From: an uncultured Bacteroidales bacterium
Lineage (GTDB): Bacteria; Bacteroidota; Bacteroidia; Bacteroidales; Paludibacteraceae
DNA length: 61,408 nt
Assembly (NCBI GenBank): GCA_902800525.1
Contig: CADCEV010000018.1
Span: 1-61,408 of the forward strand
Direction of reading: 5' to 3'
The position numbers and the translations under genes were made by a program. Positions within the stretch are counted from its first letter, which is position 1, and each line of letters begins with the position of its first letter. The notes under the pieces are model-generated. The model saw only the letters and a list, made by a program, of their open reading frames with translations. It was not told where the DNA came from and made no database searches. Below, piece by piece: positions 1 through 61,408 of the stretch.

Positions 1-483
1 AAAGAAACAATCATAGCAGCCATACTGCTAATAGCTTTCGGTACAAGCATGCATTTTGTGCATCACGTACCATTCTTCAACCATTTTATGGGCTATATCT
101 TTCCCGTGACGGAGAGTGTGATGGCACACATGAAGATGGTCTTTTATCCGATGCTGTTGTTGAGTTTGTATCTCACAATTAGTCGTCGCGATATTCGTGA
201 AATAGGCGCTCCCGTCCTTGGAGGACTGGCTGTGATGCCGCTTATTGTCCTGGCATTCTTTTCTTATTGGGTGTTTGTGCGGCATGAATTGATGATGCTG
301 GATATCGTCATTTATATCGCCTGTATGATTGGCGCCATCCACCTTGCCAAACGCTGGCGGACATCTCCGTTCGTGCAGAATAACTGGCGGTTATGGATAG
401 TGCTCATATTGTGTAGCATAGTGGTAATTGGTGTGTTGACCTATCATTCGCCGGACTGGATAATCTTTGCAGATTTAGGGTAA
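1..483 (+). CDS. DUF6512-like integral membrane protein (5' end outside window)
   Basis: The reading frame is open from base 1, so the true start lies upstream; the first internal ATG is at 49. The visible 160 residues form several hydrophobic helices and carry the sequence FPVTESVMAHMKM, which resembles the conserved 'PVNESVWEHLKL' pattern of DUF6512 membrane proteins. Function of that family is unknown to me. It ends 14 bases before a small co-directional gene, so the three genes up to 1412 may be one transcript. The family call rests on one motif plus membrane topology. Confidence 0.6.
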   Translation, partial: KETIIAAILLIAFGTSMHFVHHVPFFNHFMGYIFPVTESVMAHMKMVFYPMLLLSLYLTISRRDIREIGAPVLGGLAVMPLIVLAFFSYWVFVRHELMMLDIVIYIACMIGAIHLAKRWRTSPFVQNNWRLWIVLILCSIVVIGVLTYHSPDWIIFADLG

Positions 484-497
484 TAGATGATTGACTG

Positions 498-704
498 ATG
501 AAAATCGAGGAAGCGATAACGTATGCCATCATGTCGGATGGTCATGGAAAGACGACTGACCAGATAGCCGCTGCTATCAACCGCAATGGTTGGCACATCC
601 GCAAGGACGGCAAACCCGTGACGAGCGCACAGGTCTATGCCTGCATTTGCCGTTATCCTTCCATCTTCACTAAAGAGGCAGGGCGCATTTGCGTAATGTT
701 ATAG
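498..704 (+). CDS. Small winged-helix-like (HARE-type) protein
   Basis: A 68-residue protein beginning MKIEEAITYAIMSDG. Its pattern of an alpha helix, a Gly-Lys-Thr turn, 'TDQIAAAINRNGWHIRKDGKPVTSAQVYACICRYPSIF' type content and a terminal strand is that of the short winged-helix/HARE domain found alone or fused to restriction enzymes in Bacteroidetes. It probably binds DNA, but no partner is visible. Spacing to the next gene is only three bases, suggesting translational coupling with the downstream hydrolase. Confidence 0.5.
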   Translation: MKIEEAITYAIMSDGHGKTTDQIAAAINRNGWHIRKDGKPVTSAQVYACICRYPSIFTKEAGRICVML

Positions 705-707
705 AGT

Positions 708-1412
708 ATGGAATTTAGACCAATGCCCAAAATCCGCGAAATAATAGCAGGCAAGAAATGCGTCATTTACGCAGACGAGCAACCGCAAGTGCTGCTCATT
801 CAGCCGGTGGGTGAGCATGAGGATGCTACGCTGGAAGCAGAGATAGAGGCGATCCGAGAAGCGGTTCAAGTGCCGTTTGTCTTTGCGGGCTTTGCGATAA
901 GCGACTGGGAAGAGGAACTTACGCCGTGGCATGACCCGAATATCTCTCCGCGCAAATCGGTTGGAGACCATGCTTTTGAGACGTTGGGCTTTATTACGGA
1001 GCAACTGATGCCATACATATTTGAGCGCTACGGCAAGTTACCTATTGTGCTGGGAGGATATTCTTTGGCAGGTATATTTGCGCGCTGGGCGGTTTGTAAA
1101 GAGGAGTGCTTTGATGCCGTTGCTGCCGCTTCTCCTTCGCTATGGATAGTGGCTTGGAAAGGTTTTTCTGATGCACATGAGGTGTATGCACGCTATGTCT
1201 ATCTCAGTCTTGGCGACCGAGAGGAAATCACAAAGAACAAAGCGATCGCACAGGTGGGCAATAACATCCGCTGGGAATATGATCATCTGCAACGCGCAAT
1301 AGGTTCCGACCATTGCACGCTTGTCTGGGAAAAGGGAGGTCATTTTGTTACTCCGCATCTCCGCCTCGCACGTGCTTTCGCTTGGTGTATCAATTCGCTA
1401 ACATCGTCGTGA
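708..1412 (+). CDS. Alpha/beta hydrolase (esterase-like)
   Basis: A 234-residue cytoplasmic protein without a signal peptide. The nucleophile elbow GYSLAG (about residue 112) supplies the catalytic serine. A late EKGGHF segment offers the catalytic histidine, and SLGDREE a plausible acid. The fold is that of small serine hydrolases related to putative esterases; the substrate cannot be read. A second in-frame ATG at 723 (MPKIRE) is an alternative start; 708 was chosen because it nearly abuts the previous stop. A strong hairpin follows the stop codon (1417-1449). Confidence 0.6.
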   Translation: MEFRPMPKIREIIAGKKCVIYADEQPQVLLIQPVGEHEDATLEAEIEAIREAVQVPFVFAGFAISDWEEELTPWHDPNISPRKSVGDHAFETLGFITEQLMPYIFERYGKLPIVLGGYSLAGIFARWAVCKEECFDAVAAASPSLWIVAWKGFSDAHEVYARYVYLSLGDREEITKNKAIAQVGNNIRWEYDHLQRAIGSDHCTLVWEKGGHFVTPHLRLARAFAWCINSLTSS

Positions 1413-1416
1413 GAGT

Positions 1417-1449
1417 TCTCGCGACCAAGTGAATTTGGTATTCGCGAGA
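1417..1449 (+). terminator. Hairpin downstream of the hydrolase
   Basis: TCTCGCGA (1417-1424) pairs with TCGCGAGA (1442-1449), with an inner CCAA/TTGG extension and a short loop. There is no long T run, so it may stabilise the 3' end rather than terminate by itself. The bidirectional terminator at 1471-1498 follows. Confidence 0.5.
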
Positions 1450-1470
1450 TTTGATCTCTGCACTAAAACA

Positions 1471-1498
1471 AAAAACGAACCCAAAAGGATTCGTTTTT
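1471..1498. terminator. Bidirectional intrinsic terminator between hydrolase and tRNA-Asp
   Basis: AAAAACGAA and TTCGTTTTT form a nine-base stem around a short CCCAAAAGGA loop region. T-rich flanks lie on both strands. It can end the plus-strand hydrolase transcript and the minus-strand tRNA-Asp transcript, whose 3' end is at 1500. Confidence 0.75.
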
Positions 1499-1499
1499 G

Positions 1500-1573
1500 C
1501 GGTGCGGACGAGACTCGAACTCGCGACCTACGGCGTGACAGGCCGGTATTCTAACCAACTGAACTACCGCACC
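1500..1573 (-). tRNA. tRNA-Asp (anticodon GTC)
   Basis: On the minus strand the sequence starts GGTGCGGTAGTTCAG and has an anticodon loop CTGTCAC, a T loop TTCGAGT and a 3' acceptor strand CCGCACC with discriminator G. Acceptor, D, anticodon and T arms all form; the outermost anticodon-stem pair is a C-U mismatch. CCA is not encoded. It has its own promoter at 1625-1656 and a terminator at 1471-1498. Confidence 0.93.
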
Positions 1574-1624
1574 AGGTAGTGTGCTTTTTCAGTAACCAAG
1601 GGGGTTATTTTTCAAAAGCGAGTG

Positions 1625-1656
1625 CAAAGGTACTGCTTTTTTTTGACATGACCAAA
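1625..1656 (-). promoter_or_regulatory. Promoter of tRNA-Asp
   Basis: Read on the minus strand, a TTTG -33 box (1653-1656) is separated by exactly 20 bases from TACCTTTG (1625-1632), the Bacteroidales -7 form TAnnTTTG. Transcription would start about 45 bases upstream of the mature tRNA 5' end at 1573. Confidence 0.7.
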
Positions 1657-1688
1657 TTTTTGGGCAAAAAAATGCAAAAAAAATGCAT

Positions 1689-2546
1689 TTAGTGGCGTTT
1701 TTGAGCATTTTTTACTGCTTTATGAGCAGATTTTTGTGTCAAACGGCGTTGTTGAGCGGTCATTTGAGGATTTTTGTAAGGGTTGCGGCGAACATCTTTT
1801 CCGGTGATGATTTCATACCAAACACAAGATGCTGTGTAGCGGCCATATACGTAATTGAGATGATAACCATCGCGACAGAGGGAATCACCTAATTTCGTTT
1901 GGCGCGCCAGTTGAATGGCAGCGCCACACGGAATTAATTGATAATTGACAATTGACAATTGAGAATTATCATTCTTTATAGACTTTATTTTCTCATTGAG
2001 GATTTGTTGGACGTAGCGCGTACAAGATTGAATAGAATCCCACATTTCGGTTTGAGAGGAGTGGTAACGGGGATAGGCGGGATGTTTGGCATCTCGGCTG
2101 TATGCCCATGTTTGCATCCAACAAAGTTGGGTTTGAGGCTGATAAGCGAGTACGGTGTCGATAAGGAGCGAGAGCCAGGGTTCATATGAGGCTTTGATAC
2201 CGGAATCGTGGCTCGCCTGCTGGAGAGAGACGAAATCGTACTTGCCGTCACGGAGCGCCTGGCGAAGAGAAACAGTATCCTTGACCAGACGAAAGCCCTC
2301 CCCTGCCCTCTCCTGGAAGGAGGGAGAAGCGTTGGAGCAAACGCGGTGGGAATAGGCGGCGGTGTCTTTGAACAGAAACTCAGCGTGCTGCTGCAAGGAG
2401 CAACCGCCATAATAGAGGTTGTGGACTTCTATTTCTATGCCTTTCGCGTCGCAGAGCGGCACGAGTTCCTGCTCCACCGCATCCCAAGAAAAGGAGTTTC
2501 CGATGCATAATACTCGGATGAGTAAAATTATGGATAATTTTATCAT
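1689..2546 (-). CDS. DUF4886 protein (SGNH-hydrolase-like)
   Basis: A 285-residue protein with the hallmark RVLCIGNSFSWDAVE near its N terminus and a late DGYHLNYVYGRY segment (catalytic Asp/His of SGNH-type folds). These define the DUF4886 group common in Bacteroidetes. Homologues usually carry a signal peptide before RVLCIGNSF; here only ten hydrophobic residues precede it, so the export signal looks shortened. Around residue 197 the frame runs through a tandem AT-rich repeat (about 1931-1972, peptide [11 protein letters not shown]). The same repeat family occurs in spacers elsewhere in the window. Confidence 0.7.
   Translation of the reverse strand: MIKLSIILLIRVLCIGNSFSWDAVEQELVPLCDAKGIEIEVHNLYYGGCSLQQHAEFLFKDTAAYSHRVCSNASPSFQERAGEGFRLVKDTVSLRQALRDGKYDFVSLQQASHDSGIKASYEPWLSLLIDTVLAYQPQTQLCWMQTWAYSRDAKHPAYPRYHSSQTEMWDSIQSCTRYVQQILNEKIKSIKNDNSQLSIVNYQLIPCGAAIQLARQTKLGDSLCRDGYHLNYVYGRYTASCVWYEIITGKDVRRNPYKNPQMTAQQRRLTQKSAHKAVKNAQKRH
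1931..1973. repeat. AT-rich heptamer repeat inside the DUF4886 gene
   Basis: Repeated units of the form ATTGACA/ATTGATA lie within the DUF4886 coding frame. The same unit family, written CAATTAT/CAATTGT on the opposite strand, fills the spacers at 16063-16081 and 22350-22373. The insert adds about 12 residues without breaking the frame. Confidence 0.65.
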
Positions 2547-2580
2547 CGTTATATTGTTTAATTGTTAAACCGTTAAGCTG

Positions 2581-4926
2581 TTAGTGGGCTTCGAGCCAGT
2601 TGTGACCGACACCACATTCGGCGATGAGCGGAACGGAAAGTTGGACGGCATTCTGCATCTCGGAGACGACGATCTCGCGTACACGATCCACTTCTGCAGC
2701 AGGCACGTTGAAGTTGAGTTCGTCGTGAACCTGCATGATCATCTGAGCTTGCAGATTCTCTTCTTTGAAGCGGCGATGGATGGAGACCATAGCTATTTTG
2801 ATGATGTCAGCAGCGGTTCCCTGAATCGGGGCATTGACGGCATTGCGTTCCGCGAAGGAACGGACGGTCGCATTCTGGGAATGAATGTCCGGCAGGTAAC
2901 GCTTGCGTCCGAAGAGGGTCTCCGCATAGCCATTTTGGCGTGCGAGCTCTTTTTGCGACTCAATATATTCAATTACGCGTGGGAAAGCGGCGAAGTAATC
3001 GTCGATGAGTTGTTTGGCTTCCGTGCGCGAGCAATCGAGTTGTTGGGAAAGACCGAAAGCGGAGATGCCATAGATAATACCGAAATTGGCGGTCTTGGCT
3101 TGGCGACGCTGGTCTTTGGTAACTTGGTCGAGGGGTATGCCGAATATCTTTGCAGCCGTTGCGGCGTGAATGTCTTGTCCGTTGCGGAAAGCCGCAAGAA
3201 GGTGCTCGTCCTGGCTGAAATGCGCCATGAGCCGGAGTTCTATCTGGCTGTAGTCGGCAGAAAGGAAGAGACAACCCTCGTCAGGAATGACCGCCTCGCG
3301 GATGAAACGTCCGCGCTCGGAACGAATCGGCAGGTTCTGCAGGTTCGGGTTCGAAGAGGAGAGCCGGCCTGTGGCTGTGACGGTTTGGTTATACGTTGTA
3401 TGGATTTTTCCGTCCGCGGCAATATAGCCCGGGAGCGCAGAGATATACGTTGTGATCAGTTTGCTCAAGGCTCTATATTCGAGGATCAGACCGACAACAG
3501 GGTGCTTCTCCTTAATGGCAAGCAGTACTTCCTCGGAGGTGGAATATTGTCCGGTTTTGGATTTTTTGGCTTTCGGGTCAAGTTGCAGTTTGTCGAAGAG
3601 CAGTTCTCCGACTTGCTTGGGGCTGTTGATGTTGAAGGTAGTGCCTGCGAGGTCGTAGATCTTTTGCTCGATTTCGTTCAGTTCGGTGGAGAGGACTGTT
3701 TCTGCTTGCCGCAGTTTGTCCACGTCGATACGCACACCTGCAGCTTCCATTTCCCGCAACACATCAACCAAAGGCAGTTCCACTTCGTTGTACAGTTTCC
3801 AAAGAGCCTGATCCGCTTTGAGGGTCTCCCAATCGGGCTCTTTGTATGGGTTGAAAGCTACCTCGGGATTGAGGAGGTATTGACACAAGCGATTCTCGAT
3901 CGTGTCAAAACTATTTACCATTTGGTCATTTACCATTTGACCATTTTGTTCCTCCGGAGCGGCAAAGAGATCCAGCTGATTCGGATCGACGGGTTTTGCG
4001 GACTTACTAGAGATCCTAGTCGCACTAGCCGCACTAGTCGTACTAGATGAAGCGTTAGACGCCGGAGAGAGTTTTTTGAGAAGGGTGTTAAACTCGAGCT
4101 CGCGATAGAGGGCAATGAGGGCTTCGATATTCGGCTCTTTCTTGGCAAGAAGCGGTTCGTCCAAAGTAATTGGAACGTCGGTTCTGATTGTCGCCAAGAA
4201 GCGGGAGAACTTGATTTCCTCCTCTTGTGTCTCCACTTTGGTACGCAAGGCACCTTTGATCTCATCGGTATGTTTGAGCATGTATTCGATCGTGCCGAAT
4301 TGGCGCAAGAGAGCGATCGCCGTTTTTTCTCCGACGCCTTTGCATCCGGGGATATTATCGCTGGCATCACCCATCAGTCCAAGCAGGTCGATGATCTGAG
4401 TCTGATGTTTGATATCGTATTTCTCGCACACCTCCTTGGGACCCATGAGTTCAAATCCGCCTGTGTGCCGCGGGCGATACATGAAGATGCGATTCGTGAC
4501 AAGTTGTCCGTAGTCCTTGTCCGGAGTAGCCATATAGACTTCAAAGCCGGCTTGTTCGCCTTGTTTGGCAAGCGTACCGATAACATCATCGGCTTCAAAG
4601 CCCGGCACTTCGAGGACAGGGATATTCATGGCTTCAAGGATCTGTTTGATAACCGGAACGGCTTTGCGGATGTCCTCCGGTGTTTCCGGCCGCTGAGCTT
4701 TATATTGCTCGTACGCCTCATGGCGGAAGGTACCTCCGGCAGGGTCAAACGCCACACCGATATGAGTCGGGTTGATCTTCTTGACGAGGTCTTCCAGCGT
4801 TACGGCAAAGCCGAAAATAGCGGATGTGTTCTCTCCTTTACTATTCATCCGAGGCGCTTTGATGAAAGCGTAGTATGCGCGAAAAATCATCGCGTAAGCA
4901 TCAATAAGAAGTAATGTCTTCGACAT
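2581..4926 (-). CDS. polA: DNA polymerase I lacking the 3'-5' exonuclease domain
   Basis: A 781-residue family A polymerase for Okazaki fragment processing and repair synthesis. Residues 1-290 are the 5'-3' exonuclease/H3TH domain (GFEADDVIGTLA, LMGDASDNIPGCKGVGEKTA). Residues 385-781 are the polymerase (TATGRLSSSNPNLQNLPIR, DYSQIELR, KTANFGIIYG, QVHDELN). Between them lie only about 65 residues instead of the usual 230 or so, so the 3'-5' exonuclease fold is essentially absent. That linker is Ser/Ala-rich and includes a repeat-encoded MVNDQMVN at residues 331-338. The spacers on both sides are filled with GTTAAAC-type repeats. Confidence 0.93.
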   Translation of the reverse strand: MSKTLLLIDAYAMIFRAYYAFIKAPRMNSKGENTSAIFGFAVTLEDLVKKINPTHIGVAFDPAGGTFRHEAYEQYKAQRPETPEDIRKAVPVIKQILEAMNIPVLEVPGFEADDVIGTLAKQGEQAGFEVYMATPDKDYGQLVTNRIFMYRPRHTGGFELMGPKEVCEKYDIKHQTQIIDLLGLMGDASDNIPGCKGVGEKTAIALLRQFGTIEYMLKHTDEIKGALRTKVETQEEEIKFSRFLATIRTDVPITLDEPLLAKKEPNIEALIALYRELEFNTLLKKLSPASNASSSTTSAASATRISSKSAKPVDPNQLDLFAAPEEQNGQMVNDQMVNSFDTIENRLCQYLLNPEVAFNPYKEPDWETLKADQALWKLYNEVELPLVDVLREMEAAGVRIDVDKLRQAETVLSTELNEIEQKIYDLAGTTFNINSPKQVGELLFDKLQLDPKAKKSKTGQYSTSEEVLLAIKEKHPVVGLILEYRALSKLITTYISALPGYIAADGKIHTTYNQTVTATGRLSSSNPNLQNLPIRSERGRFIREAVIPDEGCLFLSADYSQIELRLMAHFSQDEHLLAAFRNGQDIHAATAAKIFGIPLDQVTKDQRRQAKTANFGIIYGISAFGLSQQLDCSRTEAKQLIDDYFAAFPRVIEYIESQKELARQNGYAETLFGRKRYLPDIHSQNATVRSFAERNAVNAPIQGTAADIIKIAMVSIHRRFKEENLQAQMIMQVHDELNFNVPAAEVDRVREIVVSEMQNAVQLSVPLIAECGVGHNWLEAH
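3913..3939 (-). repeat. 27-base repeat in polA, identical to one in the OMP gene
   Basis: The 27 bases here, read on the minus strand, are identical to 43957-43983 on the plus strand. In both places the repeat is read in the frame giving QMVNDQMVN. It consists of two near-copies of a CAAATGGTAAATGAC unit. Confidence 0.85.
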
Positions 4927-4972
4927 TCCGTTAAAATGTTAAATTGTTAAACTGTTAAACCGTTAAACCGTT
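4927..4972. repeat. GTTAAAC-type tandem spacer repeat between ung and polA
   Basis: The spacer between ung and polA is composed of successive 9-10 base units such as GTTAAACCG, GTTAAACTG and GTTAAATT. A shorter run of the same family lies at 2550-2580 after polA. No promoter or terminator is recognisable. Confidence 0.7.
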
Positions 4973-5633
4973 ACCATTTAATAGGCTCGAGGCCGTTTTT
5001 GATCAAATAATTATTGGCGGCGGAGAAATGTCCGCAGCCGTCGAATCCGCGATAGACGGAAAGTGGCGAAGGATGCGAAGTCTGCAGGACCAGATGTTTC
5101 TTTCGGTCGATGAACTGCCCTTTTCGCTGTGCGTACGAGCCCCATAGCATAAAAACGAGGTGTTCGCGCTCCTTATTGAGTGCTGCGATAGCCGCATCGG
5201 TCAGTTCTTCCCAGCCTTTTCCCTGGTGACTTCCGGCTTTGTGGGCTTCGACGGTGAGGGTTGCGTTGAGAAGCAGCACTCCCTGCTCCGCCCAGCGGCG
5301 AAGATCACCCGACGCAGGAATAGGCGTACCGAGATCACGGTGGATCTCCTTATATATATTCGCGAGCGAAGGGGGTATTTGCACGCCTTCGGGGACAGAG
5401 AACGAGAGTCCCATGGCTTGTCCGGGCTCGTGATAGGGATCCTGACCGATGATGACGACACGCACCTTGTCAAAGGGACACGAGTCAAAGGCGTTAAAAA
5501 TAAGACCAGCCGGCGGAAAGCACCGACAGGTCTTATATTGGGCACGCACATATTGAGTGAGGAGTTCGAAATAGGGTTTGTCAAACTCCGGCTGCAGTAC
5601 GCGTTGCCAAGATGGTTCTATTCTGACGTTCAT
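4971..5633 (-). CDS. ung: Uracil-DNA glycosylase, family 1
   Basis: Excises uracil from DNA in base excision repair. The 220 residues have the water-activating motif GQDPYH (63-68), the Phe-stacking segment LIFNAF and the DNA-intercalating loop HPSPLS (187-192), all intact. Its start codon shares one base with the queA stop (5633), so the two genes are translationally coupled. Length is normal for the family. Confidence 0.95.
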   Translation of the reverse strand: MNVRIEPSWQRVLQPEFDKPYFELLTQYVRAQYKTCRCFPPAGLIFNAFDSCPFDKVRVVIIGQDPYHEPGQAMGLSFSVPEGVQIPPSLANIYKEIHRDLGTPIPASGDLRRWAEQGVLLLNATLTVEAHKAGSHQGKGWEELTDAAIAALNKEREHLVFMLWGSYAQRKGQFIDRKKHLVLQTSHPSPLSVYRGFDGCGHFSAANNYLIKNGLEPIKW

Positions 5634-6736
5634 TAGTCCACGATTAACATTGCGTCTCCGTAGTCTCCAAAATGGTATCCTTCTTGTACCGCCACTTCGT
5701 ACGCGTGCATCGTCTCTTCGTATCCGGCGAAAGCAGCGACCATGAGAAGCTGGCTTGATTGCGGCATATAGAAGTTGGTGAAGAAAGCGTTCGCGGAAGT
5801 GAAATTATAAGGCGGGAAGATGAACTTATTGGTCCATCCGTCAAAGGGTTTGAGCAGTCCGTTTGTTCCGACCACGGTTTCCATGGCGCGCATGATCTCC
5901 GTTCCCACGGCGCATACCCGTTTGCCGTCCATATGGGCTTTGTTCACCGCATTGGACATCGCCTCGGGCAGGATGATCTGCTCGGACTCCATCTTGTTCT
6001 TGGTCAAGTCCTCGACGTCGATCTCTTTGAAGATACCAAGCGAGACGTGGCTGGTCATGCACGTTGTTTCAATACCGCGGATCTCCATTCGTTTGAGCAG
6101 TTGTTTGGAGAAATGCAGACAGGAAGCCGGGGCAGCAACTGCTCCCACTTTGTCAGCGAAGATCGATTGGTAACGCTCTGTATCCATCTCCTTGACAGGC
6201 TGGTCATGGAAGATTTCCTGGTACTCAGCAAGTGTTTTCTCGCTCATCGGGCGTTTGATGTAGTACGGCAGCGGCGCTTCCCCCAAGGCATAGAGACGCG
6301 GCACGAACTCCTCGTTGTCATAGTCGGTCAGGAAACGGAAAGTACGTCCGCGACTGGTGGTATTATCAATCACTTCCGCCACGATAGCCGGATCGTCCTC
6401 GAAGGTCAGTTTATTTCCGATACGGATCTTACGTGCGGGCTCGACCAACACATCCCAATAACGGCTGCGATGGTTCAGTTCGCGGAGAAGGAAGACCTCG
6501 ATGAGGGCATTCGTTTTCTCCTTGTGTCCCCACAAACGCGCCGGAAAGACCTTGGTGTCATTGAAGACGAAGAGGTCTCCCTCGTCGAAATAGTTGACAA
6601 GTTCCGGCAGAGTTACATGCTCAACCTCTCCCGTAGTGCGATGAAGCACCATCAAACGCGCCTCGTCACGATAGGAGGCCGGGTATTGAGCTATCAGTTC
6701 CTCAGGCAGTTTGAATCTGAACTGGCTGAGACGCAT
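5633..6736 (-). CDS. queA: S-adenosylmethionine:tRNA ribosyltransferase-isomerase
   Basis: Makes epoxyqueuosine in the tRNA anticodon during queuosine synthesis. The start at 6736 (MRLSQFRFKLPEELIAQYP) matches the normal QueA N terminus. An ATG six codons earlier (6754) would overlap truB and is less likely. Conserved FNDTKVFPARLWG, a SHVSLGIFKEI-type segment and a GWTNKFIFPPY ending are present. The gene lies between truB and ung in the same minus-strand run, so two tRNA-modification enzymes are adjacent. Confidence 0.95.
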   Translation of the reverse strand: MRLSQFRFKLPEELIAQYPASYRDEARLMVLHRTTGEVEHVTLPELVNYFDEGDLFVFNDTKVFPARLWGHKEKTNALIEVFLLRELNHRSRYWDVLVEPARKIRIGNKLTFEDDPAIVAEVIDNTTSRGRTFRFLTDYDNEEFVPRLYALGEAPLPYYIKRPMSEKTLAEYQEIFHDQPVKEMDTERYQSIFADKVGAVAAPASCLHFSKQLLKRMEIRGIETTCMTSHVSLGIFKEIDVEDLTKNKMESEQIILPEAMSNAVNKAHMDGKRVCAVGTEIMRAMETVVGTNGLLKPFDGWTNKFIFPPYNFTSANAFFTNFYMPQSSQLLMVAAFAGYEETMHAYEVAVQEGYHFGDYGDAMLIVD

Positions 6737-6746
6737 ATCATTTGAT

Positions 6747-7448
6747 TTATACATATTCTATATTTTGCAGTTGTTCTAAAAATCCGTCAATGGTCATACA
6801 ATCTTCGACCTTAATGTCTCCGACCCGTGTTCTTCGCAGAGCGATGAGATGTGCGCCGGAGTTGAGTTTTTCGCCGATATCCCGTGCGAGCGCGCGGATG
6901 TACGTTCCTTTTGAACATACGACGCGGATGGTGAGTTGCATCGTTGCCTCGTCGAAAGCAAGCACCTCTATCTCATCTATTTTGAGCAGTTTGGGTTTTA
7001 GTTCGACCGATTCGCCTTTGCGTGCAAGCTGGTATGCTCTTTTGCCGTTGATCTGTACGGCGGAGAACATCGGCGGCACTTGCCATTGTTCGCCCAGAAA
7101 GAGCGGAATAGTCTGGTCGATCAGTTCACGGGTAATATGCTCCGTGGGGTAAGTCTGATCGATCTCTTTCTCCAGGTCATAGGAGGGTGTTGTGGCGCCT
7201 AATTGCAGGGTAGCAATATACTCCTTGACGTCGTATTGGAGTTGCTCGATGAGTTTGGTTTTCTTCCCCGTACAGATGATCACCACGCCTGTCGCCAGGG
7301 GATCGAGCGTGCCGGAATGTCCGACTTTCAGTTTCTTGGTTCCCAACTTACGGCAGAGGTTGTAGCGCACTTTAGCCACCATGTCGAAAGAGGTCCAACA
7401 GAGCGGTTTATCAAAAGCGAGTATCTCTCCTTGTTCAAAATCCCACAT
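6747..7448 (-). CDS. truB: tRNA pseudouridine-55 synthase
   Basis: Converts U55 of the tRNA T loop to pseudouridine. The catalytic Asp lies in GHSGTLDPLATG, and DKPLCWTSFDMV near the N terminus is the normal TruB opening. I chose the ATG at 7448 (MWDFEQGEILAFDKP), which leaves the gene just after the uppP stop. A longer frame back to 7487 would overlap uppP by 38 bases and adds 13 residues not expected in the family. C-terminal VCSKGTYIRALARDIG is also conserved. Confidence 0.93.
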   Translation of the reverse strand: MWDFEQGEILAFDKPLCWTSFDMVAKVRYNLCRKLGTKKLKVGHSGTLDPLATGVVIICTGKKTKLIEQLQYDVKEYIATLQLGATTPSYDLEKEIDQTYPTEHITRELIDQTIPLFLGEQWQVPPMFSAVQINGKRAYQLARKGESVELKPKLLKIDEIEVLAFDEATMQLTIRVVCSKGTYIRALARDIGEKLNSGAHLIALRRTRVGDIKVEDCMTIDGFLEQLQNIEYV

Positions 7449-7449
7449 A

Positions 7450-8256
7450 TCAGCAGAGAGTTGCGATGATAGTAACCGATCCGACAATAGCGCAGTAGAG
7501 CGCGAACCACACCAGGCGTTGACGGCGCACGATCTCGATCATGAAACGGCATGCGAAACAGCCGGTGAGGAACGCTGCGATGAAACCGACGACAGCCGGC
7601 GCGAGTCCGAGATCGCTGGTCAGTTCGCCTTGCAGCAGTTTGAGCAAATCAAGGAACGCTTCTCCCATGATAGGAATAAGTACCATGAGGAAGGAGAATT
7701 GGGCCACGCTCTCTTTCTTGACGCCGCAGAGGAGTCCCGTAGCGATGGTCGTACCGGAACGGCTGAGTCCCGGCAGCACGGCACAAGCTTGCGCCAGGCC
7801 GATGATGAAAGCGTCCTTATACGTGACCTCATGTCCGGCGGACTGACGCTTCTTTTGCAACCACTCGCTCAGCGCCAAGAGGCAGGCTGTGACCAAGAGA
7901 CATATACCGACTAACAAGAGTCCGTTGCCGAAGAACGCCTCTACCTGATCTTTGAAGAACATGCCGACCACAAAAACCGGGATCATGGAGACAAAGATCT
8001 TCGCCACATAGTCTTTCTCTTCGTTCCAACGGAGCGTAGTGAACGTACCGCGGAAGAGTTTTGCCACTTCATTCCAGAGAATGACGAGTGTGGAGCACAC
8101 CGTTGCCGCATGAACGATAATAGCAAACGTCAAATTCTCCTCGCCGGAAGTGCCCAGAAAAGCTTGTCCGATCTCCAAATGACCGGACGAAGAAACAGGC
8201 AGGAACTCCGTCAGTCCCTGCACTATACCCAATATCAAAGCTTCTAACCAAGTCAT
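7450..8256 (-). CDS. uppP: Undecaprenyl-diphosphatase (BacA/UppP)
   Basis: Recycles the lipid carrier for peptidoglycan and other envelope polymers by dephosphorylating undecaprenyl pyrophosphate; an integral membrane enzyme. The 268 residues contain both signature loops, [18 protein letters not shown] near the N terminus and PGLSRSGTT in mid-protein, plus about eight hydrophobic helices. Its start overlaps the DUF3098 stop by four bases, so the genes are coupled. Confidence 0.95.
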
Positions 8257-8465
8257 TTCTTCTTACCGCGGAATAAAATTGCAAAAATCATACAAACAAA
8301 TCCGAAGAGCGAGATCATCGGACCGACGGTAATACGGCGGAAAGAGAAGATGTCCGGGTTATACACCTCGCCGGACGGTTCGCCTGCCATAAGAGCAAAT
8401 CCCAGCACGATGATGATCACCGAGACAGCCATCAGGATGAGGTTGAGTTTTGGTAAAGTTTTCAT
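8253..8465 (-). CDS. DUF3098 small membrane protein
   Basis: A 70-residue protein with two transmembrane helices (about 8-28 and 47-65) separated by a short loop containing [15 protein letters not shown], which is typical of DUF3098. The family is a Bacteroidetes protein usually found between ftsX and uppP, exactly the position here. Function is unknown; the context suggests an accessory role in the envelope or with FtsX. Confidence 0.85.
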
Positions 8466-8485
8466 AACAATTCAGTTTTCAGTAA

Positions 8486-9346
8486 TTAAATTTCGTACAA
8501 GGAGTTATTATCCATGCGGATGTAACGCCCGGTAGCGATAAGGGATGCAAAGAGGGTGATCACGAGCCCTGAGCTAAGCACGATCACAGAAACAAAAGCA
8601 ATGTTCTGCCACGTCAGCGGGAACAAGAGTAACCCTAATTTGAACTCAACATAATAAACCACACCGCTGAGTACCGCCAAAGCAAAGATACCTGCCAGCA
8701 GACCCATCATCATATTCCGCAACACGAAAGGCCGACGGGTCACCCACGAGGTAGCCCCAACGAGGGTCATGGTGTTGATGATGAAGCGTTTGGAATAGAT
8801 CTGGAGACGGATAGTATTCACAATGAGCACCATGGATACCAAGAGCAGCACTAACGCCACAACCAACAAGATGAGCGAGAACTCATGCACATTGCTGCTC
8901 ATCAGATCCGCCAAGTCACGCGGGTAGATAACATCGGTTACATAAGGCAGCGACTTGAGGTCGGATGCAATGATATCCAAACTATCCGGGTGACTATAGG
9001 CATCCGTCGGATGAATCTCATAACTGGCGGAAAGGGGGTTATAGCCCAAGAACGCTGTGGGATCTTCGCCGAGGGAGGATATATGCTCCTGCAGAGCTTG
9101 CTCCTTCGACACATATGTATAGCTGCTATACCGGTTGCCGAGTTGCAAGATCGTCTCCAGACGGGCACACTGGGTGCTATCCGCATCGGGCGAAAGGACA
9201 GCCGTAATGGTCATGTTCTCGCGCATGCGCGTAACAAGCGCTCCTGCCGATAGCAGGAGCACACATTCCAAGCCTATAAGGCACAACACCAGCGATACGC
9301 TGACGGCGGAAGTCAAATAGGAATTCCGAAAGCGATGCTTAGCCAT
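8486..9346 (-). CDS. ftsX: FtsX-like cell-division permease
   Basis: A 286-residue protein with an N-terminal transmembrane helix (about 13-36), an extracytoplasmic domain, and three C-terminal helices (about 165-190, 213-235, 252-275): the FtsX topology. FtsX pairs with the ATPase FtsE and controls cell-wall hydrolases at division; no ftsE is in this window. The stretch SMVLIVNTIRLQIYSKR is characteristic. It follows porN with one shared base, linking the secretion and division genes in one transcript. Confidence 0.88.
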   Translation of the reverse strand: MAKHRFRNSYLTSAVSVSLVLCLIGLECVLLLSAGALVTRMRENMTITAVLSPDADSTQCARLETILQLGNRYSSYTYVSKEQALQEHISSLGEDPTAFLGYNPLSASYEIHPTDAYSHPDSLDIIASDLKSLPYVTDVIYPRDLADLMSSNVHEFSLILLVVALVLLLVSMVLIVNTIRLQIYSKRFIINTMTLVGATSWVTRRPFVLRNMMMGLLAGIFALAVLSGVVYYVEFKLGLLLFPLTWQNIAFVSVIVLSSGLVITLFASLIATGRYIRMDNNSLYEI

Positions 9347-10299
9347 TAATATTCCCAGAGATCTTGCTCAAAGTTCAGTAATTCCGTAGCAATACGCTCT
9401 TGCTCTTTCTTGATTTGAGTCGGTGTGCCCGAATAATCAGGAATCCAGCGGTTGTACATATTACCTTCTCCTACGATATAGGAGGTAAAGAGACGTTTCT
9501 GGAAGAACTCATCGAAGGTCACACGTTTGGTCTCGTTGCGGTTCGGAATGACATACTGCATAGCCATATACGGACGCAGATGATCAAACGGAATCCAGAA
9601 CATAATGGATTCACGCAAAGAAGACATCACCTTGGTACTGTCCTGCGTAGAGATTAAAACCGGATGCAACGGGGCAATCGCCATGATTTTGGTATGAAGA
9701 CGAGAGGTGTGTTTATCAAAGAAAACAATCTCTTGAATCAAATACTTCAATTGGTTACGAACGACCGACTCGAAGGAGAAAGGTTGCAACGACATCACAT
9801 CCGCCACACTGTCATAGTTCACCAACATGGCACGCGAAGTAGCAATGTTATAGAACTCATCATCATCAGAGTGGTCTTCCGTCTGATCCACAACCATCAT
9901 AGCATCACGCGGAATCTGCACTTTGGTAAACGGAGCAGTTGTCTTGAAATCCGGCTTGATGGTTTCGGGGTTCTTCGGATAAATCTCCAAACCATCCACT
10001 ACTGCATCAACAATCACCTTGAACAGATTACGATAGTCCGGATCATCCACCTTGGTCGGGAAATAGAGCTGATAGTTCTGTTTGTAACGCATATCAATGA
10101 TGCGGTACACGTATCTCGACCAGATGATATCGTCCAAACGGTGATCCACCATGACAATCGTGTCATGTGCCTGTGAGAACTCTTCAGTCTGAATGCGCGC
10201 GGTACCCACTTCGTCAAAGAAGGAGATAACCTGATGCTGGGCCTGAGCCGCTACTACGCCAAGCATCAAACATACAACAATACTAAATTTCTTTATCAT
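9346..10299 (-). CDS. porN: Type IX secretion ring protein PorN/GldN
   Basis: A 317-residue periplasmic protein with a signal peptide (residues 1-20, ending AAQAQ). PorN and the lipoprotein PorK form the large periplasmic ring of the T9SS. Family features visible are DDIIWSRYVYRIIDMR near residue 57 and a C-terminal region of mixed helices. It is the last of five T9SS core genes in the order porP-K-L-M-N, the same as in Porphyromonas gingivalis. Confidence 0.9.
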   Translation of the reverse strand: MIKKFSIVVCLMLGVVAAQAQHQVISFFDEVGTARIQTEEFSQAHDTIVMVDHRLDDIIWSRYVYRIIDMRYKQNYQLYFPTKVDDPDYRNLFKVIVDAVVDGLEIYPKNPETIKPDFKTTAPFTKVQIPRDAMMVVDQTEDHSDDDEFYNIATSRAMLVNYDSVADVMSLQPFSFESVVRNQLKYLIQEIVFFDKHTSRLHTKIMAIAPLHPVLISTQDSTKVMSSLRESIMFWIPFDHLRPYMAMQYVIPNRNETKRVTFDEFFQKRLFTSYIVGEGNMYNRWIPDYSGTPTQIKKEQERIATELLNFEQDLWEY

Positions 10300-10311
10300 A
10301 ATGATGTATTA

Positions 10312-11880
10312 TTAGTTCACTGTTAATACAAGCGGGGAAAGGGTTAATTCCTGACCTGTGGGGCTAACGGCCTTAATATTCTGCAGGATGACCATACCAC
10401 CTTTTTTCAGTTTGCCGATTTGTGTCAATTGCTCTTGGGTGAACTTATTGCCCTTCGAGTCCGAGGAACGGCCACCGATGAAAGCGATAAAGGAAGTTAC
10501 TTTGAACGGCACGTCCAATAGTCCGTCAGGACCGTACGAAGCGATGATCGTACCCGAAGCATTTGCCAATGCACTTGCCGCGATGTTACCCGTCGGGTAT
10601 TCACGGTCACGCACGCTGAAATAAGCACTTGGAGGCGGCAGCATCTTCACGCGATAATCACGGCTACCCATCGGCTGCATCTTACCATCGAGTTCTGCAG
10701 ACACGTTAATCGTTACCGTTTTTGCCGTTTCACCCGGTTCGATAATCCACAATCCGCCTTGCTGCTTAACCTGTGCACCGGTTACACTGACTTTCACCTT
10801 GTCGTTCGACACACCCGGTACCGAGATCGAGAACTTGTTCGGATACTTGCGGTACATAATGTTGAGGTCATTATTGGAGATAGTCACAGCCGGTTCACCC
10901 ACACTATACTCACTGGAGAAAGGCAAGTTCTGCATCTCTCCGGTAGAAGGATCCTGATAAGCAATCCAACCCGAGTATTTCTTAAGTCCCACAGAAGAAG
11001 CCGGTACCTCATAAACACCATGTTCGCCCAGACGCTGACCTTCCACGTAGTACTCCGGCGTTTGGGTAGAGTCCACTGCTGCAAGGATAATCTGTGCGCT
11101 ATATTTACCGCCACGGATAACATAACTGGACTTCGGAATCACATACGCGCTCAGTTTATTCACGCGCAGGTCACCCGCGTCCGTACGATCCATAAGGTAT
11201 TGTACGACCTGACCTTCTGTTACACGGACATCGTTCTGCAGTTTGGTCAAAATAGTGATGGATGCACCCACAGGCATCATCTCAAACACAGCTATTTCCC
11301 AATCGCAGGAGTCCTTAGCGTGCGCATTGTAGCCGCGGGCGGTTGCCAAGTTCTGCTCGATAGAGTTACGCAAGGCTGCATCGCTCTCCACTAAATCGGC
11401 TGCGAAATCACGATAATAAGCAATCAAGTCTTTCAAAATCAAGCCATTACCTTCTGTAATAGCGTATTGTCCGGTCACATCCAAGTTATCATTCGCACCG
11501 ATATGCTCCTCCGGTTTTTCTCCGGCTGCAATACGTGCATCGACATCCTTCTTACCATCGGCTAAGATGATGATTTGATCTTTGAAATCTTGAATATAGT
11601 TATACAAGGAGTCAGCACGATGTTGCACTTCCAGTGCTTTCTCGTACCACTCATGGGTCTTTTCGGGGTTATCGGCATTGGCTTGTTGGAATTCGCGATA
11701 CAGTTTCTCGTTTCGAAGATGCGAAGCCGAGATAGAAGACCGCAAACTATTACCAACCAGCGCAAAACCGCCCAGGATGTCCGCACTTACGTTCAACGCC
11801 AACATGGCGGTGAGCACCAAGTACATCATTCCTATCATTTTCTGTCTCGGGGTTTCCGGACAGTTCTTTGCTCCACTCAT
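10312..11880 (-). CDS. porM: Type IX secretion motor protein PorM/GldM
   Basis: A 522-residue inner-membrane protein. The N terminus (TPRQKMIGMMYLVLTAMLALNVSAD) is the single transmembrane helix that sits inside the PorL pentamer and takes part in proton-driven rotation. The remainder is a periplasmic shaft of a helical D1 domain followed by beta domains (DVPFKVTSFIAFIGG near the end). PorLM energises T9SS export and, in gliding relatives, motility. Length matches the family. Confidence 0.93.
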   Translation of the reverse strand: MSGAKNCPETPRQKMIGMMYLVLTAMLALNVSADILGGFALVGNSLRSSISASHLRNEKLYREFQQANADNPEKTHEWYEKALEVQHRADSLYNYIQDFKDQIIILADGKKDVDARIAAGEKPEEHIGANDNLDVTGQYAITEGNGLILKDLIAYYRDFAADLVESDAALRNSIEQNLATARGYNAHAKDSCDWEIAVFEMMPVGASITILTKLQNDVRVTEGQVVQYLMDRTDAGDLRVNKLSAYVIPKSSYVIRGGKYSAQIILAAVDSTQTPEYYVEGQRLGEHGVYEVPASSVGLKKYSGWIAYQDPSTGEMQNLPFSSEYSVGEPAVTISNNDLNIMYRKYPNKFSISVPGVSNDKVKVSVTGAQVKQQGGLWIIEPGETAKTVTINVSAELDGKMQPMGSRDYRVKMLPPPSAYFSVRDREYPTGNIAASALANASGTIIASYGPDGLLDVPFKVTSFIAFIGGRSSDSKGNKFTQEQLTQIGKLKKGGMVILQNIKAVSPTGQELTLSPLVLTVN

Positions 11881-11926
11881 ACGGAATTAGTTATTTATTT
11901 CGTATTACGATTAGTTGATTTTAGTT

Positions 11927-12844
11927 TTATGCCAAAGCATTCAGCATGCTGCCATAGATACCATTGAGGTCAGCCACTTGTTTTTGCAGCTGTTTGGTGC
12001 TTGCTGCGAAAGCCACTTGTGCCTCTGCTGCCTCTTTCGTAGCTGCGGTAGCACTCTTTTGAGCCTCTACTTGTGCATTCAGCGTTTGGAGTTGCAGCTC
12101 ATATACGCTATTGAGTGCAGCTACGTTCTTACCAACCTGCTCTACACCCACTTTGAATGCTTTGGTCTCTTCTGCCACGTTCTTCATATCGGCGTTCACT
12201 TGGTTGTATGCACCGGAGAGTCCGTTAGCAGCTTGTGCCAAACCGTCGGTGGCGAGACCTGCGTTCGCCAGTTTAGCAGCATATTCAGTAGTAGCCGCCT
12301 CAGCTGCAGCTAATTTCTCATTCAATTTAACACCGGTTTGAGCCACTTTGCCTAATTCGCTGAACTGTGAAGCAGTCTTAGCCAAATCAGCGATACCGTC
12401 TTTAAGTGCCTGGAAATCTTCATCTTTCAGAGCCGGAGCTTTTGCAGAAGGAGTGCTTGCACTTGCAGCCGAAGCAGCAGCAACAGCAGGAGCACCGCCG
12501 GTAGCGGCAGCCAGATTAGGACGAGCGATAGTTTGTACGTGACTTGCTTCTTCTGCAGAAACGGTATGCAAATCTACCAATTGAGGGAACACTTCCTCCC
12601 AGTGGAACTCCGGGTGTGGTCTATCCAAACAACCGATTGCAAAGAGGAGTGCCTCTGTTAACATACCGGCGAACAACATTTGAGATGCACCGGGCAAGTG
12701 GAGAATCTTAAACAAAGCACCAACAATAACGACGGATGCACCGAGAGAGTAAACCATACCCACAACTTTTTTGCCTTGGTATGACTCATACCAACTCATG
12801 AATCTTGCACCAAATCCTTTTTTAGCAGCATTTTCTGTAGCCAT
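11927..12844 (-). CDS. porL: Type IX secretion motor protein PorL/GldL
   Basis: A 305-residue inner-membrane protein with two transmembrane helices (about 27-47 and 53-72) joined by a short turn. The conserved WEEVFPQL segment follows the membrane part. The rest is a long, unusually alanine-rich cytoplasmic coiled coil (about 110-305). PorL is the stator-like pentamer around PorM. It lies between porK and porM as expected. Confidence 0.92.
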   Translation of the reverse strand: MATENAAKKGFGARFMSWYESYQGKKVVGMVYSLGASVVIVGALFKILHLPGASQMLFAGMLTEALLFAIGCLDRPHPEFHWEEVFPQLVDLHTVSAEEASHVQTIARPNLAAATGGAPAVAAASAASASTPSAKAPALKDEDFQALKDGIADLAKTASQFSELGKVAQTGVKLNEKLAAAEAATTEYAAKLANAGLATDGLAQAANGLSGAYNQVNADMKNVAEETKAFKVGVEQVGKNVAALNSVYELQLQTLNAQVEAQKSATAATKEAAEAQVAFAASTKQLQKQVADLNGIYGSMLNALA

Positions 12845-12889
12845 AATAGTATTTAAATTTTATGTTTTCTATTTATATATTGTTAATAA

Positions 12890-14239
12890 TTATTCACCTA
12901 TATAAGCGCGTACGCAACGGAAACCGATATACGGACGACTCTCATATTGATATTCGTACGTGCGCACGCCGCATTGCATGAAGTAACTGATATCTTTCCA
13001 GCTACCACCTTTGACAACCTTGCGTTTCAAAATATCCGGATCGGCTTTGCGAGCCATGTAGCTATAGTCCGGATTAAGGTCATGGATATGCGTATTGGCT
13101 GCACTCTGATAAGCGGAGTTGGTCCACTCTGCTACGTTTCCTGCCATGTCATACAGACCGAAATCGTTCGGACGGAACTGCGCTACACGCATAGTGGTAG
13201 TACCGGTATCATCGTTGTAAGAACCGCGGAACGGTTTGAAGTTCGCGAAGAAACAGCCTTTGTAATCGCGGGCGTAGTTGCTACCCCATGGATACATAGC
13301 CATCTTGCGTCCGCCACGGGCGGCATACTCCCATTGAGCCTCCGTCGGCAGACGATACTCGTTAGCCTCCATGGACGAATACTGGTTGAAGTACTTGGTA
13401 CGCCAGTTGCAGAATGCATGCGCCTGCTCCCACGTAACACCCACAACAGGATATTCGGAATAGCCCGGGTGACTGAAATACATGTGCAACAACGGGTCAT
13501 TGTACGAGAATTGGAAGTCACGTGCCCAAACAAGCGTATCCGGATAGATACAGATAATCTTCTCGGTTATCAGATCCTTCGGCTCGCGCAACGGACGATA
13601 AATCGTTGAGTCCTTGATCTCGCCGGCCTCGGTTACCCAGAAGGTATCTACACGAGCCGTCGCTCCGGGAGGATAAGAACTGGTAGCCACGTCGAATTTG
13701 TTACGTTGCGGCAGGGCTTGGTCCATGTTCATCCAGTTATAACGGTAGTGAAGGAAATTCGTACGGAAAGTACCGTCCGAGTAGTACATGGACGACAAAG
13801 CATCCACGACATCCTCCTCCTTGCTACCCCAAGGCACTTTGCGGCGCCAGTTCAGAAGGAAATGTTCCTCGTCGAAATCCTCGTCTTTGGATTGAATAGC
13901 ATAGTCCATCAATCCCGCCGCTACGAGGTTGGTCAATGCGATAGAGTCGCGAACGTAATCCACGAATTGGTGGTACTCGTTGTTCGTGATCTCTGTCTCG
14001 TCCATCCAGAATGCATCGACAGTCACCATAATAATGTTGTCCGGCTGTTCGAATACAGCAGACTGAGTGTTAGCACCCATCATGAAGGCACCTTTCTTGA
14101 TAAACAGCATTCCATAAGGGTTAGCCTCTTTGAAATCCGTGGATTTTCTTGAGCCGACAAGCTCACCTGCCGGCGGGTTGCAGCTAACCATTACTACTGC
14201 CGCCAATACTACAATTGGCAAAAGTTTTGTTACTTTCAT
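12890..14239 (-). CDS. porK: Type IX secretion lipoprotein PorK/GldK
   Basis: A 449-residue outer-membrane lipoprotein; the signal peptide ends in the lipobox VMVSC (Cys 20). The body is a formylglycine-generating-enzyme/sulfatase-modifying fold (GMLFIKKGAFMMG, YPVVGVTWEQAHAFCNWR, RLPTEAQWEYAARGG, GFRCVRAYIGE) that has been recruited as a ring component with PorN. Nothing suggests a working FGE enzyme. The start lies two bases after the porP stop. Confidence 0.93.
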   Translation of the reverse strand: MKVTKLLPIVVLAAVVMVSCNPPAGELVGSRKSTDFKEANPYGMLFIKKGAFMMGANTQSAVFEQPDNIIMVTVDAFWMDETEITNNEYHQFVDYVRDSIALTNLVAAGLMDYAIQSKDEDFDEEHFLLNWRRKVPWGSKEEDVVDALSSMYYSDGTFRTNFLHYRYNWMNMDQALPQRNKFDVATSSYPPGATARVDTFWVTEAGEIKDSTIYRPLREPKDLITEKIICIYPDTLVWARDFQFSYNDPLLHMYFSHPGYSEYPVVGVTWEQAHAFCNWRTKYFNQYSSMEANEYRLPTEAQWEYAARGGRKMAMYPWGSNYARDYKGCFFANFKPFRGSYNDDTGTTTMRVAQFRPNDFGLYDMAGNVAEWTNSAYQSAANTHIHDLNPDYSYMARKADPDILKRKVVKGGSWKDISYFMQCGVRTYEYQYESRPYIGFRCVRAYIGE

Positions 14240-14241
14240 AC

Positions 14242-15225
14242 TTACAAGTATCGTATTGATTTATATTTATTCGTTCTTTTGGGCTTCAGGATATCAAATC
14301 CGTATGCCAGGTATAATTCGTGACTTCCGAAACTCTCCTTCATCAGGGAGTTGGTAGCGATCTCGCAGGTGTAGCCTAATTGCAGACCGGAGATAATATC
14401 CACGCCTAACAATATATTGACGCTTCCTGCAATCCGGTAGCCTAATCCCCAGCGGTAACGGTCTTTGTAGTCACACATCAGGGTCAGGTTTACGTCCCAA
14501 CTTCTGAAATCGGTCATCACCATCGCGCTCGGGCTTAACATCCATTCTTTGGCGTCTTTCAGCCGGAAATGGTATCCGCCGACGAGATACATAGTGCCTC
14601 CGATCCGCATCTCCTTCTTCGTGCCGTCCGTGCCTTCGCTCCAATCCATTTTAGGTTGCAGCAGGTGACTGTAACTCGCGCCGACCCACCACACGGGTGT
14701 GCTGTAGTAGAGACCGAGCCCCATATCGAATTTCATATCCGTCTTACTGCCTGTCGGCACAGCGTCATCACTCGCCTCGTGATAATCGTCGCCCATTTTG
14801 CTCAGATTGATCGAGTCGCCGTGAAATCCCACATTCGCAAATCCCAAATCTATGCCCGCGCACAAGTATCCGTTGCCTAATTTGTGCCTGTACGCGTACT
14901 GCGCGTATAACGATTGATTCGTGAACAAACCGAATCGGTCATTCAGGAATCGCACACCGGCTCCGTGGCTTGTTTTGCCTATTACAAACGGCGAACTAAA
15001 GCTGAACCATGTACTCATCGGGGCATTTTTTATTCCGATATATTGCATTCGGTGCATACCCGCTACTTTCATCAGGTCGCCTTCTCCCACCGCTGCGGGA
15101 TTATACGCCGTTGGCAAATACATATATTGACCCATTTGCGGATCGAACTGTGCATACGCATGCGCCAGACACAACAAGCCCGCAAAAAGTACAATATAAC
15201 GTTTCAACTTAATACTCTTCTTCAT
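14242..15225 (-). CDS. porP: PorP/SprF family outer-membrane protein
   Basis: A 327-residue beta-barrel with a signal peptide (MKKSIKLKRYIVLFAGLLCL). The conserved opening DPQMGQYMYLPTAYNPA is that of the type IX secretion membrane protein PorP/SprF family. I set the start at 15225; an open frame runs 30 codons further, but that part has no signal-peptide character and overlaps the DUF2795 gene. PorP proteins anchor or modulate T9SS export or cargo attachment. It is the first of the five T9SS genes here. Confidence 0.88.
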   Translation of the reverse strand: MKKSIKLKRYIVLFAGLLCLAHAYAQFDPQMGQYMYLPTAYNPAAVGEGDLMKVAGMHRMQYIGIKNAPMSTWFSFSSPFVIGKTSHGAGVRFLNDRFGLFTNQSLYAQYAYRHKLGNGYLCAGIDLGFANVGFHGDSINLSKMGDDYHEASDDAVPTGSKTDMKFDMGLGLYYSTPVWWVGASYSHLLQPKMDWSEGTDGTKKEMRIGGTMYLVGGYHFRLKDAKEWMLSPSAMVMTDFRSWDVNLTLMCDYKDRYRWGLGYRIAGSVNILLGVDIISGLQLGYTCEIATNSLMKESFGSHELYLAYGFDILKPKRTNKYKSIRYL

Positions 15226-15436
15226 TAAAGAAGAAATCTTCGTCTTGAGTTGGATAATCGGGCCAAAGATCCAAAATACTTTCGTACTGGTCTTCATCGT
15301 CTCCTTCCAACTCATTTAAATTCTCTATAACCTCAGACGGCGCACCTATTCGGTTCGCATAGTCCAATAACTCATCCTTCGTTGCCGGCCATGGAGCATC
15401 CTCCAATTTTGATGCTAATTCAAGTGTCCAATACAT
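15209..15436 (-). CDS. DUF2795 family small acidic protein
   Basis: A 75-residue acidic protein opening MYWTLELASKLEDAPWPATK and ending in an Asp/Glu/Phe-rich tail, the form of the DUF2795 proteins widely conserved in Bacteroidetes. Function unknown. Its last codons overlap the porP start by 17 bases. It sits directly behind the promoter at 15492-15523, so it heads the long T9SS-to-polA run. Confidence 0.85.
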   Translation of the reverse strand: MYWTLELASKLEDAPWPATKDELLDYANRIGAPSEVIENLNELEGDDEDQYESILDLWPDYPTQDEDFFFNEEEY

Positions 15437-15491
15437 AGTTTATCCAATAGCAAAACAGACCCTTTCGGGCATAATTTTTCAAAATATCGTG

Positions 15492-15523
15492 CAAAAGTAC
15501 AAAAAAAAATCAATTCATGCAAG
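15492..15523 (-). promoter_or_regulatory. Promoter of the DUF2795-T9SS operon
   Basis: On the minus strand a CTTG -33 box (15520-15523) precedes TACTTTTG (15492-15499) by 20 bases. This is the only good TAnnTTTG promoter I found upstream of the 13-kb minus-strand gene run, so it probably drives the T9SS genes. Confidence 0.65.
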
Positions 15524-15539
15524 TTTTTTGTGTATTTTC

Positions 15540-16064
15540 TTACATTTTTCTCCATTTTTCCTCAATTTCTCCACGTTCTAAGGCAAAATATCGCCCTAAA
15601 ACGAATAAAAAGTCGCTTAAACGGTTCACAAAGCGGAGTAACTCGGAGGGGCTGTTTGCATCGATCATCCGGCGCTCTGCTCGACGGCAAACTGTGCGGC
15701 TGATTTGACACCTGCAAACAACCTCTGAACCCGCTGGAAGGAGGAACGATTTGGGTTGCGGAAGGACTTTTTGCATCGCATCAATCCATTGTTCGAGGGT
15801 CTGTACATCCGCCTCCGTGATCCATTCGCCATCTGCCTCGCTCAGTGCCGCCCCGAGGTTGAAAAGTTTGTTTTGAATCCACTCTAACTGCTCGTTTTGC
15901 GACTTGAAACATTCATCACACAGTTGCGCACGGATAGCACCGATCCAACTATTAAGCTCATCCACGGTCCCGTATGCCTCTATGCGCACGTCCGTTTTGG
16001 AAACACGCTGCCCGCTGGCTAACGATGTTTCGCCTTTGTCTCCTGTTTTGGTATAAATAGCCAT
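15540..16064 (-). CDS. Cob(I)yrinic acid a,c-diamide adenosyltransferase, PduO type
   Basis: Transfers the adenosyl group of ATP to cob(I)alamin to make coenzyme B12. The 174-residue protein opens MAIYTKTGDKGETSLASG (ATP-binding N terminus of PduO enzymes). It carries the VDELNSWIG and SRTVCRRAERRM motifs and a C-terminal NRLSDFLFVLGR. The ATG at 16064 is preferred over 16073, since MAIYTKTGD is the usual start. The spacer to the upstream methyltransferase is a short CAATTAT repeat. Confidence 0.92.
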   Translation of the reverse strand: MAIYTKTGDKGETSLASGQRVSKTDVRIEAYGTVDELNSWIGAIRAQLCDECFKSQNEQLEWIQNKLFNLGAALSEADGEWITEADVQTLEQWIDAMQKVLPQPKSFLLPAGSEVVCRCQISRTVCRRAERRMIDANSPSELLRFVNRLSDFLFVLGRYFALERGEIEEKWRKM

Positions 16065-16080
16065 AATTATCAATTATCAA

Positions 16081-16893
16081 TTAAATCCGTATCTTATAGT
16101 GTCTTTTCAGGTAATGAGGATCCACGAAAAGCAAGCCCAAATCGTATAAATCCATGCTCGTCGTAACGCGCGGATCTTGTTGGATTTCCTGCCATGCGCG
16201 CTCCATCTCCTCCGAATAATGGATATCATCTATGGCGATAATTCCCTTCTCGTTCATACGCGGCAGGAGATAATCCACATACCGTTTGGTAGCCTCATAC
16301 GTGTGGTTCGCATCCACGTATGCCAGATCCAGACCCTCGCGCGCGTATATATATAAGGTGTCGTCAATGTTTCCTTGCGCCCACTGGATATTCTCTAATT
16401 TGAGTGCTTTCCAGTTGCTCTGTGCTTTTTGCAGAACAGCTTCGCTGCCCTCTAACGTCATGACACGGTTTTTACTGCTCGGCATTGCCAAATAAGCCGT
16501 CGTGATACCCAACGATGTTCCTAACTCGATTATTTCCAAGGGGCGTTTTTCGTTTTGACCGAGGAAATGCACGATGCGGAACAGCACTTGCGCCACTTGG
16601 GGTCGTTCCAAATGGGTTTTCGCGATGTCGCATACACGGCGGTGGACCAGTTTGCCTTCCGGTGAACCTGCTGAACCGAAATCCACCACCTCCAATTCCT
16701 CCTCCGAGCACAACATAAGCGCTCTTCGACGCTCTATCTCACGAAACGAATAGAACGTATTCTCATCGCGCAAAATGAAACGCACAAGATAAAAAAGATA
16801 CGGGGAATGAATACCCTCGCCGGTCGTGTTCCAAGACGTAAAACGGTGCCTCAGAAAAGCCAAAATTCTATGGATTTTAGTATTTTTTGCCAT
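16081..16893 (-). CDS. Class I SAM-dependent methyltransferase (O-methyltransferase-like)
   Basis: A 270-residue protein with the SAM-binding motif IIELGTSLGITTAYLA (about residue 118), an acidic strand end VMTLEGSE, and the metal or catalytic region DLAYVDANHTYEATKRYVDYLLP. It resembles the COMT/YrrM-like methyltransferase group of Bacteroidetes; the substrate is unknown. It is first in a two-gene operon with the cobalamin adenosyltransferase, under the divergent promoter at 16902-16933. Confidence 0.75.
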   Translation of the reverse strand: MAKNTKIHRILAFLRHRFTSWNTTGEGIHSPYLFYLVRFILRDENTFYSFREIERRRALMLCSEEELEVVDFGSAGSPEGKLVHRRVCDIAKTHLERPQVAQVLFRIVHFLGQNEKRPLEIIELGTSLGITTAYLAMPSSKNRVMTLEGSEAVLQKAQSNWKALKLENIQWAQGNIDDTLYIYAREGLDLAYVDANHTYEATKRYVDYLLPRMNEKGIIAIDDIHYSEEMERAWQEIQQDPRVTTSMDLYDLGLLFVDPHYLKRHYKIRI

Positions 16894-16901
16894 TTAGTGT
16901 G

Positions 16902-16933
16902 CAAATTTACGAAAAAATTTGCATATATGCAAA
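16902..16933 (-). promoter_or_regulatory. Minus-strand half of a divergent promoter pair
   Basis: TTTG (16930-16933 read on the minus strand), 20 bases, then TAAATTTG (16902-16909). The -33 box is one arm of the palindrome TTTGCATATATGCAAA at 16918-16933, which also supplies the -33 box of the plus-strand promoter. Start codon of the methyltransferase is at 16893. Confidence 0.75.
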
Positions 16934-16949
16934 AAAAAGTGTACTTTTG
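16918..16949 (+). promoter_or_regulatory. Plus-strand half of a divergent promoter pair (near-leaderless)
   Basis: TTTG (16918-16921), 20 bases, then TACTTTTG (16942-16949). The ATG of the transporter gene lies only four bases beyond the -7 box, so the mRNA should be leaderless or nearly so. Confidence 0.75.
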
Positions 16950-16953
16950 TAGC

Positions 16954-18186
16954 ATGATTTTGAATTATATTTGGATTTTTCTCATTTTATTGGCGGTTTT
17001 AATGGGTTTAGTGCAAGCCGTCGCGTATGGAAACGTGGATATTTTCTCCACGATTCTCAATTCTACTTTCGATAGTGCCAAAACGGGATTTGAACTCTCG
17101 TTAGGTCTCACCGGCGTGCTCTCATTGTGGACGGGAATTATGCGAATCGGCGAACAAGCCGGAGCGGTTCACACATTGGGAAAAGCCATCAATCCCTTCT
17201 TCAGCCGCATCTTCCCCGAAGTACCGAAAGGGCATCCTGTCTTCGGCTCGATGCTGATGAATATCGCCGCGAACATGTTAGGTCTCGACAATGCCGCTAC
17301 ACCGATGGGGCTCAAAGCAATGGGCGAATTGCAGGAACTGAACACCGACAAAACAAAAGCCTCGAACGCGATGATCATGTTCGTGGTGTTAGGTGCTTCG
17401 GGTCTGACGCTGATACCCACCACCATCATGGCGTACCGAGCTCAATTGGGCGCTGAAAACCCCGCTGATGTGTTCCTGCCGATACTCATCGCCACATATG
17501 CTGCTACCCTCGTGGGACTGATCAGCGTCTGTATCGCGCAAAAAATCAAAATGAAAGACCCGGTGGTATTGGGTACGATCATCGGTTTGACGGCTTTAGT
17601 GGGACTGATGGTTTGGGGCGCTACTTTGCTTTCTGCAAAAGCTCTCTCTACCCTCTCCGCAGCAGGAGCGGCGATCATTCTCCTGGGCGTCATCTGCTGG
17701 TTTATCCTGCAAGCCATGAGCAAGCATATTAACGTCTATGACGCCTTTATCGACGGCGCCAAAGGCGGCTTCCAAACGGCGATAGGTATCATTCCTTACC
17801 TCATCGCTATCCTCGTGGCTGTGGGCATGTTCCGCGCTTCGGGAGCTATGAACCTGCTTGAGAGCGGTATCGCTTGGTGTTTCGAAGCATGCGGCATCAA
17901 CCCCGATTTGGCAGGAGCCGTGCCGACCGCTTTGATGAAACCGCTTAGTGGCGGCGGTGCACGAGGACTCATGCTCGAAGCCATGACCACACACGGAGCG
18001 GACAGCCTCGTCGGAAGACTATGCTGTATCCTCCAGGGCACTACGGACACCACCTTTTATGTCTTGGCGGTCTATTTCGGCTCGGTCAACATCAAGGACA
18101 CACGGCATGCCGTGGCGTGCTGTTTGTTGGCGGATTTGGCGGGAGTCGTTACCGCTTTTGCCATCGCTCCGCTGTTCTTTGGATAG
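16954..18186 (+). CDS. Nucleoside-gate (SpmA-SpmB fusion) membrane protein
   Basis: A 410-residue integral membrane protein made of two 'Gate' domains. The first contains LTGVLSLWTGIMRIGEQAG and NMLGLDNAATPMGLKAMGEL; the second KGGFQTAIGIIPYLIAILVAVGMF and ALMKPLSGGGARGLM. This is the fused form of the spore-maturation proteins A and B seen in non-sporulating Bacteroidetes. Its role is probably transport of a nucleoside-like or other small solute. The start at 16954 (MILNYIWIF) is fixed by the promoter; an open frame extends to 16807 but runs across the opposing gene. Confidence 0.85.
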   Translation: MILNYIWIFLILLAVLMGLVQAVAYGNVDIFSTILNSTFDSAKTGFELSLGLTGVLSLWTGIMRIGEQAGAVHTLGKAINPFFSRIFPEVPKGHPVFGSMLMNIAANMLGLDNAATPMGLKAMGELQELNTDKTKASNAMIMFVVLGASGLTLIPTTIMAYRAQLGAENPADVFLPILIATYAATLVGLISVCIAQKIKMKDPVVLGTIIGLTALVGLMVWGATLLSAKALSTLSAAGAAIILLGVICWFILQAMSKHINVYDAFIDGAKGGFQTAIGIIPYLIAILVAVGMFRASGAMNLLESGIAWCFEACGINPDLAGAVPTALMKPLSGGGARGLMLEAMTTHGADSLVGRLCCILQGTTDTTFYVLAVYFGSVNIKDTRHAVACCLLADLAGVVTAFAIAPLFFG

Positions 18187-18205
18187 AAAAAGTGCCAACA
18201 TGCGG

Positions 18206-18230
18206 GTATTATATACGTAGTATATAATAC
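18206..18230. repeat. Perfect 11-bp inverted repeat
   Basis: GTATTATATAC (18206-18216), a GTA centre, and GTATATAATAC (18220-18230) form perfect 11-base arms just after the transporter stop codon. With no T run it is more an operator or recombination-like site than a terminator, though a terminating role cannot be excluded. Confidence 0.7.
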
Positions 18231-18253
18231 TAAAGGTGTAAAGAGCAAAAATT

Positions 18254-18293
18254 AGTGCGTGATAAGTGCGTCGTAAGTGCGCGGTAAGTACGA
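18254..18293 (+). repeat. 11-base direct repeats upstream of ybeY
   Basis: AGTGCGTGATA, AGTGCGTCGTA and AGTGCGCGGTA follow one another at exactly 11-base intervals (18254, 18265, 18276), with a partial fourth unit AGTACGA at 18287. One unit per helical turn suggests a protein-binding array. No TAnnTTTG promoter is seen between here and ybeY. Confidence 0.7.
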
Positions 18294-18342
18294 TATTTTC
18301 GATATCGGATGCTGGTTTTTTAGGGATAAAATATAACTACAT

Positions 18343-18765
18343 ATGATTCGGTTTACTACGGATAGCATAGAGATGCCTGTGCTGGATGAGCGCAAGGTCT
18401 GTCGGTGGATCAAGTCGGTAGCCGCCGACTATGGCTTCGCTGTGGGGAATATCAACTATATCTTCTGCTCCGACGAGCGCGAATTGGAGGTCAACCGCCA
18501 GTTCCTCGGGCATGACTATTACACGGATGTCATCACGTTCGACTACTCCACTCCGTCCACTTTGAACGGAGACATCTTCATTTCCCTTGACACGGTACGT
18601 TCGAATGCGGAGATGGTGGAGACCTCCTTTGACCACGAACTCCTTCGGATCATCATCCACGGCGTCCTTCATCTCACCGGCCAAGGAGACAAGACCCCGG
18701 AAACAAAAGTCCAAATGACCGCCAAAGAAGAATCCGCCCTCACTAAATGGCAGCAAATACAATAA
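18343..18765 (+). CDS. ybeY: Endoribonuclease YbeY
   Basis: A 140-residue metalloprotein needed for 16S rRNA 3'-end maturation and ribosome quality control. The zinc site is in IIIHGVLHLTGQGDKTPE: His and His of HGVLH are present. The third ligand position has the Bacteroidetes-type Gln-Gly-Asp-Lys variant rather than GYDH. YYTDVITFDYS and GDIFIS segments also match. The gene ends 27 bases before the pectate lyase start. Confidence 0.92.
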   Translation: MIRFTTDSIEMPVLDERKVCRWIKSVAADYGFAVGNINYIFCSDERELEVNRQFLGHDYYTDVITFDYSTPSTLNGDIFISLDTVRSNAEMVETSFDHELLRIIIHGVLHLTGQGDKTPETKVQMTAKEESALTKWQQIQ

Positions 18766-18791
18766 GCAATCAAATACCAAAACAATACAAA

Positions 18792-20420
18792 ATGAAACGA
18801 TTCCATTTGTTATGCGCACTTTGTGCGATTACATGGCAACTTTCCGCAGTCAATTACTGCGCAACTTCATCATGGGGCAACGCGGGCACAAATGTGACCG
18901 GAGGCGGCAATGCTACACCTATCGAAGTAACCAGCGAAAGCGAACTGATCTCCGCTCTGGGAAAAAGCAACCGCGTGATTCTCATCACCCGGAACATCAC
19001 CGTTACAAACCACATCAGTACGGACAAATCGAACTTGACCATCATGGCTTTGCCAGGCAAGAAACTGATCTCTGCCCAGCAGAACAAGGAAAACTCGGGT
19101 ATTCTGTATCTGAAGGGCAGTAACCTCCTGCTGCGCAATTTGACCTTTGAGGGGCCGGGCGCGTACGACTGTGACGGCTGGGACAACCTCTGTCTCGACA
19201 AAGCCACGAATGTATGGGTCGATCACTGCGATTTTCAGGACGGCTGCGATGGTAACTTCGATATCAAAGGTACGTCAGACAACATCACCGTGAGCTGGTG
19301 TCGTTTCCGCTACCTGAAGGCGCCCAAAGCCGGCGGATCAGGGGGCACGGACGACCACCGCTTCTCCAATCTCATCGGATCGGGCAGCAGCGACAAACCC
19401 GCTGATGGCACGTATAACATCACTTATGCTTTCTGCTGGTGGGACGAAGGATGCAAGCAACGTATGACCCGTTGCCGCAACTGCGAACTCCATTTCCTGA
19501 ACTGCTACTGGAACAGCTCCGTAGCGGACTATTATGTCGGACCCGAGAATGCAAAATGCTATTTCGAGGGATGTACTTTTGCCGGAAAGGCGAATAGTCC
19601 TTCGAAAATATGGAGTGATTCATATGGAGGCAACACCAACTTCTGCACATTCGTCAACTGTTCTGGAAACTTGCCGTCGAATACGAGCACCAAAGTAGCT
19701 GCTCCGACTTACGCATACGACCAATTAACGGCGGCTACCGCCAAAAGCCACATCACCAACTCTTCCTGCGGAGCAGGTGCTACACTGACCGTGACGAACA
19801 CCGCAGAGGTATCATCCTCCTGCGACTCTGAAGGAGGCGAAGGAGGAGAAGGCGGAGAAGGCGGAGAAACGCCTTCGGGCAATTGCTGCATCAACCTCGG
19901 CTTATGCGAAGAGCCGAGCACGGGAAATAAGGGCGTTCCGGCGGAGTTCAAGAATGTGATCATAACGGCTTCTCTCAACACGGAGAAAGGTGGCGGTTGG
20001 AAACAAGGATACCTGAATATGGGTTCGAACAACGACTACATCACCTTTGATTTCTCGAACTATAACGTCACGATCCAGTCCGTTACGTTCGATGTAACGA
20101 TCCCGAATTGGGAAGACACAAAGAACACCGTGGCGTACCATTGGAATAGCGAAGCAAACACCAAGTATAACATTGCAAGCAGCAGCAAAGAGAACGTGGC
20201 ATTGACCGCTCCGGCAAATGCCAAATCCTTTACTATCCAGCGCTCAGCCGGCACCGGAACACAGATCTCGCAAGTCTGCTTTGTGATCAAATCCAGCGAT
20301 GTAACAGGTATCGACATGGTTCCTTCCGCTACGAAAGCGAGTAAAATAATACGCGAAGGACAGTTGTATATCCTTCGCGATAACATGATGTACGACCTGA
20401 CCGGCAGACGCGTCCGTTAA
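18792..20420 (+). CDS. Secreted pectate lyase, polysaccharide lyase family 1 type
   Basis: Cleaves polygalacturonate by beta-elimination outside the cell. Signal peptide residues 1-20 (MKRFHLLCALCAITWQLSAV). The right-handed beta-helix domain includes NVWVDHCDFQDGCDGNFDIK and ITVSWCRFRYL, the PL1 calcium-site strands. A Gly-Gly-Glu linker (bases 19831-19868) leads to a C-terminal beta-sandwich-like domain and a short tail, IREGQLYILRDNMMYDLTGR. That tail matches one on the neighbouring endonuclease-like protein and looks like a reduced T9SS sorting tag. The stop codon overlaps that of the convergent gene. Confidence 0.85.
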   Translation: MKRFHLLCALCAITWQLSAVNYCATSSWGNAGTNVTGGGNATPIEVTSESELISALGKSNRVILITRNITVTNHISTDKSNLTIMALPGKKLISAQQNKENSGILYLKGSNLLLRNLTFEGPGAYDCDGWDNLCLDKATNVWVDHCDFQDGCDGNFDIKGTSDNITVSWCRFRYLKAPKAGGSGGTDDHRFSNLIGSGSSDKPADGTYNITYAFCWWDEGCKQRMTRCRNCELHFLNCYWNSSVADYYVGPENAKCYFEGCTFAGKANSPSKIWSDSYGGNTNFCTFVNCSGNLPSNTSTKVAAPTYAYDQLTAATAKSHITNSSCGAGATLTVTNTAEVSSSCDSEGGEGGEGGEGGETPSGNCCINLGLCEEPSTGNKGVPAEFKNVIITASLNTEKGGGWKQGYLNMGSNNDYITFDFSNYNVTIQSVTFDVTIPNWEDTKNTVAYHWNSEANTKYNIASSSKENVALTAPANAKSFTIQRSAGTGTQISQVCFVIKSSDVTGIDMVPSATKASKIIREGQLYILRDNMMYDLTGRRVR

Positions 20421-21466
20421 TTGAGACGCTGACCGGTAACGGTATATTCCGCTCCGCCACGGATGATGATGAGTTGTCCTTGGCGGAGTATTTTTTGTGC
20501 CTGCGGCTCGGAAACCGTGACCGTTTCAACCGCCTCTCCGGGTCCAATCGGTTCTTCTTTGCCTAAACGCAGACCCACCAAAACAGCATCGTGGTCGGAA
20601 TAACGGTTTGACGAATAGACGGACGTATTGGTATGCCAAACAGCAGCGCCGGTGATCTGCTCCGCCATCGTGGAATTGGCGAAAGCATGATCGATCAGCT
20701 CGTAGTTATTCCGGTAGATGTACGAATACGCATCCTCGTCAAAGCGGAGCAACTGTTCCTCATAGCCTTTATTGAGAATAATAGAGATGCACTCTTCATC
20801 CATTTCGGCGTTGAAATCTCCCACAGCTAATATATCCGGATCTTTCACACGATACGAACCCAAAGCGGTCATGAGCCAATTCGCGTTTTCCACACGTTTG
20901 GCAACTGACGCGTCATCGGACTTGGCCTTAAAATGGTTCATCGAAAGAGTGAACCTTTCTCCCGTAGCTTTCTCTGTCCATGCCTGAATGCGCATCACAT
21001 TTTTGTAATAGGTGATAGAAGTGGCGGAATAATTGGAGCCATAAGGCTCTACGGTTGCAATGCGATAGATAAAACCCGCTTTGATGGCGTTGTCATACGA
21101 ATCAGTCTGCACGTAGATCTCGTCCGCCACAGCCGCATAAGCCGTGCTTTCTACACGGTCGTTCAGCTCGTCTACCAGGTATTGCAGCGACACCGGCTTC
21201 GCTTCCACCTCGCAGAATGCGAAGATGTCCGCGTTCGAAGCTAACATCATATCTACAATACGCTGTGTCTTCGTCGCCAAACCCGCTTCGTCATGATAGG
21301 AAGGCCGATCCGACTCGTCGTAGTTGATATAGTAGTTCTGGAGATTATGCGCTAACACAATGATACGCGGATTTCCCAAATCCGGCGCGGGCTTGATGGC
21401 GAAAACGGCACTCCCGAATGAGAGCACTGTTTCCAACAGCACGATGACAGCAAATAACTTTTTCAT
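20417..21466 (-). CDS. Secreted endonuclease/exonuclease/phosphatase-fold protein
   Basis: A 349-residue protein with a signal peptide (1-23) and the EEP catalytic set: LAHNLQNYY, FCEVEA (metal Glu), LSMNHFKAK (His), AVGDFNAE (Asp-Asn) and YSDHDAVLVGL (catalytic His). The group includes secreted DNases and phosphodiesterases of Bacteroidetes; the substrate is not determined. It ends in ILRQGQLIIIRGGAEYTVTG, homologous to the pectate lyase tail, so both are likely T9SS cargo. The stop codons of the two convergent genes overlap in a TTAA. Confidence 0.8.
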   Translation of the reverse strand: MKKLFAVIVLLETVLSFGSAVFAIKPAPDLGNPRIIVLAHNLQNYYINYDESDRPSYHDEAGLATKTQRIVDMMLASNADIFAFCEVEAKPVSLQYLVDELNDRVESTAYAAVADEIYVQTDSYDNAIKAGFIYRIATVEPYGSNYSATSITYYKNVMRIQAWTEKATGERFTLSMNHFKAKSDDASVAKRVENANWLMTALGSYRVKDPDILAVGDFNAEMDEECISIILNKGYEEQLLRFDEDAYSYIYRNNYELIDHAFANSTMAEQITGAAVWHTNTSVYSSNRYSDHDAVLVGLRLGKEEPIGPGEAVETVTVSEPQAQKILRQGQLIIIRGGAEYTVTGQRLN

Positions 21467-21584
21467 TCTTCCTCAATTTTAGTGCATCAGGGGCGGTATC
21501 ATCCGCCCCTGAGCGATTACTTTGCACATTGTACTTAGTTACTTTGTACCTCGTACTTTGTACTTAGTCCTTTTGTCCCTTCCC

Positions 21585-22349
21585 TTAGTCTTGGAACTTA
21601 GCGCACAAGAACTCGCGGTTCAAGCGTGCGATATTAGCAAGGCTAACGGATTTCGGGCACTCAGCAGCGCAAGCGCCGGTGTTCGTACAGTTACCGAAAC
21701 CGAGCTCATCCATCTTAGCCACCATCGCTTTAGCGCGAGCAGCTGCTTCTACCTTACCTTGCGGCAGGAGAGCGAGCTGGCTTACCTTGGCAGACACGAA
21801 GAGCATTGCCGAACCGTTCTTACAAGCCGCAGCACACGCACCGCAACCGATACAGCTCGCTGCATCCATTGCCTCGTCGGCTACCGGCTTCGGAATTGGA
21901 ATAGCGTTCGCGTCAGGTACACCACCGGTGTTAACCGATACGAAGCCGCCGGCTTGCATGATCTTGTCATATGCGCCACGATCCACCATCAGGTCTTTTA
22001 TTACCGGGAACGCACGGCTACGCCACGGCTCTACGGTAATCGTCTCGCCGTCTTTGAACTTACGCATATGCAGCTGGCAAGTGGTGATCGCGCTGTCTGG
22101 TCCATGCGGGTGACCGTTCACGTACATCGAGCACATTCCGCAGATACCCTCACGGCAGTCGTGATCATAGGTAACGGGGTCTTTGTGCTCTGCAACAAGT
22201 TGCTCGTTGAGAATATCTATCATCTCCAAGAACGAAGCGCCTTGGAAAACATGCTTCAGGTCGTATGTCTCGAAATGACCTTGTGCCTTAGGTCCTGCCT
22301 GTCTCCAAACACGAACCTTAATATCAATGTATTGATCCATAATTATCAA
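21585..22349 (-). CDS. sdhB: Succinate dehydrogenase/fumarate reductase iron-sulfur subunit
   Basis: Carries electrons between the flavin and the quinone site. Of the 254 residues, CREGICGMC forms part of the [2Fe-2S] site, and [13 protein letters not shown] and [14 protein letters not shown] supply ligands of the [4Fe-4S] and [3Fe-4S] clusters. It is the distal gene of the sdhC-sdhA-sdhB operon; a CAATTAT-type spacer repeat separates it from sdhA. In Bacteroidales the complex mainly works as fumarate reductase in anaerobic succinate formation. Confidence 0.95.
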
Positions 22350-22373
22350 TTGTCAATTATCAATTATCAATTC
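22350..22373. repeat. CAATTAT-type spacer repeat between sdhA and sdhB
   Basis: The short intergenic and start region is built from CAATTAT and CAATTGT units, the same family found in the 16063-16081 spacer and inside the DUF4886 gene. The last unit reaches into the 3' end of sdhA. Confidence 0.6.
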
Positions 22374-24514
22374 TTATAGTTACGTGTTTTACGTTCGGTG
22401 AACTCGTAATCCAGCGGCTCTTTGATGAGTTCGGGTTCGCTGTCTTCGCCGGTATATTTCCAGCAGCCGACATACGAGAACTTGTCGTCCTGACGGAGTG
22501 CCTCGCCTTCCGGTGTCTGGTATTCCTCGCGGAAGTGACCACCGCAGCTCTCCTCACGATGGAGCGCATCTACAGCCATCAGACGACCGATCTCGATGAA
22601 GTCTGCCAGACGGAGCGCTTTCTCCAGTTCGTTGTTCAGGCTGTTAGCCTCACCCGGAATATAAACATTGGTCCAGAACTCTTTCTTGATGGCGTCGATC
22701 TTCTTGATACCCTCTTTGAGGCCTTCTGCGGTACGACCCATACCCACGAAATCCCACATGATGAGACCGAGCTCTTTGTGGATCGAATCTACGGAACGCT
22801 TGCCTTGGATCGCCATGAGTTTGTTGATTTTCTCTTGTACGGCTTTCTCTGCCTCAGCGAACTCCGGCAGGTCAGTACTCATGCGCGGTACGCCGATCTG
22901 GTCTGCGAGGTAGTTCTGGATCGTATAAGGCAATACAAAGTAACCATCTGCAAGACCCTGCATCAATGCCGAAGCACCGAGACGGTTAGCTCCGTGGTCG
23001 GAGAAGTTTGCCTCACCGATACAGAACAGACCCTTGACGGATGTCTGCAATTCATAATCTACCCAGATACCGCCCATCGTATAGTGGATAGCCGGGAAGA
23101 TCATCATCGGGTTCTCGTACGGGTTCTCGTCCACGATCTTCTCGTACATCTGGAAGAGGTTGCCGTATTTCTGTGCCACTACGTCCTTGCCCAGACGCTG
23201 GATAGCATCGCTGAAATCGAGGAACACAGCGAGACCGGTGTTGTTCACGCCATAGCCTTTGTCGCAACGCTCTTTAGCAGCACGGGAAGCCACGTCACGC
23301 GGAACAAGGTTACCGAATGCCGGATAGCGGCGCTCCAGATAGTAATCACGATCCTCCTCCGGAATGTCACGGCCTTTGATCTTACCTGCTTGCAGCAGTT
23401 TGGCATCTTCGAGTTTCTTCGGTACCCAGATACGTCCGTCGTTACGGAGCGACTCGGACATCAGCGTCAACTTACTCTGGAAATCGCCGTGCTTCGGAAT
23501 ACAGGTCGGGTGGATCTGTGCGTAGCACGGGTTAGCGAAGTATGCGCCGTGACGGTACATCTGCATAGCAGCCGAGCCGTTGGAAGCCATCGCGTTGGTG
23601 GAGAGGAAGAACGTGTTTCCGTATCCGCCGGAGCCAACAACCACTGCGTGCGCGAAGAAGCGCTCGATGCGACCGGTAACGAGGTTGCGAGCGATGATAC
23701 CGCGAGCACGTTTCTCACCATTCTCGTCAGCAATCATCACAATATCCAGCATCTCATAACGGGTGTACATCTTCACTTTGCCCTTACCGATCTGGCGGCT
23801 CAAAGCACTATACGCGCCGAGCAGCAGCTGCTGACCGGTCTGACCTTTTGCGTAGAACGTACGGCTGACCTGTGCGCCACCGAAAGAACGGTTGTCCAGC
23901 AGACCTCCGTATTCGCGTGCGAAAGGTACGCCTTGTGCCACACACTGGTCAATAATACTATTGGAAACCTCAGCCAGACGATATACGTTTGCTTCGCGGG
24001 CACGGTAGTCACCACCTTTGATCGTATCGTAATAGAGACGATACACGGAGTCGCCGTCGTTCTGGTAATTCTTGGCAGCGTTGATACCGCCCTGTGCAGC
24101 AATCGAGTGCGCACGGCGCGGGCTGTCCTGAATACAGAAGTTGAGCACGTTGAAGCCCATCTCAGCCAACGAAGCGGCTGCCGATGCACCTGCCAGACCC
24201 GTTCCCACAACGATCACGTCCAGACGACGTTTGTTAGCGGGGTTAACAAGTTTCTGGTGGTTCTTGTAGTTCGTCCACTTGAGCTCCAGCGGTCCCTCGG
24301 GGATCTTAGCGTCCTTCGGGGTGATCACTTTCGCCTCTTTCTTGGCTGCCGGTTTAGCCTCTGCTTTCGGAGCTTCTGCTTTCGGGGCTTCTTTGGCGTC
24401 CTCTAAAGCCTCAGCGGCTTTGTCCAGCACTTTGCCGGCAACGTCCAGCGCTGCCTCAGCTGCCTTTACTGCTACTTTCTTCGCAGCATCTAATATCTCT
24501 TCTTTATTTGCCAT
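22367..24514 (-). CDS. sdhA: Succinate dehydrogenase/fumarate reductase flavoprotein with a Lys/Ala-rich N-terminal extension
   Basis: The catalytic FAD subunit, 715 residues. The normal protein begins at about residue 69 ([19 protein letters not shown]) and has the FAD motif [20 protein letters not shown], the active-site Arg region and [11 protein letters not shown]-like capping features. Residues 1-68 are an added helix of repeated Ala, Lys and Glu ([19 protein letters not shown], then [17 protein letters not shown]) not expected in this family. A GTG at 24328 could give a normal-length protein, but the extension keeps a clean amphipathic pattern, so 24514 is kept. Confidence 0.92.
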
Positions 24515-24519
24515 AATTC

Positions 24520-24672
24520 ATTGAATTTGTTGATAGTTGATAGTTTATAGTTTAAAGAAGATGGAGAGTAGTTTAGTTTATAGTTTCAAGTTTTTTCCAC
24601 TAGACGACTTCTATCAACTTTCAACTTTCCACTTTCAACTTCTTTTAACTATCAACTCTAAACTCTAAACTT
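24520..24672 (-). repeat. Intercistronic hairpin repeat between sdhC and sdhA
   Basis: Read on the minus strand this spacer contains the core GAAGTCGTCTAGTGGAAAA, then AAACTAAACTACTCTCC, flanked by runs of GTTGAAA/GTTGATA-type units. It matches the spacers at 29518-29726 and 30303-30467, in the same orientation relative to transcription. The flanks are partly self-complementary and can form a long imperfect hairpin. Confidence 0.8.
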
Positions 24673-25362
24673 TTACAACATAGCTATTCCCATACCAAGG
24701 TAATACAGAACTACAGCCGTGAACGGCAGTACAACGAGAGTAGCCATAACGGTACTGATCACCTCAACGCGTTTTTGCCATTTGAGGTTATTGAAGCCCA
24801 TAGAGGTCATAGCCGAACCCACACCGTGATTAAGGTGCAACCAGAGCACAACGAGCCAAAGGAGGTAGAGCACGCAATACACTTGACCCCAAACAGGCTC
24901 GGTGAACAACGCCTTAACATAAGCGGCACCGTTCTGCGGGTCGAACGCGCCGGTCTCGATGCCGGTCAGCTCCGCAAACTGCATCTTGTACCAGAAATTG
25001 TAGAGGTGCAAGCACAGGAAACCAAGGATGGTGAAGCCCAATACGAGCATGTTCTCACTCTCCCAGGTAACGCCTTTTTTCTTGTCCGTCACTGCGTAAC
25101 GGTCATTTCCGCGCGCTGCACGGTTCTGAACGGTCAGATACAGACCATAGCAGAAATGAACCAACACTAAGAACGCAATACCCAAAGAACCGATTACTGC
25201 GTACCAGTTAGCGCCGAGGAAACGGCAGATGGCATTGTAAGCCTCCTCGCTGAATACCAGCGCAAGGTTCATACAACCGTGAAACAGCAGGAAGAATACC
25301 AATGCCGCTCCACTCAGGGCCATAACGAATTTACGGCCGATAGATGAATCTTTTAACCACAT
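24673..25362 (-). CDS. sdhC: Succinate dehydrogenase/fumarate reductase cytochrome b subunit
   Basis: A 229-residue membrane anchor with five hydrophobic helices and the opening MWLKDSSIGRKFVMALSGAAL, typical of the Bacteroidetes/epsilon-type single-anchor cytochrome b (group B). Histidines in helices (FLLFHGCMNLALV, LVHFCYGLYL, LCLHLYNFWY, LWLHLNHGVGSA) can ligate two hemes. First gene of the operon; its promoter is at 25435-25466. Confidence 0.93.
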   Translation of the reverse strand: MWLKDSSIGRKFVMALSGAALVFFLLFHGCMNLALVFSEEAYNAICRFLGANWYAVIGSLGIAFLVLVHFCYGLYLTVQNRAARGNDRYAVTDKKKGVTWESENMLVLGFTILGFLCLHLYNFWYKMQFAELTGIETGAFDPQNGAAYVKALFTEPVWGQVYCVLYLLWLVVLWLHLNHGVGSAMTSMGFNNLKWQKRVEVISTVMATLVVLPFTAVVLYYLGMGIAML

Positions 25363-25434
25363 AAAGTTTGATTGATTTTTAATAAATATTTAACGTTAAA
25401 TAATGATTGTTTTCCACGATTTCTAATTCGGGTG

Positions 25435-25466
25435 CAAATTTACTACATTTTTTGCACATATGCAAA
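25435..25466 (-). promoter_or_regulatory. Promoter of the sdh operon with palindromic -33 region
   Basis: On the minus strand: TTTG at 25463-25466 within the palindrome TTTGCACATATGCAAA (25451-25466), 20 bases, then TAAATTTG (25435-25442). The sdhC start is about 72 bases downstream, leaving an untranslated leader. Confidence 0.75.
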
Positions 25467-25492
25467 TATTCGGGCATTTTTTTTGAAAAATA

Positions 25493-25524
25493 TTTGCATA
25501 TGTGAAAAATTTATAGTACTTTTG
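25493..25524 (+). promoter_or_regulatory. Promoter of tryptophanase
   Basis: TTTG (25493-25496) at the head of TTTGCATATGTGAAA, 20 bases, then TACTTTTG (25517-25524). The tnaA start codon is 29 bases after the -7 box. The promoter is divergent from the sdh promoter 27 bases away. Confidence 0.75.
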
Positions 25525-25553
25525 TGCCCGAAAACCTTAAAACAATACCCAAT

Positions 25554-26930
25554 ATGGAACTTCCTTTTGCTGAATCGTGGAAAATCAAGATGGTAGAACC
25601 TATCCGCAAATCCACGCGTGAAGAACGTGAGAATTGGCTTCGCGAGGCGAAGAACAATGTCTTTATGCTCCGTTCGGAGCAAGTGTACATCGATCTGCTA
25701 ACCGACTCAGGAACAGGCTCCATGTCCGACCGCCAATGGGCGGCACTGATGACGGGCGACGAGAGCTATTCGGGCGCACGCTCTTTCTTTGAGTTCAAAG
25801 AGGTCGTTACGGCTCTCACCGGTTTCAACTATGTCATTCCGACCCATCAGGGTCGCGCGGCGGAGAACGTCCTGTTCTCTTATCTCGTCAAAGAAGGACA
25901 GGTGATCCCGGGCAACGCACATTTCGACACCACCAAGGGACATATTGAGGCACGCAAAGCGTTCGCGGTCGATGTGACCTGCGACGAAGCGAAGGACACG
26001 CAGTTGGAAGCACCGTTCAAGGGCAATGTGTCGCTCGAGAAATTGGAGAAAGTGCTGCGTGAAAACAAAGGGAATGTGCCGTTTATGGTACTGACGGTAA
26101 CGAATAACACCGTGGGCGGACAGCCGGTTTCCATGGCGAATATCAAGGCAACCTACGAGCTTTGCCACCAATACGGTGTGGCGGTGAACATGGACTCCGC
26201 GCGCTTTGCGGAGAACGCCTATTTCATCAAGACCCGCGAGCCGGGCTATGCCGACAAGAGCATCAAGGAGATAGCGAAAGAGATGTTCTCTTATGTGGAT
26301 TCGATGACGATGTCCGCCAAGAAAGACGGTCTGGTCAACATGGGCGGATTCATCGCCACCAACAAAGCCGAATGGTACGAAGGCTGCAAGCAGTTCTGCA
26401 TCCCCTTCGAGGGTTTCATCACATATGGCGGTATGAACGGTCGCGACATGGCGGCGTTAGCGGTTGGACTGATGGAGAACACCGAGTTTGACATGCTGGA
26501 TACACGGATCCGCCAGGTGCAATACCTTGCCGCCAAACTGGATGAGTACGGTATTCCTTATCAACGTCCGGCGGGCGGTCACGCTATCTTCGTCGATGCC
26601 GACAGAGTGCTTGACCGCGTTCCCAAAGAGGAGTTCCCCGCGCAGACCCTGACCTGCGAGTTGTACCTCGAAGCCGGTATCCGGGCGTGCGAGATAGGCT
26701 ATATCCTCGCCGACCGCGACCCTGTCACCCGCGAGAACCGTTTCGGAGGACTCGATTTTGTCCGTCTCTGCATCCCTCGCCGCGTCTATACCAATAACCA
26801 TATGGACGTCATTGCGGCGGCTCTGAAGAACGTCTATGACCGTCGTGAAACGATCTCACGGGGTCTCAAAATAACCAAAGAAGCCCCGCTCATGCGGCAT
26901 TTCACCGTCGAACTCGAACGCCTCGGCTAA
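25554..26930 (+). CDS. tnaA: Tryptophanase (tryptophan indole-lyase)
   Basis: PLP enzyme splitting tryptophan to indole, pyruvate and ammonia. The 458 residues include YIDLLTDSGTGSMSDRQWA, the PLP lysine in MTMSAKKDGLV and MDSARFAENAYFIK. The closely related tyrosine phenol-lyase was considered: this protein has EIG rather than the phenol-binding Arg of TPL, and a tryptophanase-like His in RHFTVELERL near the C terminus, so tryptophanase is favoured. The start at 25554 (MELPFAESWKIKM) is 29 bases after the -7 box; an earlier ATG-free extension to 25524 overlaps the promoter. Confidence 0.92.
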   Translation: MELPFAESWKIKMVEPIRKSTREERENWLREAKNNVFMLRSEQVYIDLLTDSGTGSMSDRQWAALMTGDESYSGARSFFEFKEVVTALTGFNYVIPTHQGRAAENVLFSYLVKEGQVIPGNAHFDTTKGHIEARKAFAVDVTCDEAKDTQLEAPFKGNVSLEKLEKVLRENKGNVPFMVLTVTNNTVGGQPVSMANIKATYELCHQYGVAVNMDSARFAENAYFIKTREPGYADKSIKEIAKEMFSYVDSMTMSAKKDGLVNMGGFIATNKAEWYEGCKQFCIPFEGFITYGGMNGRDMAALAVGLMENTEFDMLDTRIRQVQYLAAKLDEYGIPYQRPAGGHAIFVDADRVLDRVPKEEFPAQTLTCELYLEAGIRACEIGYILADRDPVTRENRFGGLDFVRLCIPRRVYTNNHMDVIAAALKNVYDRRETISRGLKITKEAPLMRHFTVELERLG

Positions 26931-26943
26931 GAATTGTGAATTG

Positions 26944-26978
26944 AAAAAGGGTGTGTCACGAACGGACACACCCTTTTT
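26944..26978. terminator. Strong bidirectional terminator between tnaA and the Nudix gene
   Basis: AAAAAGGGTGTGTC (26944-26957) pairs perfectly over 14 bases with GACACACCCTTTTT (26965-26978). The Nudix stop codon (26956-26958) lies inside the hairpin, so the last codons of that gene form half of the terminator. Confidence 0.9.
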
Positions 26979-27525
26979 CTGCGAAGTATTTCCAAAGGGG
27001 AGCGGCATGAAGGGCTTGGATGATCTCTCCGTCACGCAACATCTCCAAGACCTGTTCCGGCTCCATGATATCGACATGGATATCCTCGGTTGCCTCCTGA
27101 TGCTGTTCCCGCACTTTCTCCACACCGGTAGCCAAGAACGTGTAAGAGAGGTTATTGTGGTTTGTGGGGTTCGGAGAAAGGGTCATAAAAAGTCTCCATT
27201 CGCCGCCCTCGTAACCTGTTTCTTCACTCAGTTCCCTTTTGGCGGCCTCCAATGGTGTCTCACCGGGGTCAATGACACCCGCCACGATCTCATAATGGGT
27301 TTCGCCCAAGGCATGGCGGTATTGGTCCTCCATCACCATCTTTCCGTCTTTGGTGATAGCGATGACGTTCACCCAATTGGGAAACTCCATCACAAACCAC
27401 GTCGGGATCTGCTTGCCGGAAGGCAGTTCCACACACTCCTGCCGGACGGACAGCCATGGTCCGAGATGCAGGATATTTTCACTTTTCACTACGCGCCACG
27501 CGCGATTCTTTAATTTAGGATACAT
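26956..27525 (-). CDS. Nudix hydrolase, ADP-ribose pyrophosphatase-like
   Basis: A 189-residue cytoplasmic protein with a complete Nudix box, GVIDPGETPLEAAKRELSEE followed by TGYEGG, and an upstream YRHALGETHYEIVAG strand typical of ADP-ribose or nucleotide-sugar pyrophosphatases. The start at 27525 (MYPKLKNRAWRVV) is preferred because the promoter -7 box ends at 27534, which excludes the longer frame. The C terminus is encoded within the shared terminator. Confidence 0.88.
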   Translation of the reverse strand: MYPKLKNRAWRVVKSENILHLGPWLSVRQECVELPSGKQIPTWFVMEFPNWVNVIAITKDGKMVMEDQYRHALGETHYEIVAGVIDPGETPLEAAKRELSEETGYEGGEWRLFMTLSPNPTNHNNLSYTFLATGVEKVREQHQEATEDIHVDIMEPEQVLEMLRDGEIIQALHAAPLWKYFAEKGCVRS

Positions 27526-27533
27526 ATCGAGTG

Positions 27534-27564
27534 CAAAGGTACAACAAAAATTGCACATATGCAA
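27534..27564 (-). promoter_or_regulatory. Promoter of the Nudix gene
   Basis: On the minus strand, TTG at 27562-27564 within TTGCACATATGCAA (27551-27564), 20 bases, then TACCTTTG (27534-27541). The ATG at 27525 lies eight bases after the -7 box, giving a very short leader. Confidence 0.72.
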
Positions 27565-27623
27565 GTGATTTTGCAAAAAAATCACATTTCTTTCGACTTT
27601 GAAACAATTTTTGCATTCAACTA

Positions 27624-27653
27624 TTGTGTATTTGAAAAAAATTACTACTTTTG
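27624..27653 (+). promoter_or_regulatory. Orphan promoter ahead of a short terminated transcript
   Basis: TTG (27624-27626), 19 bases, then TACTTTTG (27646-27653). No start codon with a usable frame follows; an intrinsic terminator lies only 45-70 bases downstream. Confidence 0.55.
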
Positions 27654-27724
27654 CAGCGTTTTTTGAAAAAAAACCTTCCGGTTTCAATCCCTATCCGGTG
27701 TGCCAATTCGTTGGCACACTTTTT
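27654..27724 (+). ncRNA. Candidate small RNA (about 65-70 nt)
   Basis: Between the orphan promoter and the T run at 27720-27724 lie a small hairpin AAACC-TTCC-GGTTT (27671-27684) and a terminator hairpin GTGTGCCAA-TTCG-TTGGCACAC (27698-27719). No protein frame is present. It could be an independent sRNA or an upstream attenuated transcript of the iorA region. iorA has its own promoter at 27857-27887, which favours independence. Confidence 0.4.
27698..27724 (+). terminator. Intrinsic terminator of the candidate small RNA
   Basis: A nine-base perfect stem (GTGTGCCAA / TTGGCACAC) closed by a TTCG tetraloop and followed by five T residues. Confidence 0.85.
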
Positions 27725-27826
27725 GTTTGTTTGAAGTTGTTAACAATGTCAAACCATCTCAAACCATTTTCAAACCACTTCAAACAATTTCAAACGAAGC
27801 AAAGCTTCTTCAAACCACTTCAAATA
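27725..27826. repeat. CAAACCA-type tandem spacer repeat
   Basis: About eight degenerate copies of a 9-13 base unit of the form TCAAACCACTT. Within the run a perfect GAAGC-AAA-GCTTC hairpin (27796-27808) is present. Same general architecture as the GTTAAAC and CAATTAT spacer repeats. No gene is seen. Confidence 0.65.
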
Positions 27827-27858
27827 AAGAAAAAGCGCACAAAAATGCGCTTTTTCTT
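27827..27858 (+). terminator. Insulating hairpin just upstream of the iorA promoter
   Basis: AAGAAAAAGCGCA (27827-27839) pairs with TGCGCTTTTTCTT (27846-27858), 13 bases. Its 3' arm overlaps the iorA -33 box, so it should stop upstream transcription right at the promoter. Confidence 0.75.
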
Positions 27859-27887
27859 GCATATATGCAAAATTTTTTGTACCTTTG
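27857..27887 (+). promoter_or_regulatory. Promoter of the ior operon
   Basis: TTG (27857-27859) within TTGCATATATGCAA (27857-27870), 20 bases, then TACCTTTG (27880-27887). iorA starts at 27916, so the leader is about 20-25 bases. Confidence 0.75.
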
Positions 27888-27915
27888 CACCCGAAAACAC
27901 TAACACATCTATACC

Positions 27916-29517
27916 ATGAAACATCTATTGTTAGGCGATGAGGCGATTGCACAAGGAGCCATTGATGCCGGTCTGAGCGGTGTCTATGCCTATCCCGGCA
28001 CGCCGAGTACAGAAATCACAGAGTACATTCAGGGAGCTGTCAGCCGACAAGCACTGCCGATCCATTGCCGCTGGGCAACAAATGAGAAAACCGCTATGGA
28101 GGCGGCTTTGGGTATGTCGTACATGGGCAAACGTGCGCTCGTATGCATGAAGCATGTGGGCATGAACGTGTGCGCAGATGCTTTTATGAACGCGGCTATC
28201 ACGGGCGTCAACGGCGGTCTGATCATCGTGGCGGCGGATGATCCGTCGATGCACTCTTCCCAGAACGAACAGGACAGCCGTTTCTACGCCAAGTTCGCGA
28301 TGATCCCGTGTCTGGAACCGGGTAACCAGCAGGAGGCGTACGACATGATGGCGTACGGTTTTGCGATGAGCGAGCGTCTGAAGACGCCTATTCTGTTGCG
28401 CGTGACAACTCGTATGGCGCACAGCCGTGCCGTGGTGGAGACAGCCGACGCGCCGAAAGAGCAGAACGCCATGTCCATGCCGGAGAATGTGAACCATTTC
28501 ATCTTACTGCCCGCTTTTGCCAAACGCAACTACGCCGAACTCGTAGCCGCTCAGCCGCGTTTTACGGAAGAGAGCGAGCGGGCGGGCTTCAACCGTTATG
28601 TGCGCGGCGATAAGCCGGAAAAAGCGATTGTCACCACCGGTATTGCGTACAACTACCTCATGGAGAACTACAATCCGGCGATGGGTTGTTCTATCCTGCG
28701 CGTGACACAATACCCCCTACCGAAAGCGATGATCGACCGGATGGTTCAAGACGGAGCGAAAGAGATACTCGTGGCGGAGGAAGGTCAGCCGATAGTGGAA
28801 GAGCTGCTTCGCGGCATGGTGCCGTCGGAGGTGGTGATCAAAGGCCGTCTGACGGGCGACCTGCCGCGTATGGGCGAGTTGACGCCCGACAGTTTGCGTC
28901 CGGCTTTGGGACTTGCCGCGCTGCCCACACGCGAGAAAGAGGCGATTGTGGTCGGACGTCCGCCCGCACTGTGCCAGGGTTGCGGTCACCGCGACATGTA
29001 TGCCGCGCTCAACGAAGTGGCGCGCGAATACCCTGCCCCGCGGATCTTCGGAGACATCGGTTGTTATACCTTAGGAGCGCTCTCGCCGTTCCACGCTATC
29101 CATGCGTGTGTGGAAATGGGCGCTTCGGTGACGATGGCAAAAGGCGCCGCAGATGCGGGGCAGCATCCGGCGATCGCAGTGATCGGTGACAGCACGTTCA
29201 CGCATTCAGGCATGACCGGTCTGTTGGACTGCGTGAACGCGAACGCGAACGTGGTGGTGCTGATCTCCGATAACCTGACTACCGGCATGACCGGCGGACA
29301 GGACAGTGCCGGCACAGGACGATTGGAGCAGATATGCTGCGGTTTGGGCGTTGCTCCCGAACATGTGCGTGTGGTCGTGCCCCTGCCCAAGAACATGGAG
29401 GAGATCAAAGCCGTCCTGCGCGAGGAGATCAACTACCCCGGCACCTCCGTCGTCATCGCCCGCCGCGAGTGCATACAGACGCTTAAGCGGCATTTGAAAG
29501 CCGCTAAGCGTAGTTGA
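27916..29517 (+). CDS. iorA: Indolepyruvate:ferredoxin oxidoreductase, alpha subunit
   Basis: Oxidatively decarboxylates aryl-pyruvates to aryl-acetyl-CoA, reducing ferredoxin. The 533 residues carry the N-terminal core (LGDEAIAQGAIDAGLSGVYAYPGTPSTE) and the TPP site (GDIGCYTLG, then GDSTFTHSGMTGLLDCVNAN). The C-terminal two-[4Fe-4S] ferredoxin domain of archaeal IorA is missing; I believe this is usual for the shorter Bacteroidetes form. It is followed by iorB after a repeat-filled 209-base spacer. Confidence 0.9.
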   Translation: MKHLLLGDEAIAQGAIDAGLSGVYAYPGTPSTEITEYIQGAVSRQALPIHCRWATNEKTAMEAALGMSYMGKRALVCMKHVGMNVCADAFMNAAITGVNGGLIIVAADDPSMHSSQNEQDSRFYAKFAMIPCLEPGNQQEAYDMMAYGFAMSERLKTPILLRVTTRMAHSRAVVETADAPKEQNAMSMPENVNHFILLPAFAKRNYAELVAAQPRFTEESERAGFNRYVRGDKPEKAIVTTGIAYNYLMENYNPAMGCSILRVTQYPLPKAMIDRMVQDGAKEILVAEEGQPIVEELLRGMVPSEVVIKGRLTGDLPRMGELTPDSLRPALGLAALPTREKEAIVVGRPPALCQGCGHRDMYAALNEVAREYPAPRIFGDIGCYTLGALSPFHAIHACVEMGASVTMAKGAADAGQHPAIAVIGDSTFTHSGMTGLLDCVNANANVVVLISDNLTTGMTGGQDSAGTGRLEQICCGLGVAPEHVRVVVPLPKNMEEIKAVLREEINYPGTSVVIARRECIQTLKRHLKAAKRS

Positions 29518-29726
29518 GAGTTAAAAGAAGTTGAGAGTTGAGAGAAGTTGAAATAAGTTGAAAGTTGAGAGTTGAGAGTTTATAGAAGACTTCTAGTGGA
29601 AAGTCGTCTAGTGGAAAAAACTTAAAACTTTAAACTAAACTACTCTCCAACTTCTATCAACTATAAACTATCAACTATCAACTAAAAAATATAAAACTAT
29701 CAACTATAAACTAAAAAATATCAGTT
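29518..29726 (+). repeat. Intercistronic hairpin repeat between iorA and iorB
   Basis: Runs of GTTGAGA/GTTGAAA units are followed by a core with CTTCTAGTGGAAAGTCGTCT, AAACTAAACTACTCTCC, then CAACTATAAACTATCAAC units. The two flanks are largely complementary, so the whole spacer can fold into one long imperfect hairpin. The same element occurs at 24520-24672 (minus) and 30303-30467. Confidence 0.8.
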
Positions 29727-30323
29727 ATGAAAAAGGATATTATTCTGGCAGGTGTGGGGGGACAAGGCATCCTCTCCATCGCCACCGTTATAGGAGAAGC
29801 CGCCTTGCAGGAAGGCCTGTATCTCAAACAGGCGGAAGTACACGGAATGTCGCAACGCGGCGGAGACGTACAATCGAACCTGCGATTGTCGTCGGAGCCG
29901 ATTATGAGTGACCTGATCCCCAAAGGCGGAGCAGACCTCATCATCTCGCTGGAGCCGATGGAGGCACTGCGTTACATCGAGTACCTGAGCCCGGAGGGAT
30001 GGATCGTAAGCTCGTGCGTACCGTTCCTGAACATCCCCGATTACCCGGATTTGGAAGCCGTGTTAGCCCGCATCCGCGCCCATAAGAACCATGTGCTGCT
30101 GGATGTAGATGCGCTTGCCAAAGAAGCCGGCGCGCCGTCACAGGCTGCGAACATGGTGCTCCTCGGCGCGGCTATTCCGATGCTCGGCATTGAGTATGAC
30201 AAAATGACCGCCGGCGTGGCGCGTATCTTCGCCCGAAAAGGAGAAGCCGTCGTAAAAACCAACTTAGCCGCCGTCGAAGCAGGCTTCCGGCATTCGAAAA
30301 GAAGTCATCTAGTTGAAAGTTGA
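29727..30323 (+). CDS. iorB: Indolepyruvate:ferredoxin oxidoreductase, beta subunit
   Basis: The 198-residue gamma-type partner of IorA: opening MKKDIILAGVGGQGILSIAT and HGMSQRGGDVQSNLR are the family signatures. The last seven codons (…RSHLVES) lie inside the first units of the following repeat element, so repeat insertion appears to have rewritten the C terminus. Confidence 0.9.
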   Translation: MKKDIILAGVGGQGILSIATVIGEAALQEGLYLKQAEVHGMSQRGGDVQSNLRLSSEPIMSDLIPKGGADLIISLEPMEALRYIEYLSPEGWIVSSCVPFLNIPDYPDLEAVLARIRAHKNHVLLDVDALAKEAGAPSQAANMVLLGAAIPMLGIEYDKMTAGVARIFARKGEAVVKTNLAAVEAGFRHSKRSHLVES

Positions 30324-30467
30324 GAGTTGAAAGAAGTTGAAAGTTGAGAGTTGAAAGAAGTCGTCTAGTTGAAAGTTGAAAGAAGAGAGAAAAAAACTTT
30401 AAACTTTAAACTAAACTACTCTCCAACTTCTATAAACTATCAACTATAAACTATAAACTTTAATAAA
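30303..30467 (+). repeat. Intercistronic hairpin repeat between iorB and the aminotransferase
   Basis: Third copy of the GTTGAAA / AGTCGTCTAG / AAACTAAACTACTCTCC element, same orientation relative to transcription as the other two. It starts within the 3' end of iorB and ends right before the next start codon. Confidence 0.8.
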
Positions 30468-31835
30468 ATGACAATTCCATTAGACAAACATATCGTTGAC
30501 AGTATATGTCGGCAATTCGGACTGCGGACGTTCAATGAGTTAGGCACCGCCAGTATCCGTCAGTTAGCCGGAGTGGTGCGTAATATCGAGCAGGCTACCG
30601 GCGTGGAGTACGTCAACATGGCGTTAGGCGAGCCGGGGTTGCCGGCGGACAAGATAGGTATCGAAGCCGAACATCAGGCAATGCTCAACGGCTGTGCCTC
30701 CCACTACCCGAATATCATCGGTATTCCCGGGGTCAAGAAATGGGGCTCGGAGTTCGTCCGGGCGTTCATCAACCTCCCACGTCCGCCCGAGTGCATCCTG
30801 CCCACCGTGGGAGCCATGCAAGCCACTTTTGCGCTGAACCTGATGCTCACGAACTTACAGCCGGGCAAAGATACGATCTTGTTCCTCGACCCCTGTTTCC
30901 CCGTGCAGAAGATGCAAAGCCGCGTGATAGGTAGCAGAATTGACGCGTTCGACATCGCGGATTTCCGCGGAGAGAAACTGCGCGGCGAGCTGGAGCGGCA
31001 CTTGAAGTCCGGACGCATTGCCGGCATCCTGTTCAGCAACCCCAATAACCCTACATGGGCATGCCTCACGGATGACGAGTTACGCACCATCGGCGAGCTG
31101 GCGACGCAGTATGACGCAATCGTCATGGAGGATCTCGCGTACCTGAACATGGATTTCCGCGACCCGGACAGAGGACACCCCTATGCCGAGACGTATCAGC
31201 CCTCAGTGGGTCATTACACCCATAACTGCGTCCAGATCATCTCCTGCTCGAAAATCTTCAGTTACGCCGGTCAGCGCGCTGCTTTCGTGGCAATCGACCC
31301 CGTCTTGGGCAAACGGATCTACCCCGCCCTGGCGGAACGGTTGCAGAACCGGGGCGAACTACTGCAGAGTTTCTCGTATCATTTCCTGTACGTGCTCTCC
31401 AGCGGTGTCTGTCACTCCGTGCAACACGGTATGGCGGCGATGCTGCAAGCGGCGTGCGAAGGAAGAATCCGCTTCGTGGACAACACGCGCGAATACGCAC
31501 GACGCGCACACAGAATAAAGGAGATCCTGCTAAAGAATGGTTTCCATATCGTCTATGACAAAGACGCCGACGGACAGGAAGTAGGCGACGGCTTCTTCTT
31601 CACCTTCGGCTACAAAGATTGGTCCGGCAAGAAATTAGTGAACAAACTGATCTACTACGGTGTGTCCGCCATCGCCCTGGAGAGCACCGGCGCACAGCGG
31701 GAAGGTATGCGCGGATGCGCTTCCACCATCCGCGAAGACCAGTACGAAGTGTTAGACGAGAGATTGCGTAAGTTCAACGAAGATTTTAGTTTATATGACC
31801 CCCATGACCCCACAGAACTGCCCGAAATACGTTAG
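30468..31835 (+). CDS. PLP-dependent aminotransferase, class I/II
   Basis: A 455-residue fold-type I aminotransferase. SNPNNPTW, the acidic PLP-ring contact in VMEDLAYLNMDF, and the Schiff-base lysine in SCSKIFSYAGQR are visible. It lies downstream of iorAB in the same operon. The simplest inference is that it produces the aryl-pyruvate or other 2-oxo acid used by IorAB. Its 3' end overlaps the CoA-transferase gene by 41 bases, so expression is tightly coupled. Confidence 0.85.
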   Translation: MTIPLDKHIVDSICRQFGLRTFNELGTASIRQLAGVVRNIEQATGVEYVNMALGEPGLPADKIGIEAEHQAMLNGCASHYPNIIGIPGVKKWGSEFVRAFINLPRPPECILPTVGAMQATFALNLMLTNLQPGKDTILFLDPCFPVQKMQSRVIGSRIDAFDIADFRGEKLRGELERHLKSGRIAGILFSNPNNPTWACLTDDELRTIGELATQYDAIVMEDLAYLNMDFRDPDRGHPYAETYQPSVGHYTHNCVQIISCSKIFSYAGQRAAFVAIDPVLGKRIYPALAERLQNRGELLQSFSYHFLYVLSSGVCHSVQHGMAAMLQAACEGRIRFVDNTREYARRAHRIKEILLKNGFHIVYDKDADGQEVGDGFFFTFGYKDWSGKKLVNKLIYYGVSAIALESTGAQREGMRGCASTIREDQYEVLDERLRKFNEDFSLYDPHDPTELPEIR

Positions 31836-33114
31836 TCCGGCGGAGGCAGTGCGCCTCGTCAAGTCCGGCGATACCATTGTGGTACAAGGCAGTACCAGTA
31901 TTCCTACCGTGCTGCTGGACGCCCTGACCGCCCGCGCATCCGAGTTGAGGGACGTGAAACTCATCTCCGGCTTCGGCATTCACCCGGAGGATGCGCCGTA
32001 CGCCAAACGCGAACTGATGGACTCCTTCCGAGCCCTGTCGATCTTTGTGCCCAACACCCTGCGACGGGCTATGCGTGAAGGTGTGGCGGACACGATACCT
32101 GCTTTCTTAGGCGAAGTGCCGTTCCTCTTCCGCAGCAGGCAGATACCGGTCGACGTGACGTTTCTCAATGTCAGCGAGCCCGACGAGGAAGGCTACTGCT
32201 CTTTCGGCATCTCCGCCGACATCGCTTTCTCCGGCGCCGAGTGTTCGAAAGTAGTTATCGCGCAGGTGAACAAATACATGCCGCGCACCTTCGGCGACCC
32301 GGTTATCCATATCAGCAAGATCAGCGCCATGTGCCGCGGCGACGTGCCTCTGGTCGAAGTGCCGACACCCGTGCCCAACGAGATAGAGACAAAGATCGGC
32401 AATTATGTAGCGTCGGAAATCCCGGACGGAGCGACGCTGCAGATCGGTGTGGGAGGCATACCTAACGCGGTTATCAACGCACTGCGCGGACATCAGCATT
32501 TAGGACTTCATACCGAAGCCATCACCGACGGCGTTCTGCCGCTCATAGAAAGCGGCGTCATCGACAACAGCCTCAAGAAAGTACTGCCCGGCAAGTCCGT
32601 GGGAAGTCTGATCCTTGGCTCGCGGCATTTGTATGACTACGTGGACGGAAACCGTGATTTTGTGATCCGCGATGTAGCCTGGACGAACGACCCGCAGATC
32701 ATTCGTCAGAACCCGCGGGTGATGGCGATCAACTCCGCCGTGGAGGTCGATCTGACCGGACAGATTTGCGCCGACTCGATCGGCGAGACCATCATCTCAG
32801 GCGTCGGCGGACAGCACGATTTCATGTACGGCGGTGCGCTCTCCGAAGGAGGTAAATGCTTCATCGCCCTGCCGAGTATGACCAGCAAAGGACAATCAAA
32901 AATCGTAGCACGTCTGGCTCCAGGAGCAGGCGTCGTGACTACCCGTTTCCAAGCGCAGTATATCGCTACGGAGCACGGCATCGTCTATCTGCGCAACTTG
33001 CCTTTAGCCGACCGTGCCAAAGCACTGATCAGCATTGCCGACCCCTCGGTACGCGAAGAACTCGAACGCGCCGCCGTGGAGCGGTTCGGAATCGGTTTCC
33101 TGCGCCTCAAATAA
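31795..33114 (+). CDS. Acetyl-CoA hydrolase/CoA-transferase family protein
   Basis: A 439-residue enzyme of the acetate/4-hydroxybutyrate CoA-transferase type. Seen are VSPAEAVRLVKSGDTIVVQG, the catalytic Glu region LGLHTEAITDGVLPL and the CoA-binding LQIGVGGIPNAVI. In this operon it could move CoA from the aryl-acetyl-CoA made by IorAB to acetate or succinate, conserving the thioester energy. ATG 31795 overlaps the preceding gene. It ends 24 bases from the convergent phosphatase gene. Confidence 0.85.
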   Translation: MTPMTPQNCPKYVSPAEAVRLVKSGDTIVVQGSTSIPTVLLDALTARASELRDVKLISGFGIHPEDAPYAKRELMDSFRALSIFVPNTLRRAMREGVADTIPAFLGEVPFLFRSRQIPVDVTFLNVSEPDEEGYCSFGISADIAFSGAECSKVVIAQVNKYMPRTFGDPVIHISKISAMCRGDVPLVEVPTPVPNEIETKIGNYVASEIPDGATLQIGVGGIPNAVINALRGHQHLGLHTEAITDGVLPLIESGVIDNSLKKVLPGKSVGSLILGSRHLYDYVDGNRDFVIRDVAWTNDPQIIRQNPRVMAINSAVEVDLTGQICADSIGETIISGVGGQHDFMYGGALSEGGKCFIALPSMTSKGQSKIVARLAPGAGVVTTRFQAQYIATEHGIVYLRNLPLADRAKALISIADPSVREELERAAVERFGIGFLRLK

Positions 33115-33137
33115 GACAAACGGAAAAACTGAATTGT

Positions 33138-34763
33138 TTATTTTCGGGTGATGTTCATAATTGCGATGTCGTCCGATTGTTCTGCATCGGCGCTGAACCG
33201 GCATACTGCCTCATAAACTGTCCGGTCGTCTATCGGCTGCTGAACGGCATTGAGGAGTTCCGACAGACGGTCAAAGCCCAACAACTCTTTTTGGGTATTC
33301 TCCGCCTCGGTGACACCGTCGGTAAAGACAATCATCTGCTCGCCATGTTCGAGCGTCATGGATTGTTCCGTGAATTGGTATGTGCTGTCCAAACCTAAGA
33401 TCACATTCGCCGCTTCCAGCTCGTACCACCGGCACTGTCCGTCCTTGACAAGGAGCGGCGGCAGGTGACCGGCGTTGCAGTACGTCAGCTGACCCGTGGG
33501 TAGATGAAGCCGCCCCACAAAAGCGGTGACGAACATCATCAGGCTGTTGTTCGCCGAGAGCGTGGAGTTGATCTCCTCCATGATAACAGCGGGGGAGAGA
33601 TGGTGCTTGACGGTGGCGCGGAAGAGCGTTATGGTCGCGCTCATGAACATCGCCGCCGGCATGCCTTTGCCGCTGACGTCACCGATGATAAACGTCACAT
33701 AATCACCGTCCCGGTAGAAATCGTACAGATCGCCTCCGACGCTCTGCATCGGCACTAACGTCGCATGAAGAGACAACTGCTCGTCGTCAATGAAATCATT
33801 CACCAAAATCCCCCGTTGGATATTCCGGGCGATCTCCATCTCGTTCTGGATCAGCTTGTGCTCGTTCTCCACTTGGAAGTATGCTTTCTGGTTCGCCTCT
33901 ATGCGGCGGATAAGGAAAAAGAGCACTGCGATACCGATGATCAGAACACAAAGAGTGATGATGCTCCTGTTCCGGATGCTCTGCCAGATGATCCGGTTCG
34001 GCACGGCGATCATCAGTTGCATGTTGATTGGATACATTGTCTGCGAATAAACCCGCCAATGCACTTTGTCCTCCTTATACCGCATCTCATTCTCCGTCGT
34101 ACTGTTGTCCGACGAAGCAATAAGACTGCCGTTCGTGCCGTGAATGAGACAAACCGCTTCGGCGTGAGGCTTGATATCCTGGAGAATATCTTTGATCCAT
34201 TCGATCGTAAAATCGTCCCCCACAACGCCGATGAGTCGTCCCTGTTCGTCTTCTATTTTGATGGAATGAGAAGCAATCAACGTCTGCGTGCTGGCGCCTA
34301 TATACGGCTCCGACCAATACCCGTTGCTATCGCACCGGAGCGCACCCGTGTACCAATCGCGCGCATAGTAATCCAAGCCCTCAGCGCCCTTTGCGGTCGT
34401 AATCGTCTGACCTTTAAAATGGTACGTACGCGGGAAATAGTTATACTCCTTGCCCTGATAAACACCCGGCTCGAACTTGACGAACATATTATCAATCTGC
34501 GGATAGCGCTCTAACGCACCTCGGGTCGCCGCCAATAGTTCACGCTCATCGCCGGGATGAGCAAGCACATATTTGCGGAGCTCGTCCGCCGCGTCATGGA
34601 AACCTAACAACACGTAGAAGAAGTCCTTCTGCGCCAACTGCATCTTGTACTCCACCACCTCACCAACGTGCTCTTTCTCAAGCGAAAAGGAGATGGCAAA
34701 CTGAACGACCATTGCCGCAGCAATGAACAAAATAGCCACTATGGGTAATGTCCGAAATTTCAT
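33138..34763 (-). CDS. Membrane-bound PP2C/SpoIIE-type serine phosphatase with extracellular sensor
   Basis: A 541-residue signalling protein: transmembrane helix (about 8-28), a Cache-like extracytoplasmic sensor (residues 35-255), a second helix (about 262-283), a short coiled linker and the RsbU/SpoIIE phosphatase domain (about 320-541; SVGGDLYDFY, FIIGDVSGKGMPAAMFM, FTDGVTEAEN). Metal-binding Asp residues are in place. RsbU-type phosphatases act on anti-anti-sigma proteins; no such partner is next to it. Its promoter is at 34803-34834. Confidence 0.85.
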   Translation of the reverse strand: MKFRTLPIVAILFIAAAMVVQFAISFSLEKEHVGEVVEYKMQLAQKDFFYVLLGFHDAADELRKYVLAHPGDERELLAATRGALERYPQIDNMFVKFEPGVYQGKEYNYFPRTYHFKGQTITTAKGAEGLDYYARDWYTGALRCDSNGYWSEPYIGASTQTLIASHSIKIEDEQGRLIGVVGDDFTIEWIKDILQDIKPHAEAVCLIHGTNGSLIASSDNSTTENEMRYKEDKVHWRVYSQTMYPINMQLMIAVPNRIIWQSIRNRSIITLCVLIIGIAVLFFLIRRIEANQKAYFQVENEHKLIQNEMEIARNIQRGILVNDFIDDEQLSLHATLVPMQSVGGDLYDFYRDGDYVTFIIGDVSGKGMPAAMFMSATITLFRATVKHHLSPAVIMEEINSTLSANNSLMMFVTAFVGRLHLPTGQLTYCNAGHLPPLLVKDGQCRWYELEAANVILGLDSTYQFTEQSMTLEHGEQMIVFTDGVTEAENTQKELLGFDRLSELLNAVQQPIDDRTVYEAVCRFSADAEQSDDIAIMNITRK

Positions 34764-34802
34764 ATCTGATGTACACTCAACGACCTTTTTTCATTCCGCC
34801 TG

Positions 34803-34834
34803 CAAAATTACAACAAAAATTGCACATACGCAAA
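34803..34834 (-). promoter_or_regulatory. Promoter of the PP2C phosphatase
   Basis: On the minus strand: TTTG (34831-34834) in TTTGCGTATGTGCAA, 20 bases, then TAATTTTG (34803-34810). The start codon is 40 bases downstream. Near-palindromic -33 region of the shared type. Confidence 0.7.
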
Positions 34835-34893
34835 TTTTTTAGTTCATTTTCGATAAATAAAATGTATTTTATGAGTAAAATGGACATTTATGC

Positions 34894-34924
34894 TTGCACA
34901 ACTCAAAAAAATGTTGTACCTTTG
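34894..34924 (+). promoter_or_regulatory. Promoter of the esterase gene
   Basis: TTG (34894-34896), 20 bases, then TACCTTTG (34917-34924). The -33 flank lacks the palindrome found at most other promoters here. Confidence 0.65.
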
Positions 34925-34969
34925 CACTCGCAATGCTTTGATTGTTGCATATGCTATAACGAATAGTCT

Positions 34970-35857
34970 ATGTCCAAACTGATGGCACATATCGGGCGTT
35001 TTCTTTTCGAGACCCACGACGCCCTGCGGATGAGAAAACAAAAATACGACACTTCGGATTTGTCCATTCTCACCGACATCCCCTATATCGCCGACGGCAC
35101 GCCGGAGCACTTGTTGGATATATATCGTCCAAAGGACGCACCGGCTGACCTGCCCGTAATTGTGAATATCCACGGCGGCGGGCTTTTCGCGTCCTACAAA
35201 ACGGTGAACACGTGGTTTAACCACGAATGGACGCGGAGAGGGTATGCCGTGGTGAGCATCAGTTACCGCCGCATACCCGACACCACCTTGATTCACCAGA
35301 TCGAAGATGTCATGGCGGCATTGCGTTTCATCCGTGAGCAAAAAGACCGGTTCGGACTGAACCTCGACCGATGCTACCTGACGGGAGACTCCGCCGGAGC
35401 ACTATTATCCCTTTTCGCACTCTCCATAGAAGCCAGCGAACCGCTGCAAAAAGCTTTCGGCATAGCGCCCTGCGGTATCGCGTTCCGCGCCGCGGCATGT
35501 ATCTCGATCATGCTTGACACCAAACGCAAAGACCTGTTGTATTTTCTCGGCGATGTGGTATGCGATGCAGAGGACGCCGGCAAACCATACCTACCATATA
35601 TCCTCAACCCCTCGGCATTGGTATGCGCCACACAACTGCCGCCTCTCTTCCTCGTCACGAGTGACGAAGACCTGATACAGAAAGATACTCTCAAGTTGGA
35701 TCGTCTTTTAACCGAATCGGGTGTGGAGCACAGCCTGCTGAATTTCCCGAAAGGCAAACCGCACAAACTGGTGCATGTCTTCTCCGTCCAATATCCTCTT
35801 TGGCCCGCGAGCCGCCATGTCTTCACCGAAGCAGACCATTTTTTCCACACCCACTAA
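34970..35857 (+). CDS. Alpha/beta hydrolase of the HSL/carboxylesterase type
   Basis: A 295-residue serine hydrolase with the oxyanion motif NIHGGGLF (about residue 63), nucleophile elbow LTGDSAGALL, a late Asp in VTSDEDLI and a His in GKPHKLVHVF. No signal peptide. Likely an intracellular esterase for small acyl or sugar esters. The natural substrate is not deducible. It runs convergent to the broken regulator, 43 bases apart. Confidence 0.82.
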   Translation: MSKLMAHIGRFLFETHDALRMRKQKYDTSDLSILTDIPYIADGTPEHLLDIYRPKDAPADLPVIVNIHGGGLFASYKTVNTWFNHEWTRRGYAVVSISYRRIPDTTLIHQIEDVMAALRFIREQKDRFGLNLDRCYLTGDSAGALLSLFALSIEASEPLQKAFGIAPCGIAFRAAACISIMLDTKRKDLLYFLGDVVCDAEDAGKPYLPYILNPSALVCATQLPPLFLVTSDEDLIQKDTLKLDRLLTESGVEHSLLNFPKGKPHKLVHVFSVQYPLWPASRHVFTEADHFFHTH

Positions 35858-35900
35858 ACCTCTCCTCCCGAATACCCAAAGCGCAGATGCGATAACAAAG

Positions 35901-37506
35901 TTATTTTATCGCGGTGGTGATATCTTCTGCTTCGGCAAGGGAAAGTTTCTGACGGACTTGGGTCTTGCGCTGGTAGATGGTTTGGAGACTTTGACGAGTG
36001 AGCATGTTGATCTCCTTGGTGGAGAAATCCGCTTTGAGTAAACAACAGAGTTGCAGTTCCTTTTCGTTCAACACATTTCCATATTTCTGCACAAGACGTG
36101 TATAGAAGCCATCATAAACCAAATCGATGGTTTGGTAAATGCTTGACCAATCTATAAGGGCATTGGCTGTTGTCTCGTTCAATGCCATGAGGCGTGCAAG
36201 CAGTTGTTGGTTGGCTTCGGTGGGTGTTCCGGCAATCGTTTTGATGACACCCAATTGCTGCAACATCAGTTTGCGCACACTTCCATCCGCAGGCTGGCTT
36301 GCTCCGGTTCTAAACCGGTCGTCCGATTTATCCGCAGAAGCCAACATGTTACGCAGGGTCTCAATTTCTTCCTCTTTCTCCAAAAGCAGCCGTTGACGGC
36401 GGCGATACAGATAGACGAACAGTAGGATTCCGCCCAAAGTTACAAAGAACAGCATAATTATCACAATCATCTGCCGTTGGCGGCTGATGGTCAGGTACAG
36501 ATTACGTTCACGCAAGTCACGGATAGAACGCTCTTTGGCTTCCGCTACGCGGTAACGCACAACTGCACTAGGTCCATGATATGATATGTTCCGTTCTTGG
36601 CGTACTCCAACACTTGTTTGTGCGCCCTCAACGATGCCTCTGTAGCAGGGTCGAACTCCGAAGACTCCTTGTAACCGGCAAATAACTCATCCGCCTCGCG
36701 CATATACCGCTCGGCACGCTGTTTGTCGCCTTTGTTCAACCACAGACGCGAGAGCGAATAAAGACTCTCCACCTGCAGCCAGTTGCCCGCCTCGCGGTAT
36801 TGTGCTGTCAGTTCTTCGAGCATTTGGATAGCACGGTCGGTCTGTCCGATCTCGCCTAACAAGTCTGCGTAATTACGACGAACCACATTGACAATAAACG
36901 CTGAGTCCGCAGCTTGTGCAATCGCTTTCTCAAAGCACTTCTCCATCTTGTCATATTCGCCGAGCGAGAAATAGACATCCAAGTGAATCGCCTTGCCGTC
37001 ATCGAGACCGATGAGCGTCTCCGTATATTCGCGCACACGCTCGTAGTCATAATCGCGCATGGCTATCTCCGCCGACACACGCAATATAATCACTTGCCAT
37101 AGATGTTCTCCCGTCAGTTCTGCGACCTCGTCGGCATAGTTTTTTTGCCGTTGCAGCACTTCCTGTGTCCGCGCTTTGTCACCGTTCCACCAGTAATACA
37201 TAGCCTCGTCCAAACCGGACAATATCATATGGCGTGCATCTCCGTGCTCTTCTTCCCATTGCTTGCGATAATACTCCGCTGCCCAACATATCATGGAGTC
37301 TTCGGATAGCGATTGCATGGAATTGGCATGTAGATCGCAAATAACGAACCAATACTTAGCCAAATGCTCATCGTCCAACCGTTCAAGACGCTCGACTTGT
37401 CGTATCAGCAACTCTGCGGTATCCCTGCTGCTATCCGCACACTGCAGCTCACCATGAAGCAAAGAGACATCGCCCCTATTGTCCATATCAAAAACTTGCT
37501 TTTCAT
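35901..37506 (-). pseudogene. Frameshifted TPR-membrane-HTH regulator (three fragments)
   Basis: Three consecutive minus-strand frames make up one Bacteroidetes-type regulator. A lipoprotein signal (start 37506, MKSKFLIWTIGAM, lipobox before CS) shifts frame near 37445 into a TPR region (to 36545, for example SLSRLWLNKGDKQRAERYM). That shifts again near 36555 into a transmembrane helix, coiled coil and LuxR-like HTH (NEKELQLCCLLKADFSTKEI). Both shifts are in the same sense (equivalent to a one-base loss each) and neither lies on a homopolymer. The promoter at 37528-37559 fits the signal-peptide start. Confidence 0.75.
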
Positions 37507-37527
37507 CTTCTCTCTCGAAATTTTCTG

Positions 37528-37559
37528 CAAAGATACTACTTTTTCACGAATTATGCAAA
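37528..37559 (-). promoter_or_regulatory. Promoter of the broken regulator
   Basis: TTTGCATAAT-type -33 region (37556-37559 on the minus strand), 20 bases, TATCTTTG (37528-37535). It lies 22 bases upstream of the signal-peptide ATG at 37506. Confidence 0.65.
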
Positions 37560-37572
37560 GCAAAACACCTAT

Positions 37573-37608
37573 ATATAAACTTTTCTTTCGCAAGTATGCT
37601 GTATTTCA
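37573..37608 (+). repeat. Duplicated AT-rich element, copy 1
   Basis: ATATAAACTTTTCTTTC, then 12 unconserved bases, then TATTTCA. The same 17-mer, spacing and 7-mer occur at 42060-42095. Confidence 0.6.
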
Positions 37609-37635
37609 ATGGTTTATAAGCCGCATATATAAAGT

Positions 37636-38064
37636 TTCCGATTATTAAGATTTCAAGAACCTTTCAACTACGTGCCAAGTTCGCGCAAATCAGCAGACCT
37701 TACGCTGACCTTAGGCACCCTTTAGGCTATCCTTGCGAAATGTACTATTATTAAGATTTACGGCAACATGACCGAAAGACGAGAGACAAACGGGACACAA
37801 CCGAGACACAAGCGCCTCAAAACACACTTCTTTTCGCCCTCAAAAATGTACGATCATTAAGATTCAGACGTTATACTAACATCTACCTAATAGACGCGCG
37901 AGAGTGGCGCGAGATATGCTGTTTGGAAGGTTTTTATAAGGTAGTTGAAAGGTATACGATTGTTAAGAATAAGGTATTGAGTCCCATTCAATATAATAGC
38001 GGTCAATCAGCCACTCTTACGCCATTGTTGGTCATTCAACTCCATAATGTCAAACGAGGAAGTT
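37636..38064 (+). repeat. Regularly spaced 106-base array of a short motif
   Basis: The motif ATTATTAAGA or a one-to-two-base variant starts at 37641, 37747, 37853 and 37959, exactly 106 bases apart each time. It is embedded in a wider weak consensus GTACGATTATTAAGATT. The roughly 85 bases between copies are not similar. No convincing gene occurs from 37507 to 38118; a 75-codon frame at 37923-38150 has no recognisable features. Confidence 0.65.
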
Positions 38065-38118
38065 GTAGCAGTGTAATATCGGAATCTGACGGCTATGAGC
38101 ATAATGGTAAAAGTTTTA

Positions 38119-39114
38119 TTATTTCTTGTAGATATCTTCAATTATCATAAAACCGACACGAAGACCAAAATGATTAGGATCTGAGTAGTTGTTGTAGTCT
38201 TCGGTCATTTCATTCTTCCCTGTATAATTATGGACGTGTGTTGCGCCAAATATCTCTTGCAGTAACGCCAAATCTTTTGGATTGACTTCTGGATTCGTGT
38301 AGCAATATCCCGGTGAAAGAATAATATGGTAATCGGATTTATTGGCATCCAGTATATCCCGCATGTGACGTAGTTGTTTTTCGCGTTGAGGAGTAATAAC
38401 GACGTCCGACACTTTTACTTTGTATCCAGAATGCTCAATAGTAGAAAAGAATGTAGTACGTGTCATCTCTGTACATTTCTTTAAACTATCCTGTGCTGGT
38501 AATTCTGTATAATTCAAAGCACACGTATTATCCCAATCGTTTGATATTGTATCAGAGCAGCACATTTCACGTACGTTGTGAATAGTGTTCTTAATACTCT
38601 TTCGCCACAATGATGGTTTCTGAATGAAATTAAAGAATTGAATCGCGTTGTATGTGAATTTGGAGTGTCCTGTAAACATATAATGTTTCATACCCAAAGC
38701 CTCCGTGGGCAATTGAGTGCCACTAAAAGTTCCTGGGATATCAAACATTATCAATGCATTGTCTATAGGTATATTATTCTCATTGAGATAATTCATCTTT
38801 AGTTCAATTCCCGTTAGACTTTCTCCCCATGCTTGAAACAAGAAAGGTTGAGCACCTTCTGGCAAATAGGTTTTCCATTGATATGTATTCATCCCTCCTC
38901 CACGAGAACTGCTGAATATGAACGAATTGTAGTGATATATTGGTTCGTTACGCAGAAATAATTCTGTTGATAGATACTCACGATTTGTAATATCTACATC
39001 ATTGATATCAAAAGCATGGAGGCAGCGAAACGGGTCTGTCCATAAATATATGGCTATTAATGTTACAAGCGGAATAGCAATACCTATACTGATGGTGATT
39101 ATAAATCGTTTCAT
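38119..39114 (-). CDS. SGNH-like membrane-anchored protein, partner of the MBOAT acyltransferase
   Basis: A 331-residue protein with an N-terminal signal anchor (about 5-25). The segment IFSSSRGGGMNTY could hold the serine of an SGNH-type active site, and NNYSDPNHFGLRVG near the C terminus gives the Asp-x-x-His pair. Such proteins pair with MBOAT enzymes (as AlgJ/AlgX or DltD do). The gene is AT-rich relative to its neighbours, suggesting transfer. It lies six bases after the MBOAT gene. Confidence 0.6.
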   Translation of the reverse strand: MKRFIITISIGIAIPLVTLIAIYLWTDPFRCLHAFDINDVDITNREYLSTELFLRNEPIYHYNSFIFSSSRGGGMNTYQWKTYLPEGAQPFLFQAWGESLTGIELKMNYLNENNIPIDNALIMFDIPGTFSGTQLPTEALGMKHYMFTGHSKFTYNAIQFFNFIQKPSLWRKSIKNTIHNVREMCCSDTISNDWDNTCALNYTELPAQDSLKKCTEMTRTTFFSTIEHSGYKVKVSDVVITPQREKQLRHMRDILDANKSDYHIILSPGYCYTNPEVNPKDLALLQEIFGATHVHNYTGKNEMTEDYNNYSDPNHFGLRVGFMIIEDIYKK

Positions 39115-39119
39115 GTCAA

Positions 39120-40565
39120 TTAGAATTGGAAATAAATAAAGGATTGACTATTACCTGCAAATTCAAGCATGCAGAGTATCAAAATATATATAGCAATATA
39201 TCGTACCCATTGTGGTAGTTGTGACAAACAAAACGCGTGTTCATGCTCTCTATCAAACCATTCAACAATGAGCATAATTACCGTAAAGAACAGAGTACGT
39301 TTAAGTCCTCCAATCATCATAGGCATAGTAAACAAAGATGTTGTACCTAAACCGCTAATATATTCCCACGCTTGACCAATAGAGGGAGCACGGAAGATGA
39401 TCCAGCCTAATACCGCCAAACCAAATGTAACAAGTATTTGCAAGGTTTCTTTCAAAGTAGGTAGTAAGCGACCTTCGGCAACTTGGTTGGTGTATTTGCG
39501 GTTTTGACCGAGCAGGATGAGAGGTAAAAAGAGGAGGGCATGGTATGCGCCCCAGGCAATAAACGTCCAATTGGCTCCATGCCAAAAGCCGGAGAGCAAG
39601 AAGATGACGAACGTATTGCGGACGATCTTCCATTTGCTAACACGACTACCTCCGAGAGGGATATAGACGTAATCACGAAACCAAGTGGTAAGAGATATGT
39701 GCCAACGACGCCAGAACTCGGCTATGTCGCGCGAGAAATACGGGTTGTTGAAGTTGCGCATCAGTTTGATGCCGAAGAGTTTGGCTGTACCGATGGCGAT
39801 ATCCGAATAACCGGAGAAATCTCCGTAAATCTGGAACGTGAAGAGAATCGCAGCAAGGAGTAAAGTAGAGCCGGTTTGGGTGTCATATGTTGACCAAACT
39901 TGATCGACATATGCAGCACAGTTATCGGCGACGACGATTTTCTTGAACAAGCCCCATAAGATTTGGCGCATTCCGTCCACGCCTTGGTCGTGACAGAACT
40001 TGCGGTTAGAAAGGAATTGCGGCAAGAGGTTAGTAGCGCGTTCGATAGGACCTGCAACTAGTTGTGGGAAGAATGCGATAAACGCAAAGAAAGCGATGAT
40101 GTCTTTGGTCGGTTCGATCTTCTTGCGATAGACATCAATTGAGTAACTGAGAGCTTGGAAGGTATAGAACGAGATACCAACCGGTAGGATGATGCGCAAT
40201 AACAGGCTATCCGTGGAGATGCCAAAGAGTTGCCCGAACTCCGAAACGAAGAAATCGTAGTACTTGAAGATGGCAAGGATGGCGAGGTTGATGACGATAT
40301 TTGCCGCTGTCCATGCTTTCGCTTTGTTCTGCGAGGTGGCTCTGCCGATGAGTAAGCCGCTGCCCCATGAACAGAACGAGGTAAACGCTATCAGCAGGAG
40401 AAATCTCCAGTCCCACCAGCCGTAGAAGACGTAACTGGCGATGACGACAAACGCGTTTTGCAGCCGCAGTTTGAGCGTGTTTTTTATGTGCGCGTACCCG
40501 ATTGCCCAATAAATAAGGAACACAATGGGCAAGAAGAACGCAAATTCAATTGAGTTAAATAACAT
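39120..40565 (-). CDS. MBOAT family O-acyltransferase (AlgI-like)
   Basis: A 481-residue polytopic membrane enzyme that moves acyl groups onto extracellular polymers. The start MLFNSIEFAFFLPIVFLIYW (40565) is the standard opening; the frame continues to 40679 but without homology. LLPVGISFYTFQALSYSIDV-type residues, AGPIERA, and the catalytic His region FWRRWHISLTTWFRDYVYIP and LSGFWHGANW are present. It works with the SGNH-like protein downstream, probably acetylating a surface polysaccharide. Confidence 0.9.
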   Translation of the reverse strand: MLFNSIEFAFFLPIVFLIYWAIGYAHIKNTLKLRLQNAFVVIASYVFYGWWDWRFLLLIAFTSFCSWGSGLLIGRATSQNKAKAWTAANIVINLAILAIFKYYDFFVSEFGQLFGISTDSLLLRIILPVGISFYTFQALSYSIDVYRKKIEPTKDIIAFFAFIAFFPQLVAGPIERATNLLPQFLSNRKFCHDQGVDGMRQILWGLFKKIVVADNCAAYVDQVWSTYDTQTGSTLLLAAILFTFQIYGDFSGYSDIAIGTAKLFGIKLMRNFNNPYFSRDIAEFWRRWHISLTTWFRDYVYIPLGGSRVSKWKIVRNTFVIFLLSGFWHGANWTFIAWGAYHALLFLPLILLGQNRKYTNQVAEGRLLPTLKETLQILVTFGLAVLGWIIFRAPSIGQAWEYISGLGTTSLFTMPMMIGGLKRTLFFTVIMLIVEWFDREHEHAFCLSQLPQWVRYIAIYILILCMLEFAGNSQSFIYFQF

Positions 40566-40570
40566 TGATT

Positions 40571-40845
40571 GATAGTAATAGTTAATTGTTGTGCTTACTA
40601 TCAATCCGCAACGCAATAAAAAGTGTGAACTTCTTATCGCGTCAACAAGGCAGCGTAGGAAAGGAAGCCTTAATCTCACCTAAGTAGTTCACACTGAACG
40701 TGCAAACACTACTATAACCGGTAAGAAAAACATCCTTTCACGAATGTCTTTGCAGTATTATTTCTTGCGTTCTATTTCCGTTAAAGTTTCCTACGCTTTC
40801 GGTTGACGCGAAATAATAGTAATGCTATGTTAATATGTTATTGCG
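40571..40845. other. Multi-helix inverted-repeat region (candidate structured RNA or MITE)
   Basis: This 343-base gene-free spacer has several perfect complementary segments. They are 40571-40578/40595-40602; A 40612-40619/40838-40845; C 40622-40631/40686-40695; D 40637-40646/40802-40811; and B 40653-40662/40787-40796. A, D and B nest as one long stem. C crosses B and D, which would make a pseudoknot or an alternative fold. C, D and B are perfect 10-base matches. No promoter of the usual type was found for it. Confidence 0.6.
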
Positions 40846-40908
40846 CAACGCTTTGCGCTTGTCCTTACATATTTAACGTCGTGCAAGCGACGGTTATTTA
40901 CCTTGCCA

Positions 40909-41148
40909 TCAGTTGCCGTTGTACGCTGCCGATAATGAAGCGTTCATCATCTCATAGAGATAAGCCGGGCTTTGGACATAAAGTTCGTTTTCTTCGTCCT
41001 GCAAAGCTGGCATGAGCGATGAGTTATAGACCTTCTCCATAGCTTGTTCTAAACCACAGCCGGTATCTTCCATGACATAGCGTACCAACTCGCTCAAAGC
41101 GTAGTCGGTCAAGTAAGTCGCTATTTGATGATGATTTGCCTGTGTCAT
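40909..41148 (-). CDS. Small protein downstream of the DUF3990 gene
   Basis: A 79-residue acidic helical protein (TDYALSELVRYVMEDTGCGLEQAMEKVYNSSLMPAL). I recognise this only as the third gene commonly accompanying DUF3791 and DUF3990. It overlaps the DUF3990 gene by four bases. Its small size and acidity would fit an antitoxin or chaperone role, but that is inference. Confidence 0.6.
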   Translation of the reverse strand: MTQANHHQIATYLTDYALSELVRYVMEDTGCGLEQAMEKVYNSSLMPALQDEENELYVQSPAYLYEMMNASLSAAYNGN

Positions 41149-41633
41149 AGTATTTGTACTTTTGATTTTTTGAGATAACGCAAGGCTTTTTCAGAACCGA
41201 AATAATACTGCTGATCAAGAAACTTGTCTTGAAGACCTTTTGCGGCTTCTTCTGCCGTATAGATATTTTGGCGATAACTGGTAATCTGTACCACTACGCC
41301 GTCATCAGCTATAGGTCCGATAATAATATCATAGTCATGTATCGGCAATTGGTTCTCGCGGTCACGGTTGGCATCTACGAACAGGAACCATTCCACGGTT
41401 GCTTTCTCAGGAAAGACTTTGACTTTTAAGTCGGAATGCAATGCGGCTTCATCGAACTCATAGATGATTAATATCGCCTTGCCTCCAAAAAGACGCGCTT
41501 TCTTGGTCGCCATACGAATAGCCGTCTCTCGCGAATCCGTGAGATAGAAACCTTTGCCAAAGTCCTTGTGATTGAGGCTGCGAGATAGATCAATCTTCTC
41601 TATATCCGTATTGGTGCCGTGGAATAGTATCAT
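41145..41633 (-). CDS. DUF3990 protein, ADP-ribosyltransferase-like
   Basis: A 162-residue protein starting MILFHGTNTDIEKIDL (41633). FHGT near the N terminus, HKDFGKGFYLTDSRETA and ATVEWFLFV give an H-Y-E pattern, as in the diphtheria-toxin/PARP-type ADP-ribosyltransferase clan to which DUF3990 is related. HDYDIIIGPIADD is also typical. A toxin or regulator role is likely by analogy; no activity is proven. It is tightly packed between DUF3791 and the third gene with overlapping ends. Confidence 0.75.
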   Translation of the reverse strand: MILFHGTNTDIEKIDLSRSLNHKDFGKGFYLTDSRETAIRMATKKARLFGGKAILIIYEFDEAALHSDLKVKVFPEKATVEWFLFVDANRDRENQLPIHDYDIIIGPIADDGVVVQITSYRQNIYTAEEAAKGLQDKFLDQQYYFGSEKALRYLKKSKVQIL

Positions 41634-41845
41634 GCTAGTGTTCCTCCATTTTGGCGACATATAACGAGCATATCATCAATAGTATCGTCCATTGACTGTA
41701 AGTGCTCAACATCATAAAACTCCATTAAAAATGCAAGCGCTTTGTATTGCTGCAAATAGCGGAAAGCGGCTTGTCGTGTCATGGCAAACTTCATCGCAAA
41801 TGCTTGTATCGCACTCGTCAAAAACGGAATTTCATACTTGCTCAT
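41630..41845 (-). CDS. DUF3791 small protein
   Basis: A 71-residue protein starting MSKYEIPFLTSAIQAFAMKF and ending with the conserved DVEHLQSMDDTIDDMLVICR type segment of DUF3791. The start at 41845 fits the promoter at 41872-41903; the longer frame to 41902 would cover the promoter. It is first of a three-gene module with DUF3990, where it is the most likely antitoxin or partner. Confidence 0.72.
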   Translation of the reverse strand: MSKYEIPFLTSAIQAFAMKFAMTRQAAFRYLQQYKALAFLMEFYDVEHLQSMDDTIDDMLVICRQNGGTLA

Positions 41846-41871
41846 ATCGTATCCTTTGCAACTTTTGGCTG

Positions 41872-41903
41872 CAAAGTTACTACTTTTTTTCGAGATATGC
41901 AAA
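41872..41903 (-). promoter_or_regulatory. Promoter of the DUF3791-DUF3990 module
   Basis: TTTG (41900-41903, minus strand) at the head of TTTGCATATCTCG, 20 bases, TAACTTTG (41872-41879). Only one arm of the shared palindrome is kept. Confidence 0.7.
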
Positions 41904-42059
41904 TAATTTCTGTGATTTTAATGTTTTTTGTGCTTTTTTACACGAAAAGCAAGTTACAAAACGTTTTACATGTCTTGTATATCATTTACCGTACTAAATC
42001 ATATGTTTCCACACACACAACATATTCGCTTTCAATCCATATAAACTACACAAACCCAC

Positions 42060-42095
42060 ATATAAACTTTTCTTTCTACATCTATCTATATTTCA
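42060..42095 (+). repeat. Duplicated AT-rich element, copy 2
   Basis: ATATAAACTTTTCTTTC, 12 bases, TATTTCA, as at 37573-37608. It lies in the AT-rich 357-base spacer between the DUF3791 module and the lipoprotein; beyond the two flanking promoters nothing else is seen there. Confidence 0.6.
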
Positions 42096-42128
42096 GCAAC
42101 TTACGCATTGTAAATATAAATCGCAAAA

Positions 42129-42161
42129 TTTGGATATAAATGGGTTTTTGTAGTAACTTTG
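42129..42161 (+). promoter_or_regulatory. Promoter of the lipoprotein/OMP pair
   Basis: TTTG (42129-42132), 21 bases, TAACTTTG (42154-42161). The lipoprotein start codon is at 42203. Confidence 0.55.
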
Positions 42162-42202
42162 CACCAGATTTTGAAAGATTTAACAACTCAAAAATTAGCA
42201 TT

Positions 42203-42550
42203 ATGAAACCAAAATTTATCATTATCGGACTGGTACTCGCAGCAGTACTTTCGATGAGTGGGTGTATGCCCGGAAGTGAGAAGTGGAACATCCACATTGC
42301 GGCACATTGCTACATCAAAGGCGGTGGACTGCAAGAGGGTGAGAAACTGATTTTTGTCAATGGTATTCAGCGCAAATGCTTGCGTGAATGGCAGGGACAA
42401 ACGTGCAAGTATGTGGCGGTTAAGTACACTTTCCGCTGCGACAGCATCGTTGATTGCAGTTACGACGGCAAAGCGGAATGGGTCAATGACAATGATCTGA
42501 TGATGCTGCGGGATATCTTTCCGCATGGTGTCTTCGGTGGCGAACGATAG
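42203..42550 (+). CDS. Small lipoprotein of unknown function
   Basis: 115 residues with a type II signal peptide ending in LSMSGC (MKPKFIIIGLVLAAVLSMSG). The mature part is rich in charged and aromatic residues with four further Cys (HCYIKGGG, RKCLRE, QTCKYV, FRCDSIVDC), which could form disulfides. No family is recognised. It precedes a large outer-membrane beta-barrel gene by 26 bases and is probably co-transcribed with it, so a surface or accessory role is plausible. Confidence 0.7.
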   Translation: MKPKFIIIGLVLAAVLSMSGCMPGSEKWNIHIAAHCYIKGGGLQEGEKLIFVNGIQRKCLREWQGQTCKYVAVKYTFRCDSIVDCSYDGKAEWVNDNDLMMLRDIFPHGVFGGER

Positions 42551-42576
42551 TGTAACACCTTATAATATATAATAAT

Positions 42577-44958
42577 ATGAAAAATGAAATTAATCGTGCC
42601 CTTGTGGCTAAGAAAGCAAGAATTTTCGTATTGGCAGCGGCGATGATTTGCGCCGTGTCAATGGCAGCTAACAACAAGGTTAGCGGAGTAATCAAGGACG
42701 CAGCGGACAAGACTGCGCTCATCGGTGTCAATGTCAGTTTGAAACAGGGCGACCAACAAGTTTCCGGCACAATCACAGACGCGCACGGTAAGTTCAGTTT
42801 GGAAGCCGAAACGGGTGAGTTCGTGTTGGAGTGTTCGTACATCGGCTACGAGCCCATCGGCATGAGTTTGGCAGTAAACGGTAACATCCACCTCGGCACG
42901 ATTGAGATGAACGAGGCTTCGACGGAACTGAGCGAAGTGGTGGTGGAAGGTGACGCGGTGATTCAGAAAGTGGATCGCCAGATTCTTCTACCGAACAAAG
43001 AGCAGTTGGGCGCTTCTTCGGACGGTATGTCGCTGCTGCAGAACTTGCAGATTCCGCGTATCGTGGTGAACCCTGCGGACAACACGGTCAAGACCCTCGC
43101 CAACCAAGACGTGCAGTTGCGTATCAACGGCATCGAAGCAAGCAATTCTGAGGTCATGGCAATCAACCCGAAAGATGTCATCCGTATCGAGTACCACGAC
43201 CAGCCGGGTGTGCGCTATAACGGCGCGGCGGCGGTCATCAACTACATCGTCAAGCACCGCGACACGGGCGGCAATCTGATGCTCAACGCTTCCAACGGCG
43301 TGACCATGCCCGGTTGGGGCGAGTACCATCTGGCGGGCAAGGTGAACTTCGGCAAATCGTCGTTCAGCCTTATGACGCACTACTCGCCGCGTGACGTTTA
43401 TTGGACGCGCACGAACGCCGAGACGTACAATTTCAGTACGGGCACGATTGAGAATCGCGAAGTGGGCGAGCCGACACGTTTCAAGATGAATCCGATGAAC
43501 ATCGGTTTGACTTACAACTGGACGAACGGCGAGAAAAACATGCTCAATATCACCTTGCGCGATTTCATGAAGTTTACGCCGCATTCCAAGACCAACCGTG
43601 ATTCGCGTCTCTACCAAGCCACGGACAGTTTTGCCATCCACGACCACGAAAGCAGCAAGTCCATTTCACCCTCGTTGGACATCTATTACGAGCATAATCT
43701 GCCGAACGACAACCACCTGTATTTCGACCTTGTGGGTACGTATATTAACAGTAGCAACGACCGCCGTTTTGAGCAGTTGCCGCTTGGCGAGACGGTTGCC
43801 GACACAACCGATGTGACCTCTCGTGTGCGCGGTAATAAGTACTCGCTCATCGGTGAAGCCATCTACGAGAAAGACTGGGAGAACATCGGCTTGACGGTCG
43901 GTGTGCGGCACAATCAGCAATGGGTTGAAAACAGATACGCTTCGGCAATAAATGAACAAATGGTAAATGACCAAATGGTAAATGTATCTATGACCACCTC
44001 CGAGACCTACGCTTTTGCGGAAGTGCAGCAACGCGTCAAGCAGTTCTCCTACGCTGTGGGAATCGGTGCTATGCACACGTATATCGAGCAAGGCGGACAG
44101 AAACAGTCGAACTGGATTGCCCGGCCGCAACTGACGCTGAGTTATGACTTCGGCAAGGGCGTGTTCTGGAAATACAAAGGTTATGTCTCCGGCTACCAAC
44201 CCTCGCTGTCTGCTATGTCGGACGTGTCGCAACAGATTGACAAGTACCAGATTCGGCAAGGTAATCCGAACCTCAAGCCCGTTATGTTCGTTGCCAATGA
44301 GATGCAGCTTTCGTGGCAGTCCAAATACGTCAATCTGAACCTCTGGGCGAACTACTCGTACGACCACAAACCGATTATGGACGAGACGTACGAGCAACTG
44401 ATTGACGGTCAAGCGTACGCGATACGCACCTACGCTAACCACCGAGGTTTCCATCGTCTGCAAGTGGCTCCGAGTGTGCAAGTGCGCTTGCTGCAAAACA
44501 AACTGATTTTCACGGTTGCGCCGTTCGCCAATTATTACGTCTCGCTTGGCAATTCCTATACGCACAAGCATTTCAACCCGGGTGTCCGCGCCAGTTTCAT
44601 GGGCATGTACAACGGTTGGCAGTTCTTCGGCGAGGTGACCACGCGCTACAATAACCTCTGGGGTGAGACGCTGGAGTACGGCGAGTTCTACCATCATATC
44701 GGTCTTGGTTACAATGCCGACAAATGGGGCTTCCGTGCCATGTTGATGAATCCCTTCTCTGTCAAGGGCTACAGCATCGAGACCAAAGACCTCTCCGCTC
44801 TTGCATCGAACACCCAACATGCAGAGATGCGCGACTTCCGCCAGATGCTCATTCTCAACTTCCATTGCAACCTCGATTTCGGTACCCAACGTCGCGATTC
44901 CGGCAAGCGAATCAACAACGAAGATAAAGAAAATGGTATCTTGAGTGGTACGAAATAA
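42577..44958 (+). CDS. Outer-membrane beta-barrel protein with CarboxypepD-like N-terminal domain
   Basis: 793 residues: signal sequence (about 15-31), a carboxypeptidase-regulatory-like domain (VSGVIKDAADKTALIGVNVS, residues 35-120), a plug-like segment (ELSEVVVEGDAVIQKVDRQI) and a long beta-barrel similar to TonB-dependent receptors lacking a canonical TonB box. This is the 'outer membrane beta-barrel family 3' type. Residues around 460-470 (EQMVNDQMVN) come from the same 27-base repeat present in polA. It may transport or bind an unidentified ligand. Confidence 0.82.
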   Translation: MKNEINRALVAKKARIFVLAAAMICAVSMAANNKVSGVIKDAADKTALIGVNVSLKQGDQQVSGTITDAHGKFSLEAETGEFVLECSYIGYEPIGMSLAVNGNIHLGTIEMNEASTELSEVVVEGDAVIQKVDRQILLPNKEQLGASSDGMSLLQNLQIPRIVVNPADNTVKTLANQDVQLRINGIEASNSEVMAINPKDVIRIEYHDQPGVRYNGAAAVINYIVKHRDTGGNLMLNASNGVTMPGWGEYHLAGKVNFGKSSFSLMTHYSPRDVYWTRTNAETYNFSTGTIENREVGEPTRFKMNPMNIGLTYNWTNGEKNMLNITLRDFMKFTPHSKTNRDSRLYQATDSFAIHDHESSKSISPSLDIYYEHNLPNDNHLYFDLVGTYINSSNDRRFEQLPLGETVADTTDVTSRVRGNKYSLIGEAIYEKDWENIGLTVGVRHNQQWVENRYASAINEQMVNDQMVNVSMTTSETYAFAEVQQRVKQFSYAVGIGAMHTYIEQGGQKQSNWIARPQLTLSYDFGKGVFWKYKGYVSGYQPSLSAMSDVSQQIDKYQIRQGNPNLKPVMFVANEMQLSWQSKYVNLNLWANYSYDHKPIMDETYEQLIDGQAYAIRTYANHRGFHRLQVAPSVQVRLLQNKLIFTVAPFANYYVSLGNSYTHKHFNPGVRASFMGMYNGWQFFGEVTTRYNNLWGETLEYGEFYHHIGLGYNADKWGFRAMLMNPFSVKGYSIETKDLSALASNTQHAEMRDFRQMLILNFHCNLDFGTQRRDSGKRINNEDKENGILSGTK
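43957..43983 (+). repeat. 27-base repeat in the OMP gene, identical to one in polA
   Basis: Identical over 27 bases to the polA insert (3913-3939, opposite strand) and translated in the same frame as QMVNDQMVN. Two near-copies of a CAAATGGTAAATGAC unit. Confidence 0.85.
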
Positions 44959-45063
44959 TTCCGACCTCCACTAACCACCCTCCCGACCGACTCACCACCG
45001 AGAGAAGACCGACTCACCACCGAGACAAAAAACAGACGATTTTTCTCCACAAAACGCAAGAAT

Positions 45064-45693
45064 TTACCCTTAAAAATCGCCATTCGAGAAGCCTTGGTGA
45101 ACACGCTCGTACACACGAACTATCGTGTCATGGGCAGCACGTTGATTAAGATCGAGCCTGAGCGTATCATTATGCGAAATCCCGGTCGCATGCTCATAAC
45201 TATTGAAGAGTACTACGCCGGAAGTCATAGCGTTTGCCGTAATCCCGTATTGCAAAATATGTTCCGCTTCCTTGGCTTCGGAGAAGAAGCCGGTAGCGGA
45301 GCCGATATCATTGCGCAAGGATGGGCAGATAACCACTGGGCACGCCCCGTTATTACTGAATACCTCACGCGCTCCGACTATACTGAACTGGTCCTGAACC
45401 TGAAAGAGAAGAAGGAAGCTCTCACTGTAAATACGACGGAGACCACTACGGAGAGTTCACCCAAAAGGACACCAAAAAGGACACCAAAAAGGACACCAAA
45501 AAGAACACCAAAAACCAGGGATGTGATAGTGGAACTTATGCGCAAAAATCCCGTAATCACTATTGCGGAAATTGCAGATATAGTTCGCATTAACGAGAGG
45601 AATGTCAAAAAACACACAAGGAATCTTCAGAACGAAGGTATTATCCGTCGTGTTGATGGTAACAACGGTGGTCACTGGGAAATCCTAAAATAG
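45064..45693 (+). pseudogene. 3' remnant of an AlbA/RecG-like ATP-binding regulator
   Basis: The frame encodes AIREALVNTLVHTNYRV (the start of the HATPase-like region of AlbA_2/RecG-like putative regulators), RNPVLQNMFRFLGFGEEAGSG, a tandem TPKR linker and a winged-helix end (VITIAEIADIVRINERNVKK). There is no start codon in a sensible place; the N-terminal AlbA domain and about half of the ATPase are missing, and the frame instead runs back to the preceding gene. A TTG at 45094 is the first possible start. Likely a decayed gene. Confidence 0.65.
45463..45517 (+). repeat. Tandem 12-base repeat encoding TPKR units
   Basis: Four to five nearly identical copies of ACACCAAAAAGG encode a (TPKR)n linker between the ATPase remnant and the winged helix. 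Such basic repeat linkers are seen in this protein type and can vary in copy number. Confidence 0.7.
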
Positions 45694-45697
45694 TCCC

Positions 45698-45769
45698 ATG
45701 TCCCAAGCCATGTCCCAAGCCATGTCCCCAGTAATGTCCCCAGTAATGTCCCCAGTAATGTCCCAGGTA
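45698..45769 (+). repeat. Tandem 12-base repeat after the regulator remnant
   Basis: Six copies of ATGTCCCMAGYM-type units at exact 12-base steps (45698, 45710, 45722, 45734, 45746, 45758), which would translate as (MSQA)2(MSPV)3MSQV. It directly follows the stop codon of the remnant and precedes a terminator. Confidence 0.75.
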
Positions 45770-45799
45770 AAAAGGCCAACGACTTGTTGGCTTTTTTCT
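45769..45799 (+). terminator. Intrinsic terminator before tRNA-Ala
   Basis: GGCCAAC and GTTGGC(T) form a stem around GACTT, with A-rich 5' and T-rich 3' flanks (TTTTTTCTTTT). Confidence 0.75.
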
Positions 45800-45866
45800 T
45801 TTCTTCTTTTGTGCTGACTATAGTCAGCGTCCATTTTCAATTATTTTTGCAAAATTTTAGGAATTA

Positions 45867-45898
45867 TTTGCATATATGCAAAAAAAGTTGTAACTTTG
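45867..45898 (+). promoter_or_regulatory. Promoter of tRNA-Ala with palindromic -33 region
   Basis: TTTG (45867-45870) within the perfect palindrome TTTGCATATATGCAAA (45867-45882), 20 bases, then TAACTTTG (45891-45898). The tRNA begins 27 bases after the -7 box. Confidence 0.75.
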
Positions 45899-45925
45899 CA
45901 CGCAATTTGTGTGCAAGAGGCATCA

Positions 45926-45999
45926 GGGGTATTAGCTCATCTGGCTAGAGCGCAACACTGGCAGTGTTGAGGTGGGGAGTTCGAGTCTCCCATGCTCCA
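45926..45999 (+). tRNA. tRNA-Ala (anticodon GGC)
   Basis: Acceptor GGGGTAT/ATGCTCC (one G-U pair), D arm GCTCATCTGGCTAGAGC, anticodon stem CAACA/TGTTG with loop CTGGCAG, T loop TTCGAGT. CCA is not encoded. It has its own promoter and lies directly upstream of a defence island, consistent with a tRNA 3'-end integration site. Confidence 0.93.
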
Positions 46000-46000
46000 C

Positions 46001-46080
46001 ATAGGAGACTGCGGTTCTTAGCCCCACGAGGGGGCACGATTATTGCGGCAAGCGCAATTTTCGAGTCCGCTATACTCCAC
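46001..46080 (+). other. Decayed tRNA-like 3' copy next to tRNA-Ala
   Basis: The 21 bases at 46060-46080 match the tRNA-Ala 3' end (45980-46000) at 17 positions and lie exactly 80 bases downstream. The T-stem does not form and no anticodon arm is present. It may be a relic tRNA or an attachment-site scar. It is also read as the first codons of the DUF262 frame. Confidence 0.35.
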
Positions 46081-47808
46081 GATGCAAGCAAGGCGGATTT
46101 CCTGATCCCGGACTATCAGCGTCCCTATGCGTGGGAAGCAAACAAAGAGTGTCTGACTTTGTGGGAAGATTTGTTTGAGTTCGCTATTCCGAATGGCAAT
46201 GCGGAGTTGTTCAACAAAGACACCGAGGAATACTATTTGGGTCCGATTGTGACGTTTAAGAACGACGAGAACAAATTAGAAGTGATTGATGGTCAGCAAC
46301 GTTTGACTACCATTATGCTTCTACTGCGTGCATTCTACTCTCGTTTTGGCAAGATGAAAGATGAGTTGGCTCGTCAGTTGGAAAAGAACATCGGTCGCTG
46401 CATTTGGAAGACAGATGAATATGACCGCCCGGACTTCAATCGTCTGCGTATTGACTCACAAGTAGCAACGGATAATGACAAAGAAGAATTCCTGTATATC
46501 CTTCGTGAGGGTGTTGTGGGCGAGAAGATGAAAAGCCGTTACGCGGAAAACTTCCGTTATTTCCAGCAGAAGATAGAAGAGTTCGTACAAGACTACCCTG
46601 CTTATTTCTATGCGCTGCCAAGCCGTATTCTCAACAACTGCATTTTGCTGCCTATCGAAGCCGACAAACAAGACACCGCCCTGCGTATCTTCTCCACTCT
46701 CAACAACCGTGGCAAGGCGCTTTCTGATGCCGACATCTTCAAGTCCGAGTTCTATAAGTACTACTCGAAGCAAGGACAGAAGGATCAGTTCATCGAGAGA
46801 TGGCGCAAATTGGAAGAGATATGTGATAAGATTTTCAACCCGCAGAGTGGTACTCCGATGGATGAATTGTTTACCCGCTATATGTACTATGAACGTGCCT
46901 TGCAAGGTAATAAACTGACGACCACAAAGGCTTTGCGTTCATTCTATAGTGAGAACAACTACAAGTTATTGAAGAATGATGCGACACTTGGCAACATGGA
47001 GCTTTTGGCTGACTTCTGGAAATCCGTTCAAGAGCAAGATCCAGACCGCTTTACGGATAGAGTGCTTCGCCGTTTGTTTGTGCTGAACTATGCGCCCAAC
47101 AGTATGTGGACGTTCTTTGTGTCGGTCTATTTCTTGCAGAACAAGGATGCCAATAATATGTTGGACGATGAGAAGTTCTATAATTTCCTTTGCCGCATTA
47201 CTGCATTCATCTGGGCGTATGCTATTACGAACCCAGGTGTGAATGCTTTACGTACACCGGTATATGCAGAGATGGTGAACGTAGTGAATGGAATTGAAGT
47301 TGAGTTTGCCGATTTCCAATTCCCGGGAGAGCAAACCTTCAATCAGATTAACAACTACAATTTCTTCAACGGTCGTCCTATCACTAAGTCCATGTTGGTA
47401 TGGTGGGCAATGGAGAACCCCAAACAAGTATTGCCGGACTTAGACACCACCTTTGAAATAGAGCACATTTTCCCTCGTCGCAGACAAGAGGCTGAGAAGT
47501 CGTTGAGTTCGAATGGTAAACTGGAGTCACTGGGTAATAAGACTATTTTAGAGAAACGTATCAATATCCGTGCAGCGGATTACCGATTGAGCGACAAGAA
47601 GCAGTACTATAATGGTTACACGAATAGCCGTAACGAGATAAAACAGGCTACATGCAATAGAGAGTTGCTAGACTTGGTAGCCACTAAGACGGATTACACA
47701 GAAGCCGATATTGATACGCGTTATAAGGAGATGATAGATGCCTTTATGAAAAATCTGAAGGCGAATAACCTTATCAAGTTTGATGTTCGGTCTATTATGG
47801 ACAAATAA
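46036..47808 (+). CDS. DUF262-DUF1524 protein (GmrSD-like type IV restriction)
   Basis: A nucleotide-dependent restriction factor thought to attack modified DNA. DUF262 has the signature DGQQRLTT (bases 46288-46311) and FLIPDYQRPYAWE before it. The C-terminal DUF1524 has the HNH-like EIEHIFPRRRQ near 47458. The 5' end is unusual: no ATG or GTG precedes the conserved core. The only standard start is a TTG at 45964 inside tRNA-Ala. The coordinate given marks where plausible protein sequence (IIAASAIFESAIL) begins. It may use a rare start or be 5'-truncated. Confidence 0.75.
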   Translation, partial: TIIAASAIFESAILHDASKADFLIPDYQRPYAWEANKECLTLWEDLFEFAIPNGNAELFNKDTEEYYLGPIVTFKNDENKLEVIDGQQRLTTIMLLLRAFYSRFGKMKDELARQLEKNIGRCIWKTDEYDRPDFNRLRIDSQVATDNDKEEFLYILREGVVGEKMKSRYAENFRYFQQKIEEFVQDYPAYFYALPSRILNNCILLPIEADKQDTALRIFSTLNNRGKALSDADIFKSEFYKYYSKQGQKDQFIERWRKLEEICDKIFNPQSGTPMDELFTRYMYYERALQGNKLTTTKALRSFYSENNYKLLKNDATLGNMELLADFWKSVQEQDPDRFTDRVLRRLFVLNYAPNSMWTFFVSVYFLQNKDANNMLDDEKFYNFLCRITAFIWAYAITNPGVNALRTPVYAEMVNVVNGIEVEFADFQFPGEQTFNQINNYNFFNGRPITKSMLVWWAMENPKQVLPDLDTTFEIEHIFPRRRQEAEKSLSSNGKLESLGNKTILEKRINIRAADYRLSDKKQYYNGYTNSRNEIKQATCNRELLDLVATKTDYTEADIDTRYKEMIDAFMKNLKANNLIKFDVRSIMDK

Positions 47809-47826
47809 GAATATAACAACCCAACA

Positions 47827-50397
47827 ATGAATAAACAACAATTAGCAGCACGCATTTGGGCGTCGGCCAATAAAATGCGGTCGAAGATTGAGGCCAGCGA
47901 GTACAAGGATTACATCCTCGGCTTCATCTTCTACAAATATCTATCCGACAAAGAGGAAGCGTTTATGCTCCGCGACGGCGGGATGACGCAAGACGAACTG
48001 GTCCAACTCCAGGAGCAAGACGACGAGATCGTACGTTTCTGCCAGACGAACATCGGCTATTTCATTGCGTACGACAACCTATTCTCCACGTGGCTCAAGA
48101 TGGGCAACGATTTCAGCGTCCAGAACGTCACCATCGCCCTCTCCGCGTTTGAGCGACTCATCAACGAGGACTACAAGAAGCTCTTCGAGAAGATCTTCTC
48201 TGCCCTCAGTTCGGGTATTGACAAACTCGGTTCGACAGCCGCTCAGCAATCGAAAGCCATCCTCGATCTGCTCTCGCTCATTAAAGACATCCCCACCGAT
48301 GATCGTCAGGGTTACGACGTGCTCGGTTTCATCTATGAGTACCTTATCGGTCAGTTTGCTGCTAATGCCGGTAAGAAAGCAGGTGAGTTCTACACCCCGC
48401 ACGAAGTGTCCGTTCTGATGTCCGAGATCGTAGCCGGTTATCTGCACGACCGCAAGACTATCTCTATTTACGACCCGACCAGCGGATCCGGCTCGTTGCT
48501 GCTCAATATTGGTCGCGCCATCAGCAAGCATACTAACAACAAAGATAGCGTCCATTATTTCGCCCAAGAACTCAAATCGGCGACGTTCAACCTCACCCGA
48601 ATGAACCTCGTTATGCGAGGCATCAAACCGAGTAATATCGAGGTGCGCAACGCCGATACGCTGGAGCAAGACTGGCCGAAAGACGAACGCACCAATGCTC
48701 CTACGCTCTATCTCGATGCCGTGGTCAGCAATCCGCCGTACTCTCAGCCGTGGAGTCCTGCCGGTAAGGAACTTGACCCGCGTTACCGTTACGGCGTAGC
48801 GCCCAAAGGCAAAGCCGACTACGCTTTCCTGCTCCATGACCTCTATCACCTCAAGCCGGATGGCATCATGACCATCGTCCTGCCGCACGGTGTCCTCTTC
48901 AGAGGTGACCCTGCCAAAGAGGAAGCAGAAGGTGTGATCCGTAAGAACCTCATTGAGAATAACCATATCGACGCAATCATCGGTCTGCCCGCAGACATCT
49001 TCTTCGGCACAGGTATCGCCACAATCATTATGGTGCTCCGCCAAAAACGTGATCGCGACGATGTCCTCTTTATCGATGCTAGCAAAGGCTTCATCAAATC
49101 GGGTAAGAAGAACAAACTGCGTGCCTCCGATATTCGCCGTATTGTCGATACGTACGAAACGCGCCAAAACACCGACAAGTACGCACGCCGCGTCAGCCGC
49201 GAAGAGATACGTGCAAACGGCTATAATCTCAATATCCCGCGTTATGTCGATTCGTCCGATGCCGCAGAGACATGGGACCTCTATGCGACTATGTACGGTG
49301 CTATCCCGAATCGTGAGATAGACGCGTTGCCCTATTGGTCTTTCCTGCCTACGCTTCGTCAGTCGCTCTTCCAACCGATCAGCAGCACACATAGCACGCC
49401 GCGTAAGGACGACGCAATCCGCTATCTCATCAACGCCGACCGCAGTTACTGCAACCTGCGTGATGACTATACCCGCACCATGGACGGTATCGACGCGTTC
49501 TTGCATCAGCAACTCCTCTCGTCTATCAACACCGTTCCGGTTAACCGCGAGGAAGATATCATCTCCGATGAACTGTTCGCCCGTCTCGGCAAACATCCTA
49601 TCTTCAACCCCTACGATGTCTATCAACTGCTTGACGACTCGTGGCAGGTCATCGCAACCGACCTTGAAATCCTCCAGACCGAAGGGTGGGACAAGGTGCG
49701 TGAGGTAGAACCGAACATGGTGCTCAAGAAGAAGAAAGACAAAGATTCCGGTGTAGAGACTGAGATCGAAGTGCAAGAAGGCTGGAGAGGACGTATTATG
49801 CCGTTTGAACTGGTGCAAGAACTCTTCCTCCGCGATATGCTCGACCATCGTGCTAACCTACAAGCAGAAGCCGAAGGCTGTGCTAATGAGATCGACGATA
49901 AGATACGTGAACTCGCTGACGAAAACCGCGAGAAATATATCGATGCTGAGTCCGAGAAACTCGACACCAAGCAACTCGCTGCCGATGTCAAAGCCATGCA
50001 GAAAGACCCGGATCTCAAAGACCCGGAACTGATGGAACTGCAACGTCTTCTCAATAAGCAGAAAGAGATCAACAAAGAACTCAAAGCCCTCGAAGCGGCA
50101 CTCATTGACAAGACCTGCTACACCATTGAGCATCTTACCGACGACGATACCTATACGCTCTTGCGTGAGAAATGGATTATGCCGCTCTGCGCGAAAATCC
50201 ACTCGCTGCCTACCGAACTGCTCAATACCATCGAGACCGATGTCAACCGACTCATCAAGCGCTATGCTGATACGCTTCTGAACGTAGGCAATGAGATCGA
50301 CAAAGCCGAATCCGAACTGGCGAACCTCTTAGACGAACTAACCGGTGACGAGGCAGATATGCAAGCTATACGAGAACTCCAAAAACTCCTCCAATAA
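47827..50397 (+). CDS. hsdM: Type I restriction-modification methyltransferase (M) subunit
   Basis: 856 residues. An N-terminal helical domain (RSKIEASEYKDYILGFIFYK) leads to the adenine methylase with the SAM motif YDPTSGSGSLL (about 216) and catalytic SNPPYSQPW (about 300). After the methylase comes a region of about 350 residues ending in a long coiled coil, longer than the usual 500-residue HsdM. With HsdS it methylates adenine at the recognition site. It is 18 bases downstream of the DUF262 gene, and its stop overlaps the hsdS start by one base. Confidence 0.93.
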   Translation: MNKQQLAARIWASANKMRSKIEASEYKDYILGFIFYKYLSDKEEAFMLRDGGMTQDELVQLQEQDDEIVRFCQTNIGYFIAYDNLFSTWLKMGNDFSVQNVTIALSAFERLINEDYKKLFEKIFSALSSGIDKLGSTAAQQSKAILDLLSLIKDIPTDDRQGYDVLGFIYEYLIGQFAANAGKKAGEFYTPHEVSVLMSEIVAGYLHDRKTISIYDPTSGSGSLLLNIGRAISKHTNNKDSVHYFAQELKSATFNLTRMNLVMRGIKPSNIEVRNADTLEQDWPKDERTNAPTLYLDAVVSNPPYSQPWSPAGKELDPRYRYGVAPKGKADYAFLLHDLYHLKPDGIMTIVLPHGVLFRGDPAKEEAEGVIRKNLIENNHIDAIIGLPADIFFGTGIATIIMVLRQKRDRDDVLFIDASKGFIKSGKKNKLRASDIRRIVDTYETRQNTDKYARRVSREEIRANGYNLNIPRYVDSSDAAETWDLYATMYGAIPNREIDALPYWSFLPTLRQSLFQPISSTHSTPRKDDAIRYLINADRSYCNLRDDYTRTMDGIDAFLHQQLLSSINTVPVNREEDIISDELFARLGKHPIFNPYDVYQLLDDSWQVIATDLEILQTEGWDKVREVEPNMVLKKKKDKDSGVETEIEVQEGWRGRIMPFELVQELFLRDMLDHRANLQAEAEGCANEIDDKIRELADENREKYIDAESEKLDTKQLAADVKAMQKDPDLKDPELMELQRLLNKQKEINKELKALEAALIDKTCYTIEHLTDDDTYTLLREKWIMPLCAKIHSLPTELLNTIETDVNRLIKRYADTLLNVGNEIDKAESELANLLDELTGDEADMQAIRELQKLLQ

Positions 50398-51644
50398 TGG
50401 CTAAACAACCGAAAATACGATTTAAAGGCTTTACCGAGGAGTGGAAAGAGAAAGGATTCTCTGAACTGGTGACAATTCGTCGCGGTTTAACGTATTCTCC
50501 TGAGAGTATCGTTTCTGAAGACGGAATAGTTGTTTTGAGATCATCTAATATCTCCGACGGACAATTCCGCACATACAAAGACGATGTCCGCGTACGAAAT
50601 GAGGTCGTGCATATCCCGTTAGTAGAAGATGGAGACATCTTAATTACCGCCGCGAATGGTTCTAAAGACCTTGTCGGTAAACATGCCGTTATTCACAATC
50701 TTCAAGAGCCCTCTGTACCCGGCGGTTTTATGTTATTGGCCTCAGGCAAGGAGACTACCTTTGTAAATGCTCTTATGGGATCATCTTGGTATTCTCATTT
50801 TATTGGGTTAAGTACTTGTGGTGGAGGTGGAAGTATTGGGAATCTTAATAAATCTGATTTAGAAAGTCAGATAGTGTATATCCCAAATGATAAAGCAGAG
50901 CGTGATATTATAGCAAAATATTTTGATTCTTTAGATTCTACTATTACAAGCCGTGAAACTGAGTTGGAGAAGCTGAAGAATATCAAGCGTTCGCTACTCG
51001 AAAAACTCTTCCCGCAAGACGGTCAAGCAATTCCCGCTATCCGATTCAAGGGTTTTGAGGGTAAATGGGAGAATAGGCGATTAAAAGACATAGCCACTCG
51101 TGTTACAAGAAAAAATATTGGTTTAGAATCAACACTACCACTTTGCATTTCAGCGCAATTAGGGTTGGTATCTCAAACCGAGTATTACAACAACGTTGTA
51201 GTAGGTGCTAATTTGGCAAATTATTTCTTAATAAAGAAAGGAGAATTTGCTTATAACAAGAGTGCTGCGGGTGAATATCCAATGGGAGCTGTTAAATGCT
51301 TGAAATCTCTAGATAAAGGTATTTTGTCCACTCTCTATATTGTCTTTGCGTTAAAAGATGACATAGATGCTGACTATGTGCAAGCGCATTATGAGACTAA
51401 ACCATGGCAAGACGATGTTAAGAAACGCGTCGCTGTGGGTGCAAGGAATCATGGCTTGTTGAATATATCTCCTGAAGATTTCTTTGATAGTTTGGTCGTT
51501 ATTCCCCATAATAATGATGAACAAAAGAAGGTAGGTCAGATATTAGCTAAATTATCCCAAACTATCTCTCTCCGCGAGCGACAATTAACCCTTCTGAAAC
51601 ACTCCAAACAAGCCCTCTTGGAGCAAATGTTTGTAAATGAGTAA
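50397..51644 (+). CDS. hsdS: Type I restriction specificity (S) subunit
   Basis: 415 residues with two target-recognition domains (about 8-190 and 215-400). Each is followed by the conserved helix (ITSRETELEKLKNIKRSLLEKLF and ISLRERQLTLLKHSKQALLEQMF) that spaces the half-sites. Base composition shifts: parts of both recognition domains are clearly more AT-rich than the conserved helices, a mosaic expected from domain exchange. The stop codon (TAA) is immediately followed by the ATG of the transposase-like gene. Confidence 0.93.
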   Translation: MAKQPKIRFKGFTEEWKEKGFSELVTIRRGLTYSPESIVSEDGIVVLRSSNISDGQFRTYKDDVRVRNEVVHIPLVEDGDILITAANGSKDLVGKHAVIHNLQEPSVPGGFMLLASGKETTFVNALMGSSWYSHFIGLSTCGGGGSIGNLNKSDLESQIVYIPNDKAERDIIAKYFDSLDSTITSRETELEKLKNIKRSLLEKLFPQDGQAIPAIRFKGFEGKWENRRLKDIATRVTRKNIGLESTLPLCISAQLGLVSQTEYYNNVVVGANLANYFLIKKGEFAYNKSAAGEYPMGAVKCLKSLDKGILSTLYIVFALKDDIDADYVQAHYETKPWQDDVKKRVAVGARNHGLLNISPEDFFDSLVVIPHNNDEQKKVGQILAKLSQTISLRERQLTLLKHSKQALLEQMFVNE

Positions 51645-52823
51645 ATGTCCTCCGAACATGACATATGGCAACCGCAGGAGCCGGGCAAAGCATGGAAGGG
51701 AGCCGGGCTATACCATATCACGCTGACGATACCGTCGCGTGAGCCTTTGTTGGGCTCGCTTGTTATCCCCGAAAACGATCCCGCCCAAGCAAGGGTGGAT
51801 TATAGCGATTTGGGGCGGGCGGTTCTGGATTATCAGATTGCCAATGCTTCCTATTATCCCGAGATACAGATTCTCCATTATTGCCTTATGCCCGATCACC
51901 TCCATGCCGTCTGGTATGTCCGCAAGGCTATGCCCCGCGGTATTGAATCCGCGGTGCGCGGTTTCTGGCAGGGTGTCAAGAAGGCAGGCCGGGCGTATTC
52001 CTATCTTTCTTCTATTAAACCCGATTCAGATTCGGGGGAAGGAAAGAAATTATACGCCATAGCCGAGCATCTGCGAGGGCAGATACCCGATGCGGCATAC
52101 GCTGCTCTCCCGCCTGTCTTTACCGAGATGCCCTTCATCCGCCCGATGGGGCAACGGCGGCAGCTGCCAACGACCATCCGCTATATAGATATGAATCCGC
52201 AGCGGTTGGCTACCAAGCGTTTGAAACCGGGCTTCTTCCGCGTGCAGGAGGGTATTGAGATAGCTGGAAGAAGGTATAGCGGCGTGGGGAATGTGGCACT
52301 GCTACAGGCGGCCAAATATGCGCCTGTGCATGTCCGCTGGACGATGATAGACGAAGCGATGCATGGCGATGACAAACGCTTACGCGATTATATGAACGGC
52401 TGTGTGTTGGCTGCCCGTCAAGGTACGGTAATGGTCTCACCGTTCATCTCCGATAAGGAGAAAGAGGTGATGGTGGTTCTTCTGGCGGAAGAACATCCCA
52501 TCATCTATATCGCGGATAACGGTTTCCGCGATTATTACAAGCCAAGCGACGGCTTGTTCGACTCCGTCGCCGCCGGGCGTGTGCTGATACTCTCGCCGTG
52601 GGAGTATGATCCCTCCAAACGTCTTGTGACGCACGCGGAGTGCGTGGCGATGAACCGGATGGCGGAGGAGATATGCACCCTTTCTTCACTTAACCCCGAA
52701 TCCGATTCGGGGGAACTAAAGAAAACACAAAACGGAACCATCAATTCGGGAGAAGGTGGCGATGCCTCTCATCTTTCTTCTTTTACGCCCGAATCCGATT
52801 CGGGCATAACACCGATAAAATAA
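51645..52823 (+). CDS. REP-associated tyrosine transposase (RAYT) with C-terminal nucleotide-binding-like domain
   Basis: 392 residues. The N-terminal half is a Y1 (IS200-type, HUH) transposase domain: YHITLTIP (about 23) and HYCLMPDHLHAVWYV (about 78-92, the HUH pair). The C-terminal half (RQGTVMVSPFISDKEKEVM, IIYIADNGFRDYYKPS, AAGRVLILSPWEYD) resembles a DprA/SMF-like Rossmann fold; that part is inference. Three REP-like palindromes lie inside the frame, read as P(D/E)SDSG. The gene sits exactly between hsdS and hsdR in one operon, so it may be domesticated or a recent insertion. Confidence 0.8.
   Translation: MSSEHDIWQPQEPGKAWKGAGLYHITLTIPSREPLLGSLVIPENDPAQARVDYSDLGRAVLDYQIANASYYPEIQILHYCLMPDHLHAVWYVRKAMPRGIESAVRGFWQGVKKAGRAYSYLSSIKPDSDSGEGKKLYAIAEHLRGQIPDAAYAALPPVFTEMPFIRPMGQRRQLPTTIRYIDMNPQRLATKRLKPGFFRVQEGIEIAGRRYSGVGNVALLQAAKYAPVHVRWTMIDEAMHGDDKRLRDYMNGCVLAARQGTVMVSPFISDKEKEVMVVLLAEEHPIIYIADNGFRDYYKPSDGLFDSVAAGRVLILSPWEYDPSKRLVTHAECVAMNRMAEEICTLSSLNPESDSGELKKTQNGTINSGEGGDASHLSSFTPESDSGITPIK
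52002..52045 (+). repeat. REP-like element inside RAYT, copy 1
   Basis: CCCGATTCAGATTCGGG (52020-52036) is the palindrome with one mismatched pair, preceded by ATCTTTCTTCTATTAAA. It is read in frame as LSSIKPDSDSGE. Confidence 0.8.
52676..52720 (+). repeat. REP-like element inside RAYT, copy 2
   Basis: CCCGAATCCGATTCGGG (52695-52711), perfect eight-base arms around one C, preceded by CTTTCTTCACTTAAC. Read in frame as LSSLNPESDSGE. Confidence 0.85.
52770..52805 (+). repeat. REP-like element at the 3' end of RAYT, copy 3
   Basis: The same 17-base palindrome at 52788-52804, with an additional flanking G-C pair, preceded by ATCTTTCTTCTTTTACG. Read in frame as LSSFTPESDSGI six codons before the stop. 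Confidence 0.85.
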
Positions 52824-52832
52824 AACACCCAT

Positions 52833-55800
52833 ATGTACGATAGCGAACTGACTTTTGAACGTGACCTGATAGACTTCCTAACCACTAAAGGATGGAGCAG
52901 CGGTGTCCTCAAGAACTGCACCGAGCAAGACCTGCTCGATAACTGGGCACACATCCTCTATCAGAACAATTCCGGTATCGACCAACTCAACGGTGTGCCG
53001 CTGACCGCTTCGGAGATGCAGCAGATAGTTCACCAAGTGAACACACAGCACACGCCTCTTGCGCTCAATGGCTTCATCAACGGTAAGACCGTCAATATCC
53101 GTCGCGACAACGAGGCAGACAAACTGCACTATGGGCAGACCGTCTCCCTCTCGATCTATGACCGCAGTCAGATAGCTTCCGGCAGTAGCGTTTATCAGAT
53201 TGCCGAGCAACCGAAGTTCCCTACCGCTCATCCTCTTGCCTCTGACAGACGAGGTGACTTGATGCTGCTTATCAACGGCATGCCTGTAATCCATATCGAA
53301 CTCAAACGTTCACACGTAGCCGTTTCGCAAGCCGTTAACCAAATACGCAAATACTACCACGAAGGAATCTTCTCGCAAGGTATTTTCTCGCTCGTACAAG
53401 TGTTTGTGGCTATGAACCCCGATGAGACGATCTATTTTGCGAACCCGGGCAGTTACGAAGCCTTTTCTCCGCAATACCAGTTCCATTGGGCAGACTTTAA
53501 CAACGAGCCTATCAACGACTGGAAATCGATAGCCACTCATCTGCTCTCTATTCCCATGGCGCACCAGATGATCGGCTTCTACACCGTGGCAGACAAACTC
53601 GCGGGTAACCTCAAGGTTATGCGCAGTTATCAGTACTATGCCGCGTCAGCGATTGCCGACCGTGTAGCCACCTGCCGTTGGGATGAACATGACTTGTTTG
53701 GCGGTTACATCTGGCATACTACCGGCTCAGGTAAGACGATGACTTCCTTCAAATCGGCTCAACTGATAGCCGATTCCGGCAAGGCAGACAAGGTCGTCTT
53801 CCTCATGGACCGAATCGAACTCGGTACGCAGACTGCACTCGAATATCGCGGATTCAAGAACGAGATAGAGGAAGTACAAGAGACCGACAACACCGATGAT
53901 CTGATTTCCAAACTGGATAGTACTGACACACGCGATACCCTCATCGTCACCTCTATTCAGAAGATGAGCCGTATTGTGCCCGAATCAGGCAATCGTCACC
54001 AACTCAACCGAATCAACCAAAAGCGACTCGTCATCATCATCGATGAGTGCCACCGAGACGTGTTCGGAGATATGCTGGCAACGATTCGCGCCACCTTCAC
54101 ACGCGCGATCTTCTTCGGCTTCACCGGCACACCTATCCAAGAGGAGAACCGCAAGTTGCTCCAGACGACAACAAACGTCTTTGGCAATGAGCTGCACCGT
54201 TACAGCATCGCCGATGGTATCCGCGACGAAAACGTGCTGAAGTTCGACCCTGTAATGAAGATTGTCTTCCCCGATCAGAAACTCAAACAGGAAGTGGCAC
54301 TCTTCAAGGCAAAAGCCAAGACCATGGAAGAAGCTCTTGCAGATGAGAAGAAGAAAGAGGTCTATTTCCATTATATGAACGACGTGCCCATGGCAGGTAA
54401 GACCACCGAAGATGAAGGTATCGAGGACTATATCCCGAAAGCACAATTCGAATCGGGTGAATACCAGCGTGCGGTCGTTAACGACATCAAGGCTTCTTTC
54501 CCGGCTTTGAGTCTCGCTAACAAATACCACGCGATCTTCGCTACCTCGTCCATCCAAGAGGCGTTCGAGTACTACGTCTATATGCGTGCGTTTGCGCCGG
54601 AACTCAAAGTGACCTGTCTCGTGGATCCTTCCATTGACAATGAAGGCAAAGGCGAGATCAAGGAAGACCTGCTTATCAAGATTGTCGGTGACTACAACGA
54701 CCAATACGGCACGAACTTCACGCTGCCCAAATATGCCCTCTTCAAGAAAGATGTGGCGCTCCGTTTGGCACACAAGGATATCTACAAAGGTATCGAGTCC
54801 AACCCTGCACAGTGTTTGGACGTGCTCATCGTCGTCAATCAGATGCTGACCGGCTTCGACTCCCATTGGGTCAACACCCTCTATCTCGACAAAGTGCTGT
54901 ACAACGAGAACCTTATCCAAGCTTTCTCGCGTACCAACCGTCTCAACGGACCCGACAAACCGCACGGCACGATTTGTTACTACCGCTATCCGCACACCAT
55001 GAAGCGAAACATAGAAAACGCGATCCGCCTCTATTCGGGACAACAACCGCTCGGTATCAAAGCCGACAAACTGGATGTGCATATCCGCGCGATTGAAGCC
55101 GCTTATGCACAGATACAATATCTCTTTCAGATAGCAGGAGTTGAGGACTTCTCCAAACTGCCGGAAGATAAAGACCTACGCGCGCAGTTCGCCAAGCATT
55201 TCCGTGAACTCAACCGCCACCTCAACGCGGCGCGTGTGCAGGGCTTCCAATGGAACAAACTGCAAGAACCAACCCTGCCAACCGACGATACCGAAGAAGC
55301 GGAAGAGGTGACGCTGGCGATGAGTGCTCTCACTATCGATGAGACCACCTATGGTGCACTCCTGCAACGTTACAAAGAGATCGAGCGCGGACCCAAAAGC
55401 ACACCCACCGATGAGGTCACCTTTGACATCGACCCCTATATTATCTCCATCAACACCGGTGCGATTGATACCGATTACATGAACGCACGTTTCCGCAAGT
55501 ACCTGCGCACACTCAACTCCTCCGAGCAAGAGCAAGCGCAGGCTCTCGAAGAGCTGCACCGCTCTTTTGCCACCCTCACCCAAGAGGAACAGGACGTGGC
55601 AGGGCGTTTCCTGCGTGACGTGCAACGTGGCACCGTGCAAGTCGATGAAGCCAAACCGCTCCGCGATTATATCACCGAATACATGGCGCGGGAGAAGAAC
55701 GACCGTATCCATCGTTTCGCACAGGCTTTCGGTCTCAACGAGAACCTGCTCCGCGAGATAATGAATAACTACATGCAGGGGGATATTATCCCGCAAGGAC

Positions 55801-55952
55801 CACTCGATCAACTCAAAGAGTCCGTCGATAAATCCCTTGCCAAGGCATGGTTCGAGCAGCACGAAGGTGTGGCGATTCCTGCTTTCCGTATTAACATCCG
55901 TATTGACGCCCTCCTCCGCCAATTCATCGAAGACGGCGGTTTTGAGATATAA
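52833..55952 (+). CDS. hsdR: Type I restriction endonuclease (R) subunit
   Basis: 1039 residues: an N-terminal PD-(D/E)xK nuclease (DLMLLINGMPVIHIELKRS, about 145-160), and two RecA-like motor domains with Walker A HTTGSGKTMTS (about 295), Walker B IIDECHRD (about 402), FTGTPIQEEN and a late FSRTNRLNGPDKPHG motif. A helical C-terminal part binds HsdM. It cuts DNA away from the site after ATP-driven translocation. It starts nine bases after the RAYT stop, so restriction depends on transcription through the transposase-like gene. Confidence 0.95.
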   Translation: MYDSELTFERDLIDFLTTKGWSSGVLKNCTEQDLLDNWAHILYQNNSGIDQLNGVPLTASEMQQIVHQVNTQHTPLALNGFINGKTVNIRRDNEADKLHYGQTVSLSIYDRSQIASGSSVYQIAEQPKFPTAHPLASDRRGDLMLLINGMPVIHIELKRSHVAVSQAVNQIRKYYHEGIFSQGIFSLVQVFVAMNPDETIYFANPGSYEAFSPQYQFHWADFNNEPINDWKSIATHLLSIPMAHQMIGFYTVADKLAGNLKVMRSYQYYAASAIADRVATCRWDEHDLFGGYIWHTTGSGKTMTSFKSAQLIADSGKADKVVFLMDRIELGTQTALEYRGFKNEIEEVQETDNTDDLISKLDSTDTRDTLIVTSIQKMSRIVPESGNRHQLNRINQKRLVIIIDECHRDVFGDMLATIRATFTRAIFFGFTGTPIQEENRKLLQTTTNVFGNELHRYSIADGIRDENVLKFDPVMKIVFPDQKLKQEVALFKAKAKTMEEALADEKKKEVYFHYMNDVPMAGKTTEDEGIEDYIPKAQFESGEYQRAVVNDIKASFPALSLANKYHAIFATSSIQEAFEYYVYMRAFAPELKVTCLVDPSIDNEGKGEIKEDLLIKIVGDYNDQYGTNFTLPKYALFKKDVALRLAHKDIYKGIESNPAQCLDVLIVVNQMLTGFDSHWVNTLYLDKVLYNENLIQAFSRTNRLNGPDKPHGTICYYRYPHTMKRNIENAIRLYSGQQPLGIKADKLDVHIRAIEAAYAQIQYLFQIAGVEDFSKLPEDKDLRAQFAKHFRELNRHLNAARVQGFQWNKLQEPTLPTDDTEEAEEVTLAMSALTIDETTYGALLQRYKEIERGPKSTPTDEVTFDIDPYIISINTGAIDTDYMNARFRKYLRTLNSSEQEQAQALEELHRSFATLTQEEQDVAGRFLRDVQRGTVQVDEAKPLRDYITEYMAREKNDRIHRFAQAFGLNENLLREIMNNYMQGDIIPQGPLDQLKESVDKSLAKAWFEQHEGVAIPAFRINIRIDALLRQFIEDGGFEI

Positions 55953-56077
55953 TAATTTTGGAATTGTAGCCGGAAACGTTAAAAATACATAAAAAATAAG
56001 GCAAGGAAGCGTTAAACATCTGCCCGATTGAAGTTAAATCAACACCGCGTTACTCCTTATCCTCGCTCAATAAATGC

Positions 56078-56188
56078 ATGGACAAGTTCAGTCAATACGT
56101 TACTAACCCCATCGTCCTCCACACCAAAGATTTGGAGATCAAAGAGGGTATCACGTACCTGCCTTTGTATATGACACCATTATTGTAA
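56078..56188 (+). CDS. Possible 36-codon remnant between hsdR and the WYL gene
   Basis: A short frame (MDKFSQYVTNPIVLHTKDLE…) starting with ATG, ended by TAA, 20 bases before the WYL gene. It may be a truncated gene or a leader peptide. I do not recognise it. The rest of this 256-base spacer shows no promoter of the usual form. Confidence 0.25.
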   Translation: MDKFSQYVTNPIVLHTKDLEIKEGITYLPLYMTPLL

Positions 56189-56208
56189 TTTATAATAGCC
56201 AGCAGCGA

Positions 56209-57117
56209 ATGTCCGTAGTACAATATAAGAAATACTTTTGGTTGGTGGATACGATCCGCAGTGCGGGGAAGATCACCAAAGAGCAGATTGATCGCAAGTG
56301 GTCCAGTTCACGGTACAATGACAGTCACGAGACATCTATCCCGGACACGTCGTTCTATCGTATCCGGCGCGACATTGAGGAGCTTTTCGACATCGAGATC
56401 TTATGCGACAGGACTTCCGGTCAGTATTACATCGACGATTCCGACCTCAACTCACGCACCAAGCAATGGTTGCTCTCGCAGTTTGCCATGAGCCAGTCGC
56501 TTGATGCCAGTCGTGAACTGCGGGATAACATCATCTACGAGTCCATTCCGGAAGGTACCCAATACCTCACGACCATCGTTACTGCCATCAGTGAAAGTCG
56601 GATACTCCTTTGTACGCACCAGCGCTTTGACACGGACACGCCGCATGTGTTCTACCTCTCGCCGTTGTGCCTGAAGGTATTCAAACAGCGGTGGTACGTG
56701 CTGGGTACATGCACCGAACTCGACGGCACGATTGACCCAAAGAGTCCGAAGATGTATTCTCTTGACCGCATCGTTAGTCTGGAACTGCTGGAGAAGACCT
56801 TCAAACGTCCGAAGAACTTCAACGCACGCGAGTATTTCGCTCCGTTCTATGGTGTGTTCTGCGGTAATGATCTGAAAGCGGAACTGGTGCGCGTGCGTGT
56901 GGAGTCTGAGAAAGATGCTATGTACCTGCGTTCACTTCCGTTGCATGCGTCGCAGAACGAACCCGAACCCTGTGTGTTCGAGTGGCACGTGGCACCAACC
57001 TTCGATTTCATTCAGCAGTTGAGGACATACGGTTCCAAACTCGAAGTGCTCGAACCTCAATCGTTGCGGGAAAAATTTGCGGAAGAAGCGAAAAAGCTCG
57101 CAGAGATGTATGTTTAA
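56209..57117 (+). CDS. WYL-domain transcriptional regulator
   Basis: 302 residues: N-terminal winged helix (FWLVDTIRSAGKITKEQIDRKW), then a WYL domain (LYLSPLCLKVFKQRWYVLG-type strand, MYSLDRIVSLELLEKTF) and a C-terminal extension. WYL proteins of this layout (BrxR/CapW-like) repress phage-defence operons and respond to nucleotide ligands. Position just after the type I system suggests it controls this island; no operator is proven. A terminator follows at 57143-57171. Confidence 0.82.
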   Translation: MSVVQYKKYFWLVDTIRSAGKITKEQIDRKWSSSRYNDSHETSIPDTSFYRIRRDIEELFDIEILCDRTSGQYYIDDSDLNSRTKQWLLSQFAMSQSLDASRELRDNIIYESIPEGTQYLTTIVTAISESRILLCTHQRFDTDTPHVFYLSPLCLKVFKQRWYVLGTCTELDGTIDPKSPKMYSLDRIVSLELLEKTFKRPKNFNAREYFAPFYGVFCGNDLKAELVRVRVESEKDAMYLRSLPLHASQNEPEPCVFEWHVAPTFDFIQQLRTYGSKLEVLEPQSLREKFAEEAKKLAEMYV

Positions 57118-57142
57118 TGTTTGATGTTTAGTGTTTAGAGAT

Positions 57143-57171
57143 AAAAAAGTGCATTTCGGTGCACTTTTTTT
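57143..57171 (+). terminator. Terminator after the WYL gene
   Basis: AAAAAAGTGCA pairs with TGCACTTTTTT across a TTTCGG loop; T run of seven. It also separates the defence island from the downstream cassette. Confidence 0.85.
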
Positions 57172-57202
57172 GTTCACTCCCGTGTTTTGGGAGTTAAAAG
57201 CA

Positions 57203-57240
57203 GTATCTTTGCGGTCGCTTTGACCGACCGCAAAAGATAC
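57203..57240 (+). promoter_or_regulatory. Promoter -7 box inside a long inverted repeat
   Basis: TATCTTTG (57204-57211) is the -7 form. It lies in GTATCTTTGCGGTCG (57203-57217), which pairs with CGACCGCAAAAGATAC (57225-57240) with one extra A. No -33 TTTG is at the usual 20-base distance. The inverted repeat could be an operator or a 5' hairpin of the mRNA for the 57246 gene. Confidence 0.5.
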
Positions 57241-57245
57241 ATAAG

Positions 57246-57923
57246 ATGCCACCGCCCGATTCACATAGGATTTTCGACCCATGGGAAGCCCTCCGTTGCG
57301 ACCGCGACAGATGGGCACAACTCGCTATGGATCAAGCGGAATACATCCGGCAGTTAGAGCAACAAGTAATAAACTTAAAAACACAATTAGAAATGAAAGA
57401 CAAGAATCAACAACCATCTGCACCGGTCATTAACGTTGCCGGTGATTATATCGCGAACCAGCACAATGAGTACCACACGGATATACATGACAACACCAAT
57501 TATCCTATATACCTTACTCCGAATGCGGGGAAAGAACGGATGAACGAATCAACGAATGAAAGAGGGAACGATGCACGCACTAAGCGGCTCTTTCTCACGC
57601 CCGACGGCATAGAAGATATGCAGCGGACGGAAGAGGAAAAGAACCGCTTTCGGAACTATCTGACGGATCATCATTTGGGACAGCGGCAGTTAGATTGCAG
57701 TGCGGATAATCCTATCCACAAAGCGATTGTGTGCTTCTGCGTGAAGTGGAAACGGCTCAAGTATATCGACAAACCCAGCCCTGCTGCGGTGCTTCGTTTC
57801 CTGACGGAGACATGCGGCATTTCGTGCGCTTCCGATCCATCGGCATTATGCACGCTCCTTGGACGGATGTTCAAAAATGAGTACGACAAAGAGGTGTTTT
57901 TCGATGTGGAAGATTATTTTTAG
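57246..57923 (+). CDS. Uncharacterised coiled-coil protein, first gene of the small-protein cassette
   Basis: 225 residues, not recognised. A coiled coil (about 25-55, YIRQLEQQVINLKTQLEMK) is followed by a polar beta-like stretch (VINVAGDYIANQHNEYHTDI), a low-complexity region and a C-terminal helical part with CFCVKWKRLKYIDKP. No signal peptide or transmembrane helix. The start follows the inverted-repeat promoter by six bases. Confidence 0.6.
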   Translation: MPPPDSHRIFDPWEALRCDRDRWAQLAMDQAEYIRQLEQQVINLKTQLEMKDKNQQPSAPVINVAGDYIANQHNEYHTDIHDNTNYPIYLTPNAGKERMNESTNERGNDARTKRLFLTPDGIEDMQRTEEEKNRFRNYLTDHHLGQRQLDCSADNPIHKAIVCFCVKWKRLKYIDKPSPAAVLRFLTETCGISCASDPSALCTLLGRMFKNEYDKEVFFDVEDYF

Positions 57924-57973
57924 AGCAAACATCAGCATTTTTGCATAACATAGCCTAAAGCCTTGAAAAGAAA

Positions 57974-57999
57974 GCAATCCGAGAGGGTTGTTTTTTTTT
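57974..57999 (+). terminator. Terminator after the coiled-coil gene
   Basis: CAATCC-GAGA-GGGTTG stem-loop followed by nine T residues. A further perfect stem GTGGGTC/GACCCAC (58007-58034) lies between it and the next promoter. Confidence 0.8.
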
Positions 58000-58051
58000 G
58001 TGGAAATGTGGGTCACATTATCCACATCGACCCACACCGTCATAGAACGAG

Positions 58052-58122
58052 TACTTTTGCACCGCCTTTCGGAAAACGGCAACTCCTCACAGTGAGGAAC
58101 CCGCATCCCTCCGACTGGCGGT
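58052..58122 (+). promoter_or_regulatory. Promoter -7 box and structured leader of the HNH gene
   Basis: TACTTTTG (58052-58059) is a good -7 box without a clear -33 box at 20 bases. The leader then folds: ACCGCC (58061-58066) pairs with GGCGGT (58117-58122), enclosing the perfect palindrome TCCTCACAGTGAGGA (58084-58098). The ATG at 58126 lies right after the outer stem, so folding could control translation. Confidence 0.5.
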
Positions 58123-58125
58123 TAT

Positions 58126-58686
58126 ATGGTATCTAAATATCGTTCAACTATCCATCCCAAGCGCGATGTGCTCCCGGATGGAACGGAAATCCGCCTCGTT
58201 CTACCTCTTGAACGTACAGGCAACCGACATCTTTATGTCACCGCAAGCGGACGAGCTTTCTCCCATGTCCGCGTCAAAGACAAGAAAACCGGTGTGACGC
58301 ACTGGATCTATCGCGAGCAAGTGTTATTCACATTAACGCCCAGTAAGCTTTCCGTGAATGGGAACAGGAAGCAAAGGTATTACATCATGCCTCATCATGG
58401 CGACATCTACCTTCACATTGCAGTCTGTCTCGCTTGGAACGGTCCGCGTCCTGACGGCTATGAATGTGACCACATCAACGGAATCGTTTCCGACAATCGT
58501 GCCTCAAATCTGCAATGGGTCACGCCGGAAGAAAATCAAAAGCGAGCAGTGATACTGCGGGCAAGGCGAATGGTGGCGCGGCAGGACAATGATCCGAGCA
58601 AAGACCCGAAGAACATGAAAACGGAGGAACTACTGGAGTTATTCAGTATGTACAATGTCGCGGGGGACGTGTACGAAGGAGAATAG
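58126..58686 (+). CDS. HNH endonuclease (homing/phage type)
   Basis: 186 residues with YECDHINGIVSDNRASNLQW followed by VTPEENQKR, the HNH motif of the small phage and intron-associated HNH_3 group. The N-terminal half has a NUMOD-like or DNA-recognition segment (YVTASGRAFSHVRVKDKK). Such nucleases are markers of mobile DNA. It is the only gene in the cassette with a recognised function. Confidence 0.85.
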   Translation: MVSKYRSTIHPKRDVLPDGTEIRLVLPLERTGNRHLYVTASGRAFSHVRVKDKKTGVTHWIYREQVLFTLTPSKLSVNGNRKQRYYIMPHHGDIYLHIAVCLAWNGPRPDGYECDHINGIVSDNRASNLQWVTPEENQKRAVILRARRMVARQDNDPSKDPKNMKTEELLELFSMYNVAGDVYEGE

Positions 58687-58898
58687 CGGAGCTTACGCTC
58701 CTTGTCGGAGACGTAATCCTCCCGCTCGCGAAACTCACGGGCACAGGACAACGAAAGACGGTAACTCCGGCAACGGAGGTGCCGGACACAGGACAACGTA
58801 ACCGGCATCAAATGCCGGGCTAACAGACGATCCGGCGACAATAAACAAAGTCATTAACAACGCGGGATAGCATCCCGCACAATAAACATAGACAGATT
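58687..58898 (+). repeat. Hairpin-rich spacer 1
   Basis: Four short perfect hairpins: GGAGC-TTAC-GCTCC (58688-58701), ACTCCG-GCAA-CGGAGGT (58764-58780), CCGGCAT-CAA-ATGCCGG (58802-58818) and GCGGGAT-AGC-ATCCCGC (58862-58878). The last is followed by ACAATAAACA shortly before the next start. No coding frame is seen. Confidence 0.75.
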
Positions 58899-59345
58899 AT
58901 GAAGGCAATAGAAATGAATCAAGCCCTCATGGAGGCAATCAAGACAACAGAAGTATTAGGTGCCAGCGCATTGGAAGAGAGCCGCGCACTCAAGCAGTTG
59001 GTGGCGTCGGCAAACGCACGTATCGAGGAGCTAGACGGTAAGGCGGTGGAGGACGCGAAAGTGTGCGCCATCGAGCAGAACGGCGAGGACAAAGGCAAGT
59101 TCCTCTTTGATGGTCACCACTACGAGCTGCGCAAGGCAGAGACGTACGATTTTATCGGGAAGCCGCAGAAGTACACGATGGCAGAGGGTGTGGTTTTTAG
59201 GCAGAAGACAGCAGAACAGCAAGTACTGAAAGCTAAATCGGCGGCGATCACCAAGGTGCAGAAGGCGATAAAGGATGCTTTCCCGATGACGCACCCGAAT
59301 ATCGAGCCGGATAGCGTGGAATACACGGTGGTGTGTGTGGATTAA
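58899..59345 (+). CDS. Uncharacterised small protein
   Basis: 148 residues, not recognised. A helical N-terminal half (MNQALMEAIKTTEVLGASALEESRALKQLV) precedes a strand-rich centre (GKFLFDGHHYELRKAETYDF) and a lysine-rich helix. The ending EPDSVEYTVVCVD lies at the stop. No signal peptide. It starts 20 bases after the last hairpin of the preceding spacer. Confidence 0.6.
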   Translation: MKAIEMNQALMEAIKTTEVLGASALEESRALKQLVASANARIEELDGKAVEDAKVCAIEQNGEDKGKFLFDGHHYELRKAETYDFIGKPQKYTMAEGVVFRQKTAEQQVLKAKSAAITKVQKAIKDAFPMTHPNIEPDSVEYTVVCVD

Positions 59346-59348
59346 GAC

Positions 59349-59435
59349 GGACGATGGCATCGTCCGGATATATTGACAGATGCCGAATGCAGGGAGGGGA
59401 GGACGGCGCCGCCCGATCCGCCAATCTTGGCGGAT
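59349..59435 (+). repeat. Hairpin-rich spacer 2
   Basis: GGACGAT-GGC-ATCGTCC (59349-59365) and ATCCGCCAA-TC-TTGGCGGAT (59416-59435), plus a GC-rich imperfect hairpin between them. The second is almost identical to 60926-60945. Confidence 0.75.
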
Positions 59436-59591
59436 ACAAAAGCGGGCGGCGAACGGAGGGGATGAAGGCAAAAGAAAGGGAATAAAAGAAAAGAAGCAAA
59501 AGAAAATTAACAAAGAAAAAATGATGATGATGTTATACTATGCAGATAGATTCATCATCAAGAATGTTGAATGTTTAATGTTTAAAGTTTA

Positions 59592-59969
59592 ATGAACGAT
59601 GAAAAGAAATCTTTTGATTATATGTGGGAGCTGCTTAACCCACCGCGGGAGTTCCACAACATGCGCAGCAAGTGCGAGACAACCCTTTGGAACGCGCTCA
59701 GTATCGACATGCAGCATCGTGTCTATCGTCTCATCCGAGATAAGAAACGGCGCGGTGAGGCTATCCACCCGAATCCGTGGTACGCTATCGTCAACGCACG
59801 GGATGCAGAGCCGACAAACTATAACGGTGACGCTCGCATTGACGACCTCGCCAAGACAACGAAAATGGTCGTTGCGTGGTACAAAGAACGTGCTGGGATT
59901 TATACCCTCGAAGAAGCCCTTGCGCTTAAACTCAGCATCATCCGGGAGTTTAGACCATTACAAGATTAA
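59592..59969 (+). CDS. Uncharacterised small protein
   Basis: 125 residues, basic and helical (MRSKCETTLWNALSIDMQHRVYRLIRDKKRRG, then ARIDDLAKTTKMVVAWYKER). It resembles small DNA-associated or replication-accessory proteins in composition only; no family is recognised. The second half ends in a leucine-rich helix. Confidence 0.55.
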   Translation: MNDEKKSFDYMWELLNPPREFHNMRSKCETTLWNALSIDMQHRVYRLIRDKKRRGEAIHPNPWYAIVNARDAEPTNYNGDARIDDLAKTTKMVVAWYKERAGIYTLEEALALKLSIIREFRPLQD

Positions 59970-60283
59970 AGGGAGAAAGAATGAAACTAAACGCGAAGCT
60001 GACGCTCCGCGCAGCAGACGAAGAAAAGAGACAAAATGAGTTACTGTCGGGAGGCTCTTAGGAAGTTGTCGGAACATGATCCCGTGATGGTCGCGGCGGA
60101 AACGGCTCCGAAACAAGGGACAAATAGAACCGGCATACGATGCCGGGCTAATAGACGGAGACAAGATCGTGACGGTCGCGGCGGAATACCGCCGCAAACA
60201 GAACAAAGAAAACGCCGGATAACATCCGGCACAATAAAAGAATCTCGCGGGATAGCATCCCGCATAATAAACGATGTGAAACA
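59970..60283 (+). repeat. Hairpin-rich spacer 3
   Basis: 314 bases with CCGGCAT-ACG-ATGCCGG (60130-60146), GCGGCGG-AATA-CCGCCGC (60178-60195), GCCGGAT-AAC-ATCCGGC (60214-60230) and GCGGGAT-AGC-ATCCCGC (60247-60263). The last is a repeat of 58862-58878. Each of the last two is followed by an ACAATAAA or ATAATAAA string. No reading frame here looks coding. Confidence 0.75.
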
Positions 60284-60556
60284 ATGGAAAAGAACAACTA
60301 TCCTTTATATGATGTGCCGTGGTTGGTACGAGACCCAAATGCGTATCGGATGTCGGAGAAACGGCATCAGATTGAGGTGAGGAATCAAGCGGTGGTGGAT
60401 GATTACTTTGTGGCAAGGGCAAACGGGGATACGGCGCATGAGGCACGAGAAGTGGTTGCTACGAAGCATGGGATAAAGTCCCGGCAAGTGTATCACAGCC
60501 TCGTTTGGTACTTTCAAGAAGCAAAAAGAAGACACATTGTGGTTCCGGATTTGTAA
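60284..60556 (+). CDS. Uncharacterised small protein (HTH-like end)
   Basis: 90 residues. The C-terminal half (DTAHEAREVVATKHGIKSRQVYHSLVWYF) has the spacing of a helix-turn-helix, suggesting DNA binding. No family is recognised. The start is 20 bases after the triloop hairpin of spacer 3. Confidence 0.5.
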   Translation: MEKNNYPLYDVPWLVRDPNAYRMSEKRHQIEVRNQAVVDDYFVARANGDTAHEAREVVATKHGIKSRQVYHSLVWYFQEAKRRHIVVPDL

Positions 60557-60595
60557 AAAAATCATTTTTGGGGAACACATTGTTTAATCCAACAC

Positions 60596-60603
60596 TATCT
60601 TTG
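60596..60603 (+). promoter_or_regulatory. -7 box ahead of the M-K-V protein series
   Basis: TATCTTTG is a TAnnTTTG -7 form; a TTTG (60567-60570) lies 25 bases upstream, farther than the 20-base norm elsewhere in the window. The next start codon is at 60626. Confidence 0.45.
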
Positions 60604-60625
60604 CAGCGAAATTTGATTATGAGAG

Positions 60626-60895
60626 ATGGCGAAAGTAGAATTAGAGCACCCGATAGCTTATCTGACGGGGATGCTGATACGAAGTGATCCGTATTATTTC
60701 AGGCGGTATCCTAAGTCCGGCGGCGGATACATGCAGATAGCGCAGGCTCGCCCCGACAGGAGCAGGCATGTGGCGAGTGAGGCGGAGGCGCTGAACCGGC
60801 AGGAGTTCGCGGAGAAATACGGACGACAGAAACATCAAGAGTATCTCGACAAGATATACCATAACCAACTCGAAATAGAATTCGAGGAACATTAA
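60626..60895 (+). CDS. Small basic protein, M[A/S/G]KV series member 1
   Basis: 89 residues: MAKVELEHPIAYLTGMLIRS followed by a short strand region and a helical, charged C terminus. It aligns by eye with the next gene over the first 40 residues (M-K-V, then G-x-L-x-R-S). No function is known to me. It may be a structural or DNA-associated component of the element. Confidence 0.55.
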   Translation: MAKVELEHPIAYLTGMLIRSDPYYFRRYPKSGGGYMQIAQARPDRSRHVASEAEALNRQEFAEKYGRQKHQEYLDKIYHNQLEIEFEEH

Positions 60896-60900
60896 TCACC

Positions 60901-60945
60901 CGATCGCATCGCGTGGGAGATAGAGATCCGCCAAACTTGGCGGAT
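60901..60945 (+). repeat. Hairpin-rich spacer 4
   Basis: ATCCGCCAA-AC-TTGGCGGAT (60926-60945) repeats the element at 59416-59435 with only the loop changed. A weaker CGAT-CGC-ATCG hairpin lies at 60901-60911. Confidence 0.7.
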
Positions 60946-60987
60946 AGATAGAGACCATGTGGGCGGTCAGAAAAACAAATCTTAACT

Positions 60988-61305
60988 ATGAGTAAAGTAC
61001 AATTGACCGGAGCATTTGCGCGTTTCCGCGGCAAGCTCAATCGCTCGGAATCACTTGTTTTCAAGGGTTGTCCGTGCGGCAAAGAACAAATGGCGATGGA
61101 CCTGTTGAACCCGAGTAAGGCAACCGGAGCGAAAAACGTGGAATGTCAGAACGCACTGAAAACGGCTGCTCAGGCGGCAAAGACCGCGTTGGCAGACCCG
61201 GAGCAGCGTGCGACGTACGAGGCGGATTTTGCGCGCCAAGACAAGATCCGCAGCCTGTTTGCGTACGTGGTGAAACAGCTGTATGTGAAGCCGACGTTCG
61301 CGTGA
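60988..61305 (+). CDS. Small basic protein, M[A/S/G]KV series member 2
   Basis: 105 residues opening MSKVQLTGAFARFRGKLNRS. The C-terminal half is helical (ALADPEQRATYEADFARQDK, then a YVVKQLY end). It has the same opening plan as the 60626 and 61378 genes, so the three are probably paralogues. Function unknown. Confidence 0.55.
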   Translation: MSKVQLTGAFARFRGKLNRSESLVFKGCPCGKEQMAMDLLNPSKATGAKNVECQNALKTAAQAAKTALADPEQRATYEADFARQDKIRSLFAYVVKQLYVKPTFA

Positions 61306-61312
61306 TGAGAGA

Positions 61313-61332
61313 CTCGGCGCTTACGCACCGAG
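61313..61332 (+). repeat. Hairpin-rich spacer 5
   Basis: CTCGG and CCGAG arms with an inner GC/GC pair around a TTAC loop. The loop resembles that of the hairpin at 58688-58701. Confidence 0.6.
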
Positions 61333-61377
61333 CACCTAACAAAGAAGAAACAACCATTAAACCAAACCTTAACATTA

Positions 61378-61408
61378 TGGGAAAAGTAGTTTTTGAAGAC
61401 CCGGTACA
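61378..61408 (+). CDS. Start of M[A/S/G]KV series member 3 (runs off the window)
   Basis: Only the first ten codons (MGKVVFEDPV) are visible. They match the opening pattern of the two preceding genes, so a third paralogue is inferred. Confidence 0.5.

Follow-up and report, generated by a model that had tools for sequence, protein, structure and literature searches.

A restriction operon with an internal RAYT-like gene

We analyzed a 61,408-nucleotide stretch of DNA from an uncultured Bacteroidales bacterium (GCA_902800525.1, contig CADCEV010000018.1), hereafter called the window. A block of five genes on its + strand (45964-55952) comprises a GmrSD-type gene, hsdM, hsdS, a gene resembling REP-associated transposases (RAYTs) and hsdR, with gaps of 18, -1, 0 and 9 nt (Table 1). 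Pfam matches identify hsdM, hsdS and hsdR, found here in one unit, as a type I restriction-modification operon. The RAYT gene follows hsdS at 0 nt and precedes hsdR by 9 nt, which confirms the placement proposed in an earlier sequence-only reading of this DNA. The same reading had called the arrangement one tight operon, and the block does appear to be a single transcription unit. The pattern TTTG-N17..23-TANNTTTG, which we take to be a Bacteroidetes-type promoter motif, has 12 sites in the window on both strands against 1.25 expected; the full motif has no + strand match from 45898 up to hsdR, and no consensus match was found for a promoter belonging to hsdR itself, the presence of which the reading had named among the grounds for rejecting its claim. 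Several of the 12 promoter-like sites begin with TTTGCATAT. GC content is 54% in the RAYT gene, about 52% in hsdM and hsdR and 40% in hsdS. A WYL/WCX-domain regulator gene lies 256 nt past hsdR on the same strand (56209-57117).

Table 1. Features of the restriction block and of the hairpin elements in its RAYT-like gene (window positions)
Feature	Position	Strand	Evidence and remarks
Promoter-like motif, Bacteroidetes-type (putative)	45867..45898	+	Nearest upstream of restriction block; pattern TTTG-N17..23-TANNTTTG
GmrSD-type (type IV) restriction gene	45964..47808	+	PF03235 E 4e-36, PF07510 E 3.1e-8
hsdM	47827..50397	+	PF02384 E 9.9e-99, PF12161
hsdS, two target-recognition regions	50397..51644	+	PF01420 E 5.7e-10
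RAYT-like gene, 392 aa, intact	51645..52823	+	HUH and DprA/ShosA-like domain
Hairpin element, internal copy	52000..52056	+	R1 40.8 bits, alignments A2, A3; CCCGATT-CAG-ATTCGGG
Hairpin element, second copy, C-terminal tail (CCCGAATCCGATTCGGG)	52675..52731	+	R1 42.1 bits
Hairpin element, third copy, 3' end of gene (CCCGAATCCGATTCGGG)	52768..52824	+	R1 37.2 bits
hsdR	52833..55952	+	PF18766, PF22679, PF12008, PF04313

The RAYT-like protein has an HUH domain at about residues 20-195, with MPDHLH at 82-87 and Tyr180 within YIDMNPQR, followed by a predicted DprA/ShosA-like Rossmann domain at about 199-348 and a disordered tail. The DprA-like C-terminal domain suggested from sequence is borne out by fold prediction, which joins a TnpA-REP-like HUH domain, having the HUH Y1 fold of the TnpAY1 (RAYT) superfamily, to a DprA/ShosA-like domain. 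The latter match is one of fold only, with 15-16% identity over the aligned part, and a sequence search returned no solved-structure relatives. An MPDHLH-type HUH motif occurs in all 107 RAYT genes that we collected, which were themselves selected by this motif. The single catalytic Tyr in Y---NP is found by pattern in 105 of the 107 (the other two are mis-registered in the linker), and Y180, N184 and P185 are invariant among 59 aligned proteins, so that the HUH and tyrosine residues, whose conservation the earlier reading had proposed to check, are indeed conserved.

The protein resembles the class 2 TnpAY1/TnpA-REP (RAYT) proteins, as described in the available text of Quentin et al. (2018, PMC6006769), in its HUH motif, its Tyr in Y---NP and its link to hairpin DNA, and differs from them in its DprA-like C-terminal domain. 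The terms DprA, Rossmann and restriction are absent from the retrieved portion of that paper, and within the open-licence literature we found no report of an HUH-DprA fusion or of a RAYT-restriction link. Subclass 2.4, which spans Cyanobacteria and Bacteroidetes, is characterized there by NH[IFV]H, YIxNNP, a median length of 194 aa and GT[AG]G REPs; our proteins instead mostly carry DHLH and YI.MNPQR in about 330-390 aa, with MPDHxH in a large majority and, in the window protein, YIDMNPQR in 392 aa. Unlike DprA/ShosA proteins, the clade is fused to an HUH domain, and no antitoxin or transformation context was seen. It shares with IS200/IS605 transposases the HUH fold and, in principle, hairpin ends; unlike them, it has no tnpB seen adjacent to it and consists of single-copy diverged paralogues, the closest in the same genome being 64-65% identical, rather than near-identical copies.

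Recurrence and exchange at the hsdS-hsdR junction

We examined the same junction in related genomes, nearly all of them metagenome assemblies, with one genome per species and matches ranked by similarity to the window gene. Of 358 genomes from the family, 13 contain an hsdR homologue (E up to 1e-200). In the eight closest operons (at least 76% hsdR identity, window included), six carry a RAYT at the junction and two do not (G098 and G123); four of five more distant hsdR homologues have no RAYT upstream and the fifth lies at a contig end. The six RAYTs form two clades in a tree. One lineage occupies the junction in the window, G064, G168 and G075 (83-90% identical by BLAST over the full length), and the second in G164 and G139, whose RAYTs are 72-73% identical to that of the window and whose hsdR genes are 99 and 97% identical. 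The arrangement, which the earlier reading would have discounted had it proved confined to one genome with a degenerate RAYT, thus recurs in two lineages. The gene is also intact and under purifying selection: dN/dS over the aligned core of the four window-type copies is 0.04-0.09, ruling out a degenerate remnant for these copies. Between the two lineages the value is 0.15, and between G164 and G139 it is 0.16 on few changes; stops or frameshifts are present in some relatives, such as L195.

In 100-nt bins, the window RAYT is 76-98% identical to those of G075 and G064 (12 bins from 51627, at least 80% in all but three), as compared with 57-82% in hsdR and mostly 60-85% in the flanking hsdM/hsdR DNA. 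In G098, hsdM and hsdR are 88-99% identical to the window genes, yet the RAYT is absent. Because the RAYT bins are closer than their flanks and highly similar flanks can lack the gene, these comparisons indicate that the RAYT is exchanged separately from its neighbors, the exchanged segment ending close to the hsdS stop on one side and to the hsdR start on the other. The hsdS genes of the relatives share only 31-35% identity. A junction that is occupied by either of two lineages or by none suggests a gene that comes and goes. The earlier reading had held that orthologous operons lacking the gene and bearing a clean insertion scar would count against it: such empty operons do exist, in G098 and G123, and no scar was recognizable, as comparison of the junctions revealed neither a target duplication nor a clean scar. 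An ordinary IS insertion is ruled out, as the gene abuts hsdS and hsdR with no end duplication or scar and its paralogues in the genome are diverged. Plasmid-like or phage-like carriage is unsupported in nearly all cases, with no match in either a plasmid or a phage collection.

RAYT-like genes beside other restriction systems

A second hsd family also carries RAYTs at this position: L067 reads hsdM-hsdM-hsdS-RAYT-hsdR and L193 hsdS-RAYT-hsdR, with hsdR genes 77% identical and RAYTs that are very different (about 60% and 26% identical to the window RAYT). In L194 the order is hsdM-RAYT-hsdS-hsdR, with 0 nt and a 4-nt overlap at the RAYT borders. The order hsdS-RAYT recurs in L085 and L136, and a RAYT stands immediately upstream of hsdR in L191 and L192. 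MmeI-type genes precede the RAYT in L072, L093, L071, L195, L113 and L122 and follow it in L074 and L153, while L060 has a GmrSD gene flanked by two RAYTs. On one contig, L144 and L075 lie on either side of a complete hsdM-hsdS-hsdR set.

RAYT-like genes are enriched beside restriction-modification genes. We scanned 101 of 147 listed neighbor proteins, setting aside window-type hsd genes, repeated loci and many short ORFs; the commonest Pfam families were MmeI (6), Methylase_S (4) and HSDR_N (3), and PADLOC agrees (type IIG 6, type I restriction 3, type I specificity 3). Across 101 genus genomes, at least 7 of 39 MmeI matches lie within 5 kb of a RAYT against 0.29 expected (binomial 1.5e-8), as do at least 8 of 69 HSDR_N (HsdR) matches against 0.51 expected (binomial 4.9e-8); the relatives behind both statistics are not independent, and three of the at least eight HSDR_N cases are window-type. 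We also built a tree of 110 RAYTs, over which the 26 rows with a restriction link are scattered, with 18 label changes, 13 of them forced by supported branches, a count made with L060, despite its GmrSD neighbor, placed among the non-linked rows. This is fewer than after shuffling (23.3), yet many, and the majority of RAYT relatives have no restriction gene nearby.

The earlier reading had entertained domestication; in a strict form, tied to the restriction system, this finds no support, as most relatives lie away from restriction genes and a single junction may be occupied by either of two lineages or by none. A looser partnership is conceivable, in which the DprA-like domain would modulate HsdR or HsdM on incoming, at least partly single-stranded DNA, or the HUH domain would nick that DNA, as a true third component of some restriction systems. 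Purifying selection on the RAYT is consistent with such a role, and so is its location in at least three hsd families, where it is flanked by S and R or by M and S at spacings of 0 to a few dozen nt. The DprA-like fold would also suit it: reported activities of DprA in H. pylori (PMC4489622) include inhibition of a restriction enzyme and stimulation of a methyltransferase. We nevertheless consider a functional partner unlikely, given that the RAYT is missing from the very close operons of G098 and G123 and from four of the five operons with a more distant hsdR (the fifth being the one at a contig end), that a listed RAYT lies within 5 kb of only 15 of 108 MmeI or HsdR matches, and that the associated enzymes, type I, MmeI and GmrSD, are unrelated.

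Alternatively, both gene types may simply accumulate in the same variable regions, with the position inside an operon a harmless chance event. Additional genes are a known feature of restriction operons, RAYTs also adjoin Fic genes, and most RAYTs are located elsewhere, all of which suits this explanation. It would leave unexplained why RAYTs repeatedly sit exactly between a stop and a start codon, in two lineages at one junction and again in other hsd families, and why restriction families head the neighbor list; we regard it as doubtful, if slightly less so than a partnership.

A hairpin locked in the reading frame and its linkage to the HUH half

The RAYT genes carry an in-frame hairpin between the HUH and Tyr codons, typically CCCGAAT-N3-ATTCGGG; GACT, GCAT, TGAAT, GCCT, GGCT and other stems are also correctly paired. 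Between the HUH and NP codons, with loops of 3-5, a stem of at least 6 bp is found in 101 of 107 genes and one of at least 7 bp in 95, in most genes about 40-45 codons past the HUH motif. In a fixed stretch 36-75 codons past HUH, stems of at least 7 bp occur in 94 of 107 genes and are missing from 13, as compared with 19 of 528 other same-gene stretches and 8 of 230 in the flanks; synonymous resampling lowers the count to 4.45 (sd 1.8) of 107. The window's internal hairpin has one stem mismatch, absent in G075 and G064.

A redundancy filter left 87 elements. Alignment A2 holds 75 (74 of the 87, plus the window's own element replacing a wrong pick) and A3 holds 65, some having been excluded by hand for 4-nt loops, a wrong choice of hairpin or poor fit. 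All rows but the window's were chosen beforehand for a stem of at least 6 bp, so that the paired share is set by construction and only double changes count: there are 34 double-change cells against 4.6 (sd 1.7) after shuffling. Outer arms of 6-8 bp form a second helix in 45 of 83 elements (38 have no outer helix of at least 6 bp), with a mean longest run of 5.19 against 4.07 shuffled and a maximum of 4.45 in 200 shuffles. A peptide as the conserved entity is ruled out by the loss on synonymous resampling and by the use of all three codon phases (65, 45 and 8 of 118 hairpins; a gene may contribute as many as three, including hairpins other than its main one). Taken together, the alignments indicate that the hairpin is conserved as a nucleic-acid structure. 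A known RNA element was rejected, as the Rfam matches in the window are two tRNAs only.

Embedding of an element in the reading frame is not new: the accessible text of Quentin et al. (2018, PMC6006769) describes in-frame REPs between HUH and Y in subclass 2.4, with little effect on the protein according to the authors. The clade described here shares this placement and differs in having a bipartite, covarying hairpin at a near-fixed place. Unlike the elements of canonical REP-associated RAYTs, this hairpin has no GT[AG]G foot; the A3 consensus 5' of the stem is TTCnTTTnn (65 elements).

In the window's own genome, for which 150 of 533 candidates were scored, a covariance model finds seven distinct full-length sites at E <0.01, all in RAYT genes and none outside them, followed by an eighth RAYT site at E 0.02 and weaker ones that are mostly inner-hairpin only. 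The statement that RAYTs normally stand alone among REPs does not describe this clade, whose element sits inside the gene. Of 27 sites in G064, G075 and G024, 16 fall within a RAYT or at its end, 5 are within 2.2 kb and the remaining 6, full-length and all in G064, lie elsewhere; a Prevotella communis genome has one site, in a RAYT, and Xylanibacter brevis two, one of them within a RAYT locus. The simple pattern CCGAAT-N3-ATTCGG has 12 sites in the window's own genome, six outside RAYT genes, three of these within other reading frames. L155, L159 and L160 (C3:26777, C25:6399 and C26:2180 of this genome) have CCGAAT-N3-ATTCGG inside long reading frames outside the RAYT family, presumably VirE/DUF3987-type genes.

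The hairpin might act in mRNA, bound by the nascent HUH domain and limiting expression of the RAYT and of the downstream hsdR, as its conservation as structure rather than peptide and its regular distance past HUH in most of the 107 genes would allow. The extra copies at the 3' end or past the stop, which match the internal hairpin, fit DNA ends equally well, and we rate such cis regulation as very improbable.

The RAYT genes are mosaics. In the 90 genes compared, outer-arm similarity tracks the HUH half with the C half controlled for (partial r 0.317, p 0.001) and shows no relation to the C half with the HUH half controlled for (partial r -0.008). Outer arms agree in 89% of letters when the HUH halves are more than 75% identical, and in 40% when the C halves are more than 80% and the HUH halves less than 60% identical; the inner stem favors neither half (partial r 0.11 for the HUH half and 0.15 for the C half). 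These correlations indicate that the outer arms travel with the HUH half. Since the hairpin adjoins that half, shared breakpoints alone would give the linkage. The internal hairpin as sole recombination breakpoint is not supported: pairs such as L003 and L004 diverge from about codon 31 to 135 and are near-identical on both sides. Some genes have a further hairpin at the 3' end, either within the tail or immediately beyond the stop; its 6-mer stem equals that of the internal hairpin in 31 of 55 genes (56%), whereas shuffling gives 33% and 0 of 2,000 shuffles reached the observed share.

Our best reading, held tentatively and at somewhat less than an even chance, is that the RAYT is a recombination-spread passenger of restriction operons that recognizes its own hairpin. 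The clade would consist of Y1/HUH single-strand nucleases fused to a predicted DprA-like domain. The gene would spread across genomes and sites as a discrete unit, mainly by recombination, and settle recurrently in restriction-modification operons, where it would be carried along as a passenger, expressed and translationally coupled. With the recognition hairpin inside the reading frame, beside the HUH codons that would read it, hairpin and reader would move together when a cassette is exchanged. The protein may bind and cut its own hairpin as single-stranded DNA, which could aid copying of the gene into related loci or regulate the gene, and restriction operons may be favored for their mobility and persistence. 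The spread could also result from ordinary homologous recombination in the flanking hsd DNA, with no RAYT activity. A stronger version, in which an HUH-DprA nuclease and its in-frame hairpin act as lock and key, with specificity and target swapped as one cassette and the module recruited repeatedly as a type I, MmeI-type or GmrSD accessory that aids acquisition or exchange of restriction systems as single-stranded DNA, strikes us as quite unlikely, more so than a simple partnership.

The clade described here, which bears on why RAYTs persist in bacterial genomes, has its putative recognition element locked in the gene. Nucleic-acid structure in this clade shows strong signs of being under selection, and its genes recurrently reside in restriction operons, a combination that hints at an unrecognized link between mobile DNA and bacterial defense in gut bacteria related to Prevotella. 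Both the paired evolution of RAYT and hairpin and any effect of an HUH-DprA protein on the action of restriction systems on single-stranded DNA, or on their travel as such, become testable.

Other repeats and partial genes were seen around RAYT loci. A different palindrome, GGGCAAT-N3-ATTGCCC, lies within 200 bp upstream of the RAYT in L021, L027, L034, L075, L085 and L088, and L047 (G058:C41) has a partial second tandem RAYT starting from about residue 123, near the position of the internal hairpin. Outside the restriction block, positions 58802-60926 of the window hold clustered short palindromes with stems CCGGCAT, GCGGGAT and GCCGGAT, among which ATCCGCCA occurs twice; this stem is also found within the divergent RAYT of L060.
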